This document shows, one piece after another, positions 1 to 64,000 of a stretch of DNA of 64,000 nucleotides; positions within the stretch are counted from its first letter, which is position 1; every line of letters starts with the position of its first letter. This DNA comes from Kordiimonadales bacterium (GTDB lineage: Bacteria > Pseudomonadota > Alphaproteobacteria > Sphingomonadales > Kordiimonadaceae). The notes beneath the pieces were generated by a model that was not told the DNA's origin, made no database searches, and was given only the letters and a program-made list of their open reading frames with translations. Location of the stretch: contig WFTS01000008.1 in NCBI GenBank assembly GCA_015485385.1, forward strand, positions 1 through 64,000, read 5' to 3'. A program made the translations under genes and the position numbers.

Positions 1-1
1 C

Positions 2-1015
2 TTATACACGTTGCTTGGTTCGGTTCTAATGCTGGTTGCTGTGCTGTATATGTATATTGAAACCGGCACGACTGATATTCAGCTATTGATGGATGCTAAC
101 TTTGACCCGGGCGTTCAAAACTGGTTGTGGCTTGCGTTCTTCGCGTCTTTTGCTGTGAAAATGCCAATGTGGCCTGTACACACATGGTTACCCGATGCAC
201 ACGTTCAGGCACCAACAGGGGGCTCTGTTATACTAGCGGGTGTTTTGTTGAAGATGGGAGGGTACGGCTTTTTGCGCTTTAGCCTTCCGATGTTCCCAGA
301 GGCGACCGAGCATTTTGCCTGGCTTGTGTTTAGCTTATCCATTATCGCGGTGATCTATACATCCCTTGTGGCACTGGTTCAGCAAGACATCAAAAAGCTG
401 ATCGCTTATTCATCTGTGGCACATATGGGCTTTGTGACTATCGGGATTTTCTTATTGAACACAAATGGGATTGAAGGCGCGATCTTCACAATGCTTAGTC
501 ACGGCATTGTATCAGCAGCCTTATTCCTTGCTGTTGGTGTGGTCTATGACCGGTTGCACACGCGTGAAATTAGCCGCTACGGTGGTTTGGCGATTAATAT
601 GAAGGTTTACGCGACAGTGTTTGTGATATTTTCGCTGGCCTCTGTCGGCCTTCCGGGCACCAGTGGCTTTATCGGAGAATTACTCGTTCTCAACGGGGCA
701 TATACCTATAATAGCTGGATCGCTTTCGGGGCTGCTACAGGCCTGATCTTGGGGGCGGCCTATATGCTCTATTTGGTGCGCCGTTTTATCTTTGGCGAAC
801 TTGATAAAGATGATGTGAAGGCCATGCCAGACCTGAACCTGCGAGAAAAACTTATTTTTGCACCGCTGATAGCGATCGTATTTTGGATGGGCATCTACCC
901 CAATAGCTTTTTGGAACCCATGCATGCCTCTGTGGCAAATCTGATCAATTCAAATTTCTCTTCAACGATTGAGCATGCTGCGACACCTTTAGGTGCCGCA
1001 GACACTGCGCGCTAA
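2..1015 (+). CDS. nuoM: NADH-quinone oxidoreductase subunit M, C-terminal part (5' end outside window)
   Basis: Frame open from base 2; motifs [36 protein letters not shown] and [18 protein letters not shown] typical of NuoM; followed by nuoN. Confidence 0.96.
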
Positions 1016-1028
1016 GGAGCCTGAACCG

Positions 1029-2483
1029 ATGAACGGTGAATTTCCTAACCTTATCCCGGTTTATCCAGAGATTTTTCTGGCCCTAGCTTCCATGGCGCTT
1101 TTAATGTTCGGTGTTTTTGGTGGGGATAAAAAGTACGATCAAGTCGCAAACCTTTCGATCTTGTCACTTTTGGTGGCCGGTACTCTTATGTTTACTGAAG
1201 TGGGCGGTGCGCGCATCGTTACATTTGGCGGAATGTTTGTCTCTGATGCCTTCGCAATCTTTACCAAGGTTATGGTGTTAGTCGGCTCTGGTACCGCAAT
1301 TTTGATTTCGGGCAGGTTTTTGAAAGACCATAAAATCAACCGGTTTGAGTATCCCATTTTAATCCTGCTGGCCACGCTCGGCATGATGATTATGATTTCA
1401 TCGAATAATTTGATGACCTTATACGTTGGTCTAGAACTTCAAAGCCTGTCGCTTTATGTTCTGGCCGCAATGAACCGGGACAGGATACGGTCAACTGAAG
1501 CTGGCTTGAAATATTTTGTGCTCGGCGCGCTATCATCAGGCATGCTCTTATACGGGATTTCCCTGATATATGGCTTTGCGGGCACTACAGATTTTGATCA
1601 TTTGGCACAGAGTATAGAAGCAGGCCATTCACCAGCAGTTGGTGTGATTATCGGTATGGTTTTCCTACTTTCTGGCCTTGCCTTTAAAATCTCAGCTGTT
1701 CCGTTTCATATGTGGACACCGGATGTTTACGAGGGTTCGCCCACTCCGGTCACAGCCTTTTTTGCTGCGGCTCCAAAGGTTGCGGCTCTTGCCTTGATGG
1801 TGCGAGCAACTGTGGGCGCCTTTCCGGGCTTGGTTGCAGAATGGCAGCAGTTGCTTATTTTTATGTCGGTCGCGTCTATGCTTGTAGGGGCTTTCATTGC
1901 ACTGGTTCAAACCAACATCAAGCGTCTGCTCGCCTATTCGTCAATTGGTCACGTTGGGTATGCGCTTGTTGGATTAGCCGCAGGCACTGAGGCAGGAATT
2001 GAGGCCTTGTTGATCTATCTAGCCATTTACCTAACAATGACACTTGGAACATTCGCTGCGGTTTTGACCATGCGCAGAAGTGAGGGGGCAGTTGAAAATA
2101 TTACTGACCTTGCAGGATTATCTACGACCAACCTACCACTAGCCGTTGCTATAGCCACATTTATGTTCTCACTTGCAGGTATTCCGCTATTGGCTGGCTT
2201 TTGGGGAAAATGGTTTGTTTTCCTTGCCGCTGTAGACGCAGGCCTATGGCCTCTTGCCTTGATCGGTTTGGTGACAAGTGTTGTAAGCGCATATTATTAT
2301 TTGCGCATTGTGAAGATTATGTTCTTTGATGAAGCCAGTTCTGGCTTTGATATGGGCCACGGGCGCTCAGTATCTACGGTCATTGGCGTGGCTGCTCTGG
2401 TGAACTCGCCGCTGAGTTATATCTTTTTAATTATGCTGTTGGTTCCGGCTGCAAACTGGGCTGCACAAGCACTCTTTTTCTAG
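1029..2483 (+). CDS. nuoN: NADH-quinone oxidoreductase subunit N
   Basis: LYVGLELQSLSLYVLAA, FKISAVPFHMWTPDVYEGSPTPVTAFFA, QTNIKRLLAYSSIGHVGY; start chosen at ATG 1029 after AAGGAG; ORF extends to 993. Confidence 0.96.
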   Translation: MNGEFPNLIPVYPEIFLALASMALLMFGVFGGDKKYDQVANLSILSLLVAGTLMFTEVGGARIVTFGGMFVSDAFAIFTKVMVLVGSGTAILISGRFLKDHKINRFEYPILILLATLGMMIMISSNNLMTLYVGLELQSLSLYVLAAMNRDRIRSTEAGLKYFVLGALSSGMLLYGISLIYGFAGTTDFDHLAQSIEAGHSPAVGVIIGMVFLLSGLAFKISAVPFHMWTPDVYEGSPTPVTAFFAAAPKVAALALMVRATVGAFPGLVAEWQQLLIFMSVASMLVGAFIALVQTNIKRLLAYSSIGHVGYALVGLAAGTEAGIEALLIYLAIYLTMTLGTFAAVLTMRRSEGAVENITDLAGLSTTNLPLAVAIATFMFSLAGIPLLAGFWGKWFVFLAAVDAGLWPLALIGLVTSVVSAYYYLRIVKIMFFDEASSGFDMGHGRSVSTVIGVAALVNSPLSYIFLIMLLVPAANWAAQALFF

Positions 2484-3328
2484 TGCCAGCCAAGACTTAT
2501 GAAAACTGGGGGGCCTCGGTACCACACGGTGTCGAGGCCCACTTTTATGCTGATTGCAGCAGCACGAATGATATTGCCGCCTCATATGGCTGCTCGAAGG
2601 CTGTAAGGCCCACATGGATCATCGCTGGCACACAGTCTGGTGGGCGAGGACGTAAGGGCCGCCCTTGGGTGTCTGAGGAGGGTAATTTATATGCGTCGCT
2701 TATATTTTGCCCTTCTATTCGTCCCTTGGATATTTACGCCTTACCATATTTGGTGGCCCTCGCCGTAAGGGACGCAGTTATCCAATTGGGCGCACCTCCG
2801 GATGATGTTCAGTGCAAATGGCCAAATGACATTTTGCTAAAGGGCCAAAAAGTTTGTGGGATATTAATCGAGAGCAGCGCACGATCTTCAAGCGCACTTG
2901 AATATGTTATCATCGGTGTTGGGTTGAACCTGCGACATAGCCCCGAGAATGCACAGTTTAAAGCGACCTCTCTTAAAGATGCTTTAGCCAAGGATATATC
3001 AGTTAAAGATGCTATCCAAACACTAGCGAACACCTTAAAACAGCGGTTACAGGCTTGGGACACTCAGGACTTTACTCCGATCAAAAATGAATGGACAGGT
3101 TGTGCATGGGGCCTTGGTGAGAAACGACTTATAAATACGGATACTGCTGCCTTTCTTGCCACTTTGCTGGGATTAGATGATTTTGGAAGTCTAGCTGTAA
3201 GGCTTGAAAGCGGTGAAGAGCGTTTTATCACGACAGCTGATATATTTCCCACTATAAGCCGTGACGGTACAGACGGTACAGACGGTACAGACGGGGCAGC
3301 AAGAACATACGGATATAAGGAAGTCTAG
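2483..3328 (+). CDS. birA: biotin--[acetyl-CoA-carboxylase] ligase
   Basis: GTG start overlapping the nuoN stop; SGGRGRKGRPWVSEEGNLYASL, KWPNDILLKGQKVCGILIE biotin ligase motifs. Confidence 0.93.
   Translation: MPAKTYENWGASVPHGVEAHFYADCSSTNDIAASYGCSKAVRPTWIIAGTQSGGRGRKGRPWVSEEGNLYASLIFCPSIRPLDIYALPYLVALAVRDAVIQLGAPPDDVQCKWPNDILLKGQKVCGILIESSARSSSALEYVIIGVGLNLRHSPENAQFKATSLKDALAKDISVKDAIQTLANTLKQRLQAWDTQDFTPIKNEWTGCAWGLGEKRLINTDTAAFLATLLGLDDFGSLAVRLESGEERFITTADIFPTISRDGTDGTDGTDGAARTYGYKEV
3263..3298. repeat. In-frame 9-bp tandem repeat (GACGGTACA x3 + GACGGGGCA) at the birA 3' end
   Basis: gacggtaca gacggtaca gacggtaca gacggggca read directly; encodes DGTDGTDGTDGA. Confidence 0.95.
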
Positions 3329-3330
3329 TT

Positions 3331-4104
3331 ATGTTACTGACAATTGACGCAGGCAATACCAATACAGTATTTGCGCTTATGGACGGGGACGAATTAGTCC
3401 AACAGTGGCGTTTATCAACGGATAGCCAACGCACTGTTGACGAATATATCGTCTGGATTAGTCATTTGATGAGTTTATATGGCCAGTCAACCGAGAGCGT
3501 GACCGGAGCTATCATTGCCAGCGTCGTTCCTCCTGCCTTGCGGCCACTCTCTGAACTTTGCAGCAAATATTTTAAATGCATGCCGCTTATAGTTGGGGAT
3601 AAATCAGTAGATTTGGGTGTAGATGTGCGTGTTACAAACCCTGATGAGGTTGGGGCTGACAGGCTTGTGAACACCGTTGCGGCATACGCTGAATATGGCG
3701 GGTCTGTCGTTGTGCTGGATTTTGGGACAGCAACCACTTTTGATGTTGTTAGTGATGATGGGGCTTATGTGGGCGGTATTATCTGTCCGGGTATAAATTT
3801 ATCCCTAACGGCTTTGCATCAAGCAGCCGCTAAATTGCCGCGTATTGCAGTGGCTGCTCCTGAAAACAAACAGGTAACAGGTAAAACCACATACGAATGT
3901 ATGCAATCTGGTATTTTCTGGGGCTATATCAGCATGATTGAGGGCCTAGTGACACGCCTGAAGGCGGAACACGGCACGGACATGAAGATAATAGCCACAG
4001 GTGGTTTAGCCCCTGTTTTCGCCGACTGGACCGATGCAATTGATACGGTCAGTGGATCCTTAACTTTGGATGGTCTGCGGCTAATATATGAACGGAATCA
4101 ATAA
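3331..4104 (+). CDS. coaX: type III pantothenate kinase
   Basis: MLLTIDAGNTNTVFALMDG N-terminus, DLGVDVRVTNPDEVGADRLVN, VVVLDFGTATTFDVV; follows birA as is common. Confidence 0.95.
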   Translation: MLLTIDAGNTNTVFALMDGDELVQQWRLSTDSQRTVDEYIVWISHLMSLYGQSTESVTGAIIASVVPPALRPLSELCSKYFKCMPLIVGDKSVDLGVDVRVTNPDEVGADRLVNTVAAYAEYGGSVVVLDFGTATTFDVVSDDGAYVGGIICPGINLSLTALHQAAAKLPRIAVAAPENKQVTGKTTYECMQSGIFWGYISMIEGLVTRLKAEHGTDMKIIATGGLAPVFADWTDAIDTVSGSLTLDGLRLIYERNQ

Positions 4105-4110
4105 AACATA

Positions 4111-5790
4111 ATGGCATATCTGGCTGCACATGATGACCGCTTGCTATTTTTACCGCTAGGTGGATCAGGCGAAATTGGGATGAATCTCAATCTGTATGCC
4201 TATAAGGGTCAATGGATAATGGTTGATTGCGGAATGATGTTCGCAAGCGACTATACGCCGGGCGTGGATTTAATTTTGCCCGACACCAATTTTATCGAGA
4301 CAGAAAAGGCAGCCTTGGCAGGGCTACTTATAACGCACGGCCATGAAGACCACATAGGCGCGTTGCCGCATTTATGGGAACGATTTCGTTGCCCTGTATA
4401 TGCGACAGCTTTCACGGCGGAACTTATTAAAAGTAAACTTCAAGAAGTTGGGCTGATTGATGCTGTAGCTTTGCATATTGTCAAAGCAGGCGAGGCGTTT
4501 CCCATTGGCCCGTTTGAAGCAAGCTATGTTCCTTTAGCACATTCAATCGCTGAAGGGCACGGCATTGCTCTGACATGTGACAAGGGAACGATTTTTCATA
4601 CTGGGGACTGGAAGCTGGATGATGAACCGCTTATTGGTCCGGTTTGCCCGTCTGAGGAATTAACAGCATTAGGCGAAAAAGGCGTGTTGGCGATGGTGGG
4701 CGATTCTACCAATGTTTTCAATAAACACGCCTCAGGCTCTGAAGCTAAAGTACGCGAAAACCTGATTGAGATGGTTAAAGGTATGACCGGGCGCGTTGTG
4801 ATAACAACCTTTGCTTCTAACGTTGCCCGGCTAGAAACAATAGCCAAGGTAGCCAAAGAAACCGGACGGCATTTGGCCTTAATGGGACGATCTATGCACC
4901 GTATTCTAGCTGCGGGACAGGAAACCGGATATTTTAAAGACCTTGATACTTTGATAGACGAGCAAGATGTTGGGGATATTCCACGCGATAACATATTGAT
5001 TGCTTGTACTGGCTGTCAGGGTGAACCCCGTGCTGCTATCGCCCGCATTGCACGAGGGGACCACAAACATATTCATTTGGCTGAGGGCGATAATGTGTTG
5101 TTTTCATCCAAAATCATTCCCGGCAATGAAATGACACTTGGGGCTCTGTTTAACGACCTTGCATCGAAAAAAATCAATGTCGTTACTGAAAAGGATGCTT
5201 TCATTCATGTGTCTGGGCATCCGGGCAGGGCAGAACTGCGCCATATGTATGATTGGGTAAAACCGCAGTGCGCTATTCCCGTCCACGGTGAGACCCGCCA
5301 CTTGATCCGTCACGCTGAGTTCGCAAAAGAAATGGGTGTTAAGCACCGTATTGTACCGCAAAATGGCGATGTGATTGAAATTCAGCCTTCAGGGGTGACA
5401 CTGGTGGACAGGGTTTCGGCTGGACGCTTGGCAGTTGATGGCCGCGTGATTGTCTCGGTTGAAGACAGTAGCCTTGCAGAGAGGCGGCGCGCAAGTGTGA
5501 GTGGGTTTGTAACAGTGAGTGCTATTTTCGACCGAAACGGGATGCTCGCGGCGCAGCCTGCTTTGGCTATATTGGGTTTGCCGCGCGGCAATGAAGAAAG
5601 CTTTCAGGATATACTCACGGATATTGTTGAGGATGCACTTGATCGCATGCCTCGTAAAGCACGCCTATCGGATACAGAAGTACAAGAGGTGAGCCGCATT
5701 GCCATTCGCCGCTATTGCCGAAAAGAGATAGGGAAAAACCCAGGCGTGGCCACATTGATCACGCGTCGCCACCATATTGAGTTTAGCTAG
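4111..5790 (+). CDS. rnj: ribonuclease J (metallo-beta-lactamase/beta-CASP family)
   Basis: LPLGGSGEIGMNLNLY, THGHEDHIGALPHLW, GDWKLDDEP, HVSGHPGRAELRHMYDWVKP. Confidence 0.95.
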   Translation: MAYLAAHDDRLLFLPLGGSGEIGMNLNLYAYKGQWIMVDCGMMFASDYTPGVDLILPDTNFIETEKAALAGLLITHGHEDHIGALPHLWERFRCPVYATAFTAELIKSKLQEVGLIDAVALHIVKAGEAFPIGPFEASYVPLAHSIAEGHGIALTCDKGTIFHTGDWKLDDEPLIGPVCPSEELTALGEKGVLAMVGDSTNVFNKHASGSEAKVRENLIEMVKGMTGRVVITTFASNVARLETIAKVAKETGRHLALMGRSMHRILAAGQETGYFKDLDTLIDEQDVGDIPRDNILIACTGCQGEPRAAIARIARGDHKHIHLAEGDNVLFSSKIIPGNEMTLGALFNDLASKKINVVTEKDAFIHVSGHPGRAELRHMYDWVKPQCAIPVHGETRHLIRHAEFAKEMGVKHRIVPQNGDVIEIQPSGVTLVDRVSAGRLAVDGRVIVSVEDSSLAERRRASVSGFVTVSAIFDRNGMLAAQPALAILGLPRGNEESFQDILTDIVEDALDRMPRKARLSDTEVQEVSRIAIRRYCRKEIGKNPGVATLITRRHHIEFS

Positions 5791-5806
5791 AAACCGGAGT
5801 GCCATC

Positions 5807-6211
5807 ATGATTGGACGATTGAACCATGTCGCTATAGCGGTGCCGGATTTGGATGCGGCTGTGCGCCAATACCGTGATATTTTAGGGGCAAATGTTACAC
5901 CGCCGTTGGATTTGCCAGATCACGGTGTTACCACTGTATTTGTGAATTTACCAAATACGAAGATTGAGCTTTTATTGCCACTTGGGGAAGGCTCACCAAT
6001 TGCTAAATTCCTTGATAAAAATCCATCAGGTGGAATGCATCATATCTGTTACGAAGTGGACGATATATTTGCTGCCCGAGATAAGCTGATCTCAGACGGC
6101 GCTCGGGTGCTTGGCTCTGGCGAGCCAAAAAATGGGGCGCACGGCAAGCCGGTATTATTTTTACATCCAAAAGATTTTAGCGGAACATTGGTTGAGATAG
6201 AGCAGGTTTAA
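5807..6211 (+). CDS. mce: methylmalonyl-CoA epimerase (VOC family)
   Basis: MIGRLNHVAIAVPDLDAAVRQYRD, GMHHICYEVDDI, GKPVLFLHPKDFSGTLVEIEQV; ATG 5807 preferred over ORF start 5777. Confidence 0.93.
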   Translation: MIGRLNHVAIAVPDLDAAVRQYRDILGANVTPPLDLPDHGVTTVFVNLPNTKIELLLPLGEGSPIAKFLDKNPSGGMHHICYEVDDIFAARDKLISDGARVLGSGEPKNGAHGKPVLFLHPKDFSGTLVEIEQV

Positions 6212-6216
6212 TCATT

Positions 6217-6471
6217 ATGAATATTGCAACAGTATTATTGGTTTTTGCCATCGCTTGGTGGTTGGTTTTCTTTGTCTCTCTCTCTGTGGGGGTTAGGGCG
6301 CAAACAGAAGATAACGAAGACATCGTGAAGGGAACAGTTCCAAGCGCGCCGAGCAACCCGAATTTAAAAATGAAGGTACGCTATACAACCGCTATTGCTG
6401 CTGTTCTGACAGTCATATATTATTTTATCGCAACGTCCGGCCTGATTAGCTTTCGAGTGCCTTTAAGTTAG
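6217..6471 (+). CDS. DUF1467-like small two-TM membrane protein
   Basis: 84 aa, two hydrophobic segments, WWLVFFVSLSVGVR; typical downstream neighbour of mce in alphaproteobacteria. Confidence 0.75.
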   Translation: MNIATVLLVFAIAWWLVFFVSLSVGVRAQTEDNEDIVKGTVPSAPSNPNLKMKVRYTTAIAAVLTVIYYFIATSGLISFRVPLS

Positions 6472-6490
6472 ACCCCTGATCAATGGAATG

Positions 6491-6540
6491 ACCGGATAAT
6501 AAAAAAGCAAAGCCTCACAGCTTTGCTTTTTTATCCCGGT
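6491..6540. terminator. Long, possibly bidirectional intrinsic terminator
   Basis: ACCGGATAATAAAAAAGCAAAG-cctcacag-CTTTGCTTTTTTATCCCGGT; near-complete inverted repeat with A- and T-tracts. Confidence 0.85.
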
Positions 6541-6555
6541 GGGCAAGCTCTCGCA

Positions 6556-6601
6556 GGATACCAATTTCAAATAGCTTTAATGTCTATTCAAACTGGTGTC
6601 C
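6556..6601. repeat. Imperfect inverted repeat in the long mce/DUF1467-proS intergenic region
   Basis: GGATACCAATTTCAAATAG (6556-6574) versus CTATTCAAACTGGTGTCC (6584-6601; reverse complement GGACACCAGTTTGAATAG), 9-nt loop. Confidence 0.7.
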
Positions 6602-6924
6602 TGGGGCCGACCTCATTTGGTAGTGTGCCTCCCTAAGCGTGGACCATATTAATGTTGGCTCCATCAAACTCAGAGCCTAGAAATTATGTGAATAGGGCGC
6701 TTTTGTCACGAGCACAAAGCCACTAGAACCCCAGCTGTACATTGGTTTTTGAGCATTGTTGCGCGAATGCAACATATATTGGGTTTGACTATATCAAACT
6801 GTCCATATTTGGTGGTTTTTGCCTTAAAGTTGAATGATATGAAGAAAGCCGTTGCCATTAACACCGTGGCCCGGCAAAAGAAGCGTTACGAATAAGAATA
6901 AATTTTTGCGAAAGATCCGATCCA

Positions 6925-8238
6925 ATGCGTTTAAGCCGCTATTTTCTGCCAACCTTAAAAGAAAACCCTTCCGAGGCTCAGATTGCTTCGCACCGTTTGA
7001 TGTTGCGTGCCGGCATGGTGCGACAGGGTGCTGCGGGCATCTATAGCTGGCTACCTCTGGGCCAGCGTGTTCTTAGAAAGATTGAACAGATAGTGCGTGA
7101 AGAGCAAGATAAGGCAGGCGCGCTTGAAGTTCTGATGCCAACGATCCAGTCGGCAGAGCTATGGTCGGAGAGTGGGCGCTATGACGATTACGGCAAGGAA
7201 ATGCTGCGTATCCAAGACCGCCATGGCCGTGAAATGCTTTATGGGCCCACTAATGAAGAATTGATCACAGATATTTTCCGCAGGGAAGTGCGCTCCTACC
7301 GTGATCTGCCTAAAAATCTATATCATATACAGTGGAAATTTCGTGATGAAATACGCCCCCGTTTTGGTGTGATGCGCGGACGTGAATTTTTAATGAAGGA
7401 TGCTTATAGCTTTGATATTTCAGCAGAGGAGGGTGTGAAAAGCTATAATGCGATGTTTGTTGCCTATCTGCGCACCTTTAAGCGCCTTGGCTTGAAAGCA
7501 ATCCCGATGCGGGCAGATACCGGCCCCATTGGAGGAGATCTTTCTCACGAGTTCCTTGTTATTGCTGACACCGGCGAAAGCGAAGTATTTTTCCATAAGA
7601 AATTCAATGATATGGAAGCTCCATCAGATGTTACAAACGATGCTGACGAGCTGGCCTCAATTGTTGCAGATTGGACAGAGCCATACGCCGCCACAGATGA
7701 AATGCATGACGAGGCATCTTGCACAGTTGATAAGGACGAGCTTATCAATGGGCGCGGTATTGAGGTTGGTCATATTTTCTTCTTTGGCGATAAATATTCT
7801 AAGCCCATGAAGGCGGAAGTGCAGGGTCCTGACGGGCAAAGCACTCCGGTTCAGATGGGGTCATATGGGATTGGTGTCTCGCGGCTTGTTGGCGGAATTA
7901 TTGAGGCCTGCCATGATGAAAATGGCATTATTTGGCCTGAATCGGTCGCCCCTTTTAAGCTTGGCTTGATGAACTTAGGCCCTAAGAAGGATGACTGTGT
8001 GACATTCTGTGACAAATTATATGCAGATTTAGAGGCAGCGGGTGTTGAGGTTCTGTATGATGATCGCAAAGATGGGGCTGGTGCCAAGTTTGCCAATATG
8101 GACCTTATCGGATTGCCGTGGCAGGCTGCGATCGGTCCGCGTAGCCTTAAAAATGGCACAGTTGAACTTAAAAATCGCGCAACCGGTGAGAAACTAGAGG
8201 TTTCACCGCAAGACCTTATTGCCAAGATGGCTGGCTAA
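6925..8238 (+). CDS. proS: prolyl-tRNA synthetase (short alphaproteobacterial type, no large editing insertion)
   Basis: [83 protein letters not shown]. Confidence 0.96.
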
Positions 8239-8251
8239 TCAGGAGACGTTG

Positions 8252-9499
8252 GTGCTTGGTAACGGATATGAATGGGCTGTAGCGCGGCGCTACTTATTGC
8301 GCCCCCCAAGTGATGGTTTTATCTCACTAAACACCATTCTGTCCGTGTCGGCCATTGCTGTAGGCGTCATGGTTCTTATATCTGTGATGTCCGTGATGAA
8401 CGGGTTTCGTGCCGGGTTAATGGAAAGTGTTCTGGGCTATCAGGGACATGCTGTTGTCAGTGGCTACGGCGGGCGTATTGAGGATCATGAAACGCTGGTC
8501 AAACGTCTGAGACAAATCCCCGGGGTGGTTAGGGTTCGCCCTTATTTACAAGAACAAGTTGTTGCGATGAATGCCGGGCGCAATAAAGGCGCTATCGTGC
8601 GCGGACTACCAAAGAGCCAGCTTAGTAAAAAAGGCTTGGACAGTATGACAGTTTTGCGGGGCTCTGTAGAGGCGGCACAGGAAAATGGCGGCCTTGTGCT
8701 TGGCTATGTCCTAGCGCAGCGTCTTGGTGTAACTGTGGGCAGTGAAGTGACCATTATCAGCCCTCGCTCAGTGGCGACACCGTTTGGGTCTACACTGCGC
8801 TATCTAGCCTACACAGTTGAGGCTGTTGTTGAGGTAGGGCTTTATCAGTATGATGAAACTTTCATTGGAATGCCCATCGAAGAGGCGCAACGTTTCTTTC
8901 GTGCAGGAGACAGCATTTCAACCATTGAAATTTTCATGGATAATCCTGAGGACATTGACAGTGTTTTCCCGCTGATTCAGGAGACAGTGGGAAAATCAGC
9001 TTATGTGGCCAGTTGGCGTTCGTTTAACCCTGCGCTGATGGGCACGCTTCAGACCGAGCGCGTGGCCATGTTCCTAATCCTCAGCTTGATCATCCTTGTT
9101 GCCGTTTTTAACGTGTCATCCAGTTTGGTGATGCTGGTTAAAGAAAAATCAGGCGACATTGCCATTCTACGAACCATGGGCGCGACACGAGCGTCTATAA
9201 GGAAAATCTTTCTGATAGTCGGGTTAAGTATTGGTTTTACTGGCATATTTGTTGGCAGCCTTCTTGCCAGTCTGATTGTGATTTATATCGAACCTATTAA
9301 ACGCTTTATTGAATGGATGACGGGTCAAAATATGTGGGATCCGGCTACGCGGTTTATTTCTGAAATTCGCGCAGAAGCTGACCCAACTGAAGTTGCTATG
9401 ACCATAGCGGTTGCCGTTTTAATGTCGTTTCTTGCTACAATTTTGCCAGCGATGCGCGCTAGCAGGCTCGATCCTGTTTCAATCCTTCGCCATGAATAG
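8252..9499 (+). CDS. lolC: lipoprotein-releasing ABC transporter permease LolC/LolE
   Basis: RRYLLRPPSDGFISLNTILSVSAIAVGVMVLISVMSVMNGFR, EKSGDIAILRTMGATRASIRKIF; start uncertain (8219 ATG or 8252 GTG). Confidence 0.9.
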   Translation: MLGNGYEWAVARRYLLRPPSDGFISLNTILSVSAIAVGVMVLISVMSVMNGFRAGLMESVLGYQGHAVVSGYGGRIEDHETLVKRLRQIPGVVRVRPYLQEQVVAMNAGRNKGAIVRGLPKSQLSKKGLDSMTVLRGSVEAAQENGGLVLGYVLAQRLGVTVGSEVTIISPRSVATPFGSTLRYLAYTVEAVVEVGLYQYDETFIGMPIEEAQRFFRAGDSISTIEIFMDNPEDIDSVFPLIQETVGKSAYVASWRSFNPALMGTLQTERVAMFLILSLIILVAVFNVSSSLVMLVKEKSGDIAILRTMGATRASIRKIFLIVGLSIGFTGIFVGSLLASLIVIYIEPIKRFIEWMTGQNMWDPATRFISEIRAEADPTEVAMTIAVAVLMSFLATILPAMRASRLDPVSILRHE

Positions 9500-9508
9500 G
9501 GTCGTATC

Positions 9509-10216
9509 ATGAATAAGCTAGTCCATGATGAAAATGAAAGCGTGAGCATTTTAAGTCTCAAAGGCGTGACGCGGTCCTTTTATCAAGGGCATAAAGCCGT
9601 TGATGTCCTCCGCGGGATTGATCTTGAGGTAAGCTCAGGGGAACTTGTCGCTTTGATTGGTGCATCAGGATCAGGCAAATCAACCCTTCTTCAGGTGGCG
9701 GGACTTCTTGATAGTAGTTACGACGGTACGATAACAATCGCAGGCACCAACCCTGTTGACCTGAAAGAGGATGCCCTAAGCGCCCTGCGCAGGGACAAGC
9801 TTGGTTTTATCTATCAGTTTCATCATCTGTTGCCCGACTTTACGGCAGAGGAAAATGTGGCCATGGCCTTGCGCCTAAAGGGCATAAGTGACACCGTTGC
9901 CAGAGCCGCCGCAAAAGAAGTTCTGGACGATCTGGGGATGAAGGAACGGTTTGACCATGTTCCTGCAAAACTCTCCGGCGGTGAGCAACAGCGAGTGGCT
10001 ATTGCGCGTGCAATTGTTGGCAATCCTAGCTTGTTGCTGGCGGATGAGCCTACAGGAAATCTGGATGAAGAAACCGCGGCACGAGTGTTTGAGCTGTTTT
10101 TAAAAACTGTTCGTGACCGAAACCTGTCAGCGATTATTGCGACACATGACCGTTCGCTTGCGCGGAAATTAGATAGGCAATTGCAGTTAACAGAAGGCAA
10201 GCTTCATACTGTTTAA
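9509..10216 (+). CDS. lolD: lipoprotein-releasing ABC transporter ATP-binding protein
   Basis: Walker A GASGSGKST, LSGGEQQRVAIARAIV signature, Walker B LLLADEPTGNLD; downstream of lolC. Confidence 0.94.
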   Translation: MNKLVHDENESVSILSLKGVTRSFYQGHKAVDVLRGIDLEVSSGELVALIGASGSGKSTLLQVAGLLDSSYDGTITIAGTNPVDLKEDALSALRRDKLGFIYQFHHLLPDFTAEENVAMALRLKGISDTVARAAAKEVLDDLGMKERFDHVPAKLSGGEQQRVAIARAIVGNPSLLLADEPTGNLDEETAARVFELFLKTVRDRNLSAIIATHDRSLARKLDRQLQLTEGKLHTV

Positions 10217-10312
10217 ACTGCATGCCCTTTGGCTGGAAATTCAGCAAGAGGGCGGCTAATATTGAAATGACACTCGATTCACTTGATTCATTTTACTGGA
10301 TAGTAGGCAGCT

Positions 10313-13300
10313 ATGAGCCATACGGATTTCATCCACCTTCGGGTGCACACCGCATATTCGCTCTCGGAAGGCGCTATTCATGTTAAAGACTTAGTCAAAC
10401 AGTGTGTCGGTTTTAAAATGCCGGCTGTAGCCGTGACCGACAATAATAACATGTTCGCAGCGCTTGAGTTCTCGGCAGCAGCAAGTAAGGCGGGGGTGCA
10501 GCCCATCATTGGGGTCACTTTGTTTGTGACATCTGGCTACCGCAAAAAAAGCAAACATCATAGCAAACAGGTGGAATTTCCAGAATCGTTGGTCTTGCTG
10601 GCGCAGAATGATGCCGGTTATCGAAACTTAATGAAAATTGTCTCCAAGGCGCACCTTGAAAGCGATACCCAAATTGGTGTGCAATTTCCTATCAGCGAGT
10701 TCGCCGGTCGCTCAGAGGGTTTGATTTGCCTTACAGGTGGCGTACATGGACCCATTGGCAAGTTGCTTTTAGAGGGTAATAACAAAGATGCAGAGCAGTG
10801 TTTGTTGGACCTAAAAGGCTATTTTGGCGATAGGCTCTATATGGAAATCCAACGCCACGGCCAAGATGCGGAAGCCGAAACAGAAGAAGCCTTTCTTGAT
10901 CTTGCCTATAAACATGACGTGGCTATTGTTGCGACCAATCAGCCGTATTTTGTGGGCATTGATATGTACGAGCCGCACGATGCCTTATTGTGCATGGCTG
11001 ACAGTACATATGTAACCGTTACCGAACGCAGAAAACTAAATCCTCATTACCGGTTCAAGACATCCGAAGAAATGATAGATCAGTTTAGCGATCTGCCTGA
11101 AGCGCTTGAAAATACAGTAAATATAGCACGCCGATGCTCGACAAAAGTTTATGAAATTGATCCACTTTTGCCTAATTTTGCAAAAGGGTCGGATGTTTCT
11201 GAAGCTGACATGTTACGCGCCAATTCTGAAAAGGGCCTCCGCGCGCGCTTGGATTTTAAAGCCAAGGAAGACGGCACCGTTTCGGGGAAGGACCAAGAGT
11301 GGGAAAAAGACTATTGGGAGCGACTTGATTTTGAGCTGTCGATCATAAATCAAATGGGTTTCCCCGGGTATTTTCTAATTGTAGCGGATTTTATACAGTG
11401 GGCGAAAGACCATGATATTCCCGTTGGTCCAGGACGGGGATCTGGCGCCGGGTCTGTTGTGGCGTGGGTCCTTAAAATCACCGATTTGGACCCTTTGCGA
11501 TTTTCCCTTCTGTTCGAACGGTTTTTGAACCCAGAACGCGTGTCTATGCCTGATTTTGATATCGATTTCTGCCAAGACAAACGTGAACTTGTGATCAAAT
11601 ATGTGCAGGATAAATACGGCCATGATCATGTGGCGCAGATTATCACCTTTGGTAAACTTCAGGCCCGTGCGGTTGTGAAGGCTTGTGGCCGTGTGATGCA
11701 GCAACATCACGGCGCCACAGATCGTTTATCAAAAATGATCCCAAATGATCCCGGAAGCGCAATGTCCCTGAGGGAAGCCATTGATAGCGAGCCACGTCTG
11801 CAAAATGAAATTCAGAATGATGAGTTAACCGCACGGGTGATGGAACGCGCTTTGAAGCTTGAAGGCTTTTACGCACATTCGTCAACACATGCGGCTGGCG
11901 TGGTGATTGGAGACCGACCGCTAGAGCAACTCGTCGCGCTTTACCGAGATCCGAAATCAGACATGCCCGTAACCCAATTTAACATGAAATGGGTTGAGCA
12001 ATGCGGCTTGGTAAAGTTTGATTTTCTTGGTCTTAAAACCCTAACCGTTTTAGACCGAGCCGTGAAATATGTACGCCAGCGCGGAATTGATATAAATTTG
12101 GACACTGTTCCTCTGGATGATCCGTCTAGCTATACGATGCTACAGGCAGGTGAAAGTGCAGGGGTGTTCCAGCTTGAAAGTACCGGAATGCGCTCAGTCC
12201 TCAAAGGGCTGAAACCTGATACATTTGAAGATATCATCGCGATCGTGGCACTTTACCGCCCGGGACCAATGGATAATATCCCTACCTATGTAGACCGTAA
12301 ACATGGCCGCGAGCCCGTAGAATACCCGCACCCAATCCTAGAGCAAATTCTTGGCGAAACCTACGGTGTGATCATTTACCAAGAACAAGTAATGCAGATT
12401 GCGCAGCATATGTCTGGCTACAGTCTCGGTGAGGCGGATATTCTACGGCGCGCGATGGGTAAAAAGATCAAAGAAGAAATGGATCAGCAGCGTGGTCGCT
12501 TTTGCGAGGGTGCTGTTGAGCGCGGTATCACCCAAGAAAAAGCCAGTTACATCTTTGACTTGGTCACCAAATTTGCATCTTACGGATTTAATAAATCACA
12601 CGCAGCAGCTTATGCATTGGTCGCGTATCATACGGCCTATATGAAAGCCAATTACCCGGTTGAATTTATGGCCGCTATCATGACCCTTGATATGGGAAAT
12701 ACGGATAAATTGTCTCTGTTCAAGCAAGAACTTCAGCGCATGGAGGTGCCTTTATTACTGCCTGATATCAACCATTCGGACGTGCCGTTTGTTGTTGAAG
12801 CTGTTGCCGACCCATACTGCAAACAAGAGGATGATCCGCGTCATAATTTAGCCGTACGCTATGCTCTGGGAGCCATCAAAGGTGTTGGTGAGAAAGCGAT
12901 GGAGGGCGTTGTTGCAGAGCGTAAAAAAAATGGCCCCTTCAAAGATATTTTTGATTTTGCGGAACGCGTTGATCCAAAGCTTCTTAATAAACGCCAAATG
13001 GAACGCTTGGCCGCTGCGGGTGCGTTTGATGGTTTATTGCCAGAACGCGCACAAGCTCACGCTGCGGCAGAAATTGTCATGCGTGTGGCTCAGATGGAGG
13101 CCAGAGAACGTGAAAGCGCTCAGGTTAGCTTGTTTGCAGGGGATTTAGCGCCCACTGTAGATAAACCAGCGTTGCCCATCGTTAAAAAATGGACCGATAC
13201 CCAAATGCTAGATGAGGAACGCAAAGCGGTAGGGTTTTATATATCGGCGCATCCATTGGACAGCTATGAAACCGTGCTTGAGCGCGAGCGGATCATTTCG

Positions 13301-13828
13301 GCGCGAGAGGTTTACGGTGATGGTGGACTTGTTGGCCAAACCGTACGGATGGCAGGCGCTGTTTTGGGCTACAGAGAAGGTGTGACGAAACGGGGTAATA
13401 AATTTGGCCGTTTAACTCTATCTGATCGGACGGATGCTTTTGAAATGATGGCATTTGAGGATGATCTTGAACAGATGCGTGCTCTTGTGGAGGAGGGCGC
13501 CCCAATGGTTGTGTCGGTGCAAATCCGTAAGCGTGATGATGACGACACAATAGGCTTGTCGTGCCGAGGCATGGAAAGCTTAGAGCAAGTTGCCGCTCAA
13601 TCCTCTAAGGGATTATTCATCGAAGTTGAAGGTGCTGATGCATTTGCTTCAATGAAAGCGGCTCTTGACCGGAAAGCTGGCGGCAAGGGCAGGGTAACGC
13701 TGCGAGTGCCAGTGCATGAAAACTCCAGATACGCAGAGTTCCGCCTTGAGGGTCGCTACAAGGTAACACCTGAATTAAAACAAGCTATCGCCGCAGAAAT
13801 GGGTGTGCTCTCGGTGGAAGAAATATAA
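10313..13828 (+). CDS. dnaE: DNA polymerase III subunit alpha
   Basis: 1171 aa; PHP N-terminus FIHLRVHTAYSLSEGAI, GPGRGSGAGSVVAW, MPDFDIDFCQDKRE, YRPGPMDNIPTYVDRKHG. Confidence 0.98.
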   Translation: MSHTDFIHLRVHTAYSLSEGAIHVKDLVKQCVGFKMPAVAVTDNNNMFAALEFSAAASKAGVQPIIGVTLFVTSGYRKKSKHHSKQVEFPESLVLLAQNDAGYRNLMKIVSKAHLESDTQIGVQFPISEFAGRSEGLICLTGGVHGPIGKLLLEGNNKDAEQCLLDLKGYFGDRLYMEIQRHGQDAEAETEEAFLDLAYKHDVAIVATNQPYFVGIDMYEPHDALLCMADSTYVTVTERRKLNPHYRFKTSEEMIDQFSDLPEALENTVNIARRCSTKVYEIDPLLPNFAKGSDVSEADMLRANSEKGLRARLDFKAKEDGTVSGKDQEWEKDYWERLDFELSIINQMGFPGYFLIVADFIQWAKDHDIPVGPGRGSGAGSVVAWVLKITDLDPLRFSLLFERFLNPERVSMPDFDIDFCQDKRELVIKYVQDKYGHDHVAQIITFGKLQARAVVKACGRVMQQHHGATDRLSKMIPNDPGSAMSLREAIDSEPRLQNEIQNDELTARVMERALKLEGFYAHSSTHAAGVVIGDRPLEQLVALYRDPKSDMPVTQFNMKWVEQCGLVKFDFLGLKTLTVLDRAVKYVRQRGIDINLDTVPLDDPSSYTMLQAGESAGVFQLESTGMRSVLKGLKPDTFEDIIAIVALYRPGPMDNIPTYVDRKHGREPVEYPHPILEQILGETYGVIIYQEQVMQIAQHMSGYSLGEADILRRAMGKKIKEEMDQQRGRFCEGAVERGITQEKASYIFDLVTKFASYGFNKSHAAAYALVAYHTAYMKANYPVEFMAAIMTLDMGNTDKLSLFKQELQRMEVPLLLPDINHSDVPFVVEAVADPYCKQEDDPRHNLAVRYALGAIKGVGEKAMEGVVAERKKNGPFKDIFDFAERVDPKLLNKRQMERLAAAGAFDGLLPERAQAHAAAEIVMRVAQMEARERESAQVSLFAGDLAPTVDKPALPIVKKWTDTQMLDEERKAVGFYISAHPLDSYETVLERERIISAREVYGDGGLVGQTVRMAGAVLGYREGVTKRGNKFGRLTLSDRTDAFEMMAFEDDLEQMRALVEEGAPMVVSVQIRKRDDDDTIGLSCRGMESLEQVAAQSSKGLFIEVEGADAFASMKAALDRKAGGKGRVTLRVPVHENSRYAEFRLEGRYKVTPELKQAIAAEMGVLSVEEI

Positions 13829-14608
13829 GTGCCTGATACATCAAACAAGACAGATATTGCCGAACCACTTCCTGCTGCATCGGTTGTTGTTGTCAGAGAT
13901 TCTGCCGAAGGGCTTGAGGTTTTGATGATTGAACGCGCCAAAACCATGCGCTTTGCTCCGGGCGCGTTTGTTTTTCCCGGAGGAAAGGTTGATAAACAAG
14001 ATTATGATGCTGATTTTTTGGCGCATCACACCAACGGCGCCTCGGATTTACCTGATTTTGCCTTCCGCATCGCGGCGTTGCGCGAACTTTATGAGGAAGC
14101 GGGTGTTCTCATCACGGATCAGTCACCAACAACAGCTAAACCAGCAGTAACCACCAAAGCCGGACTAAGTTTGTTTGAACGTCTCGGCCTTGAGAAAGCA
14201 AAGCTAAATATTTTGGATATGGTAGCTTTCGCGCACTGGGTAACACCAGAACCGATGCCGCGCCGTTTTGACACCCATTTCTATATCGTTGAGCACAACG
14301 GAGGCACGGCAAAGCATGACGGAAATGAGGCTGTTTCTTTGTGCTGGGTGAAGCCTTCCTTGATACTAGACGATTGGGACAGTGATAAGGTTCCTCTGAT
14401 GTTTCCAACGAGACTAAACCTTATGAAACTAGCACGCGCAAATACTGTAGCTGAGGCTATGGAACAAGCGCGGGCTGTTAAGGTTGTGCGCACACTTCCG
14501 GTTATCGGGCGCGATAAAAATGGTGTAAATTTAACCATTGATCCAGCCACAGGATACAGTGTTACGCGTGCCAGTTTTAAAGAGTTACGGGTTGAATCCT
14601 CTAAGTAG
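13829..14608 (+). CDS. NUDIX hydrolase
   Basis: FPGGKVDKQDYDADF...AALRELYEEAGVLI Nudix-box-like region; GTG start immediately after dnaE stop. Confidence 0.85.
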   Translation: MPDTSNKTDIAEPLPAASVVVVRDSAEGLEVLMIERAKTMRFAPGAFVFPGGKVDKQDYDADFLAHHTNGASDLPDFAFRIAALRELYEEAGVLITDQSPTTAKPAVTTKAGLSLFERLGLEKAKLNILDMVAFAHWVTPEPMPRRFDTHFYIVEHNGGTAKHDGNEAVSLCWVKPSLILDDWDSDKVPLMFPTRLNLMKLARANTVAEAMEQARAVKVVRTLPVIGRDKNGVNLTIDPATGYSVTRASFKELRVESSK

Positions 14609-14627
14609 ATCAAAAAGGTCTTGATCT
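14607..14627 (+). terminator. Putative terminator after the NUDIX gene
   Basis: Perfect AGATCAA-aaaggtc-TTGATCT stem overlapping the stop codon, followed by a T-rich run interrupted by A/C. Confidence 0.45.
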
Positions 14628-14671
14628 TTATCTTTATCCTGCCTATATGGGCGCAACTTCACACGTAGGGA

Positions 14672-14697
14672 CGGCTTCTTGGTGTGTTACCAAGCCG
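14672..14697 (+). promoter_or_regulatory. Putative structured rpsB leader hairpin
   Basis: CGGCTTcttGGT-gtgtt-ACCAAGCCG stem in the 5' UTR of rpsB. Confidence 0.45.
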
Positions 14698-14763
14698 CCA
14701 TCCGGTGTCTTCAATAATGGAGGCGCAGCCCTGCGGAGGTATAACCGGAAAAGGAATTAAATC

Positions 14764-15777
14764 ATGGCAATGCCAGTTGTAGACATGCGCGCGCTCCTCG
14801 AAGCAGGCGTACACTTTGGTCACCAGACCCACCGTTGGAACCCGAAAATGGCGCCGTATATCTTCGGCGAACGTAACGGGGTTCATATTCTTGATCTTTC
14901 ACAGACAGTTCCCTTTATGACCCGCGCCCTACAGGCGGTTCGTGATGTTGTATCACGCGGCGGTCGTGTTCTGTTTGTTGGAACAAAACGTCAGGCTTCA
15001 CCGATCATTGCTGAGGCAGCACAGCGTTGCGGGCAATATTATGTAAATCACCGTTGGCTTGGCGGCATGATGACCAACTGGCAGACGATCAGCCATTCTA
15101 TCAAACGCCTGAAGCAGTTGGACCAGAAATTAAGTGCTGAGCACACTGGCCTTACTAAGAAAGAGACCCTTCAGATGACTCGCCAGCGCGACAAGCTGGA
15201 ATTGTCTCTTGGTGGTATTCAGGACATGGGCGGTTTGCCAGATATTATTGTTATCGTTGATACCAACCGTGATGATATTGCCATTGCAGAAGCATTGCGT
15301 CTGAAAATCCCTGTGGTTGGCGTTATTGATTCTAACTCAAAGCCGGACGGTATCGAATATCCTATCCCAGGTAACGATGATGCCACTCGCGCTATTCGCT
15401 TATATTGTGATCTGATCGCAGAAGCTGTTCTGGATGGTATTCAGGCTGATCTTGCTGCACAAGGTGTTGATCTGGGCGCATCTAGCGCACCTGTAGAGGC
15501 TGCAGCTCCTACTGTTGAAGAAGCGGCTGCTGATGATGTTCCCGCTGAAGACAGTCCGGTTGAAGCCGCTGTTGAAGCTGCACCAGCAGAAAAAGAGCCT
15601 GCCAAAAAGGCCCCGGCTAAAAAAGCTACTGCGAAAAAAGAGCCAGCCAAAAAAACGGCTGCTAAAAAGGCCCCTGCAAAAAAAGCAGCTCCTAAAGCGG
15701 CAGAGGCTAAAAAAGCTCCGGCCAAAAAAGCGCCAGCTAAAAAGGCTGCTGCTAAAAAAGACGCGGCTGCTGAATAA
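14764..15777 (+). CDS. rpsB: 30S ribosomal protein S2 with extended acidic then lysine/alanine/proline-rich C-terminal tail
   Basis: [59 protein letters not shown]; unusual ~100-aa tail ending in AKKAPAKKA repeats. Confidence 0.97.
15586..15774. repeat. Degenerate repeat encoding (A/P)KKA units in the S2 tail
   Basis: Repeated GCYAAAAARGCNCC-type units encoding [58 protein letters not shown]. Confidence 0.9.
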
Positions 15778-15797
15778 AGCATAGATTTATTAAGAGA

Positions 15798-15824
15798 CTG
15801 CCTGATCACTTCGGTGCGGGCAGT
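15798..15824 (+). other. Small hairpin in the rpsB-tsf intercistronic region
   Basis: CTGCCtgatCACTTCGGTGcgGGCAG; no U tract, followed by a second TTCG hairpin ggtgcacttcggcgcc. Confidence 0.45.
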
Positions 15825-15875
15825 TGCTTTAAGGTGCACTTCGGCGCCAAGACATGAAAGTAAGGGGAAATTCCC

Positions 15876-16805
15876 ATGGCAACTATTACTGCCGCACTTG
15901 TTAAATCACTGCGCGATCAATCTGGCGCAGGTATGATGGACTGTAAAAAAGCCTTGTCAGCAACAGATGGTGATGTTGAAGCCGCCGTTGACTGGCTTCG
16001 CAAAAAGGGCCTTGCTGCTGCTGCGAAAAAATCTGGTCGTGTTGCTGCTGAGGGCCTTGTGGCTGTTAAAGCTGAAGGCAATAAGGCTGCGGTGATTGAA
16101 ATTAACTCTGAGACAGACTTTGTTGCTCGTAACGAACAGTTTCAAGCGTTTGTTTCTGATATGGCCGGTGTTGTTTTCGAAAACGGTTCTACGGATGTTG
16201 ACGCTATTTCAGCGGCTGCATACCCGGGTTCAAGTAAAACTGTAGGTGAAGTGTTAACTGATAATATCTCTATTATCGGCGAAAACATGAATATTCGCCG
16301 CGCTGCTATTCTTGAAGTAGAGGAAGGCCTCGTTGCGACTTATATCCACGGGGCTGTAGCTGATGGACTTGGCAAAATCGCTGTTTTGGTTGGACTGAAA
16401 TCATCTGCAAGCGCGGATGTTTTGGCAGGCCTTGGCAAACAGCTTGCAATGCATATTGCAGCAGCCAATCCAGCGTCACTGAACGAAGCTGATCTTGATC
16501 CAGCTATTCTGGAACGTGAAAAACAGGTTCAGATGGACAAAGCGCGTGAAAGCGGTAAGCCAGAGAATATCATTGAGAAAATGATCATTGGCCGGATGCG
16601 TAAATATCTGGAAGAGGTTGTTCTTCTGCACCAGACATTTGTGATCGATGGCGAGACTAAAATCTCTAAAGTGATCGACAATGCCGCTAAAGAGGCTGGT
16701 ACTGACATTGAATTGGTATCTTTTGTTCGCATGGAATTAGGCGAAGGTATCGAGAAAAAAGAAGAAGATTTTGCTGCGGAAGTTGCCGCTGTTGCCGGCA
16801 GTTAA
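15876..16805 (+). CDS. tsf: translation elongation factor Ts
   Basis: [59 protein letters not shown]. Confidence 0.98.
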
Positions 16806-16826
16806 TCTCGCTTCAATTGTATCTTT

Positions 16827-16857
16827 AAAACCCAGGGGGCTTCCTCTGGGTTTTTTT
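16827..16857 (+). terminator. Intrinsic terminator downstream of tsf
   Basis: AAAACCCAGGGGGCTTCCTCTGGGTTTTTTT. Confidence 0.9.
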
Positions 16858-16991
16858 GTGAGATTTTTAAAAAACATGCTGTTTAGCGCGCTAAAAAGTC
16901 TGCGTAATTTTACTGTTAAACTGTCTGGTGTTCTATAAGTGAAACGGATAAGCTGCGCCAAACCATAGGGGCAGATGGGAGAATTCTGGGT

Positions 16992-17717
16992 ATGGGTGCT
17001 AAACCTAAATATAAACGAATATTATTAAAGCTTTCGGGCGAGGCTTTGATGGGCGACGGTGCATACGGCATTGATCCTGAGACTGCGGCGCGTGTTTCAC
17101 TAGAGATCAAACACGCCAGAGACATTGGCACCGAAGTTTGTGTTGTTGTTGGTGGCGGTAATATTTTTCGCGGCCTGAAGGGTGCAGCCGAGGGGCTTGA
17201 CCGATCGACCGCTGATTATATGGGTATGTTGGCAACCGTGATGAATGCTCTGGCACTTCAGAACGCGCTAGAGAAGGCAGGCGTGGACAACAGGGTGTTA
17301 TCAGCAATTCCTATGGCAAGCGTAAGCGAACCTTATATCCGCCGCAGGGCCATTCGCCATCTTGAAAAAGGGCGTGTCGTGATATTTGCTGCCGGGACAG
17401 GCAATCCGTTTTTTACAACAGATACGGCAGCGGCTTTGCGCGCTGCTGAAATGAATTGCAACGCTCTTCTTAAGGGCACACAGGTTGACGGTATCTATAA
17501 TGCGGATCCTAAAGTTGATCCAACGGCAACACGCTATGATGCACTTAGCTATATGGATGTATTGAAGCAAGACCTTAAGGTTATGGATGCTGCGGCAATT
17601 TCCTTGAGCCGAGAGAATAATATTCCTATTGTGGTCTTTTCCATTCATGGTGAAAATGCTTTGGTGCAGGTCCTTGAGGGACACGGCACTTGTACAGTTG
17701 TAGGTGGGGAGCAATAG
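16992..17717 (+). CDS. pyrH: UMP kinase
   Basis: [54 protein letters not shown]. Confidence 0.98.
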
Positions 17718-17718
17718 A

Positions 17719-18279
17719 ATGAGTGAAGATATTGATCTTGATGATATAGAACGGCGGATGCGCGGTGCCATTGATGCTTTAAAGCATGAATTTGCAGGGC
17801 TTCGCACAGGGCGCGCAAGCACAAGCTTGCTAGATCAGGTTGTTGTTGATGTGTACGGTGCTAGTATGCCGCTTAATCAAGTAGGCACGGTTTCGGTTCC
17901 TGAAGCGCGCATGTTGTCTGTGCAAGTGTGGGACAAAGGCAATGCTTCAGCGGTAGAAAAAGCAATCCGCAATGCTGGGCTTGGGCTTAATCCTATGAAT
18001 GATGGCCAATTGATCCGAATTCCCATTCCTGAACTTAACGAAGAACGCCGTGCTGAGCTGGCAAAAGTTGCCGCCAAATACGCTGAACAGTGCCGTATTT
18101 CGCTTAGGAATGTGCGCAAAGGCGGTATGGATACTCTCAAGCGGATGGAAAAAGACAAAGCCATCGGTGAAGACGACCATAAAATGTATGCTGATGAAGT
18201 GCAGGACTTAACAAACAAATATGTGAAATTGGTGGACGAAACACTCGCAACCAAAGAGCAAGAAATCATGCAGGTTTAA
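17719..18279 (+). CDS. frr: ribosome recycling factor
   Basis: [39 protein letters not shown]; start ATG 17719. Confidence 0.97.
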
Positions 18280-18281
18280 GC

Positions 18282-19022
18282 ATGGCGCTTTCTGCCCAAT
18301 CTGTTGAGCCTTTGGGTGCTTCGCCGCCCCCGCGTCATGTTGCTATCATTATGGATGGTAATGGTCGCTGGGCAACAAAGCACGGTATGCCGCGTTCTGC
18401 GGGCCATAGGCAAGGGACAGAAGCCGTGCGTGAAGCCATTGAGGGCGCACGCGACGCTGGTGTGGAATATTTAACTCTTTATGCCTTTTCATCGGAAAAC
18501 TGGAACCGACCCCAAGAGGAAGTAACCGACCTTATGGGACTGCTGAAGTTATATCTCAGCAAGGAAATCAAAAATCTCCATAAAGAAGGTGTACGCCTGC
18601 GCGTGATTGGCTGCCGAGATAAGCTCTCAAATGACATCATCCGCATGATAGACAAGGCCGAAGCGAAAACTGCCCAGAATAAGCAGCTTACGCTTGTTAT
18701 CGCACTGAGTTACGGCTCACGCGAGGAAATCACCGTGGCTGTTCGAAAACTGGCAAAGCAAATTAATGACGGCAAATTAGAACCTGAAGATATTAGTCAG
18801 GCGATGGTGGATAGTGCTCTCTATACATATGATATACCAGATCCTGACCTGATTATTCGAACTAGCGGCGAACAGCGTCTTTCGAATTTTCTTCTATGGC
18901 AGTGTGCTTATTCAGAGTTTTTATTTATCGATACCCTGTGGCCAGATTTTACAAAACAAGAGTTCCAGCGTGCGGTCGCAAGTTACGGTGAGCGTGACAG
19001 ACGGTACGGCGTACGCCCGTAA
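18282..19022 (+). CDS. uppS: isoprenyl transferase (undecaprenyl diphosphate synthase)
   Basis: HVAIIMDGNGRWATKHGMPRSAGHRQG, LTLYAFSSENWNRP, DLIIRTSGEQRLSNFLLWQCAYSEF. Confidence 0.97.
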   Translation: MALSAQSVEPLGASPPPRHVAIIMDGNGRWATKHGMPRSAGHRQGTEAVREAIEGARDAGVEYLTLYAFSSENWNRPQEEVTDLMGLLKLYLSKEIKNLHKEGVRLRVIGCRDKLSNDIIRMIDKAEAKTAQNKQLTLVIALSYGSREEITVAVRKLAKQINDGKLEPEDISQAMVDSALYTYDIPDPDLIIRTSGEQRLSNFLLWQCAYSEFLFIDTLWPDFTKQEFQRAVASYGERDRRYGVRP

Positions 19023-19045
19023 CTGACAGGAAAGCCAGCGTTTCA

Positions 19046-19864
19046 ATGCCTCTTGGTCTCTCAAAAAACCTGTTCCAGCGGATTATCTCTGCGCTTCTTC
19101 TCTTGCCTCCGGTGCTTGGCGCCTTGTGGGCTGGCGGCTGGTGGTTTGCCGTGTTTTTGATGGTTGGCGGCATATTGATGGCGCTAGAATGGGCCAAGCT
19201 CACCACACCAGACAGTAAGGGCTTAGGCCCTCTTTTGGCTGCATTAACGGCTATCGTGATTGTCTGGGCGCACCTACGCACGCCTGAAATTACAACAAGC
19301 CTTAGCATTTTAGTGCCAGTGATCCTGTTGGGGGCATTGATGATCCGGTTCAATATGCTGAAAACTGTTGGCTGGTGGCTTGTTGGGGTAGGCTATGTGG
19401 CTGCGCCCATGCTTGCTTTGGCGTGGCTTCGCGACTTGGATCATGGCTTGCTGGTGCTGTGGGTGTTTTTCATTGTCTGGGCAACGGATATTGGCGGATA
19501 TTTCTTTGGAAAAGCTATTGGTGGGCCTAAACTTGCCCCTAAATTAAGCCCAAAGAAGACATGGGCCGGACTTTTGGGCGGTATGGCATTCAGCATAGCT
19601 GTCGGTCTTTTGCTCCATTTTGTGTTCGGCCTCGTCGGTGGTCTATTTGTGATTGTGATCGCGTCAGGGCTGCTCGCGGCTTGGGCACAGGCGGGGGACC
19701 TTTTGGAAAGTGGTATCAAGAGACATTTTGGCGTGAAAGATTCTGGTGGTCTTATTCCAGGGCACGGCGGCCTTTTAGACCGAGTTGACGGCTTAGTCTT
19801 TGTGGCCCCTGCTGTGGCATTACTGCTGGCCTGTTTTCCAAGCATATTTGGGGGGGGCGCTTAA
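19046..19864 (+). CDS. cdsA: phosphatidate cytidylyltransferase
   Basis: WATDIGGYFFGKAIGGPKLAPKLSPKKTWAGLLGG, KDSGGLIPGHGGLLDRVDGL. Confidence 0.95.
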   Translation: MPLGLSKNLFQRIISALLLLPPVLGALWAGGWWFAVFLMVGGILMALEWAKLTTPDSKGLGPLLAALTAIVIVWAHLRTPEITTSLSILVPVILLGALMIRFNMLKTVGWWLVGVGYVAAPMLALAWLRDLDHGLLVLWVFFIVWATDIGGYFFGKAIGGPKLAPKLSPKKTWAGLLGGMAFSIAVGLLLHFVFGLVGGLFVIVIASGLLAAWAQAGDLLESGIKRHFGVKDSGGLIPGHGGLLDRVDGLVFVAPAVALLLACFPSIFGGGA

Positions 19865-19866
19865 AT

Positions 19867-21018
19867 ATGGCGCTGAAAAGCCTCACAATAGTTGGTGCAA
19901 CAGGCTCCGTTGGCTTGAGCACACTTGATCTTGTGCGCCGGTCGCCAGACCGCTTTGAAATCAAGGCGTTAACCGCTAACAAGCGTGTGAGTGAACTCGC
20001 CGCTTTGGCCAAAGAGTTTCGCCCCGACTTTGTTGCTATAGCCGATACCAATAAGCATAAAGAGCTTAAAGAACTATTGGCTGGAACCGGCATTGAATGT
20101 GCCGCTGGATCAGAAGCCGTTATTGAGGCGGCGAAACTAAGCTCTGATATTTTAATGGCGGCCATCGTGGGGGCTGCGGGACTTCGTCCAACACTTGAAG
20201 CCGTGCGGCGAGGGGCAACGGTCGCGCTTGCCAATAAAGAATGTCTCGTGTGTGCCGGTGATTTGATGATGCAGGAAGTTAAGGCTAACGGTGCGCATCT
20301 TTTGCCTGTAGATTCTGAACATAACGCCATTTTTCAGGTGCTAGAAGCTGATAGGCCGGATGCCGTCCATAAAATAACACTAACGGCGTCAGGGGGGCCA
20401 TTTTTGGGCCGCTCAGAGGAAAGCCTGAAGTCTGTAACGCCAGCCGAAGCTGTTGCCCATCCGAATTGGGACATGGGAGCCAAAATATCAGTTGATAGCG
20501 CAACCTTGATGAATAAAGGGTTGGAAGTCATTGAAGCCTATCATCTGTTCCCTGTTGAAAAGGACCAAATATCCGTTCTTATGCACCCTCAATCGGTCAT
20601 TCATTCGATGGTTGAATATATTGACGGCAGTACATTGGCGCAGCTTGGGTCCCCGGATATGCGTATTCCAATTGCATCTTGTCTTGCGTGGCCAGAACGC
20701 ATGCCTGTCCCTGCAAACACACTAGATCTTGCTTCCATTGGTTCTTTAACCTTTCAAGAACCCAATTATGAGAAATTTAGGTGTTTGGCGCTGGCACGCG
20801 ACGCACTAGAGGCTGGCGGTGCAGCCCCTGCGACGCTAAACGCAGCAAATGAAGTTGCGGTCGATGCCTTTTTAACGGGGCGTATTGGCTTTCTCGATAT
20901 TTCGTCGATCGTTGAAGAAGCCTTGACGCAAATCGACATGAAAGCGCCACATTCCCTAGCGAATGTGTTCGAGATTGATAGTGAAGCGCGCCATTTAGCA
21001 AGTGCATTGATCGCTTAG
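19867..21018 (+). CDS. dxr: 1-deoxy-D-xylulose 5-phosphate reductoisomerase
   Basis: LTIVGATGSVGLSTLDLV, ALANKECLVCAG, PVDSEHNAIFQ, LTASGGPF, HPNWDMGAKISVDSATLMNKGLE. Confidence 0.97.
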   Translation: MALKSLTIVGATGSVGLSTLDLVRRSPDRFEIKALTANKRVSELAALAKEFRPDFVAIADTNKHKELKELLAGTGIECAAGSEAVIEAAKLSSDILMAAIVGAAGLRPTLEAVRRGATVALANKECLVCAGDLMMQEVKANGAHLLPVDSEHNAIFQVLEADRPDAVHKITLTASGGPFLGRSEESLKSVTPAEAVAHPNWDMGAKISVDSATLMNKGLEVIEAYHLFPVEKDQISVLMHPQSVIHSMVEYIDGSTLAQLGSPDMRIPIASCLAWPERMPVPANTLDLASIGSLTFQEPNYEKFRCLALARDALEAGGAAPATLNAANEVAVDAFLTGRIGFLDISSIVEEALTQIDMKAPHSLANVFEIDSEARHLASALIA

Positions 21019-21038
21019 TCGAATAAAAAGGATTGTTC

Positions 21039-22148
21039 ATGGAAACCGCAGGACCAGGTCTAATTTTTACGCTAATCGCTTTCATCGGCGGCTTTAGCAT
21101 TTTAGTTTTTGTCCATGAATGGGGCCATTATAAAATGGCGCGGCTGTTTAAGGTGCGTATTGATACATTCTCTATTGGAATGGGCAAAGAAATCTGGGGG
21201 CGTACAGATAAAAATGGAACACGGTGGCGTATAAGCGCTGTCCCGCTTGGCGGGTATGTAAAATTTTTCGGGGACGCCTCTGCAGCCAGTAACCCTGGAG
21301 ATTTACCAGAGGGCCTAAGCGAAAAAGAAAAAGCTGACTGCTTTCATTTTAAACCCTTATGGCAACGAGCCTTGATCGTTTTTGCTGGGCCTGCCGTGAA
21401 TTTAATTGCGGCAGTGATAATCCTTGGGGGGTTTGCTTATATTTACGGGGTAAATATCACACCGTCGATTATTTCAGGGGTTGCTGAACAGTCACCGGCA
21501 GAAAAAGCAGGCTTTATGGCCGGTGACCGCATCCTTTCAATCGACGGCAAGGCTGTTGAGCGGTTTTCAGACGTGGGCGAAACGATACGTTTATATCCAA
21601 ACGCGCGCGTGACTATCGAAATAGAGCGTGCAGGTGAGATCAAGTTCCTTCCGGTAACGCTTGGTGAGTTCAAACAGCAGGATAGATTTGGAAATATCTA
21701 TGTGATGGGGCGTCTTGGTGTGGCCGCAGTTGACGGTGTGCATCACACGGTTGGTCTTGGCGGGGCACTTCTTGAAGGAACGCGAAGAACGGTGCGTATG
21801 GGCAAAACTATGTTCTCCACACTTGGAGAAATTATCATGGGAATACGTTCCGTTAAAGAACTTGGAGGCCCGGTTAAAATTGCAAAAGTTATTGGAGAAG
21901 CGGCAAGCATCGGGGCGGCCAGCTTTATTTCAATTCTTGCTTTATTGTCGCTGAATTTGGGAATCGTCAATTTACTACCGATTCCCGTTCTCGATGGTGG
22001 GCACCTTATGTTCTATTTATTGGAGGCAATTAAAGGTTCTCCGCTCTCAAAAAAGGCTCAAGAGGCCGGATTTATTGCCGGAGCGGCCTTAATGCTGATT
22101 TTTATGGTGTTAGTAACACTGAATGACTTGCAATCTATGGCGCTCTAG
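21039..22148 (+). CDS. rseP: RIP metalloprotease RseP (site-2 protease)
   Basis: VFVHEWGHYKMARLFKV (HExxH), PDZ domain, NLLPIPVLDGGHLMFYLLE. Confidence 0.95.
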   Translation: METAGPGLIFTLIAFIGGFSILVFVHEWGHYKMARLFKVRIDTFSIGMGKEIWGRTDKNGTRWRISAVPLGGYVKFFGDASAASNPGDLPEGLSEKEKADCFHFKPLWQRALIVFAGPAVNLIAAVIILGGFAYIYGVNITPSIISGVAEQSPAEKAGFMAGDRILSIDGKAVERFSDVGETIRLYPNARVTIEIERAGEIKFLPVTLGEFKQQDRFGNIYVMGRLGVAAVDGVHHTVGLGGALLEGTRRTVRMGKTMFSTLGEIIMGIRSVKELGGPVKIAKVIGEAASIGAASFISILALLSLNLGIVNLLPIPVLDGGHLMFYLLEAIKGSPLSKKAQEAGFIAGAALMLIFMVLVTLNDLQSMAL

Positions 22149-22224
22149 GCCAATTTCACCGCCACTATATAGATAGCGCTGGGTCAACAACCATTGTGCA
22201 AATAATTAAGACTGGGTTTAAAAG

Positions 22225-24810
22225 TTGCGTTTTTTAAATATGCGTTTGATTTTGTGCGCTTTTGTCGCACTAACAATCGGGGGAGCAACGCTAGCGGGAC
22301 CAACTTTGGCCCAACAGCAGCCTGCACCCAAACAAGTGCCATTGATCCGTCAGATCACTGTGGTTGGGAACGTGCGCGTTGAGCCTGAAACAATTGCGTC
22401 CTATTTGGTTGTGCGTGCGGGACAACCGTTTGATCCAAAGCTATTAGACACCAGTTTGAAGAACCTGTTTCGAACAGGCTTATTCTCAGATGTGGAATTT
22501 ACCGAAGAGAACGGTGTGCTGTTGGTGCGGGTGGTCGAGAACCCAATTATCAACCGTATTATCTTTGAAGGTAATAAAAAGCTTGATCGTGAAGACATGT
22601 TTGAGGAAGTGCGTATTCGCCCCCGGACAGTTTTCACACGCTCTAAAGTTCGCGCCGATGTGAAGCGGATGATGAACCTTTACCGTACATCGGGTCGTTT
22701 TGCCGCCATTATTGAACCAAAGGTGGTTCAGCTTGAACAGAATCGCGTTGATGTGGTTTTTGAAATTCAAGAAGGCCCCAAAACCAAAATTAGCCGCATT
22801 AATTTCATCGGCAATAAAGACTTTAGTGATGGTGATCTCAGAGATGTGTTGGCAACAAAAGAAGCCCGTTGGTGGAAAATTTTCTCATCAAACGATACGT
22901 TTGATCCTGATAGACTTGCGTTTGACCAACAAGAACTTCGAAATTTTTACCGCAATGAAGGATATGCAGATTTTCGCATTATTTCAGCGGTGTCCGAACT
23001 AACGCCCGACAGGGAAGATTTTTTCATCACGTTCTCAGTTGACGAAGGCGAGATATACAAATTTGGCACTATTGATGTGGAAAGCGAAATCCGCGATGTG
23101 GATGCCAAGCTTTTCAGGGCCTTTTTGTTGATGCGTGAGGGAAACACCTACAACGCTGAGGCAATTGAGAAGACAATTGAATCGCTTACAAATGCGGCAG
23201 GCCTGCTTGGCTATGCATTTGTTGATGTCCGGCCTAGCTTTGATCGCGATAAAGAAGCGCGCACCATGAGCATTAAGTTTAAAGTGCTTGATGCGCCGCG
23301 TGTTTATGTTGAACGCATCAATATTGGCGGCAACGTTCGCACGCTAGACCGTGTGGTTCGCCGGGAATTCCGCTTGCAAGAGGGCGATGCTTTTAATTCT
23401 ACCTTGGTTACTCGCTCAGAAAACCGTCTGAAAAGATTGAATTTCTTCCGTGAAGCGGAGATCGAACAGCAGCAGGGTTCAAAGCCTGACCGCATGATAT
23501 TGAATGTGAAGGTTGAAGAGCAGGCAACCGGTGAATTGAACTTGGGTGCAGGCTTTTCCAGCCTAGAGAACTTCATCTTTGATTTCTCTATTCGCGAGCG
23601 CAATCTGCTTGGTAAAGGGCAGGATTTAAGGCTTGGTGTTCGGCTTTCTGGTCGGCGTCAGGAAATTGATTTAGGATTTACCGAGCAATATTTCCTTGGG
23701 CGACGGGTTGCTGCCGGGTTTGATATTTTTGCCCGCAGAATCGATTCGTCCAGCTTTGGCTCTGTATTTGACACCAAATCTCTAGGCTTTTCACTGCGCG
23801 CAGGCATGGCCTTGAACGAATATTGGACTCTCTCAACACGTTATACGCTGCGCCAAGATGATGTGACGACGCCAGATAGTTTTACAATCTCGCAGTTTAA
23901 TAGTTTTTTCAGCAACATCTTGAGCAACTTCAATAATGGCAGTGCGGAGACACAGCAAGATCTGTTAATTCAATATGATACGGACGGTGATGGTGTGATC
24001 GAGACGGCAGATTTTTCTGCCGACGGCCAAAGCGAACCTAATATTAGTGAAATGGTTGAAGCCTCTACCTCTAGGGCGTTTCGGGAAAGTATCGGAAAAC
24101 GGTTCCAGTCTATTCTTGGCTATTCTGTTGGCTTTGATACTCGCAACAGCATTATCCGGCCTACACGCGGCAACCAGTTTTTCTTCCATCAGGATTTTGC
24201 GGGTGTTGGCGGCGATGTTCGCTATTTGAAAAACCGTATCAACTTTGATAACTATTGGACACCTTGGTCAGGTTGGACATTCCGCTTTGGCGGTGAAGCT
24301 GGTATCATTCTGGGTCTTGGTCAACAAGTGCGGCTTAGTGATAAGTTTTATATTGGTGGTCCGCGTATGCGTGGCTTCGATATCTCTGGCATTGGACCGC
24401 GTAACTTTAATAACGGTGCAAGAAACTCTCGGAGCTCACTTGGTGGTACGGCCTTTTATATCGGACGCGGGGAATTATTCTTCCCGCTGGGGGATATGGC
24501 GCTGGAAAGCGGTATCAATGCGTCTGCGTTTGTTGATGTTGGGTCGTTGTTCCGTGCCCAAGAAGAACTTGCAGACTGTACATTCACTCAGGCAGAGTTT
24601 GATGCTGCTCAAGCAGATTCAGAAATTGTGTTTAACGGAAATACGAATTGTTTGGCGGGGAACTCTATATCGCCACGTATTGCGGTTGGTATTGGATTTT
24701 CGTGGCAATCACCATTCGGACCTTTCCGAATTGACCTATCTAAGACGATCAAGAAGCAGCTAGGGGACCGGCCACAAACCCTACAGTTTAACGTAGGAAC
24801 AACTTTCTAA
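22225..24810 (+). CDS. bamA: outer membrane protein assembly factor BamA
   Basis: N-terminal signal, POTRA repeats (IRQITVVGNVRVEPETIASYL...), C-terminal barrel ending in F. Confidence 0.96.
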   Translation: MRFLNMRLILCAFVALTIGGATLAGPTLAQQQPAPKQVPLIRQITVVGNVRVEPETIASYLVVRAGQPFDPKLLDTSLKNLFRTGLFSDVEFTEENGVLLVRVVENPIINRIIFEGNKKLDREDMFEEVRIRPRTVFTRSKVRADVKRMMNLYRTSGRFAAIIEPKVVQLEQNRVDVVFEIQEGPKTKISRINFIGNKDFSDGDLRDVLATKEARWWKIFSSNDTFDPDRLAFDQQELRNFYRNEGYADFRIISAVSELTPDREDFFITFSVDEGEIYKFGTIDVESEIRDVDAKLFRAFLLMREGNTYNAEAIEKTIESLTNAAGLLGYAFVDVRPSFDRDKEARTMSIKFKVLDAPRVYVERINIGGNVRTLDRVVRREFRLQEGDAFNSTLVTRSENRLKRLNFFREAEIEQQQGSKPDRMILNVKVEEQATGELNLGAGFSSLENFIFDFSIRERNLLGKGQDLRLGVRLSGRRQEIDLGFTEQYFLGRRVAAGFDIFARRIDSSSFGSVFDTKSLGFSLRAGMALNEYWTLSTRYTLRQDDVTTPDSFTISQFNSFFSNILSNFNNGSAETQQDLLIQYDTDGDGVIETADFSADGQSEPNISEMVEASTSRAFRESIGKRFQSILGYSVGFDTRNSIIRPTRGNQFFFHQDFAGVGGDVRYLKNRINFDNYWTPWSGWTFRFGGEAGIILGLGQQVRLSDKFYIGGPRMRGFDISGIGPRNFNNGARNSRSSLGGTAFYIGRGELFFPLGDMALESGINASAFVDVGSLFRAQEELADCTFTQAEFDAAQADSEIVFNGNTNCLAGNSISPRIAVGIGFSWQSPFGPFRIDLSKTIKKQLGDRPQTLQFNVGTTF

Positions 24811-24840
24811 ATTGATTCAAAGGGAAATTGGGAAAATAAC

Positions 24841-25428
24841 ATGACTATCTATAAAACATTTAGGCTTTTTGCCGCAGCAGTTATCGCTTCACTAAGCCTT
24901 GCAGCGGCTGCTCATGCGCAGATTTTTATTGTCGATAACGAGCGTGTTGAGCGCGAAGCGGCGGCGTATAAAGATTTCAACCTTCAGACAGACGAGATGC
25001 GTCAGCAGATCGTGCAGTTGCGTCAGTATATTTCTCGTGGGGGCGCCGCTGAACAGCAGTTGGGCGAGCTTGAGCAGAAGAAATCTATCATCGGAAATGA
25101 TAAATACGAGCAAGAAAAGAAAAAGCTGCAAGAAACTTACGGTTTGTACCAGCAGCAGCTTCAAATTCTGGAATATCGGTTTGATCAGGTCCGTCAAGAA
25201 GCTATGGTTCAGGTTGAGCGCGCGCGCCAGCCGGTGATCCGCAGCTTGCTGAAAAGCAGGAAAGCACAGATCATTCTGCCTAAGCGTTTGGTCTTTGGCT
25301 CTGCGGCCGGCCTTGATATCACAACCGAGTTTATCGAGCTGTTGGACGCTGAACTGCCGTCTGTAACGCTAACAAAACTGCCTAAGCCTCAGCCAGCTGC
25401 CAAACCTGCACCTGCAAGCGGCAATTGA
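24841..25428 (+). CDS. OmpH/Skp family periplasmic chaperone
   Basis: Signal peptide and coiled-coil, between bamA and fabZ. Confidence 0.85.
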   Translation: MTIYKTFRLFAAAVIASLSLAAAAHAQIFIVDNERVEREAAAYKDFNLQTDEMRQQIVQLRQYISRGGAAEQQLGELEQKKSIIGNDKYEQEKKKLQETYGLYQQQLQILEYRFDQVRQEAMVQVERARQPVIRSLLKSRKAQIILPKRLVFGSAAGLDITTEFIELLDAELPSVTLTKLPKPQPAAKPAPASGN

Positions 25429-25448
25429 TTGCTTGAGTATCAGCTATA

Positions 25449-25886
25449 ATGGCTTTTGATATTGCACAAATTATGGAAGCGATACCGCATCGGTATCCCT
25501 TCCTGTTGGTTGACAAAATTGTTGATGTTGAAAAGGGCGAAAGCGCTGTTGGCATCAAGAATGTCACAATTAATGAGCCGTTCTTCCCTGGCCATTTTCC
25601 GCAAAAGCCGGTTATGCCGGGGGTTTTGATCCTAGAGGCGATGGCGCAGACCGCAGGGGTTCTGGCCATTGATTTTCTTGGGGAAGATGCAAAAGGCAAG
25701 GTGGTTTATTTCATGGGTATTGACGGCGCTAAGTTTCGTCAGCCTGTTGTACCCGGTGATCAATTACACCTAAAGGTAACCAAGACCCGTGGTGGTGGTG
25801 CCGTTTGGAAGTTTGACGCTGTAGCCACCGTGGACGGAGCTGTTGTGGCTCAAGCGAAGCTTACAGCAATGCTTGCTGCTGAATAG
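25449..25886 (+). CDS. fabZ: 3-hydroxyacyl-[ACP] dehydratase
   Basis: IMEAIPHRYPFLLVDKIVD, FFPGHFPQKPVMPGVLILEAMAQTAG. Confidence 0.97.
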   Translation: MAFDIAQIMEAIPHRYPFLLVDKIVDVEKGESAVGIKNVTINEPFFPGHFPQKPVMPGVLILEAMAQTAGVLAIDFLGEDAKGKVVYFMGIDGAKFRQPVVPGDQLHLKVTKTRGGGAVWKFDAVATVDGAVVAQAKLTAMLAAE

Positions 25887-25908
25887 CCCCATAAACGATA
25901 CGATTTAT

Positions 25909-25940
25909 ATAAAGGCTGGCCGTTTGTGTCGGCCTTTATT
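25909..25940 (+). terminator. Putative terminator after fabZ
   Basis: ATAAAGGCtg-gccgtttgtgt-cGGCCTTTAT inverted repeat. Confidence 0.6.
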
Positions 25941-25976
25941 CGTTAAGGACTATAAATATTCGTAACGGGCTATAAA
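25938..25976. repeat. Imperfect ~20-bp tandem duplication
   Basis: ATTCGTTAAGGACTATAAA (25938-25956) and ATTCGTAACGGGCTATAAA (25958-25976), 16/19 identical. Confidence 0.7.
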
Positions 25977-26010
25977 AAAGACCCGCCTCATTAAGAAGCA
26001 GGCCTTTTAA
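25975..26010 (-). terminator. Intrinsic terminator of gltA
   Basis: Minus strand AAAAGGCCTGC-ttcttaatgag-GCGGGTCTTTTTT, paired allowing G-U. Confidence 0.7.
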
Positions 26011-26029
26011 ACTGATAGTGCTTGCGGTT

Positions 26030-27316
26030 TTATCTTTTGTCGATCGGCACATAATCCCGCTGTGGAGTGCCCGTGAATAGCTGGCGAGGTCGTCCAATTT
26101 TCTGTGTTGGATCTTCGATCATTTCTTTCCACTGGGAAATCCAGCCTGATGTCCGTGCGAGGGCGAACAGTACGGTAAACATGCTTGTTGGGAAGCCCAT
26201 GGCCCGTAGGATGATGCCAGAGTAGAAATCCACATTCGGATATAGCTTTTTGCTAACGAAATACTCGTCCTCAAGTGCTATTTTCTCCAGCTCCATCGCC
26301 ACATCAAACAGCGGGTCATCAACACCCAGTTCAGCCAGAACCTTGTGCGCAGTATCACGCATCACGGTTGCGCGTGGATCAAAGTTTTTATAAACCCGGT
26401 GCCCAAAGCCCATCAAACGGAATGGATCCGCTTTGTCCTTGGCGCGGGCGACAAATTCAGGGATACGGTCAACTGTACCAATTTCCTCAAGCATATTCAG
26501 ACAAGCTTCATTCGCGCCGCCGTGGGCAGGACCCCACAAACAGGCAATGCCTGCCGCAATACATGCGAACGGGTTGGCACCAGATGAGCCAGCCAAACGT
26601 ACGGTAGACGTTGAGGCATTTTGCTCATGGTCTGCGTGCAGAATGAAGATTAAATCCATTGCGCGTTCAAGAGTAGGGCTAACAGTATAATCTTCTGTCG
26701 GCACTGAGAACATCATATTAAGGAAATTCCCGGCATAGGACAGTTTATTGTCCGGATATACAAACGGCTGGCCGATGGAATATTTAAAGGTCATTGCTGC
26801 AATCGTCGGGATTTTGGCGATCAAACGATAGCTTGCAACCATGCGCTGGTGCGGGTCGTTTATATCCGTACTATCATGATAGAAGGCCGCCAGAGCGCCA
26901 ACAACACCAACCATAATCGCCATCGGGTGCGCATCTCTGCGGAACCCACTGAAAAAGCGGTGCAACTGCTCGTGCAGCATGGTGTGGTTGGTAATGTCGT
27001 CCGTAAATTTTTTCTTCTCGGCCTTGCTTGGAAGCTCCCCAAACAATAACAGATAGCAAACTTCCATATAGTCGCTGTCTTTTGCCAATTGCTCGATAGG
27101 ATAGCCGCGATACTGTAATTCGCCTTTGTCACCGTCAATATAGGTGATTTTGCTTTCGCAGCTTGCTGTTGATGTAAAGCCCGGATCAAACGTGAATTTG
27201 CCTGTTGCAGCATAAAGCTTGCGAATATCGATAACGTCTGGACCGACGGACCCCTCTAATACAGGTAATTCAAGGTCTACGCCTTCTCCTACAAGTCTCA
27301 TAGGATCTTTTGCCAT
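26030..27316 (-). CDS. gltA: citrate synthase (type I)
   Basis: [60 protein letters not shown]. Confidence 0.98.
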
Positions 27317-27333
27317 TGTCGATACTCCTTTCA

Positions 27334-27360
27334 AAAAAATAACAACCCGCAGTGATGCGG
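27334..27360 (-). terminator. Putative weak terminator/attenuator between gltX and gltA
   Basis: Minus strand CCGCA-tcac-TGCGG followed by gttgttaTTTTTTTG. Confidence 0.5.
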
Positions 27361-27370
27361 ATTGGGGTTT

Positions 27371-28783
27371 TTAAGCTGCAGCCTGATCGCGCAGACGCGC
27401 AATCGATTCTACCTGGCCTAAAATTTCCAGGGTCTCTGCAAGGTCACCTGACTGTTTTCCTCCAGTCAGAGCCGCTCGCAAGGGCTGCATTACTTTACCC
27501 GGTTTCAAATCCCTCGCTTCGGCGAAAGACATAATGGAATTCTTAATATCTTCACTATTCCAAGACGTTAAGGCTTCCAGTTCATTTGCTACATCAGCAA
27601 TTACCGGGCGAGTTTCGTCCGTGAATTGCTTTGCAGCTTTGTCGGTTAAGGCTATGGGCCGGATATCGCAGTAAAGGGCTGCGCTTTCGGAAATGTCCGG
27701 TAGCCGTTTTGCACGTTCTGCCAAACTTGGGAGCGCCTTTAAAAGACGGGCCTCTTCGGTTTTGCTTAACGCATGGTCAATAAGGTTTTCTAGGGCGCTT
27801 TTTATGTAAGGCAAGAGCTCAGACGCATTTAATGTGCGTAAATAATGGCTGTTGAGACTATCAATCTTATCAAAATCGAAGCGTGATGGGCCTTTGCCGA
27901 TATTTTCAAGGTTAAACCAATTAATCGCTTCTTGGGTTGAGATAATCTCATCATCGCCGTGGCTCCAGCCAAGGCGTAACAGATAATTGCGCATAGCTTC
28001 GGGTAGAAAACCCATATCTTCATAGGCATCCACACCTAATGCCCCGTGTCGCTTTGATAGTTTTTTACCGTCGGGACCATGGATTAACGGGATGTGTGCA
28101 TACTCTGGAACAGACCAGCCCATGGCTTCGTAAATTGGTAATTGGCGAAAGGCGTTATTCAGGTGATCATCGCCTCGCACAATGTGGGTTACGCCCATAT
28201 CATAGTCATCAACCACCACAGCAAGCATATAAGTGGGGGTGCCGTCAGAGCGCAGGATAATCATGTCATCCAGTTCGGCATTTTGCACAGTAACAGAGCC
28301 TTGAACACGGTCCACAATGGTATGTGCGCCTTCTCGCGGCATTTTCATACGGATAGAATAGGGTGTGTTCTCTGGGGCCTCTGCTTGTTTGTCGCGCCAA
28401 ATATCGCCGCGAAAACGCTCTCCGCCAGCTCGTGCAGCATCCCGCTTTTCAGCCAATTCTTCCGCTGTAGCAAAACATTTATAGGCATTGCCACTTTCCA
28501 ACAGAGCCTGAGCAATCTCACGGTGCCTGTCAGCGCGGCTTGCTTGGCTAATAGCATCGCCGTCCCAATCAAGTCCAAGCCACTGCAAACCCTTTAAAAT
28601 GGCGTCAATAGCCTCTTGGGTGGATCGTTTGGTGTCAGTATCTTCGATACGCAGCAAAAATTTGCCGCCATTTGCCCTAGCAAAAAGCCAATTATACAAC
28701 GCCGTCCGAGCCCCGCCGATATGGAGAAAGCCAGTGGGAGAGGGCGCAAAACGCGTTACAATATCGGGCATGTCACTTGTCAT
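27371..28783 (-). CDS. gltX: glutamate--tRNA ligase
   Basis: VTRFAPSPTGFLHIGGARTALYNWLFAR (HIGH), GKKLSKRHGALGV (KMSKS-like). Confidence 0.97.
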   Translation of the reverse strand: MTSDMPDIVTRFAPSPTGFLHIGGARTALYNWLFARANGGKFLLRIEDTDTKRSTQEAIDAILKGLQWLGLDWDGDAISQASRADRHREIAQALLESGNAYKCFATAEELAEKRDAARAGGERFRGDIWRDKQAEAPENTPYSIRMKMPREGAHTIVDRVQGSVTVQNAELDDMIILRSDGTPTYMLAVVVDDYDMGVTHIVRGDDHLNNAFRQLPIYEAMGWSVPEYAHIPLIHGPDGKKLSKRHGALGVDAYEDMGFLPEAMRNYLLRLGWSHGDDEIISTQEAINWFNLENIGKGPSRFDFDKIDSLNSHYLRTLNASELLPYIKSALENLIDHALSKTEEARLLKALPSLAERAKRLPDISESAALYCDIRPIALTDKAAKQFTDETRPVIADVANELEALTSWNSEDIKNSIMSFAEARDLKPGKVMQPLRAALTGGKQSGDLAETLEILGQVESIARLRDQAAA

Positions 28784-28985
28784 GCTCAGAACCTAATTCC
28801 TTATTTACAGTACAAATTGTCGGCACAAATTGGGGGAGTGTGCCCAAAGAAATATTTCAGCGTGGTTCTATCATATGTCTCGTGGGAACACAAATGGCTA
28901 GTGTATCAAAATTGGACCAAAACGCACTATTTACGCTAGTAAAGTCTCGTTTTGCGGTTAATGTCGCAAAAGGGGGGCCGGGTCG

Positions 28986-31061
28986 GTGCTTGATGGTTTT
29001 AAACAAGATGTTGCAGGGTCGCCTGCAGATGCGCTGCCTATCACGGCGAGGAAGCATGAAAGTAGTTTGCACGAAGAATGGCGGCTCATTGTCTTTGTTT
29101 TTATCTTTGGGCTTGGCTGTGCTTCCTTGATTAGGTATCCAAGCCTTATCCCCTCAGCCCTGATTATTGGCAGTTTTCTGCTATTTATAGCCCTTTTGCG
29201 ATATGGTTTATATAGTTTTCAGCTTGCAGTCTGTTTGGCAATAATTCTAGCGGCAAGTGCGTCCAGTATGCGGCTTGCAAACTTGGCGGCCTATAATTTT
29301 ACGCCTGAGCAATATGTCAATATCGAAGGCCGCATTGATCAATTGGATATCCGACCTGAAAAATCCACACGGTTGGTGATCAGCGTTTTAAAGCTTGAAC
29401 GCTTTAGGGGCGACAAATCGCCGCGCCGGTTGCGCTTGGCGGTTCGCACCCAGCTTGGCCCGAATGTTAAGGTTGGATCAGTTGTCAGCTTAAAAGCGAT
29501 AATCTCACCACTTCAAGGGGCCTTGGTCCCTGGCGGCTTTGATTTTGGCCGGGCTGCCCGGTTTCAACAAATTGGTGGGCAGGGCTATGCTGTCTCTAGC
29601 ATAGACTTAATCAAAGGAGGCGACGCAAGCCCACAGCAATCGGGTTTTAATGTTTGGGTCACCTCTGTGCGCTACGGCTTGGCTGCGAAACTACAAGCGG
29701 CCATGCCGGGCCAGTCTGGGGCTTTGGCCGCTGCGCTTACGCTGGGACTGCGCCACGGCATCAGTGATCAAACCTCAGAGAATTTGCGTCGGGCAGGGCT
29801 GTCTCATCTGTTAGCGATCTCGGGCTTGCATATGGGCATAGTCGCGGCGGCGGCCTTCTTTGTCTTCGAGCTTTTGTTTGCCCTTATCCCGGCAATTGCA
29901 CTTCGGATCATGCCGCGCAAGCTTGCGGTCATTCCCGCTTGGTGCCTCGCGCTGACATACTTATTTCTATCCGGCGGCAGCACATCTACGATCAGGGCCT
30001 TCCTTATGGTGACGGTTGCCATGCTTGCCGTTCTCACGAACCGGCGGGTTTTATCACTGCGCAGTGTGGCTCTTGCCGCGCTGTTTATCCTGACACTGTG
30101 GCCCGAAAGTATTTATACCGCTGGGTTTCAGATGTCCTTTGCGGCAACGACAGGCCTTGTTGCCTTCTATGAGAGGTTTTCTGCACGGCAAACAAAAAAG
30201 ATAGGGCAGGTAGCAGCTTGGCAGCGTGTGGTGAGGGCGGTGCTGTTGATCGGCCTAACCAGTTTAATTGCCCAAATTTCGGTTGCGCCGTTTGCGCTGT
30301 ATCATTTTCAAGCAATCTCTGTGGTTGGGGTTGGGCTGAATATGCTCGTTTTGCCGATCATCACCTTCGCGGTAATGCCTCTTTTGTTTGTTGCACTTAT
30401 TTTGGCTGCGCTATCGTCGCTTGATCTGATCAGTTGGATGCTTGAGCCCTTACTTACGCTTGTCTTAAACATTGCTGAAGCCGGTGCAAGCCCGGCGTAT
30501 GCCACACTGCGTATTACGCCAATGTCGGACCTAAGCTTTGCATTACTGCTGATTGCCGGTGGGCTTATGCTTTTGTTTTTAAATAAGAAAACCATGTTGG
30601 CCTCAACCGCATTGGTTCTTGTCGCCTTCAATTTACCCAAACCCATATTGCCCGATATTTTAATCTCCCGCACAGGTGGGGTGATAGCCGAGTATAAAAA
30701 CGGTATGGTTTTTGTGTCGGGCGGCAGAGCAAACAGCTTTCGCGTGCGTAGCTGGCAACGTTACTGGGGCGCAGACCCATTTGCAGATATTGGCACCATA
30801 GCCAAATCGGGTGGATACGGCGCAAGCGGTATCAGGATGCATAATGGAGGCCTCTTGGTGCGCGTGACGGCATTAAGCCGTGTCCCGCAAGTCTGCGCAG
30901 AGGCCGATATCATACTATTGCCGCGCCGATATGTGCGCTATTGCAAAGGAGAGGGACGGATAGTTACCTTAGAAAATCTGGATAGACAGGGGCCTGCTGG
31001 TGTAATCGTAACACCCGAAAAACCGCCTAGAATTTTATGGTCAAATCCTGAGGCTGAGTAA
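28986..31061 (+). CDS. ComEC/Rec2-family competence/membrane protein
   Basis: HLLAISGLHMGIVAAAAFF Competence-domain motif, many TM segments, next to gltX and lexA as in other alphaproteobacteria; GTG start. Confidence 0.88.
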   Translation: MLDGFKQDVAGSPADALPITARKHESSLHEEWRLIVFVFIFGLGCASLIRYPSLIPSALIIGSFLLFIALLRYGLYSFQLAVCLAIILAASASSMRLANLAAYNFTPEQYVNIEGRIDQLDIRPEKSTRLVISVLKLERFRGDKSPRRLRLAVRTQLGPNVKVGSVVSLKAIISPLQGALVPGGFDFGRAARFQQIGGQGYAVSSIDLIKGGDASPQQSGFNVWVTSVRYGLAAKLQAAMPGQSGALAAALTLGLRHGISDQTSENLRRAGLSHLLAISGLHMGIVAAAAFFVFELLFALIPAIALRIMPRKLAVIPAWCLALTYLFLSGGSTSTIRAFLMVTVAMLAVLTNRRVLSLRSVALAALFILTLWPESIYTAGFQMSFAATTGLVAFYERFSARQTKKIGQVAAWQRVVRAVLLIGLTSLIAQISVAPFALYHFQAISVVGVGLNMLVLPIITFAVMPLLFVALILAALSSLDLISWMLEPLLTLVLNIAEAGASPAYATLRITPMSDLSFALLLIAGGLMLLFLNKKTMLASTALVLVAFNLPKPILPDILISRTGGVIAEYKNGMVFVSGGRANSFRVRSWQRYWGADPFADIGTIAKSGGYGASGIRMHNGGLLVRVTALSRVPQVCAEADIILLPRRYVRYCKGEGRIVTLENLDRQGPAGVIVTPEKPPRILWSNPEAE

Positions 31062-31111
31062 TCTCAATAGAATATATGCCAAGCCGCTAGACAAACTCAT
31101 GCAATAGCAGA

Positions 31112-31162
31112 CTTCAGGACACGCTGGGCCTCAGGACGAACTGGGCCTCAGGACATACCAGA
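31112..31162. repeat. Three degenerate 17-bp tandem repeats
   Basis: CTTCAGGACACGCTGGG / CCTCAGGACGAACTGGG / CCTCAGGACATACCAGA between comEC and lexA. Confidence 0.8.
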
Positions 31163-31208
31163 CTATAGCAAACCGCGGACTTTAAGAAGTGTAGCCGCTT
31201 AGGTGCAA

Positions 31209-31871
31209 TCAGTGATAGCGGCGCATCAAACCAACCAAGCGCCCCTGTACCTCAACACGCTGCGCGTCTAACACTTGTGTCTGGTGGTCCGGGTTCGCAG
31301 GAACCAGTTCAATATTTTGACCATTATGCTGGAGAGTTTTCAACGTCGCTTCTTCGCGGTCAACAAGGGCGACAACAACATCCCCGTCACGCGCCGTTTT
31401 GCCGCTTTCGATTACCACAGTATCCCCGTCTAAAATTCCAAGACCGATCATGCTGTCGCCCGATATTTCAAGGGCAAAATAGTCACCGCGCCCAAGCATA
31501 GTCTGCGGAATAGCAACAAAGCTGTCACGTTGTTCTAGCGCCTCAATGGGGGTGCCTGCAGCAATGCGACCGTGCAGAGGAATATCTACAGTCTCAGGTG
31601 GGGGGGCAGACGCTTGCCCAAACGCGCCGCTTACTAGATTTGTAGGTGCAGCCTGAATTTCTGGCATTTTAACAATTTCTAGCGCCCGCGCTCGGTTGGC
31701 CATTCTGCGGATAAAGCCGCGTTCTTCCAAAGCATTGATCAAGCGGTGCACACCAGATTTTGATTTCAAACCCAGAGCATCTTTCATTTCATCAAAGGAA
31801 GGCGAGACGCCACTGTTAAGCAAGCGGTCATTGATAAACATAAGAAGCTGTTGCTGTTTTGCAGTTAACAT
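31209..31871 (-). CDS. lexA: SOS-response repressor LexA
   Basis: MLTAKQQQLLMFINDRLLNSGVSPSFDEMKDALGLKSKSGVHRLINALEERGFIRR; peptidase S24 motifs GDSMIGLGI, GDVVVAL. Confidence 0.97.
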   Translation of the reverse strand: MLTAKQQQLLMFINDRLLNSGVSPSFDEMKDALGLKSKSGVHRLINALEERGFIRRMANRARALEIVKMPEIQAAPTNLVSGAFGQASAPPPETVDIPLHGRIAAGTPIEALEQRDSFVAIPQTMLGRGDYFALEISGDSMIGLGILDGDTVVIESGKTARDGDVVVALVDREEATLKTLQHNGQNIELVPANPDHQTQVLDAQRVEVQGRLVGLMRRYH

Positions 31872-31899
31872 GCGGCCCTCCAAGCTTTGTTTTCTATAT

Positions 31900-31914
31900 G
31901 TTCTCTTTTAGTTC
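31900..31914. promoter_or_regulatory. Alphaproteobacterial SOS (LexA) box
   Basis: GTTC-TCTTTTA-GTTC (GTTCN7GTTC) about 30 bp upstream of the lexA start codon. Confidence 0.88.
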
Positions 31915-31952
31915 ACCTTTTGGATAAATGTCAAGCCTGTGAGAGATTTTGT

Positions 31953-33146
31953 TTAAAATGGGATGAAGGGAACACTGTCCCCAGCGGTGACGGCATCGGC
32001 GTTTGGTGGACGCACGATCAAGCCATCAGACTGCGCAAGCACACTAAGTTGGCCACTGTCTTGTGAGACAGCCGCATCAACATGGCGCTCTCCCGGTCCT
32101 CCTATAAGGCGCGCACGCATATAATTTTGGCGGGGACCGTTTGCGGGCAAATCAGTCGCGCTTGGCAGCTGGATACCGCTTGGCATCGGGGCAGGGCGGC
32201 CCATAAGTTTATCAATTAAAGGCAGGAGGAATATGGTCGCACAAACAAAAGCCGAGGCCGGGTTTCCGGGAAGCCCCAAAATATGTTGTCCGTTCCGTGT
32301 TCCAAATATCAAAGGTTTACCGGGCTTCATTGCGACCTTCCAAAAATCCAAGGTCATGCCCTCAGCGGCAAGAGCCTCTTGCATGTGATCGCGGTCCCCA
32401 ACGGAAGCACCGCCAATAGTGACAAGAATATCGGCATCTTTAGCGCTGGTAATCGCCCGGCGTAAACTGTTTATATCATCCCCCGCTTGGCCAAGGTCTA
32501 TAGCGTCAGCGCCTATGCTGCGGATCATAACCATCAATTGGGGGACCGTGCTGTTTACAGTCTCGTGCGGGGCAAATGTGGTTGCCTCTGGCGCAACAAG
32601 TTCGTCGCCGGTTGCCAAAAGTGCGATGCGCGGCTGACGAAAAACCATCAAGTGACTGTGGCCTGCGCTTGCCGCGACACCAAGCGATTTGGCAGTAATA
32701 TAAGTGCCTGCCTCTAGGACAATTTGCTTTTCCTCGAAATCATAACCCTGAAGGCGGATATGGTCCCCGGGCTTTGGTGCAACATCTGTGAAAATCCCCG
32801 CTTCAGAAGGGCCGGTATTTTCTTGCATGATCACTTGGTCAGCCCCCTTGGGGACAGCAGCGCCTGTATAGATGCGAACGGTTTTGCCAGACTGTAAAGA
32901 GCCGCTATAGGGGGCCCCCGCAGCACTGACACCGACCAGTTTTAACTGGGTCTCATCGCCTTTGAGGTCACCACTATTAACAGCGTAACCATCCATGGCG
33001 GAAACGTCGCAGCCGGGCTGGGACCGGCGTGCCTTGATTGCCCCGGATAAAACCCGGCCACCACAGTCAGCAAGTGCAAGCCGTTCTGTGGACAGTGGCA
33101 CCGCTGGACCAACAATGCGGTCATATGCTGTTTTAACGGAAATCAC
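31953..33146 (-). CDS. moeA: molybdopterin molybdenumtransferase
   Basis: [61 protein letters not shown]. Confidence 0.96.
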
Positions 33147-33640
33147 TTTCCTGTCGCCTTAATATTGTTTTCAGCCTCAAAAAGCCCGGATTTTCCGCCG
33201 TCTTTCAAAAGCAGCCGTGTAGAGGAAATGACCATGCCTTTATCAACAGCCTTAGCCATATCGTAAAGCGTAAGCGCCGCGACCGAGGCAGCCGTTAAGG
33301 CTTCCATCTCTACGCCTGTTTGGCCTGAAACTTTCACTTTGGCCTCGATCCGCATTTCGCTGGCGCTTAAAGGGCTGATGTCGATCTTAACGCTGGTTAT
33401 GGCCAAAGGGTGGCAAAGCGGGATCAGGTCACTGGTTTTTTTGGCTGCCATAATGCCGGCTAAGCGAACAGCCGCCAGCACATCGCCTTTGGGCAATTTG
33501 TCATCAAGGATCAGTTGCATGGTTTCAGGCTGCATAACAACAATAGTTTCAGCTACAGCACGCCTGCTGGTGACAGATTTATCGCCGACATCAACCATGT
33601 GGGCGGCACCTGTTTCATCAATGTGAGTTAATTTGCTCAT
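33143..33640 (-). CDS. moaC: cyclic pyranopterin monophosphate synthase
   Basis: [74 protein letters not shown]. Confidence 0.97.
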
Positions 33641-34437
33641 GTGGTTTTCTTTTGTAAAGCGCGAACGGCAGCTTCTACATCGCTTTGGCGCATGAAAGTT
33701 TCGCCGATCAGGAAACAGCCTGCACTGGCCGCCTCACAAGCGCTAAGGTCTGCTTGGTTGCGTAGACCGGATTCTGCTACCGCGATTTTATCACCGGGAA
33801 GCCGAGGTGCAAGACTTAGTGTCGCCTCAAGCGAGACATCCATCGTTTTAAGATTGCGGTTATTGATGCCTATCAGCGGGGACTTTAGATTTAAAGCGCG
33901 GTCAAGCTCGACAGCGTTGTGGACTTCGATCAGAGCATCCATACCATATTGATGAGCGCAAGCCTCAATCTCTTGTGCCTCTATATCGGATAAGGCGGCC
34001 ATGATGATCAAGATACAGTCTGCCCCTAAAGCGCGGGCCTCCACCACTTGATAAGGGTCGATCATGAAATCTTTTCGCAAAACCGGGATTTGAACGGCTG
34101 CCCTTGCTTCTTTCAGGTAGGCGTCTTTTCCTTGAAAATAGGGTTCATCCGTTAGAACAGACAAACAAGCGGCTCCGCCTCGCTCATAAGCTGATGCAAG
34201 CCTCGCTGGATCAAAATCATCTGGCCGGATTAATCCTTTTGAGGGGCTGGCTTTTTTGATCTCGCAAATGAAACCGTAGTCGCCGGCATTTCGTTTGTTT
34301 TGCAAGGCTTTGATAAAGCCGCGCGGCTGATCTGCTTGGCGCGCCAGAGCTTCCAGCGTGGTTAAGGATGTTTGTCTCTTTTTTGTGACAATATGTTCAG
34401 ATTTGGTGTCACATATTTCTTGAAGAATATCAGCCAT
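33637..34437 (-). CDS. trpC: indole-3-glycerol phosphate synthase
   Basis: [22 protein letters not shown]-like, [32 protein letters not shown]. Confidence 0.97.
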
Positions 34438-35467
34438 CCAAAGCCCCTGTGGGTCTGGTGTTGGTGAAATTTATCCAGTTCTCCAGTGTCACACGCGTGT
34501 CACCACAGTCTATCGCTTTGCTTGCGCGGCCAATTCCGGCCTTAAAATCAGATGCAATACCTGCAACAACAAGGGCTGCGGCGGCGTTCATCAACACGAT
34601 ATCGCGGTATGCAGACTGTTTGCCAGCAACCAGCGCGCGGAGGGCGTCAGCGTTTTCCTTGGCGTCCCCGCCTTTAAGGTCATCCAGTGTTGAAACCGAT
34701 AGGCCAACATCTTGCGGGCTAAGCTCAAACTCAGTAAATGCGCCGTTTTTTAGCTCTACAACATGGGTTTTACCCGTTGTCGTGATTTCATCCAAACCGT
34801 CAGACCCATGGACAACCCACACATGCTCACTGCCTAGTTTGGCAAGAACCTGTGCCATTGGGTGCAGCCATTTTTTGTCAAAAACCCCAAGAATCTGCCG
34901 TTTTGTCCCAGCCGGGTTTGCCAAGGGCCCGAGAAGATTAAATATGGTGCGAAGCTGTAATGACCCCCTTGCGGGTGCCACATGGCGCATGGCTTTATGA
35001 TGGGCTGGCGCGAACATAAACGCGAAATTATTGGCCCGAAGGCTTGCTTCATTTTGCTCTGATGTCAGTTCCAGATTGGCGCCAAGGGCCATCAAAACGT
35101 CTGCTGAGCCTGATTTTGAAGAAACAGAGCGATTGCCGTGCTTTGCCACCGTGGCGCCTGCAGACGCTGCAACCAGAGCCGCTGCCGTTGATATATTATA
35201 GGTGCCGATACCGTCGCCGCCCGTACCGCATGTATCAACGCTGCCCTCAGGGGCCTCTAGCGGCGTTGCGCGTGCGCGTAAAACCCTTGCCCCACCAACG
35301 ATTTCATCGACAGTTTCCCCGCGCAGCCTCAGCGCCATAATGAAAGCAGCCATCTGCGCCAAATCTGCTGATCCCGACATAATGATGTTAAAAGCTTCTT
35401 CTGCGCGCGCTTCGCTTAGACGTGCGCCGTCCGCCAAATCTGCAAGAATGGGCCGGAGATCAAGCAT
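34430..35467 (-). CDS. trpD: anthranilate phosphoribosyltransferase
   Basis: DTCGTGGDGIGTYNISTAAALVAA, KHGNRSVSSKSGSADVL, FNLLGPLANPA. Confidence 0.97.
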   Translation of the reverse strand: MLDLRPILADLADGARLSEARAEEAFNIIMSGSADLAQMAAFIMALRLRGETVDEIVGGARVLRARATPLEAPEGSVDTCGTGGDGIGTYNISTAAALVAASAGATVAKHGNRSVSSKSGSADVLMALGANLELTSEQNEASLRANNFAFMFAPAHHKAMRHVAPARGSLQLRTIFNLLGPLANPAGTKRQILGVFDKKWLHPMAQVLAKLGSEHVWVVHGSDGLDEITTTGKTHVVELKNGAFTEFELSPQDVGLSVSTLDDLKGGDAKENADALRALVAGKQSAYRDIVLMNAAAALVVAGIASDFKAGIGRASKAIDCGDTRVTLENWINFTNTRPTGALDG

Positions 35468-36050
35468 GTTTACTGGCCTTAGCCTTGCATATATTCATAA
35501 AATTTTCCAATAGCTTATGGCCGTATTCTGATGCGATACTTTCGGGGTGGAATTGAACCCCATACAGATCGTAATCCTTATGTTGAAGGCCCATTATTAA
35601 GCCGTCTTTCGTTTCTGCGGTAACAATAAGGCTGTTGGGCAAGCTGGCACGGTCAACAATAAGCGAATGATAGCGTGTTGCCAAATAAGGCGAAGGGATA
35701 TCTTTAAAAATCCCTGTGCTGTTGTGGGAAATTTCACTGGTTTTACCGTGCATCACATGGGGGGCGCGCACAACAGACCCGCCAAAAACCTGACCGATAG
35801 TCTGGTGGCCAAGGCAAACACCAAGTAAAGGAATATTGCCTTTAGCCTCTTTGACTAAATCGAGGCAAATCCCGGCTTGATCTGGTGTGCAGGGCCCCGG
35901 GCTTAGGATAATCCCTAGCGGATCCTTGGCTATCACTTCGTCAGGGGTGATCTGATCATTGCGCCAAACCTCAACATCTGCACCCAATTCTTCAAGATAA
36001 TGGTACAAATTGTAAGTAAAGCTGTCGTAGTTATCGATCAGGATATACAT
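35460..36050 (-). CDS. trpG: anthranilate synthase component II (glutamine amidotransferase)
   Basis: MYILIDNYDSFTYNLYHYLEELGA, LSPGPCTPDQAG, LGVCLGHQTIGQVFGG, QFHPESIASEYG; start ATG at 36050. Confidence 0.96.
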   Translation of the reverse strand: MYILIDNYDSFTYNLYHYLEELGADVEVWRNDQITPDEVIAKDPLGIILSPGPCTPDQAGICLDLVKEAKGNIPLLGVCLGHQTIGQVFGGSVVRAPHVMHGKTSEISHNSTGIFKDIPSPYLATRYHSLIVDRASLPNSLIVTAETKDGLIMGLQHKDYDLYGVQFHPESIASEYGHKLLENFMNICKAKASKHA

Positions 36051-36147
36051 TGGGTTTGCCGTATAATTATGAACCAAGAGTGGACATTGCGTTTTTCAAT
36101 CAGATTGTCAATGCCAGACACGGCTACGCCCTGCAATTAAACATATA

Positions 36148-37386
36148 GTGACCATTAAATTTATGCCCCATAAACCGACTAGATCCTTTTTTGAACGGCT
36201 CAATCAGTCTTTTACCGACAGCCGCTGGCAAAGCTATAAACGCTTTGCTTTGTGGGGATATGGTGTGGTGGTCACACTGGTTCTCGCGTCCATGCTGTAT
36301 GTTTTAAGCCTTGATCTGCCACAGACTGAGGGTCACGGAACAGTTGTCCATCAGGCAGCGGAAAACCAAGCCGTCCTTAGAGGGAGGGAGGCTGAAAACA
36401 TCTATAATAAGCCTGCAGATAGTATGTCAGCAGGTCTAGCGAAAGAGACTGTAAGCCTGCTTGACGGGGGTGCAAAACCAAATGGGGACGCAAATTTAGA
36501 TAGAGACGAAAGCGCAGATAAGCGAGCAAAACCTGATAGCGAAACGTTGGCAACGCTGGCATCAAAGGACGGGTCAATCACCATACCGGTGAAAGATATT
36601 GAGGCGATCTTACCAATCCCACAGGCGTCTGAACCTGCTTGGCGCACTTATGCCGCTAATTGGACACAGAAGGGCCGAAAGCATATCGCCATTGTGATTG
36701 ATGATTTAGGCCTTGATCAAGATATGAGCAAACAGCTTGCCCTTTTGGAGGGGCCGTTGACTTTGTCTTTCCTTCCGTACGCCGACGATATTAGGAGGCA
36801 AACTAAGTTGCTGCGTCAAAGAGGACACGAATTGATGGTGCATCTTCCTATGCAGCCGAAAGCCGTAACAGCTGATCCGGGGCCAAACGCACTTTTAGAG
36901 GATATTACTCCTGCTGAATTTGAACGGCGGTTGCAGTGGAATTTAGAGCGCTTCACAGGTTTTGTCGGTGTCAACAACCATATGGGCAGCGCGCTTACGG
37001 AAGATGCGGGGCTTATGGTGCGCGTGATGGTACAGTTGCGCAAGCGGGGCTATTTGTTTCTTGATAGCCTAACATCCCCAAATAGTGTTGGCTCTAGCGC
37101 AGCGCGCGCAACGGGCGTTCCCTATATTGAGCGCGATGTTTTCCTTGATAACGAGCGTAGTTTATCCGCTATTTTAGCGCAGCTTAAAAAAACTGAAGAT
37201 ATTGCTGCCATGCGGGGCTATGCCGTTGCAATTGGGCATCCTTACCCGGAAACCTTGAAGGCCTTGCAGTTTTGGTCAGCAAAATTAAACAGGCATACAT
37301 TCAGCTTAGTGCCGGTTAGCCAGTTGGTGGCACAGCGTAGTGCGGCTGAAAAACTAGCAGAAATGAAAAAGGCGACAGGCCCTTGA
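36148..37386 (+). CDS. divergent polysaccharide deacetylase family (YibQ-like) membrane-anchored protein
   Basis: IAIVIDDLGLDQDMSKQLALLEGPLTLSFLPYA, LMVHLPMQPK, GFVGVNNHMGSALTED, AIGHPYPETLKAL; N-terminal TM; start uncertain. Confidence 0.88.
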   Translation: MTIKFMPHKPTRSFFERLNQSFTDSRWQSYKRFALWGYGVVVTLVLASMLYVLSLDLPQTEGHGTVVHQAAENQAVLRGREAENIYNKPADSMSAGLAKETVSLLDGGAKPNGDANLDRDESADKRAKPDSETLATLASKDGSITIPVKDIEAILPIPQASEPAWRTYAANWTQKGRKHIAIVIDDLGLDQDMSKQLALLEGPLTLSFLPYADDIRRQTKLLRQRGHELMVHLPMQPKAVTADPGPNALLEDITPAEFERRLQWNLERFTGFVGVNNHMGSALTEDAGLMVRVMVQLRKRGYLFLDSLTSPNSVGSSAARATGVPYIERDVFLDNERSLSAILAQLKKTEDIAAMRGYAVAIGHPYPETLKALQFWSAKLNRHTFSLVPVSQLVAQRSAAEKLAEMKKATGP

Positions 37387-37422
37387 TGTCATGCGTTAGA
37401 GCCAGCCTAAAGCACAGGCACA

Positions 37423-38913
37423 TTAGCCCCGATTAGATCCTGCGAAACGAAGGGCTTCTTTCGCGGCAACAACCAGGGCCCGTGCTTTTTGGTGGCACTC
37501 TTGATATTCAGATTCTGGGTCACTGTCGGCAACGACACCGGCACCGGCCTGCACATGCATTACGCCGTCTTTAACAATCGCAGTTCTAAGGACTATCGCA
37601 CTATCCATTGCGCCGTTTGCGCTGAAATAACCTACGCTTCCAGCGTATGGGCCGCGGGCCTCAGTTTCTAATTCGTCGATGATTTCCATCGCTCGGATTT
37701 TAGGGGCGCCAGAGACCGTACCCGCAGGAAAACCCGCAGACAGAGCATCAATTGCATCATAACGAGGGTCTATTTCCCCGACCACGTTCGAGACGATATG
37801 CATCACATGAGAATAAAGCTCGATGGTGTTGCGCGCTGTTACTTTGACCGAGCCTTTTTGGGCCACGCGCCCCACATCATTTCGCCCTAAATCCAACAGC
37901 ATCAAATGTTCGGACATTTCTTTGGGGTCTGAAAGTAGATCAGCGGCAAGACTATCGTCTTCAGCGGGGCCGTCTCCCCGTTTTCTGGTGCCTGCGATTG
38001 GGCGAATGGTCACTTCATTATCGCGCAGCCGCACAAGAATTTCAGGGCTAGAGCCAACGATCGCAAAATCCTCAAACGCGAGATGATACATGAAAGGGGA
38101 TGGGTTTGTACGCCGCAAAGCGCGGTAAAGCGAAAAGGGCGGTAACTCAAAGGGCATGGAAAAGCGCTGGCTAAGAACCACCTGAAAAATATCGCCAGAT
38201 AAGATGTAATCTTTGGCTTTGGCAATCATATCATGGAAGCGCTCACGCGTGGTATTGGACCGCGCCTCTTCAATTTTTGGAAGCGCAATCGACGGAACCA
38301 CCGGAATGGGGGCGTCCAAGCGCTCGAGCATTGCCTCTAGCCGTTGTTGGGCCGCAGTGTATGCAGTTGCCGCATCCGTACTAGGGTCGGGCCTGACAGG
38401 CGTTACAAGTGTGATCAAGTTGGTGACACTGTCAAAAATAGCCATAATCGTGGCGCGCACAAAAATAGATGTCGCCATACCAAGCGGGTCAGGCTTGGCT
38501 GGGCCCAGGGTTTCCATCTGACGCACCATATCGTAGGCCATATAGCCTACAAGCCCAGCAGCCATTGGGGGCAGGGGATGTGGCAGGTCGATCAGGCTTT
38601 CAGCCAGAAGGCCCCTCAGAGCATCAAGGGGGGGGCCCTCTACTGTTTCATATATGTTTGCACCGCCGGTATCGGCATTTCGGCAAATGCTTGTACCGGA
38701 CGGATCATTTTTCCAGATGATATCCGGGCGCAGGCCAATGATAGAATAGCGCCCCCGTGCCTCGCCGCCTTCAACAGATTCTAACAAAAAGCTGTAAGGC
38801 TCGTTCGTTGCTAATTTTAAGTAAGCGGAAACCGGCGTATCCAGATCAGCCACAAGTGTCGTTGAGACAACTTGTGGCTTTTCCAAGCGATAGCGTTTTG
38901 CAAACTCATCCAT
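37423..38913 (-). CDS. trpE: anthranilate synthase component I
   Basis: ILSGDIFQVVLSQRFSMPF, RPIAGTRKRG, DLGRNDVGRV, FPAGTVSGAPKIRAMEIIDELE. Confidence 0.96.
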   Translation of the reverse strand: MDEFAKRYRLEKPQVVSTTLVADLDTPVSAYLKLATNEPYSFLLESVEGGEARGRYSIIGLRPDIIWKNDPSGTSICRNADTGGANIYETVEGPPLDALRGLLAESLIDLPHPLPPMAAGLVGYMAYDMVRQMETLGPAKPDPLGMATSIFVRATIMAIFDSVTNLITLVTPVRPDPSTDAATAYTAAQQRLEAMLERLDAPIPVVPSIALPKIEEARSNTTRERFHDMIAKAKDYILSGDIFQVVLSQRFSMPFELPPFSLYRALRRTNPSPFMYHLAFEDFAIVGSSPEILVRLRDNEVTIRPIAGTRKRGDGPAEDDSLAADLLSDPKEMSEHLMLLDLGRNDVGRVAQKGSVKVTARNTIELYSHVMHIVSNVVGEIDPRYDAIDALSAGFPAGTVSGAPKIRAMEIIDELETEARGPYAGSVGYFSANGAMDSAIVLRTAIVKDGVMHVQAGAGVVADSDPESEYQECHQKARALVVAAKEALRFAGSNRG

Positions 38914-38923
38914 CAAACGACAT

Positions 38924-40852
38924 CTATTGCTGTGGATTTTCAGCAAACAGGCTTTGCTGCAACACAGTGTTTATTGTGACGTCATAATTATTTAGCAAGT
39001 AGGCTTGATACTGAGCAAACACATCATTGGTCATATCGTCGTTCAGCTTTGCTTGCAGTGTGTCAACGGCAGCAGTGTTTTTCTGCGGATCGCCCGGTTT
39101 GATAGCATTCACTTTAACGACAATATAACCATTGCCGTCGTCTGCCCGGTTAAAATCAATATCATTGACACCAAGATCAAATATTAATCTGCGGATAGAT
39201 GGCGACAGAGACGATGATTTATCGCCGGTACGCCCTATGTTTTTGGCGGAAAAGGATGTGATATCAAGCGCAAGCGCGATTGTTTCAGCGTCTTCTCCGG
39301 CTGCAAGCCTCGCTTTTGCGTCTTCTGCAATTTCAGATGCTTTTGCCAATTGTTGTTCTTGAACCCAAGCTTTGCGAATGTCGTCTTCAACATCCTCAAA
39401 TGGCTTGTCTTGAGGCTCGGTGATCTCGGTCACATCAACAAGAAAAAAGCCTTTAGCGCTATCGCTAGGGTCTAGTGGAATGATGTCAGGGTCACCACTG
39501 CTTTCATTAGAAAAAGCTTCCTGCAAGATACGGCCTTCTGTTTCAAGGGTTACAGCAGGCTGTCCACTAGGCAGCAATCCACGGCTGTCAACGTTTGATA
39601 CGCTAGCCAGCGGTAGCTTTACAATTTTGGCAATGTCAGACAATTCAGAAGCTTCGCCCATTGCGTCTGATATAGCCTTATCCATGTCATACATGCGGTC
39701 TTCAGCTTCAAACTCTTTTAGGAATGAGGTCAGTTCGTCACGCACGTCGTCCAGTGTTTTTTCCACAGCTGGGGTGATAGAGACCACTTTAAACACATTC
39801 CATCCGCCAAAGCCTTCAAGTGGCTCGCTAACACCGTTCAGCGGTAGACTGAATATCTTTGCCGCAGCATCGTCGCCGTAATCTGGAACCAATTCTGACT
39901 GCTTAAAGGTGCCGAGCTCGATTTCCTCAGCGGTGAAGGCTGATACTGAAGCGCCAGCCTCAACAAAGTCGGCCCCGGCTTGAATTGCGACCAAAAAGGC
40001 TTCAGCCGCCGCTTTGTCTGGGAAGCTTACTTGTTGCAGGCCTCGTTGTTCTGGAATGATATAATCGCGAGCACGGCTTTTATATTCTTCCTCAATTTTT
40101 TCCTCATCAAGTTCGATATCCCCCATGAACTGCTGGGGTGTTACGAGAATATAATTGTATGAGCGCCTCTGAGGTGTGCGGTACGAGCCTTTGTTGGCTT
40201 CATAATATGTCTGTAGGTCTTCTTCTGTTGGAGTTGGGATGTTGGTAATGTCCCCAGCTTTGATGTCAAATAATGTGGCATCACGCAGTTCCTGCTGCCA
40301 TACATAAAGCGCTTCTGCATATTGGCGAGGCATCCTGTTTTTAGCCTCAAACGATTGTATCAGATTGCGCTGAGAGATAGTGTTGCGGATTTCGCTCATG
40401 AAAGTGTTGCGGGTCATCCCTGTTTGCTGGAGCACCTGAAGAATCATTTCCTTGCTTAGGGTTCCGTCTGGCAGAACAAACCCTTCGTATGATTCTAATT
40501 CTTTGCGCAGTAAAGTGTTACTGGCACGCAAACCAAGCTGCGATAGATGCTCAACCACAGAGCTTTCCGCTATCATTTGCTGCAAGACTTGCTGATCGAG
40601 ACGCATCATCCGGATCAATTGCGGGGCCGTGTATTGAGCACCAAATTGCGCTTGCAAGGCCTGCGCTCGATTTTGAACCCGGCGGTAATAGGTTTCTGTG
40701 GAAACAGGAGTATCCCCAACAGAAGCAACCTGTTGGTTATCACTATTGAAGGCGCTGGAGCCAATACCAAAGATCGCGAACGAGCCAATTAGCACACCCA
40801 ACAAAATAGTCACAAAAATGGAGTCTAAACCTCCACGTAATTTGAGCAGCAT
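38924..40852 (-). CDS. PpiD/SurA-N-type membrane-anchored peptidylprolyl isomerase
   Basis: N-terminal TM FVTILLGVLIGSFAIFGIG, SurA_N-like region, parvulin-like central part; ORF 642 aa. Confidence 0.88.
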   Translation of the reverse strand: MLLKLRGGLDSIFVTILLGVLIGSFAIFGIGSSAFNSDNQQVASVGDTPVSTETYYRRVQNRAQALQAQFGAQYTAPQLIRMMRLDQQVLQQMIAESSVVEHLSQLGLRASNTLLRKELESYEGFVLPDGTLSKEMILQVLQQTGMTRNTFMSEIRNTISQRNLIQSFEAKNRMPRQYAEALYVWQQELRDATLFDIKAGDITNIPTPTEEDLQTYYEANKGSYRTPQRRSYNYILVTPQQFMGDIELDEEKIEEEYKSRARDYIIPEQRGLQQVSFPDKAAAEAFLVAIQAGADFVEAGASVSAFTAEEIELGTFKQSELVPDYGDDAAAKIFSLPLNGVSEPLEGFGGWNVFKVVSITPAVEKTLDDVRDELTSFLKEFEAEDRMYDMDKAISDAMGEASELSDIAKIVKLPLASVSNVDSRGLLPSGQPAVTLETEGRILQEAFSNESSGDPDIIPLDPSDSAKGFFLVDVTEITEPQDKPFEDVEDDIRKAWVQEQQLAKASEIAEDAKARLAAGEDAETIALALDITSFSAKNIGRTGDKSSSLSPSIRRLIFDLGVNDIDFNRADDGNGYIVVKVNAIKPGDPQKNTAAVDTLQAKLNDDMTNDVFAQYQAYLLNNYDVTINTVLQQSLFAENPQQ

Positions 40853-41056
40853 GCACCCGGCTCCCGTCGTGTTAAAATTTTTACAGCATTTGAAACAGCA
40901 TTAAGCTGTTCAGGTCATATAGGGCGCGCATCATAAGCATGCAATTCGCAGGTCGCAACCAATGATATTGCAGAATTTCCCGGCTGGTGTGCGGCTATTA
41001 ATTTTGCTAAGCCTTACTGACGAAAAACATATACGAAAAAAAGGTAACAATTCCCA

Positions 41057-41812
41057 ATGCAAAAACCTCATCCACTGGTTGCTGGCAACTGGAAAATGAA
41101 CGGTGTAACCGCCAGTCATGCTGAACTTGAAGCTCTGAGTACTTTATTGAAAACAGATAGCCCTGCGGAGTGTGAAGTGCTGATTTGCCCACCAGCCACG
41201 CTTATCGCATCGTCATCAAATATGGGCTTGTCCGCGATTAAAATTGGGGCGCAGGATTGCCATTCTGAGGTTTCTGGGGCTCATACCGGTGATATTTCAG
41301 CGGTGATGCTGAAGGATGCAGGTGCAGACTATGTCATTGTGGGCCATTCAGAACGCAGGGCTGATCACGACGAATCCAGTGATTTGATCAATGCAAAAAC
41401 CAAAGCGGTTCATAATGCAGGCCTTAGGGCTATTGTTTGTGTGGGGGAAACCGATGCGGAGAGAGTGGCCGGCGATACCTCCACCGTTGTTCTGGGTCAG
41501 CTTTTAGTCTCACTGCCAGATAGTTGTACGTCCGAAAATACCGTGATTGGCTACGAACCTGTTTGGGCGATAGGCACAGGCAAAACCCCTACAGTTGAGG
41601 ACGTGGCAGACATTCACACTGAAATTCGGACCGCCCTGACCGAGAGGTTCGGTGAGGACGGCGCTATGTTCAGGATCATCTATGGTGGCTCGGTAAAGCC
41701 ATCAAACGCCAAAGAGCTTATGGCGGCTCTAAATGTGGACGGGGCTTTGGTTGGTGGTGCAAGCCTGAAGGCGACAGACTTTAATGGCATTATCGCTGCT
41801 TACAGGGCATAA
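41057..41812 (+). CDS. tpiA: triosephosphate isomerase
   Basis: [60 protein letters not shown]. Confidence 0.98.
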
Positions 41813-41921
41813 ATTAAGCCTTGGCAAAAGCCCCGCTATGGGATAGAAACCGCGCTTTAATTCTTGGGCAAAATTTGTATAGTCGTTTGTGAGCTATACA
41901 AAGCATGATTAGGAACCCTTC

Positions 41922-42254
41922 ATGGAAACGATTTTCCTGACAATTCATACGATTGTAGCGATTGCCCTAGTGGCCACTATATTGCTGCAACGCTCTGAGG
42001 GCGGTGCGCTTGGCATTGGAAGTGGGTCTGGTGGCTTGATGTCTGCGCGCGGCGCTGGCGATGCGCTTACCAAAACAACCAAATGGCTGGCGATTGTCTT
42101 TTTGGCAAACGCGCTGTTTCTTGGCTGGCTTGCTGCAAACAAAACCGATGATCTGGATGCGGTAACAAGTGAGATACCGCTTGAGCAACCGGCAGAGCAA
42201 ACCGACGATCAACTGCCTGATCCGCAAGACTTACCAGAGCCAGGCGAGGGATAA
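41922..42254 (+). CDS. secG: preprotein translocase subunit SecG
   Basis: Two TM segments, ILLQRSEGGALGIGSGSGGLMSARGAGDALTKTTKWLA. Confidence 0.95.
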   Translation: METIFLTIHTIVAIALVATILLQRSEGGALGIGSGSGGLMSARGAGDALTKTTKWLAIVFLANALFLGWLAANKTDDLDAVTSEIPLEQPAEQTDDQLPDPQDLPEPGEG

Positions 42255-42263
42255 GAGACAGAA

Positions 42264-42293
42264 AAACGGGGGCCAAGTGCCTCCGTTTCTTTA
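42264..42293 (+). terminator. Putative terminator between secG and pyrG
   Basis: AAACGGGGGCC-aagt-GCCTCCGTTTCTTT. Confidence 0.65.
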
Positions 42294-42410
42294 TTTGAGA
42301 CTGTTTGTTTTATTTAGACTGTTGAGTTTTTACACACAAAGTATCTGTGTATAGTGTAATTCATTGGCATGCCTTTTGGTGGGCTGATATTTTTGGGTAA
42401 GAGGGGCGGT

Positions 42411-44042
42411 ATGACGCGCTATATTTTCATTACTGGTGGTGTGGTTAGTTCACTAGGTAAAGGCTTACTGTCGGCGTCTCTTGGCGCTTTATTGCAAGCG
42501 CGGGGCTATTCCGTAAGGCTTCGCAAACTTGACCCCTATCTGAACGTTGACCCCGGCACCATGAGCCCATACCAACACGGTGAAGTTTATGTGACCGATG
42601 ACGGTGCAGAAACAGACCTTGATTTGGGCCACTATGAGCGCTTTACCGGGGTTTCATCGCGTCAAAGCGATAATATTACGTCTGGCCGGATTTATCAGAC
42701 GATCATCCAAAAAGAACGGCGCGGTGATTATTTGGGCGGCACTGTGCAGGTGATCCCTCATGTGACCGACGCTATCAAAGAATTTACACTTGCCGAGCAA
42801 GACGGTATTGATTTTATCCTGTGTGAAGTTGGCGGCACAGCCGGTGACATTGAAGCCATGCCTTTTATGGAGGCTTTGCGTCAGTTATCAATAGATTTAG
42901 GTCGGGGCCGATCGATCTTCGTGCATTTGACATTGGTGCCGTACCTTGCGGCGGCCGGTGAGCTGAAGACCAAGCCAACACAGCACAGCGTTCGTGATTT
43001 GCGCTCTATCGGTATTCAGCCTGATATACTGGTTTGTCGCTCAGAACATGCGATCCCAGATTCTGATCGCCGTAAAATGTCGCTTTATTGTAATGTGCCT
43101 GAAACCTCGGTGATTTCAGCGCTTGATGTCTCTACCATTTATGAAGTGCCTGTCTCTTACCATAAAGAGGGGCTTGATGTTGAGGTGCTGAAGGCCTTTG
43201 GTCTTGCGCACTCAAGCGAGCCAGACCTTAGCCAGTGGGAAGATATTATAGACCGCATTAAAAACCCTGAAGGTGAGGTTACAATCGCTGTTGTAGGGAA
43301 ATATACTGGCTTGAAAGACGCCTATAAATCCCTGAATGAAGCCCTTGCTCACGGCGGTATAGCCAACAAAGTAAAGGTGAATATCCAGTGGTTTGAAGCC
43401 GAGGTGTTTGAACGTGAAGACGCGATTGAGCAGCTTGTTGATGTTGATGCAATCCTTGTTCCCGGTGGGTTTGGAAAGCGCGGCACCGAAGGGAAAATTG
43501 CGGCTGCAAAATTTGCGAGAGAGCGCAGCGTTCCGTATTTTGGCATCTGCCTTGGTATGCAAATGGCAACAATTGAAGCCGCTAGAAACCTAGCAGGTGT
43601 GTCCGGTGCAGGGTCTACTGAATGTGAAGAACAAACCAACCCGGTCGTAGGCCTGATAACCGAGTGGGTGCGCGAGGACGGCAGTGTAGAACAGCGCACA
43701 AGCGAAACCGATTTGGGCGGCACGATGCGGCTTGGGGCTTATCCGGCGAAACTTAAAGATGGGTCATTGGTCGCAAAAATTTACGGTAAAACTGATATCG
43801 AAGAACGTCACCGCCACCGCTATGAGGTGAATATAGGCTATGTGAAACAGCTTGAGGAGGCTGGCGTTTCTTTTTCAGGCATGTCGCCTGACGGCACTTT
43901 ACCTGAAATTATGGAACTGCCTGATCATCCGTGGTTTATCGGTGTGCAGTATCACCCTGAGCTGAAATCCAAGCCATTTCAGGCACATCCTTTGTTCGCC
44001 AGCTTCATTGAGGCCGCAATCAAGCAAAGCCGACTGGTCTGA
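42411..44042 (+). CDS. pyrG: CTP synthase
   Basis: [83 protein letters not shown]. Confidence 0.98.
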
Positions 44043-44081
44043 TACGGTCTGGTCTTTTTAGCTTTTCTATAAAAAATTACA

Positions 44082-44108
44082 AAAATGGGGGCTTTCGGCC
44101 TCCATTTT
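44082..44108 (+). terminator. Intrinsic terminator after pyrG
   Basis: AAAATGGGGGCTTTCGGCCTCCATTTT. Confidence 0.7.
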
Positions 44109-44160
44109 GCATTCTATCTGATAAGCGGTAAAATGTGCCTCTTGTGATAAGGATTAATCC

Positions 44161-44952
44161 ATGTTGAAAATAGTTTCCGTCATAGTGGTGATGCTTGCAT
44201 TTCATTCGGCTTCGTTTGCCGCGACGCCTGAAGAAAAAAAGGCCGAAGTGCTTTTGAATGCGCAAGCTTTGGTGGAAAAGTTTGGTGGGTCAAGGGACCC
44301 GGCTTCCTTAAAAAGAATTAATAGCCAGATCGAACACAGTTGGGAAAATTATACCAAGCTTTACGGGACAAGAAACCCGCTTGCCATAAAGCTTGCTTTA
44401 TTGCGGGCGCGCAGTGCAACGGCTGCAAAACAAAAAAAGCGTGTTGCTGCTAACTGGAGAACGGCAATCAAATTATTGCCAGTTCGCACTAAGGGCGCCC
44501 AGCGTTTGATTTATTATACCCAAGCTGCGAATGCCAGCGCAGATGTGCGAGACTATAAGGCGGCAGAACAATTTTTTGCTGCGGCTCAAATTTTTGCTGT
44601 TGTGCGAGGCAGTAACGCCGATAAATCCCGCCTTTATTTGCGACTTCAAGAGCTTAAAACCGCAGGTGACGGGATGGAATGGCGCCGCTTGAACGATTCA
44701 CTCTTGGATATGCGCAAATTTTCTGAGAATTTTGTTATGTGGTCTATCCCACGTTTGGATGCCTTGCTTGGCGAAGCGGAAATACGTTTGGTGAGACAGC
44801 CAAATGACGACAAAGACAAGCGTATGATGCTTGGGGATTTAAAAGCCCGTATTCAATTGGTGCAAAAAGGCATGAACGGATCAGTGCCTCCTATTCAGGT
44901 TGATCGTATTCGCACGCTTTTTTATGCTCTTGAAGATAATTTTGGCCTTTAA
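44161..44952 (+). CDS. hypothetical secreted, helix-rich (TPR-like) protein
   Basis: Signal peptide MLKIVSVIVVMLAFHSASFAATPEE; alanine-rich helical repeats; no family recognised. Confidence 0.7.
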   Translation: MLKIVSVIVVMLAFHSASFAATPEEKKAEVLLNAQALVEKFGGSRDPASLKRINSQIEHSWENYTKLYGTRNPLAIKLALLRARSATAAKQKKRVAANWRTAIKLLPVRTKGAQRLIYYTQAANASADVRDYKAAEQFFAAAQIFAVVRGSNADKSRLYLRLQELKTAGDGMEWRRLNDSLLDMRKFSENFVMWSIPRLDALLGEAEIRLVRQPNDDKDKRMMLGDLKARIQLVQKGMNGSVPPIQVDRIRTLFYALEDNFGL

Positions 44953-45053
44953 GGCGCGGCGATACCATAAGAATATTTCCTGATATACTATATATTTATT
45001 CCATCCTTAGAGCCTTGCAGCCAAGCTGTGAAAACGGTATGTAGACTGCTTGA

Positions 45054-46361
<1,308 letters not shown>

Positions 46362-46410
46362 CAGGTAATAGGGCAGGATATAGGCTGCGGACGTAGCCGG
46401 AAACACATGG

Positions 46411-46448
46411 TAGGGGTTTTAGCCGAATCGCGCTGAAATCCCTATTTT
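46411..46448 (+). terminator. Intrinsic terminator after eno
   Basis: TAGGGGTTTTAGC-cgaatcgc-GCTGAAATCCCTATTTTT; 13-bp stem with two G-U pairs. Confidence 0.85.
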
Positions 46449-46497
46449 TGTGAGAAAACACATCAGTTTGCACTTGCATTGCCGATTCGATTATGAA

Positions 46498-46821
46498 ATG
46501 ATTCGAATCATGAACGGAGTCGCAAACATATCTCGCAATGTCGCGCAAGCATGGCTGACAGGTGTTTGGCTGTTTTTGATCGTTTATTTTGCCGCTTTTG
46601 CCTTTCAGGGCAATAGCAGTGTGTTTGTGCGTGATGCTCTGATCGCCCAGCAGGCTGTGCTTGAAGCTGAGGCAGAGCAAGTGGCTGCAAATCGTCAAAT
46701 CCTTGAAAACAAAGTCAAAAACATGGGCGGCAAGACCATTGACCCTGATTTGCTTGAAGAACTTGTGCGGAGCAAGTTGGGTTTTGCACACCCTGATGAG
46801 ATTGTGGTCTTTCTAAATTAA
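46498..46821 (+). CDS. FtsB/DivIC-family septum formation initiator protein
   Basis: One TM then coiled-coil, LLEELVRSKLGFAHPDEIVVFLN C-terminus; eno-ftsB-pdhA synteny; start ambiguous (46450, 46498 or 46510). Confidence 0.85.
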   Translation: MIRIMNGVANISRNVAQAWLTGVWLFLIVYFAAFAFQGNSSVFVRDALIAQQAVLEAEAEQVAANRQILENKVKNMGGKTIDPDLLEELVRSKLGFAHPDEIVVFLN

Positions 46822-46828
46822 TGCTTTT

Positions 46829-46864
46829 GATTAGTTAACTATAAATCAGTTAATCTAATTTTTT
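46829..46864. terminator. AT-rich terminator-like hairpin downstream of ftsB-like gene
   Basis: GATTAGTTAACT-ataaatc-AGTTAATCTAATTTTTT (one-base bulge). Confidence 0.55.
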
Positions 46865-46979
46865 CTATATTTTTCAATATGTTAAATGTGGTTGCCAAAG
46901 CCCCTAAAGCGCTGTATCCATAGCAGAACGTTCCACATGTTTTGGGCACTCTGCTCACACCTTTTTTCGGAAGGCTGAT

Positions 46980-48011
46980 ATGGCACCTAAGAAATCGACA
47001 AAAAAGCCAGCTGCGTCCCCCAGACGTCGCTCGACTAAGCCCGCACTCTATAAAGCAGCTGATGATGAGTTGATTAGCTTTTATCAGCAGATGCTTCTTA
47101 TCCGCCGTTTTGAGGAAAAAGCCGGGCAAATGTACGGCATGGGTTTGATCGGCGGCTTTTGCCATTTGTATATCGGACAAGAAGCCGTCGTTGTTGGAAT
47201 TCAGACAGCTTTGAAGGATGGGGATAGCGTTATCACTGGCTACCGCGAGCATGGCCATATGCTAGTGGGCGGCACGGACCCTAAGGCCGTCATGGCAGAA
47301 CTGACAGGCCGTAGTGGTGGCTGCTCTAGTGGCAAAGGCGGCTCGATGCACATGTTTAATCCGGAGAAAGGCTTTTACGGCGGGCACGGTATTGTTGGCG
47401 CGCAGGTTTCTTTGGGGACAGGCCTTGGTTTTGCTGCGAAATACCGCAAAACAGACAATGTATCTGTGGCCTATTTCGGGGACGGGGCCTCTAATCAGGG
47501 CCAAGTTTACGAAAGCTTTAACATGGCGCAAATCTGGGATTTACCGGTGGTCTATATCATCGAAAACAACCAATATGCCATGGGGACTTCGGTTAAACGC
47601 GCTAGCTCGGAAATTGAGTTATGCCGCAGGGGTGAAAGCTTTCGTATCCCAGGTGAGCAAGTGGACGGCATGAATGTTCTGGCTGTGCGCGCTGCGATGG
47701 ATAAAGCCGTCAAATACTGCCGTGATGGGAAGGGGCCCTATATTTTAGAGATGAAAACATATCGCTACCGTGGTCATTCTATGTCTGATCCAGCGAAATA
47801 TCGCTCTAAGGAAGAAGTCCAAAAAATGCGGTCCGAGCATGATGCTATTGATCAGATCAAGGCTGTCATTCTTGATCGTGGCTTGATGGACGAAGCTGAT
47901 CTAAAGGCGGCTGATAAAGCTATTAAAAGCAGAGTAGCAGACGCAGCGTCTTATGCTCAGGAGTGCCCGGAACCGGCGCTTTCTGAATTATATACCAATG
48001 TGTTGGCATAA
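46980..48011 (+). CDS. pdhA: pyruvate dehydrogenase E1 component subunit alpha
   Basis: [75 protein letters not shown]. Confidence 0.98.
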
Positions 48012-48019
48012 AGGGTGAT

Positions 48020-49420
48020 TTGAAGATGGCTATTGAAATAAACATGCCCGCACTGTCGCCGACGATGGAAAAAGGCACTTTGGCAAAATGGATGGTCAAA
48101 GAGGGTGATACGGTTGAAAGCGGTGATGTTATCGCTGAAATTGAAACGGACAAGGCTACGATGGAAGTCGAGGCTGTGGACGAGGGAACGATTACACAAA
48201 TCCTTGTAGCGGAAGGCACCGAAGATGTGCCTGTCGGTCAGGTTATTGCGATTTTAGTTGAGGAAGGTGAAGAAGCAGAGGCTTCGCCTGACGCTTTACC
48301 TGAGCCAACAAAGCCTGTGGTAGAGACAAAAGCATCTGCACCAGCTGATGTGCCAGCTCAGGATGTCTTTGTTGAACCAAGCGCCCCTGTGGTGGCCGTT
48401 ACTCTGGCTGATCCTGCGGTTCCGCAAGGCACGGAAATGACCAATCTAACTGTGCGCGAGGCCTTGCGCGATGCGATGGCTGAAGAATTACGCCGTGATC
48501 CAGATGTGTTTGTCATGGGCGAAGAAGTGGGCGAGTATCAAGGTGCTTATAAGGTAACGCAGGGTTTACTGGATGAATTCGGGCCAGACCGTATCATTGA
48601 TACACCGATTACCGAGCACGGCTTTGCTGGACTTGGCGCGGGAGCGGCCTTTGCCGGTCTGAAACCTGTTATTGAATTTATGACGTTCAATTTCGCCATG
48701 CAGGCGATCGACCATATCATCAATTCAGCGGCCAAAAGCCGCTATATGTCTGGCGGCCTTGTTTCCTGCCCGATTGTATTTCGTGGCCCGAACGGTGCGG
48801 CATCACGGGTTGGCGCGCAGCATAGCCAAAACTATGCTGCATGGTACGCTAACGTGCCGGGCTTGAAGGTTATCGCACCTTACGATGCGGCTGATTGTAA
48901 AGGCCTTCTGAAAGCTGCGATCCTTGATCCCAACCCAGTGGTGTTCCTCGAGAACGAGCTGATGTACGGCGAAAGCTTTGATGTACCTGTGCTGGATGAT
49001 TATGTGCTGCCGATCGGCAAAGCCAGAATTTTCCGCGAAGGCAGCGATGTGACGCTGGTATCTTATTCAATCACAGTTGGGGAAGCCCTAAAAGCCGCCG
49101 ATATGCTGGCAGAGCAGGACATTAGCGCCGAAGTGATTGATCTGCGCACTATTCGTCCACTGGATATTGAAACAGTGATTGAAAGCGTCAAGAAAACCAA
49201 CCGCTGCGTTATCGCCGAAGAAGGCTGGCCGCAGTGTTCTGTTGCTAGCGATATTTCAGCGCAATTGATGGAAAAAGCGTTTGATTATCTGGATGCGCCG
49301 GTAACGCGCGTGAACAGTGTCGATGTACCGCTTCCGTATGCAGATAATCTTGAAAAAGCTGCCGTTGTAAATGCAGATAAAATTGTAACAGCTGTTAAAG
49401 CGGTTTGTTACTCTGAGTAA
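48020..49420 (+). CDS. pdhB: pyruvate dehydrogenase E1 component subunit beta with N-terminal lipoyl domain
   Basis: Start at 48020 or in-frame ATG 48026; lipoyl domain [19 protein letters not shown] followed by E1-beta [40 protein letters not shown]. Confidence 0.97.
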
Positions 49421-49531
49421 AGGAACCGTTATTAGACGTAGCGATCGCTATTCCTATTATTCTATTTCTTTTGCATGTTGTTATTACAGAATATTTTTAA
49501 AATTTGGCACGGCCAAGAAAAGGGTCTTTCA

Positions 49532-50878
49532 ATGTCTATCGAAATTTTTATGCCCGCGCTTTCTCCGACAATGGAAAAAGGTACGCTTGCGAAATGGCTC
49601 GTTAAAGAGGGCGACAGTGTTGAAAACGGTGATGTGATCGCCGAGATTGAAACTGACAAAGCCACGATGGAAGTTGAAAGCATCGATGACGGCATTGTTG
49701 CCAAAATCTTTGTTGCTGAGGGCAGCGAAGATGTACCAGTAGGTGCTATCATCGCAGTTCTCGCTGAAGATGATGAGGATGTGGCTGATGTAGCCGCGCG
49801 TGCTAATGCACCAAAGGAAGCCGCAGCATCCGCTTCACAGGCGGTTGAGGCCGAACCCGTTGCTGATACTGCGACACCCGTAGCTGAGGCTGCACCCGCG
49901 CCAGTGGTTTCGTCCGCCGCAGTGGCTCCAACAACCGCTGGTCAGCGCATCAAGGCCTCGCCGCTTGCAAAGCGTATTGCGAAGCAGGCAGGGCTTGATT
50001 TAAGAACGATCACCGGGTCTGGCCCGCACGGACGCATTGTGAAACGTGATGTTGAAGGCGTAAGCGCACCGGCACCGTCTCTTGCTAGTTCTGCAGCACT
50101 TGCGAGCCCTACGGCCAAGGCTCCTGTAACCGCGCCGTCCGTCTCTGCCGCACCAGCCGCAGCACCAACTTACGGCCCGCATGATGATATTCCGTTCCGG
50201 GAAGAGCGCCTCTCTGGTATGCGCAAGGTCATAGCCAAACGCCTGACAGAATCTAAAACTACTGTACCGCATTTCTACTTAACCATAGACTGCGAACTGG
50301 ATGCATTATTGGCTCAGCGTAAGATACTCAATGCTAAATTAGCGGAAAGTGGCGGGAAGCTCTCGGTAAATGATTTCATCATCCGAGCCTCTGCTTTGGC
50401 GCTCAAAAAAGTGCCCGCAGCCAACGTTCAGTATGCCGGAGACAAAATCTATTGGTATGAACGTGCCGATATTTCCGTTGCGGTTGCTATTAAAGGTGGT
50501 TTGGTTACGCCTGTGGTGCGTGGTGCTGATGCTAAGGGCCTTGCAGAGATTGCAGCGGAAGTGAAAACATTGGCAGGGAAAGCCCGTGACGGCAAACTAA
50601 TGCCCGAAGATTATGCTGGTGGCACATTCTCGATCTCGAACCTTGGCATGTACGGAATCAAAGAATTCAGCGCGGTTATCAACCCACCGCAAGGGGCGAT
50701 TTTAGCCATCGGCGCAGGTGAACAGCGCCCTGTCGTCAAAGACGGCGCGCTAGCCGTGGCGACTGTGATGGGCTGCACGCTATCGTGCGATCACAGGGCC
50801 ATTGACGGGGCTGTTGGCGCTGAATTTTTGCAGGCCTTTAAAGGCTTTATCGAAGATCCACTGACCATGTTGCTCTGA
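49532..50878 (+). CDS. pdhC: pyruvate dehydrogenase E2 (dihydrolipoamide acetyltransferase)
   Basis: Lipoyl domain, Ala/Pro linkers, E3-binding domain [33 protein letters not shown], catalytic [15 protein letters not shown]. Confidence 0.98.
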
Positions 50879-50934
50879 AAAACAGATACCGGTTGCACAT
50901 TTAGCCCCATTTGAAGATTGCAGGATAATATATT

Positions 50935-52332
50935 ATGAGCACAGCATTTGACCTTATCATTGTCGGTGGCGGTCCGGGCGGGTATGTCGCCGCTATCCGC
51001 GCTTCACAGCTTGGTATGAAAGTGGCCTGCGTTGAACGGGAATTGCTTGGTGGTATTTGTTTGAATTGGGGCTGTATTCCGACCAAGGCGCTGTTGCGCT
51101 CTGCCGAGGTTTATCACCTTGCGAAAAATGCTGCGAGTTTTGGCCTTAAAATACCCACCGTTGAGTATGATTTGGACGCAATTGTAAAGCGCAGCAGGGG
51201 CGTTGCTGCTCAGATGAATGGCGGCATTGGTATGCTCTTCAAAAAGAATAAAGTTACCCACATTGAGGGCTCTGCGAAAATAAGCGGTAAAGGAAAGATA
51301 ACCGTCACTGACAAGGACGGCAAAACCTCTGACTTTACAGCTGATAATATCATGATCGCAACAGGGGCCCGCGCGCGCGAACTTCCGCACTTGAAGGCTG
51401 ACGGTAAACTGGTTTGGACGTATAGGCACGCTCTGGCCCCTAATGTCATGCCAAAGAAACTGCTGGTGATAGGCTCTGGCGCTATCGGGATCGAATTCGC
51501 GAGCTTTTTTAACGAGCTAGGGTCCGATGTGACGGTCGTAGAAATGATGGACCGAGTTTTGCCTGTAGAAGATGAAGACATTTCGAAGTTCGCTGCTAAG
51601 TCTTTTAAAAAGCAAGGGCTTACACTGAAAACAAATGCATCGGTTACGGAATTACGGCACGGCAAGAATACTGTCACATGTGTTGTTGAACAAAAGGGAA
51701 AACGCGAAGAAATTACCGTTGACCGCGTTATTATGGCGATCGGCATCACTGGCAATACCGAAAATATAGGGCTAGAAGCCGCCGGTGTAAAAACAGACCG
51801 AGGCCATATTGTAACCGATGAATGGGGCTTTACCGGCATTGACGGTATTTGGGCTATTGGCGATGTTACTGGCCCACCGTGGCTTGCACACAAAGCTTCC
51901 CATGAAGGTGTTATCGCGGTTGAAAAAATCGCAGGGCTGAAGGATCTGCACCCGATGGACAAGGGCAACATACCGGGATGTACATATTGTCGCCCGCAAG
52001 TGGCCTCTGTTGGCTTAACCGAAGCCAAAGCCATTGAACAAGGACACGAAGTTCGTGTCGGCAAGTTCCCCTTCATTGGGAATGGCAAAGCCGTTGCCCT
52101 TGGAGAGGCCGAAGGCATGGTTAAAACTGTGTTTGATAAGAAAACAGGCGAGTTGCTGGGTGCTCATATGGTGGGTGCCGAAGTGACAGAGATGATCCAA
52201 GGCTATACGTTAGGGCGCACCCTTGAAACAACAGAGCAAGAATTGATGCACACTGTTTTCCCACACCCTACACTTTCTGAAATGATGCACGAAAGTGTTT
52301 TGGATGCTTACGGCAAAGCTATTCACATATAG
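50935..52332 (+). CDS. lpd: dihydrolipoyl dehydrogenase
   Basis: IIVGGGPGGYVAAIRASQLG, LGGICLNWGCIPTKALL, HTVFPHPTLSEMMHE. Confidence 0.98.
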   Translation: MSTAFDLIIVGGGPGGYVAAIRASQLGMKVACVERELLGGICLNWGCIPTKALLRSAEVYHLAKNAASFGLKIPTVEYDLDAIVKRSRGVAAQMNGGIGMLFKKNKVTHIEGSAKISGKGKITVTDKDGKTSDFTADNIMIATGARARELPHLKADGKLVWTYRHALAPNVMPKKLLVIGSGAIGIEFASFFNELGSDVTVVEMMDRVLPVEDEDISKFAAKSFKKQGLTLKTNASVTELRHGKNTVTCVVEQKGKREEITVDRVIMAIGITGNTENIGLEAAGVKTDRGHIVTDEWGFTGIDGIWAIGDVTGPPWLAHKASHEGVIAVEKIAGLKDLHPMDKGNIPGCTYCRPQVASVGLTEAKAIEQGHEVRVGKFPFIGNGKAVALGEAEGMVKTVFDKKTGELLGAHMVGAEVTEMIQGYTLGRTLETTEQELMHTVFPHPTLSEMMHESVLDAYGKAIHI

Positions 52333-52391
52333 CTTTGCAAACACTATATGCTAGAGCCCGGTGTGGGCTTCAATGAATTGAATGTAGGATT

Positions 52392-53309
52392 ATGAACAAA
52401 GTGGAAAAATCACTACAAGTTCAGCGCAAGCCAAGCTGGATAAGGGTTAAAGCCCCGATTAGTAAAGAATATGGTGTAACAAGAAAGCTTATGCGCGACA
52501 AAGGCTTGCACACTGTATGCGAGGAAGCTGCCTGCCCGAATATTGGCGAATGTTGGTCAAAAAAGCACGCGACAGTGATGATCTTAGGGGATACATGCAC
52601 ACGCGCCTGCGCTTTTTGTAATATCAAAACCGGCCGCCCTTTGGCTGTTGACCCTCTAGAGCCGATGAATACCGCACATGCTTGTGCAGGGATGGGGCTA
52701 AAGCATATTGTTATCACGTCGGTTGACCGGGATGATCTGGACGACGGCGGCGCGGATCAGTTTATCAAGGTGATCAAAGCCATTCGTGAGGTTAGTCCAG
52801 AAACAACTATTGAAATTCTGACACCTGACTTTAGAAACAAACCCGGTTCCATTGAAAAGGTTGCGGAGGCCAGACCCGACGTCTTTAATCATAATCTGGA
52901 GACGGTTCCGCGCCTTTATCCTAAAATCCGTCCGGGTGCGCGCTATTATCAATCTCTGCGACTTTTGGACACTGTAAAGCGCGTTGATCCAAGCATTTTC
53001 ACCAAATCAGGCATTATGGTTGGCTTCGGTGAGGCGCGTCTTGAAATTAGTCAGGTTATGGATGATATGCGTATGGCTGACATTGATTTTATGACGATCG
53101 GGCAGTATTTGCAGCCAACCCCGCGCCACGCACGCGTTGAACGCTTTGCCACACCTGACGAATTTAAAACCTACGAGCGTATGGGCAAAGGCAAGGGCTT
53201 TTTGCAAATATCGGCGTCTCCATTGACGCGGTCGAGCTACCATGCGGGGGATGATTTTGCTAAATTGCGGGCCGCACGTGAAAAGAAAAACAAAGCATCA
53301 CAAAAATAG
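52392..53309 (+). CDS. lipA: lipoyl synthase
   Basis: [50 protein letters not shown]. Confidence 0.98.
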
Positions 53310-53340
53310 TAGCTAGAGCGACTGAAGGGCCTCACTGGAC

Positions 53341-53781
53341 GTGCATAAATTTTCAGAGAAAAAAGCTTTTCCCTACAGCGCAGAACAAGTTTTTGATCTG
53401 GTTGCTGATGTTGGCAAATATCCAGAGTTTTTACCGTGGTGCGTTGGCGCTCGGATTAAAAACCGTGTGGATACTGGCTTTGACGCTGATGTTCTGATCG
53501 GCTTTAAGCTATTTCGAGAGACCTTTACATCGAGGGTGCGGCTAAACAAAGGTCGTTCAGTTGATGTGGACTATATCAAAGGCCCGATGAAACGCCTTTA
53601 TAATCACTGGATATTTGAAGATCAGCCGGATGGCGGTTGCCTTGTCGATTTTGAAGTCGATTTCGAGTTTAAAAGTAAGATGCTTGAAGACATGATTGGC
53701 CCATTATTTGAAAAGGCTTGCCATAAAATGATGGCAGCTTTTGAGGATAGGGCAGAATGTCTTTATGGATCAAAGCGCTAG
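53341..53781 (+). CDS. START-like COQ10/RatA-family protein
   Basis: FPYSAEQVFDLVADVGKYPEFLPWCVGARI; downstream of lipA; GTG start. Confidence 0.9.
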   Translation: MHKFSEKKAFPYSAEQVFDLVADVGKYPEFLPWCVGARIKNRVDTGFDADVLIGFKLFRETFTSRVRLNKGRSVDVDYIKGPMKRLYNHWIFEDQPDGGCLVDFEVDFEFKSKMLEDMIGPLFEKACHKMMAAFEDRAECLYGSKR

Positions 53782-54275
53782 GAGGCAATTGCCTCTAACA
53801 TCAAAGACAGGGCCGTTGTAACGGCTTGTTCTCGAACGGTGTCGCGGTCCATGTCTAAGAAAGTCTTTTTAACGGCAATCGGTGCGTCGCCAAGTTGTGC
53901 GATACCAAAGAAAACCGTGCCGACAGGTTTTTCATCACTGCCGCCGCCCGGTCCTGCAATACCGCTGATGGAGACAGCAATATCTGCCCTAGAGTTGGCA
54001 AGCGCACCGTATGCCATTTCTTTGACAATGCCTTCAGAGACAGCCCCCAAGCGATCCAGGGATTTGGCGCTGACGCCCAGCATGTCTTGTTTTGCTTCAT
54101 TTGTATAGGTAACAAAGCCACAGTCAACCACGTCTGAGGCTCCGGCAATGCTGGTTAGGGCCGAGGCCACCAAGCCGCCTGTGCACGATTCTGCTGTGGC
54201 TATCATAAACCCACGTTGCCGTGCAGCCTCAAGCAAACTTCCTGCTAGTAAAGTGATGTCGTCACTGAATTTCAT
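53778..54275 (-). CDS. CinA C-terminal domain protein (nicotinamide-nucleotide amidohydrolase family)
   Basis: MIATAESCTGGLVASALTSIAGAS, ISGIAGPGGGSDEKPVGTVFFG. Confidence 0.93.
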   Translation of the reverse strand: MKFSDDITLLAGSLLEAARQRGFMIATAESCTGGLVASALTSIAGASDVVDCGFVTYTNEAKQDMLGVSAKSLDRLGAVSEGIVKEMAYGALANSRADIAVSISGIAGPGGGSDEKPVGTVFFGIAQLGDAPIAVKKTFLDMDRDTVREQAVTTALSLMLEAIAS

Positions 54276-54332
54276 GGTTAAAACTAGTGCAACTATGACA
54301 AAAGCTGCAAGTTTTTTCGCATCAACAGGCTG

Positions 54333-54836
54333 CTACGGCACATACTGTATGTATATGAGCAGTAAAATTGCAGCAAAAATGCCTGCGACGAGATCATCGA
54401 CCATCACACCCAATCCACCAGATAGATGTTTGTCAATGAAGCCTATCGGCCACGGTTTTATAATGTCAAACACTCTGAACAGGGCGAAGCTGAGTATAAT
54501 TTCACCAAATCCGTAAGGAAAGAATGCAAGCGGCAGCACCGCTAGCCATTGCCCTGCGACCTCGTCAATGACAATTTCTGGGGCGTCATGAATGCCAGAG
54601 GCTTTTTCAATTGATCCGATAGCAGCGATCGATATGAGGCTAACAAATACGGCGCCAAAAAACAGCGACCATGCCGCAAAGGGAAGTTGCAAAAGCGCTA
54701 CGGCTAAACCGATGCCGAGCAATGATCCCCATGTACCAGGGGCAGGGCGCAACAAGCCGGCCCCAAATCCAACCGACCACCAAAATGCGAGGCTTTTATG
54801 GCGGCCTTCCCAGTTCTTTATAGATTGTTTTGCCAC
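54333..54836 (-). CDS. pgpA: phosphatidylglycerophosphatase A
   Basis: GAGLLRPAPGTWGSLLGI, EIVIDEVAGQWLAVL, FRVFDIIKPWPI. Confidence 0.93.
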   Translation of the reverse strand: MAKQSIKNWEGRHKSLAFWWSVGFGAGLLRPAPGTWGSLLGIGLAVALLQLPFAAWSLFFGAVFVSLISIAAIGSIEKASGIHDAPEIVIDEVAGQWLAVLPLAFFPYGFGEIILSFALFRVFDIIKPWPIGFIDKHLSGGLGVMVDDLVAGIFAAILLLIYIQYVP

Positions 54837-54896
54837 GGGTGGCTCCCTCGATCTGCGTTGAACGATCTTTGCTATGCGTTGAACTATATTTTTTAG

Positions 54897-56066
54897 TTAA
54901 AGTGGTAAGCGCACCGTAGCCGTAGCCTGTGCTGCAATGCCTTCACCCCGCCCGGTGAAGCCTAGCTTTTCAGTTGTGGTTGCCTGAATGCTAACCCTCG
55001 AGACATCTATCCCTAAAATCCGCGCAACATTCGCCTGCATTTCTTTTGAAAAGGGTCCAATTTTGGGCAGTTCACAAATGATGCAAATTGTCACGTTTGC
55101 AATAATCCCGTTCATGTTCCGGATAATCTCAGAGGCCTTGGTGATAAATATATCACTTTGAATATCCTTCCACTTTTCTTCATTTGGTGGAAAGTGTAAG
55201 CCTATGTCACCGGCCGCTACTGACGATAACAAAGCATCGGTTAAAGCATGTAAAGCCACGTCAGCATCTGAATGGCCCTTTAGAGTTTTATCAAACGGAA
55301 CTTTTATGCCGCATAAGACAACATGATCACCCGTTTCAAAACGGTGAACATCATATCCTGACCCAGTGCGAATATCTAAGGCCGCGTTCATAAGCCACCG
55401 TTCGGCTTTTTTGAAGTCCTCACTATGCGTTACCTTGAAATTAGTGTTACTGCCGGCTGATATCACAACCGAGTGCCCGGTATATTCCATAACTGCAGCA
55501 TCATCGGTTAGGTTAGCTGTTGGTTGTTTAATCTGAACGCTTCGGTGTGCCGAAACAAGGGCGCCAAAATTAAAAGCCTGAGGCGTTTGCACAGCAAATA
55601 ACCCCTCGCGGTCAATTGTGTTTTGAACGGTTCCTTCTCGAACTAATTTCAATGTGTCAACTACTCCAACGCCCGGAATAACCGCCATTGCGCCGTCTTG
55701 TAATCGTGATAAAAGCCCGTCGATTATGGGCTGGTCAACAAATGGCCGGGCGGCATCATGAACGAGGACATGCTCAGGCGAAAGCGGAAGCAGCGCCTCT
55801 AAACCGTTGAAAACACTTGCCTGACGCGTCTCAGCCCCTGTTACAGGCGGCAGTAAACTAAGGCCTTGTGTCGCCTCTTGATACAAAGCCGTGTCATCCC
55901 TGTGTATCACAACCTGAAACGCGGCTGTCGGCAGGCACTTTAACAGAGCATCAAGAGTTCTACGCAACAACGAAACTCCGGCAATTTTACGGTATTGCTT
56001 GGGAATGCCGTCTCCTGCACGGCTACCGCGCCCGGCGGCTACAATTATAACAGCGATATTCGTCAC
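54897..56066 (-). CDS. ispDF: bifunctional IspD/IspF (MEP pathway)
   Basis: IspD: VIIVAAGRGSRAGDGIPKQYRKIAG, VLVHDAARPFVDQ; IspF: RTGSGYDVHRFETGDHVVLCGIKVPFDKTLKGHSDADVALHALTDALL. Confidence 0.97.
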   Translation of the reverse strand: MTNIAVIIVAAGRGSRAGDGIPKQYRKIAGVSLLRRTLDALLKCLPTAAFQVVIHRDDTALYQEATQGLSLLPPVTGAETRQASVFNGLEALLPLSPEHVLVHDAARPFVDQPIIDGLLSRLQDGAMAVIPGVGVVDTLKLVREGTVQNTIDREGLFAVQTPQAFNFGALVSAHRSVQIKQPTANLTDDAAVMEYTGHSVVISAGSNTNFKVTHSEDFKKAERWLMNAALDIRTGSGYDVHRFETGDHVVLCGIKVPFDKTLKGHSDADVALHALTDALLSSVAAGDIGLHFPPNEEKWKDIQSDIFITKASEIIRNMNGIIANVTICIICELPKIGPFSKEMQANVARILGIDVSRVSIQATTTEKLGFTGRGEGIAAQATATVRLPL

Positions 56067-56209
56067 TTAGTCATCCTTATTTGAAAGGTCATAAATATCA
56101 AAGGAACCACCAAACATGGGCAGGCTTAATCAGGGTCTAGATTTTCATCAAGACTTCTGCCATAAGCAGTGCCTAATTATTAGGCAGTCTTTAGTCTGGA
56201 TGAGTAACT

Positions 56210-57196
56210 ATGGCTTTTAACATTGGTCCTGTGGAAATTAAAGACCCAGTATTTCTGGCCCCTATGTGCGGCGTCAGTGATATGCCGTTTCGCCGTTTGG
56301 TCAAGGGGTACGGTGTTGGTTTAGTGGTCTCAGAGATGATTGCCTCTGAAGCCATGATACGGGCCTCGCGCAAATGTATGAAAATGGCAACAAATTGCGC
56401 CGATGAGTTCCCCATGTCAGTTCAACTCGCGGGCTGTGAAGCCTCTAAAATGGCGGAGGCCGCACGTTTAAACGAAGACAGAGGCGCCGCAATCATTGAT
56501 ATCAATATGGGTTGCCCGGTCAAAAAAGTTGTCAATGGGCATGCCGGCTCAAGCTTGATGCGGGATTTAGACATGGCTGGCGAGCTAATCGCGGCCACGG
56601 TGAACGCGGTTTCATTGCCTGTGACGCTCAAAATGCGGCTTGGTTGGGATGATAACAGCTTTAATGCGCCGGAATTGGCAAAAATTGCTCAAGAGGCTGG
56701 CATTAAGATGGTTGTCGTCCACGGGCGCACACGCTGCCAAATGTATAAAGGCCATGCGGATTGGGAAAAAGTTGGCATTGTAAAAGACGCCGTTGACATT
56801 CCGGTTATCGTGAACGGAGATGTCAATTGCTTGGACGATGTGTCACAAGCACTGGCACAGTCAGGCGCTGACGGCGTGATGATTGGGCGGGGTAGCTACG
56901 GTAAGCCGTGGTTTCCAGCGCAGGCTATTCACTTCCTTAAAACAGGCGAGCGCATAGCAGATCCATCCTTAGAAGAGCAGCTTGCGACGATTTTGGCGCA
57001 TTATGATGCCATGCTAAGTCATTACGGCAATACTACGGGGGTTAGGATCGCTAGAAAACATCTTGGTTGGTATACAAAAGGCATTCACGGCTCGGCTGAG
57101 TTTCGTCACCATATTAACCGCCTTGATGACCCTGATCAGGTAAAGCACGATATCAAAGAGTTTTTCTTGCCGCTGTGTGATCAGGCCGCAGCCTAA
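56210..57196 (+). CDS. dusB: tRNA-dihydrouridine synthase (DusB/NifR3)
   Basis: [58 protein letters not shown]. Confidence 0.95.
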
Positions 57197-58287
57197 TGTC
57201 GTCTAAGCAGCCACATTTGGATGCTGACCTTTCTCATGAGGTTTTACACAGCCTTTATCAGGCAATTCTTTTAATTTCGCCTGACAATACCATCACCGCG
57301 CTGTTTGCTCACAGCGAAGCGATCTTTGAGCAAAGCCGGGAAAGCCTGATCGGCTCTCCGGTTAGTACACTGCGCGGTGTTGGCTATGCTGCGATTGATT
57401 TGATTGAGCGATCCCGCAGCGAAGGCACACCTCTTAACAGCTATGACGTGGCTTGCCTACCGCCCATTGGTGACATTGAACTGATGGACCTACACGCCCA
57501 TCCACACAGCGTGGCTGGTGAAATATTGCTCTCAGTCCAGCCCCGGCGCATCACTGCATTTTTGGAAAAAAAAGATGAAATGGAAGCCGCCGCGCGTTCG
57601 GTGAGTGGTTTGGCGTCCATGTTGGCGCACGAGATTAAAAATCCGTTGTCAGGTATTCGGGGGGCCGCGCAGTTGATGGGGCGTGCGCTTGATGACCAAA
57701 GCATCCGTTTACCTCAGCTTATATGCAAAGAAGTGGACCGGATTAAATCGCTGGTTGATGAATTGGAAACTTTCAGCAATCCATCCGAACAGATATTAGA
57801 CGCGGTGAATATTCATGAAGTTTTGGATCATGTCCTGAACGTTACTGTTGCTGGATTTGGGGCGAAAACCACTATAAGGCCACGGTTTGACCCCTCTTTA
57901 CCCGCTGTTCACGGCAATTATGACCGGTTAATCCAGATATTTCTTAATCTGATTAAAAATGCTGTTGAGGCCGCCGGACCTGAAGCGGATATTACTGTCA
58001 CAACTGCATACCGGCATGGGATTTGGTTTAAAGGCTATACTGGCGCTCGCTACCGATTGCCAATTGAGATCACTGTGCATGATAATGGCCCTGGCATCCC
58101 TGACGAATTGAAAAGTCACCTATTTGACCCGTTTGTAAGCGGAAAAGAAGGCGGAACAGGGCTTGGTCTTGCTCTAGTGGCGCGGTTTGTTAGCGAAATG
58201 GGGGGCACTGTGACCTGTGATAATCACGCAAAAGGGGGCGCCGTATTTAAGGTGCAACTTATGCTACACGAGGATGTTCAGCCATGA
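57196..58287 (+). CDS. ntrB: nitrogen regulation sensor histidine kinase NtrB
   Basis: LASMLAHEIKNPLSGIRGAAQLMGRAL, DNGPGIPDELKSHLFDPFVSGKEGGTGLGLALV. Confidence 0.96.
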   Translation: MSSKQPHLDADLSHEVLHSLYQAILLISPDNTITALFAHSEAIFEQSRESLIGSPVSTLRGVGYAAIDLIERSRSEGTPLNSYDVACLPPIGDIELMDLHAHPHSVAGEILLSVQPRRITAFLEKKDEMEAAARSVSGLASMLAHEIKNPLSGIRGAAQLMGRALDDQSIRLPQLICKEVDRIKSLVDELETFSNPSEQILDAVNIHEVLDHVLNVTVAGFGAKTTIRPRFDPSLPAVHGNYDRLIQIFLNLIKNAVEAAGPEADITVTTAYRHGIWFKGYTGARYRLPIEITVHDNGPGIPDELKSHLFDPFVSGKEGGTGLGLALVARFVSEMGGTVTCDNHAKGGAVFKVQLMLHEDVQP

Positions 58288-59735
58288 GCAGAAGCAAACC
58301 CACTATCATTGTTGCTGACGACGACATGACAATCAGGGTCGTTGTTGGTGAGGCCTTGCGTCAAGAAGGCTTTATGGTCATCGAAGCAGAAGACCTTCCC
58401 GAACTGGAAAGGCTAGTCCTTGGCGGCCAAGGGGACGCTGTGATCTCTGATGTGATGATGCCAAGCGGAAACAGCCTTGAAATGCTGCCTGGCCTCCTAG
58501 CATCTCGCCCTGATATGCCGATCATTATCATGAGCGCCCAAAATACACTTTCAACCGCGATGGAAGCCGCAAATCAGGGGGCTTTTGATTATCTTCCCAA
58601 GCCATTCGATATAGATCAACTGGTTTCAATTGTCAGAAAGGCCGTGCGCAAAACGCCCTCGGCGCCGTCTGATACATTGGAAAAGGATGAAAATTTTCTT
58701 ATCGGTCGTTCACCCGCTATGCAGGATATTTACCGCGCTATGGCAAGGATAGCGCAGACCGACCTAACGGTGATGGTTATTGGGGAAAGTGGGACCGGCA
58801 AAGAACTTGTTGCGCGCGCCATTCATGCACATGGACCACGCAAAGATAACCCCTTTGTTCCGGTTAATATGGCGGCAATCCCTAAAGAATTGATCGAGAG
58901 CGAATTGTTTGGCCATGAACGCGGAGCCTTTACCGGAGCAGAAACACGCACATTAGGCAGATTTGGACAAGCTAAGGGCGGAACACTGTTTTTGGACGAA
59001 ATCGGGGATATGCCACTTGAGGCCCAAACGCGGCTTTTGCGGGTACTCCAAGAAGGCGAATACCGCACAGTCGGCGGGCAGGCGATGATTAAAACCAACG
59101 TTCGTATTGTTGCTGCTACCAATAAAAATCTACGCTCTATGGTAAAAAATGGTGAATTCCGCGAGGACTTGTTCTTCCGTCTTAATGTTGTGCCTTTGAA
59201 CATCCCACCGCTTAGGGACCGGGTGGAAGATGTGCCTGACCTAGCAGAACATTTCCTTCAAAAGGCAGTTGAAACTGGCTTGCCTTACAAGGCTTTAACC
59301 AAAAGTGCTAAGAAAACACTTCAATCCTTTGATTGGCCCGGAAATGTGCGTGAATTAGAAAATTTATTGCACCGGATTTGTGCCCTTCATCCGGGGAACG
59401 AGATTTCCGGGGCCGTGGTTAAGCAAGAATTTGATCGCTCGACATCTGATCAGGCGGGTGGGCCGATGAGCATTATGGCGAACGTGACAGGCGGCAATTT
59501 ATCTCAAACCGTAAGGCTGCATTTGGATCAATATTTTGATTATCATGATGACGGCTTGCCGCCGCCTGGGCTGTATCACCGCATCTTACGGGAAATCGAA
59601 CGGCCGCTTATTCAAAAAGTATTACAAGTGACAGGTGGGAATCAGCTGAAAACTGCGGATATGTTGGGCTTGAACCGCAACACTTTACGCAAAAAGATCA
59701 AAGAATTAGAGATATCCGTAGCCGTTAAAAACTAA
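58284..59735 (+). CDS. ntrC: nitrogen regulation sigma54 response regulator NtrC
   Basis: Receiver + AAA+ (GESGTGKELVARAIH, GAFTGAETRTLGRFGQAKGGTLFLDEIGDMPL) + Fis-type HTH. Confidence 0.97.
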   Translation: MSRSKPTIIVADDDMTIRVVVGEALRQEGFMVIEAEDLPELERLVLGGQGDAVISDVMMPSGNSLEMLPGLLASRPDMPIIIMSAQNTLSTAMEAANQGAFDYLPKPFDIDQLVSIVRKAVRKTPSAPSDTLEKDENFLIGRSPAMQDIYRAMARIAQTDLTVMVIGESGTGKELVARAIHAHGPRKDNPFVPVNMAAIPKELIESELFGHERGAFTGAETRTLGRFGQAKGGTLFLDEIGDMPLEAQTRLLRVLQEGEYRTVGGQAMIKTNVRIVAATNKNLRSMVKNGEFREDLFFRLNVVPLNIPPLRDRVEDVPDLAEHFLQKAVETGLPYKALTKSAKKTLQSFDWPGNVRELENLLHRICALHPGNEISGAVVKQEFDRSTSDQAGGPMSIMANVTGGNLSQTVRLHLDQYFDYHDDGLPPPGLYHRILREIERPLIQKVLQVTGGNQLKTADMLGLNRNTLRKKIKELEISVAVKN

Positions 59736-59811
59736 TACCAAGCCGTTCCATCTTATCTTTACTGGGCAAAAAAAGAGTAAACGCCATACAGGCTTCGCCC
59801 TAAAATTGGCT

Positions 59812-59851
59812 GGGCGTAGGTATGATCGTTTGGGCACAGGTATGATCGTTG
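59812..59851. repeat. 20-bp tandem duplication in the ntrC-ntrY gap
   Basis: GGGCGTAGGTATGATCGTTT / GGGCACAGGTATGATCGTTG. Confidence 0.85.
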
Positions 59852-59904
59852 GAGTTTTATTCGGGTGATTTTTTGACCTAAAAATCGGCTTTTTTCTAAA
59901 AATT

Positions 59905-62292
59905 TTGCTCTTTGCTTGTGATATTTCTGGAACTATTGTTGTAAATATGCATCATGGCGACATGACGAATAAATCGGCATCTCAGCATGATCCCATATTA
60001 CGGTCTGCACCGAAACTTCCCAGTAGGCGCTTAGTGCGCTTTATGCTTTGGGCAAGGCGGCTTAAATTGGCTGGCCGCATAGAAATTCTACTGTCTGTTC
60101 TTGCCGTTATTTCTGCCATTGCAACCTATATTGCCATGTCTCAAAAAGATGCGCCTTTCGATGTGGTGTCCGGCAAAACCATGCGGGTTTTACTCGGGAT
60201 TAACCTCGCACTTTTGCTTGCTCTTGGTGTTGCCATTGGCCGATGGTTTGTGCGTCTTTGGGTTTCGCGCAAGGGTATGGAGGCAGGATCTCGGTTGCAT
60301 ACGAAGGTCACAGGGTTTTTCATCCTGATTGCCATTGTTCCCCCGATTATCATGACCGTTTTTTCAGTGCTATTTCTGGAATATGGTATTCAGGCATGGT
60401 TTAGCGAAAAAGTAAGGTTTGCGCTTAATAACTCGCTTGAGGTGGCTGAAACATATATTTTAGAGCACCGCTCTAATATTGAAAAAGATATGCTCCAAAT
60501 TGCTGGCGCCTATAATCAGTTATCACCGTTTCAACAGCGCGATCCGGCAGAATTACAGCGTTTGGCTGATTTTGCTCTGAGTGCAAGATTACTCAATGAA
60601 GTGATGGTGATTGAAGAACAAGGCAGTGGCGGCAAAATCGTCGCACGCGCTCAGGAAGATATGAACTTGGGCACGTCTGGTTTTGACGGGGCACTGATTG
60701 AAAGAGTGCGTGCGGGCCAGACGGTCATAACCTCTGATTTCACCAATAATAAAGTGATTGGTCTTATTCGTTTAACGTCCTTTTTTAAGCCGAGTTATCT
60801 TTATGTATCGCACGATTTAAGCCCGAATGTTCTCACTTACTTAAATTCCACACGCACAGCCGTTGATGATTACAGAAACCTCGAAGGGAAACGAGGGGAA
60901 ATTCAATTACAGTTTAATGTTATCTTTATCATCATCGCCTTGCTGATTTTAATGGCCGCTATTTGGGTCGGGCTTTGGTTTTCAAGCCGTTTGGTGACAC
61001 CGCTGTCTAATTTGGTGGATGCCGCTGAACGTGTAGGGCAGGGGGACTATCAAGCCCGAGTGCCAGTTGTCCCCACAAGTGATGAAGTTGGCACTCTTAG
61101 CCGGGCCTTTAACCGCATGACAGACCAACTCTCAGAGCACCAACGCGACCTTGTCGCTGCCAATAACGAATTGGACGAACGGCGCCGTTTCTTGGAAGAA
61201 GTGCTTGAAGGGGTGTCTGCTGGTGTGATTGGCCTTCAAAATGATGGCACCGTGTTTCTGCCCAATAGCTCCGCAAGCAGTTTGCTGGGTATCAGCTTTG
61301 AGGCCTTGATAGGGCACAGGCTTGATGAGGTTGTGCCCGAATTTGCTGATCTTTTGCGCCAAGCCGAGGAAACAGAGGGCGGTGAAGCCAAAGCGCAGGT
61401 TCAAATTGACGTTGGCGGAGAGAATTTAACTTTGATGGTGAGGGTGATTGCCGAACGGTCGGGTGACGGCGCTATTAGCGGGTATGTGGTGACGTTTGAT
61501 GATCTTAGTGAACAGCTTGCTGATCAGCGCACGGCGGCTTGGGCTGATGTGGCGCGGCGCATTGCACACGAAATTAAGAACCCTTTAACGCCAATCCAAC
61601 TGTCCGCAGAACGCCTCAAGCGCAAATATGCCAAGGATATTGTTAACGATCCAGGGGTCTTTACCCAGTGTACAGATACAATCATTCGGCAGGTTGGCGA
61701 TTTACGCCGCATGGTAAATGAATTCTCGTCTTTTGCGCGTATGCCAGCCCCTATGTTAAAGCCCACCGACATGCATGATATGGTGAAACAAGCCGTGTTC
61801 TTGCAAGATGTCGCGGCCCCTAATGTTCAGTTTTCAACCATATTTGATGGTGATATTGATGAAATTCCCTGTGATGGACGCTTGGTCGGGCAGGCTTTAA
61901 CCAATATTTTAAAAAATGCCGTTGAATCTGTTTCCTCAAGGTTGGAACAAGACGCGCAGCATGAAACAGACACCATAGAGCCAGGTTTTATTCGGGTGCG
62001 GGTGTCACAGGATGCCGAGCGCACACTAATATCTATTGAAGATAACGGGCTTGGCTTGCCTCAAGAGCAAAAAGATCGATTGATGGAACCTTATGTTACA
62101 ACACGCGTGAAGGGCACCGGCCTTGGTCTCGCCATTGTTCGCCGTATTATGGAAGAACACGGCGGCACAGTGCGCATCGCTGACAGGGCCCCTATCGGGG
62201 CGCGGGCGATCCTCGCTTTTTCCCATACGGCTTTGGAAAAGCGTGCTCAGAAGGCAAAAGACGGTCAAGAAGGATCGGCGGCAGCAGAATGA
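59905..62292 (+). CDS. ntrY: sensor histidine kinase NtrY
   Basis: N-terminal TM segments, HAMP (LVTPLSNLVDAAERVGQGDYQARVP), PAS, HEIKNPLTPIQLSAERLKRKY; start may be 59950 or 59962. Confidence 0.95.
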   Translation: MLFACDISGTIVVNMHHGDMTNKSASQHDPILRSAPKLPSRRLVRFMLWARRLKLAGRIEILLSVLAVISAIATYIAMSQKDAPFDVVSGKTMRVLLGINLALLLALGVAIGRWFVRLWVSRKGMEAGSRLHTKVTGFFILIAIVPPIIMTVFSVLFLEYGIQAWFSEKVRFALNNSLEVAETYILEHRSNIEKDMLQIAGAYNQLSPFQQRDPAELQRLADFALSARLLNEVMVIEEQGSGGKIVARAQEDMNLGTSGFDGALIERVRAGQTVITSDFTNNKVIGLIRLTSFFKPSYLYVSHDLSPNVLTYLNSTRTAVDDYRNLEGKRGEIQLQFNVIFIIIALLILMAAIWVGLWFSSRLVTPLSNLVDAAERVGQGDYQARVPVVPTSDEVGTLSRAFNRMTDQLSEHQRDLVAANNELDERRRFLEEVLEGVSAGVIGLQNDGTVFLPNSSASSLLGISFEALIGHRLDEVVPEFADLLRQAEETEGGEAKAQVQIDVGGENLTLMVRVIAERSGDGAISGYVVTFDDLSEQLADQRTAAWADVARRIAHEIKNPLTPIQLSAERLKRKYAKDIVNDPGVFTQCTDTIIRQVGDLRRMVNEFSSFARMPAPMLKPTDMHDMVKQAVFLQDVAAPNVQFSTIFDGDIDEIPCDGRLVGQALTNILKNAVESVSSRLEQDAQHETDTIEPGFIRVRVSQDAERTLISIEDNGLGLPQEQKDRLMEPYVTTRVKGTGLGLAIVRRIMEEHGGTVRIADRAPIGARAILAFSHTALEKRAQKAKDGQEGSAAAE

Positions 62293-62339
62293 AACAGCGA
62301 AACCTATCTACATTTGATAATTTCAAGGAGAACTCCTAA

Positions 62340-63731
62340 ATGGCTCTTGATATACTGATCATTGATGACGAAGCCGATATTAGGGACTTAATCGCAGGCA
62401 TCTTGGAAGATGATGGGTATAGCGCTCGCACGGCCCATGATAGTGATAGCGGCTTGGCGCAAATTGAAGCCCGCCTTCCGTCCTTACTTATCCTAGATAT
62501 ATGGTTGCAGGGCAGCAAACTTGATGGCCTTGAAATTCTGGAGCTGGTCAAGTCTCGCCACAAGGATTTGCCAGTGATCATAATATCGGGGCACGGCAAT
62601 ATCGAAACCGCTGTCGCGGCCATCAAAAAGGGTGCGTATGATTTTATCGAAAAACCTTTTGAGGCTGACCATCTGATTTTAACGGTTGAAAGAGCGACCG
62701 AGGCCGATAAATTGCGGCGAGAAAATCAAGAATTGAGACAAAAAGCAGCCATTGCCGTTGATCTTACTGGCCGGTCAGCTGCGATTAACCAGTTGAGACA
62801 AAATATCGAAAAAGTTGCGGCCACAAACAGCCGAATTCTTATCCATGGTCCCTCTGGATCAGGGAAAGAGGTTGCGGCGCGGCAAATACATGCGCGCTCG
62901 CACCGGTCGCGCGGGTCTATTATTGTGGTCAGTGCTGCATCGATGGAACCGCACCGTATGGAGCAAGAGCTTTTTGGTGTCGAGCAAAATGGCGGGGTGG
63001 TGAAGACCGGGCTTTTTGAGCGCGCACATGGTGGCACACTCTTTATCGACGAAGTGGCGGATATGCCTCTGCCAACGCAGGGGAAAATCCTGCGGGTTCT
63101 CACCGACCAAGCCTTTGAACGTGTTGGCGGTAACAGCGGTGTTAACGTTGATGTGCGCGTGATTTCCGCAACCGCCAAGGACCTTTTGGCCGAGATTGAA
63201 GCCGGGCGCTTTCGTGAAGACCTTTATCACCGCCTGAATGTGGTTCCGCTATCAATGGCATCGCTTGCAGAGCGCAGGGAAGATATTCCGTTGCTGGCGC
63301 AGTATTTCTTGGAAACTCTGTCGCAAGCTACAAATCGTCCGATGGTTAAGCTGGCAGATGATGCCATAGCAGCCTTGCAGTCCTATGAATGGCCCGGAAA
63401 TGTTCGGCAGCTAAAAAATATCATGGAACGCATCATTATTATGGGCACGGGGGATGACGAGACCGAAATCACGGCGGCGCACCTTCCTCAGGAAATTAAG
63501 ATGGGCGCGAACGATTTGTTGCACTCTGATAATGATAACGCCATTATGACCACACCTCTACGCGAGGCACGAGAATCTTTTGAAAGGGAATATCTTAAAG
63601 TTCAAATCAATCGATTTGGCGGGAATATATCGCGCACTGCGGCTTTCATCGGGATGGAGCGCTCTGCTTTGCACCGCAAATTAAAGTCACTAGGGCTTTC
63701 GAACATTAATAAAACAACGGAAACCTGCTAG
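62340..63731 (+). CDS. ntrX: response regulator NtrX (AAA+ domain without GAFTGA)
   Basis: Receiver DILIIDDEADIRDLIAGILEDDGY, GPSGSGKEVAARQIH, HGGTLFIDEVADMPL, C-terminal Fis HTH. Confidence 0.95.
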   Translation: MALDILIIDDEADIRDLIAGILEDDGYSARTAHDSDSGLAQIEARLPSLLILDIWLQGSKLDGLEILELVKSRHKDLPVIIISGHGNIETAVAAIKKGAYDFIEKPFEADHLILTVERATEADKLRRENQELRQKAAIAVDLTGRSAAINQLRQNIEKVAATNSRILIHGPSGSGKEVAARQIHARSHRSRGSIIVVSAASMEPHRMEQELFGVEQNGGVVKTGLFERAHGGTLFIDEVADMPLPTQGKILRVLTDQAFERVGGNSGVNVDVRVISATAKDLLAEIEAGRFREDLYHRLNVVPLSMASLAERREDIPLLAQYFLETLSQATNRPMVKLADDAIAALQSYEWPGNVRQLKNIMERIIIMGTGDDETEITAAHLPQEIKMGANDLLHSDNDNAIMTTPLREARESFEREYLKVQINRFGGNISRTAAFIGMERSALHRKLKSLGLSNINKTTETC

Positions 63732-63770
63732 GCATTTTGGGCCAAATTCACTTTAAGGTATGGATGATTT

Positions 63771-64000
63771 ATGAAAGTAATAGTCTGCGGTGCGGGCCAG
63801 GTTGGTTTCAATATCGCCAAGCATCTAGCCGATCAAAATAACGATGTGACGGTCATCGACCGTTCAAAAAGCTTGATCCGTAAAATCAGCGAGTCCTTGG
63901 ATGTGCAAGCTGTTGTTGGCCATGCGTCTGATCCTAGCATGTTGAATAAGGTCGGCGCGGCTGACGCTGAAATGCTGGTGGCTGTCACACAGTCCGATGA
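63771..64000 (+). CDS. trkA: Trk system potassium transport protein TrkA, N-terminal fragment (runs off window)
   Basis: MKVIVCGAGQVGFNIAKHLADQNNDVTVIDRS Rossmann motif; ntrX-trkA synteny; 3' end outside window. Confidence 0.92.
   Translation, partial: MKVIVCGAGQVGFNIAKHLADQNNDVTVIDRSKSLIRKISESLDVQAVVGHASDPSMLNKVGAADAEMLVAVTQSD

Follow-up and report, generated by a model that had tools for sequence, protein, structure and literature searches.

An EF-hand-like insertion with predicted calcium loops in extracellular loop 4 of Kordiimonadaceae BamA

Calcium at the surface of outer membrane barrels

Restriction of the extracellular loops of outer membrane barrels by calcium has already been described. 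For example, in BtuB, a TonB-dependent transporter, the extracellular loop L2 is restricted by calcium, which in that protein increases the affinity for the substrate (PMC7360065). Closer to the protein studied here is the large, lineage-specific extracellular insertion found in the BamA of Bacteroidota, where calcium likewise belongs to the surface layer of BAM. In Flavobacterium johnsoniae, extracellular loop 5 (eL5) of BamA has an insertion of 76 residues that constitutes the platform for BamM, whose C-terminal domain contains seven calcium ions (PMC12611786). That insertion is a beta-sheet domain and its calcium is located in BamM, whereas the insert described below belongs to eL4 of BamA itself. 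Another precedent is given by the Dx[DN]xDG motifs, which have been described in contexts other than the EF-hand, one homologue having a short loop that lacks the motif and another a longer loop that contains it; BamA and outer membrane proteins are not mentioned in the main text of that work (Rigden et al., 2011; PMC3123361). The eL4 of Kordiimonadaceae BamA fits exactly this pattern of short and long loops. Searches of an open-access library found no description of calcium or EF-hands in the loops of BamA itself. A domain of about 61 residues with predicted calcium loops, restricted to one lineage, is best regarded as a novelty on this known protein.

BamA is essential and surface-exposed, and is a target of drugs and antibodies. 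In the stretch of 64,000 nucleotides analysed here (the window), which belongs to a genome assigned to the Kordiimonadaceae because its nearest matches are Kordiimonas species and their relatives, one ORF is unambiguously bamA (Table 1). Its product scores 715.7 bits with the TIGR03303 equivalog profile (cut-off 297) and contains five PF07244 domains (POTRA1-5) followed by a C-terminal PF01103 domain (the Omp85 barrel). It shares with other BamA proteins of the Omp85 superfamily the POTRA1-5 domains, a 16-strand-type barrel and the RGF motif of eL6, whereas its eL4 domain and calcium loop(s) are missing from the BamA of E. coli and of most alphaproteobacteria. As this is the only PF01103 or Omp85-family match in the genome, the protein would be its outer membrane insertase. 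The order rseP-bamA-skp is the same as in E. coli K-12. The usual continuation of the cluster is bamA-skp-lpxD-fabZ; in the window (24841-25886), a fabZ-like ORF, named by inspection, directly follows the skp-like one, and the missing lpxD is consistent with the lack of lpx genes reported below.

Table 1. Features of the window around the eL4 insertion of BamA
Feature	Position	Strand	Basis or remark
rseP-like ORF	21033-22148		adjoins bamA
bamA ORF	22225 (TTG) or, more likely, 22240 (ATG)-24810	+	five POTRA + Omp85 barrel
Barrel strand beta7 (predicted), before eL4	23824-23868	+	AlphaFold2 model
Predicted helix DSFTISQFNSFFSNILSNFNN	23875-23937	+	AlphaFold2, pLDDT ~85-90
Kordiimonadaceae-specific eL4 insertion, ~61 aa	23881-24063	+	from alignment with the BamAs of E. 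coli and of further alphaproteobacteria
Predicted 'E' helix AETQQDLLIQY, ahead of loop 1	23944-23976	+	AlphaFold2; LLxxF/Y pattern conserved in the family
Putative calcium loop 1, DTDGDGVIETAD	23977-24012	+	acidic residues at ligand positions 1, 3, 5 and 12; EF-hand-like G6 and I8
Degenerate remnant of loop 2, SADGQSEPNISE	24016-24051	+	changes at positions 1 and 5, E12 retained; begins exactly 13 residues after the start of loop 1
Predicted exit helix ISEMVEAS	24043-24066	+	AlphaFold2
Barrel strand beta8 (predicted), after eL4	24094-24138	+	AlphaFold2
skp-like ORF	24841-25428		adjoins bamA

The insertion and its likeness to known calcium motifs

A preliminary description of the window had pointed to loop 1 as an EF-hand-like motif, and the motif is present in the translated ORF exactly where it was placed; the numbering D585/D587/D589 given there is also correct when counted from the TTG codon, and becomes D580/D582/D584 from the ATG. 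The same description proposed an insertion at 23887-24078. The insertion is indeed there, but its span is approximately that of Table 1, ending slightly earlier on the 3' side. When aligned with E. coli BamA, the extra residues come within loop 4, between positions 541 and 542. The strict loop pattern has a single match in the whole protein, and it appears in 0.2% of composition-shuffled inserts and in 0.6% of shuffled whole proteins. This rarity by itself is modest evidence against chance; a chance or compositional artefact is ruled out by the conservation of the ligands across the family, the same motif being found at the same place in 27 of its 28 members.

The position of the insert on the protein was deduced from a barrel model made with AlphaFold2 (440 residues, 9 sequences, mean pLDDT 66.7; all the structure models were built on 8-9 sequences), whose top Foldseek matches are BamA structures. 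In this model, strands beta7 and beta8 flank the insert, and the loop joining beta11 to beta12 contains the RGF motif, which is expected of eL6. Counting the strands from the periplasmic POTRA side, the loop that bears the insert is eL4 and therefore extracellular, and homology with E. coli, where the loop-4 positions H555 (PMC6287456) and P556-N563 (PMC6020778) are surface-exposed, also argues for exposure of the insert. The preliminary description had suggested a structure model as a check of the placement, and the prediction gives a confident helix-loop-helix-like unit: most of the insert has a pLDDT of about 86-90, the highest of the barrel model, with helices at model residues 130-150 and 153-163, loop 1 at 164-175 and further helices at 186-193 and 196-201. 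One helical turn is predicted at the end of loop 1, and in the model of the two-loop protein of K. aquimaris a single turn likewise separates both loops. Foldseek searches with the isolated two-loop insert returned only two matches, both of them EF-hand proteins and both insignificant (E 7-10).

Profile comparisons place the insert near the EF-hand. EF-hand profiles match all 12 family inserts tested (best E 4.5e-7), and the best match of an insert profile against the PDB is calmodulin (3.6e-8), with which the insert shares the loop Dx[DN]x[DS]GxIxxx[DE] after an LLxxF/Y helix. The insert of the window matches EF-hand_5 with E=0.006, and its 16.5 bits are below the Pfam EF-hand gathering cut-off of 25.9, so that it is EF-hand-like and is not filed as a member of the family. 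Loop 1 of the window has the ligands 1, 3, 5 and 12, the G6 and the hydrophobic residue 8 of the canonical 12-residue loop. The canonical EF-hand has in addition a helix on each side of the loop; in the insert, the E-helix is present and a single turn lies between loops 1 and 2. In a normal EF-hand pair, the loops are separated by the F1 helix, a linker and the E2 helix; here all of this is shrunk to one turn, since a spacing of 13 residues is too short to accommodate a full helix. A canonical EF-hand pair is therefore rejected on both the helices and the gathering score.

Other families were also considered. Dockerin_1 matches 7 of the 12 inserts (best 7e-5); nevertheless, type I dockerins consist of two loop-helix repeats with a full helix between them, which a spacing of 13 residues does not accommodate, and this identity was discarded. 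Thrombospondin type 3 repeats include adjacent DxDxDG loops with a 13-residue offset, in contrast to which the insert has strong helices and lacks the TSP3 cysteines; this assignment was also rejected, as no insert matched the TSP3 profile in Pfam at a maximum E-value of 10 (HMMER filters drop most matches above ~0.1). The calcium loops of BtuB, for their part, are not known to have EF-hand-like helices. A match to the NCBIfam XopAW profile (E=0.02, below the cut-off) reflects just the EF-hand loop and was disregarded. The other EF-hand_5 matches of the genome are in two small ORFs, of 235 and 174 aa, and recent transfer of a domain from another EF-hand protein of the genome is unlikely because the insert goes back as far as the family itself. 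Judged by its sequence, the insert carries a calcium motif of the Dx[DN]xDG type, EF-hand-like and set in a new context.

Conservation in the family and distribution outside it

The BamAs of 28 Kordiimonadaceae genomes were compared. Two other genomes of the family, G092 and G097, were left out because they are fragmented (93% complete, 250-410 contigs) and have no Omp85-family match, probably owing to assembly gaps. All 28 proteins have a long eL4 (108-132 residues, median 114), and 27 contain a complete 12-residue loop, defined for the family as D.[DNS].[DNS][GDN].[ILVFM]...[DE]; the exception is L044. Two loops are present in 20 members, always with a spacing of exactly 13 residues (12 plus one linker residue, usually F, and Y or L once or twice), and this despite differences of up to ~20 residues in the flanks. 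In loop 1, column entropies are 0, 0.63, 0.87, 0.79, 0.86 and 0 bits at positions 1, 3, 5, 6, 8 and 12, and 2.4, 3.0, 2.7 and 3.2 bits at positions 2, 7, 10 and 11. Loop 2 behaves similarly, more weakly at positions 5 and 8, and its position 12 is E or D (E in 22 of 25). Such a contrast between frozen positions 1, 3, 5, 6, 8 and 12 and free positions 2, 7, 10 and 11 is, at the level of sequence, the signature of selection for metal ligation. In addition, dN/dS of the insert is approximately 0.035 in the two closest pairs, indicating purifying selection.

In a barrel tree calculated without the insert, all 28 Kordiimonadaceae fall on one branch (support 100/100), so that, on the simplest reading, the insert was gained once. 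The second loop probably decayed once, in the subclade formed by the window and L004, L005, L020 and L021 (support 80/61), where its loss maps as a single event and it is replaced by an SADGxSxPxxxE-like sequence, from which L021 departs further. In four of these five members, position 5 of loop 1 is S instead of D, which suggests relaxed constraint there, and the loss of metal sites appears to be ongoing in this subclade.

Outside the family the situation is different. The preliminary description held that alphaproteobacterial BamAs have a short stretch at this place and named conservation in all of them as the observation that would speak against an insertion. The comparison bore out the short stretch: the full 12-residue loop was found in none of 24 BamAs from families of the order other than the Kordiimonadaceae and Sphingomonadaceae, nor in any of 40 from other alphaproteobacterial families, and the median eL4 of these proteins is 55 residues, as compared with 114 in the Kordiimonadaceae. 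The 0/64 count and the short eL4 rule out a universal alphaproteobacterial feature. Neither this comparison nor the structure model contradicted the preliminary description, which mentioned neither the tandem loops of the relatives and the loss of the second one in the window, nor the family-wide age of the insert, its flanking helices and the different insertion of the Sphingomonadaceae at this place. Searches with a profile of the insert and its flanking strands in 385 alphaproteobacterial and 399 pseudomonadotal genomes gave strong matches in Kordiimonadaceae only; among the weaker matches, those of BamA size were mostly from Sphingomonadaceae, with a few other weak ones. The BamA of an alphaproteobacterium outside the order (L088) has an eL4 of 110 residues with a Cys-containing end and no DxDxDG.

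The Sphingomonadaceae have a different and compact design of eL4, FFxDxDGDGxxxC[ED]PLLAGRxLC, in which DxDGDG adjoins a conserved Cys pair (CxPLLAGRxLC). This DxDGDG insertion is present in 32 of 58 BamAs (including L073, L075, L079, L081, L144-L146 and L156-L161), and the eL4 of members without the motif is typically six residues shorter (66 versus 72). From their sequences, the Kordiimonadaceae and Sphingomonadaceae insertions look like independent events at one site.

This parallel is accompanied by a peculiarity of the outer leaflet. The 40 genomes sampled from the order yielded neither LpxB nor an LpxC above its cut-off (40/40 negative), the Caulobacter and E. coli controls being positive, and canonical lipid A synthesis seems to be missing from the order. 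The loss of LPS fails as sole explanation of the insert, as other families of the order without lpx genes have a short, motif-free eL4. The parallel insertion in the Sphingomonadaceae, together with the absence of lpxC and lpxB, hints at a testable link between outer-leaflet chemistry and the design of the BamA surface. We would only tentatively put forward that calcium modules were gained twice independently in the eL4 of these LPS-deficient Sphingomonadales, as a two-loop domain (E-helix, loop, loop, F-helix) in the Kordiimonadaceae and as the six-residue DxDGDG beside a probable disulfide in the Sphingomonadaceae. If this were true, calcium would take part in the working of BAM's outer surface, in a membrane whose outer leaflet differs from canonical LPS, perhaps as a docking site for a surface subunit.

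Proposed role of the insert

The best explanation of these observations (probability about 0.74) is that the insert is a small EF-hand-like domain in eL4 which binds calcium at the cell surface. It would have been acquired no later than the base of the Kordiimonadaceae and maintained by selection, and would act as a staple or cap and not as a sensor. According to this model, an amphipathic helix and the E-helix would run into loop 1, one helical turn would lead to loop 2 (intact in most relatives and decayed in the window), and the exit helix would continue into strand beta8. Extracellular calcium would fill the site and clamp the E-helix against the exit helix, and the long and flexible eL4 would be held as a fixed, compact cap over the mouth of the barrel. 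Sea water, the typical habitat of such bacteria, is rich in calcium, and the site would be permanently occupied; permanent occupancy and a fixed shape of eL4 are what would make the insert a staple or cap. Several points go against this reading, namely the score of the window copy and the loss of its loop 2, the insignificant Foldseek matches, the S at position 5 in the subclade, and L044. The analysis establishes the presence of the insert, its place in the sequence, the conservation of its ligand positions throughout the family, its restriction to the lineage and a confident helical prediction; calcium binding, stapling and surface exposure are inferred. The insert would probably either stiffen the outer face of BamA or dock something there. 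If the sites do bind calcium, chelation or mutation of single Asp residues would toggle the order of eL4, and a calcium domain in a surface loop over the barrel would be a natural test of whether the rigidity of extracellular loops matters for BAM.

Two of the alternatives, a shield and a docking platform, are compatible with the staple or cap as extra roles, and the confidence placed in the rival readings overlaps with that in the main one. A surface shield or decoy is a tangible possibility, on balance doubtful: eL4 would be a fast-evolving target of phages, toxins or antibodies, the insert would alter recognition, and calcium would merely keep the fold. The raised dN of the insert favours this idea; on the other hand, it gives by itself no account of ligand positions that stay frozen while the rest changes, and we know of no phage or toxin of these bacteria that uses BamA. 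In E. coli, changes in loop 4 abolish BamA-dependent phage infection (PMC6020778), and the substitution H555Y in L4 blocks the antibody MAB1 (PMC6287456), which is in favour of the shield.

It is unlikely, despite the precedent of BamA and BamM in F. johnsoniae (PMC12611786), that the main role of the folded eL4 is to bind a surface partner (e.g., a surface lipoprotein) with its shape fixed by calcium. The family-wide presence of the insert and the selection on it favour a docking platform, but no candidate gene for the partner was identified, and the variable length and surface residues, together with a dN about 1.3 to 6 times that of the barrel, do not suggest a conserved interface. Less probable is that the motif binds no metal and is a relic or an acidic loop at the surface; DG-rich acidic loops evolve easily (PMC3123361) and loop 2 has decayed in the subclade of the window, but ligand-specific conservation and exact spacing throughout the family argue against it. 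A calcium sensor, gating BAM activity by binding and release according to the ambient calcium, is less likely and indeed very improbable. In its favour, the sequence of EF-hand-type loops flanked by helices is similar to that of sensor proteins; against it, the single-turn helix between the loops makes the classic two-lobed opening unavailable, calcium in sea water is constant and saturating, and the window copy has a single site.

Finally, the loop at the eL7 position is also extended in Kordiimonadaceae (median 43 residues versus 22 and 13; 24553-24666 in the window). It contains at least two cysteines in all 28 BamAs of the family (codons at 24577 and 24649 in the window), which would form a probable surface disulfide.
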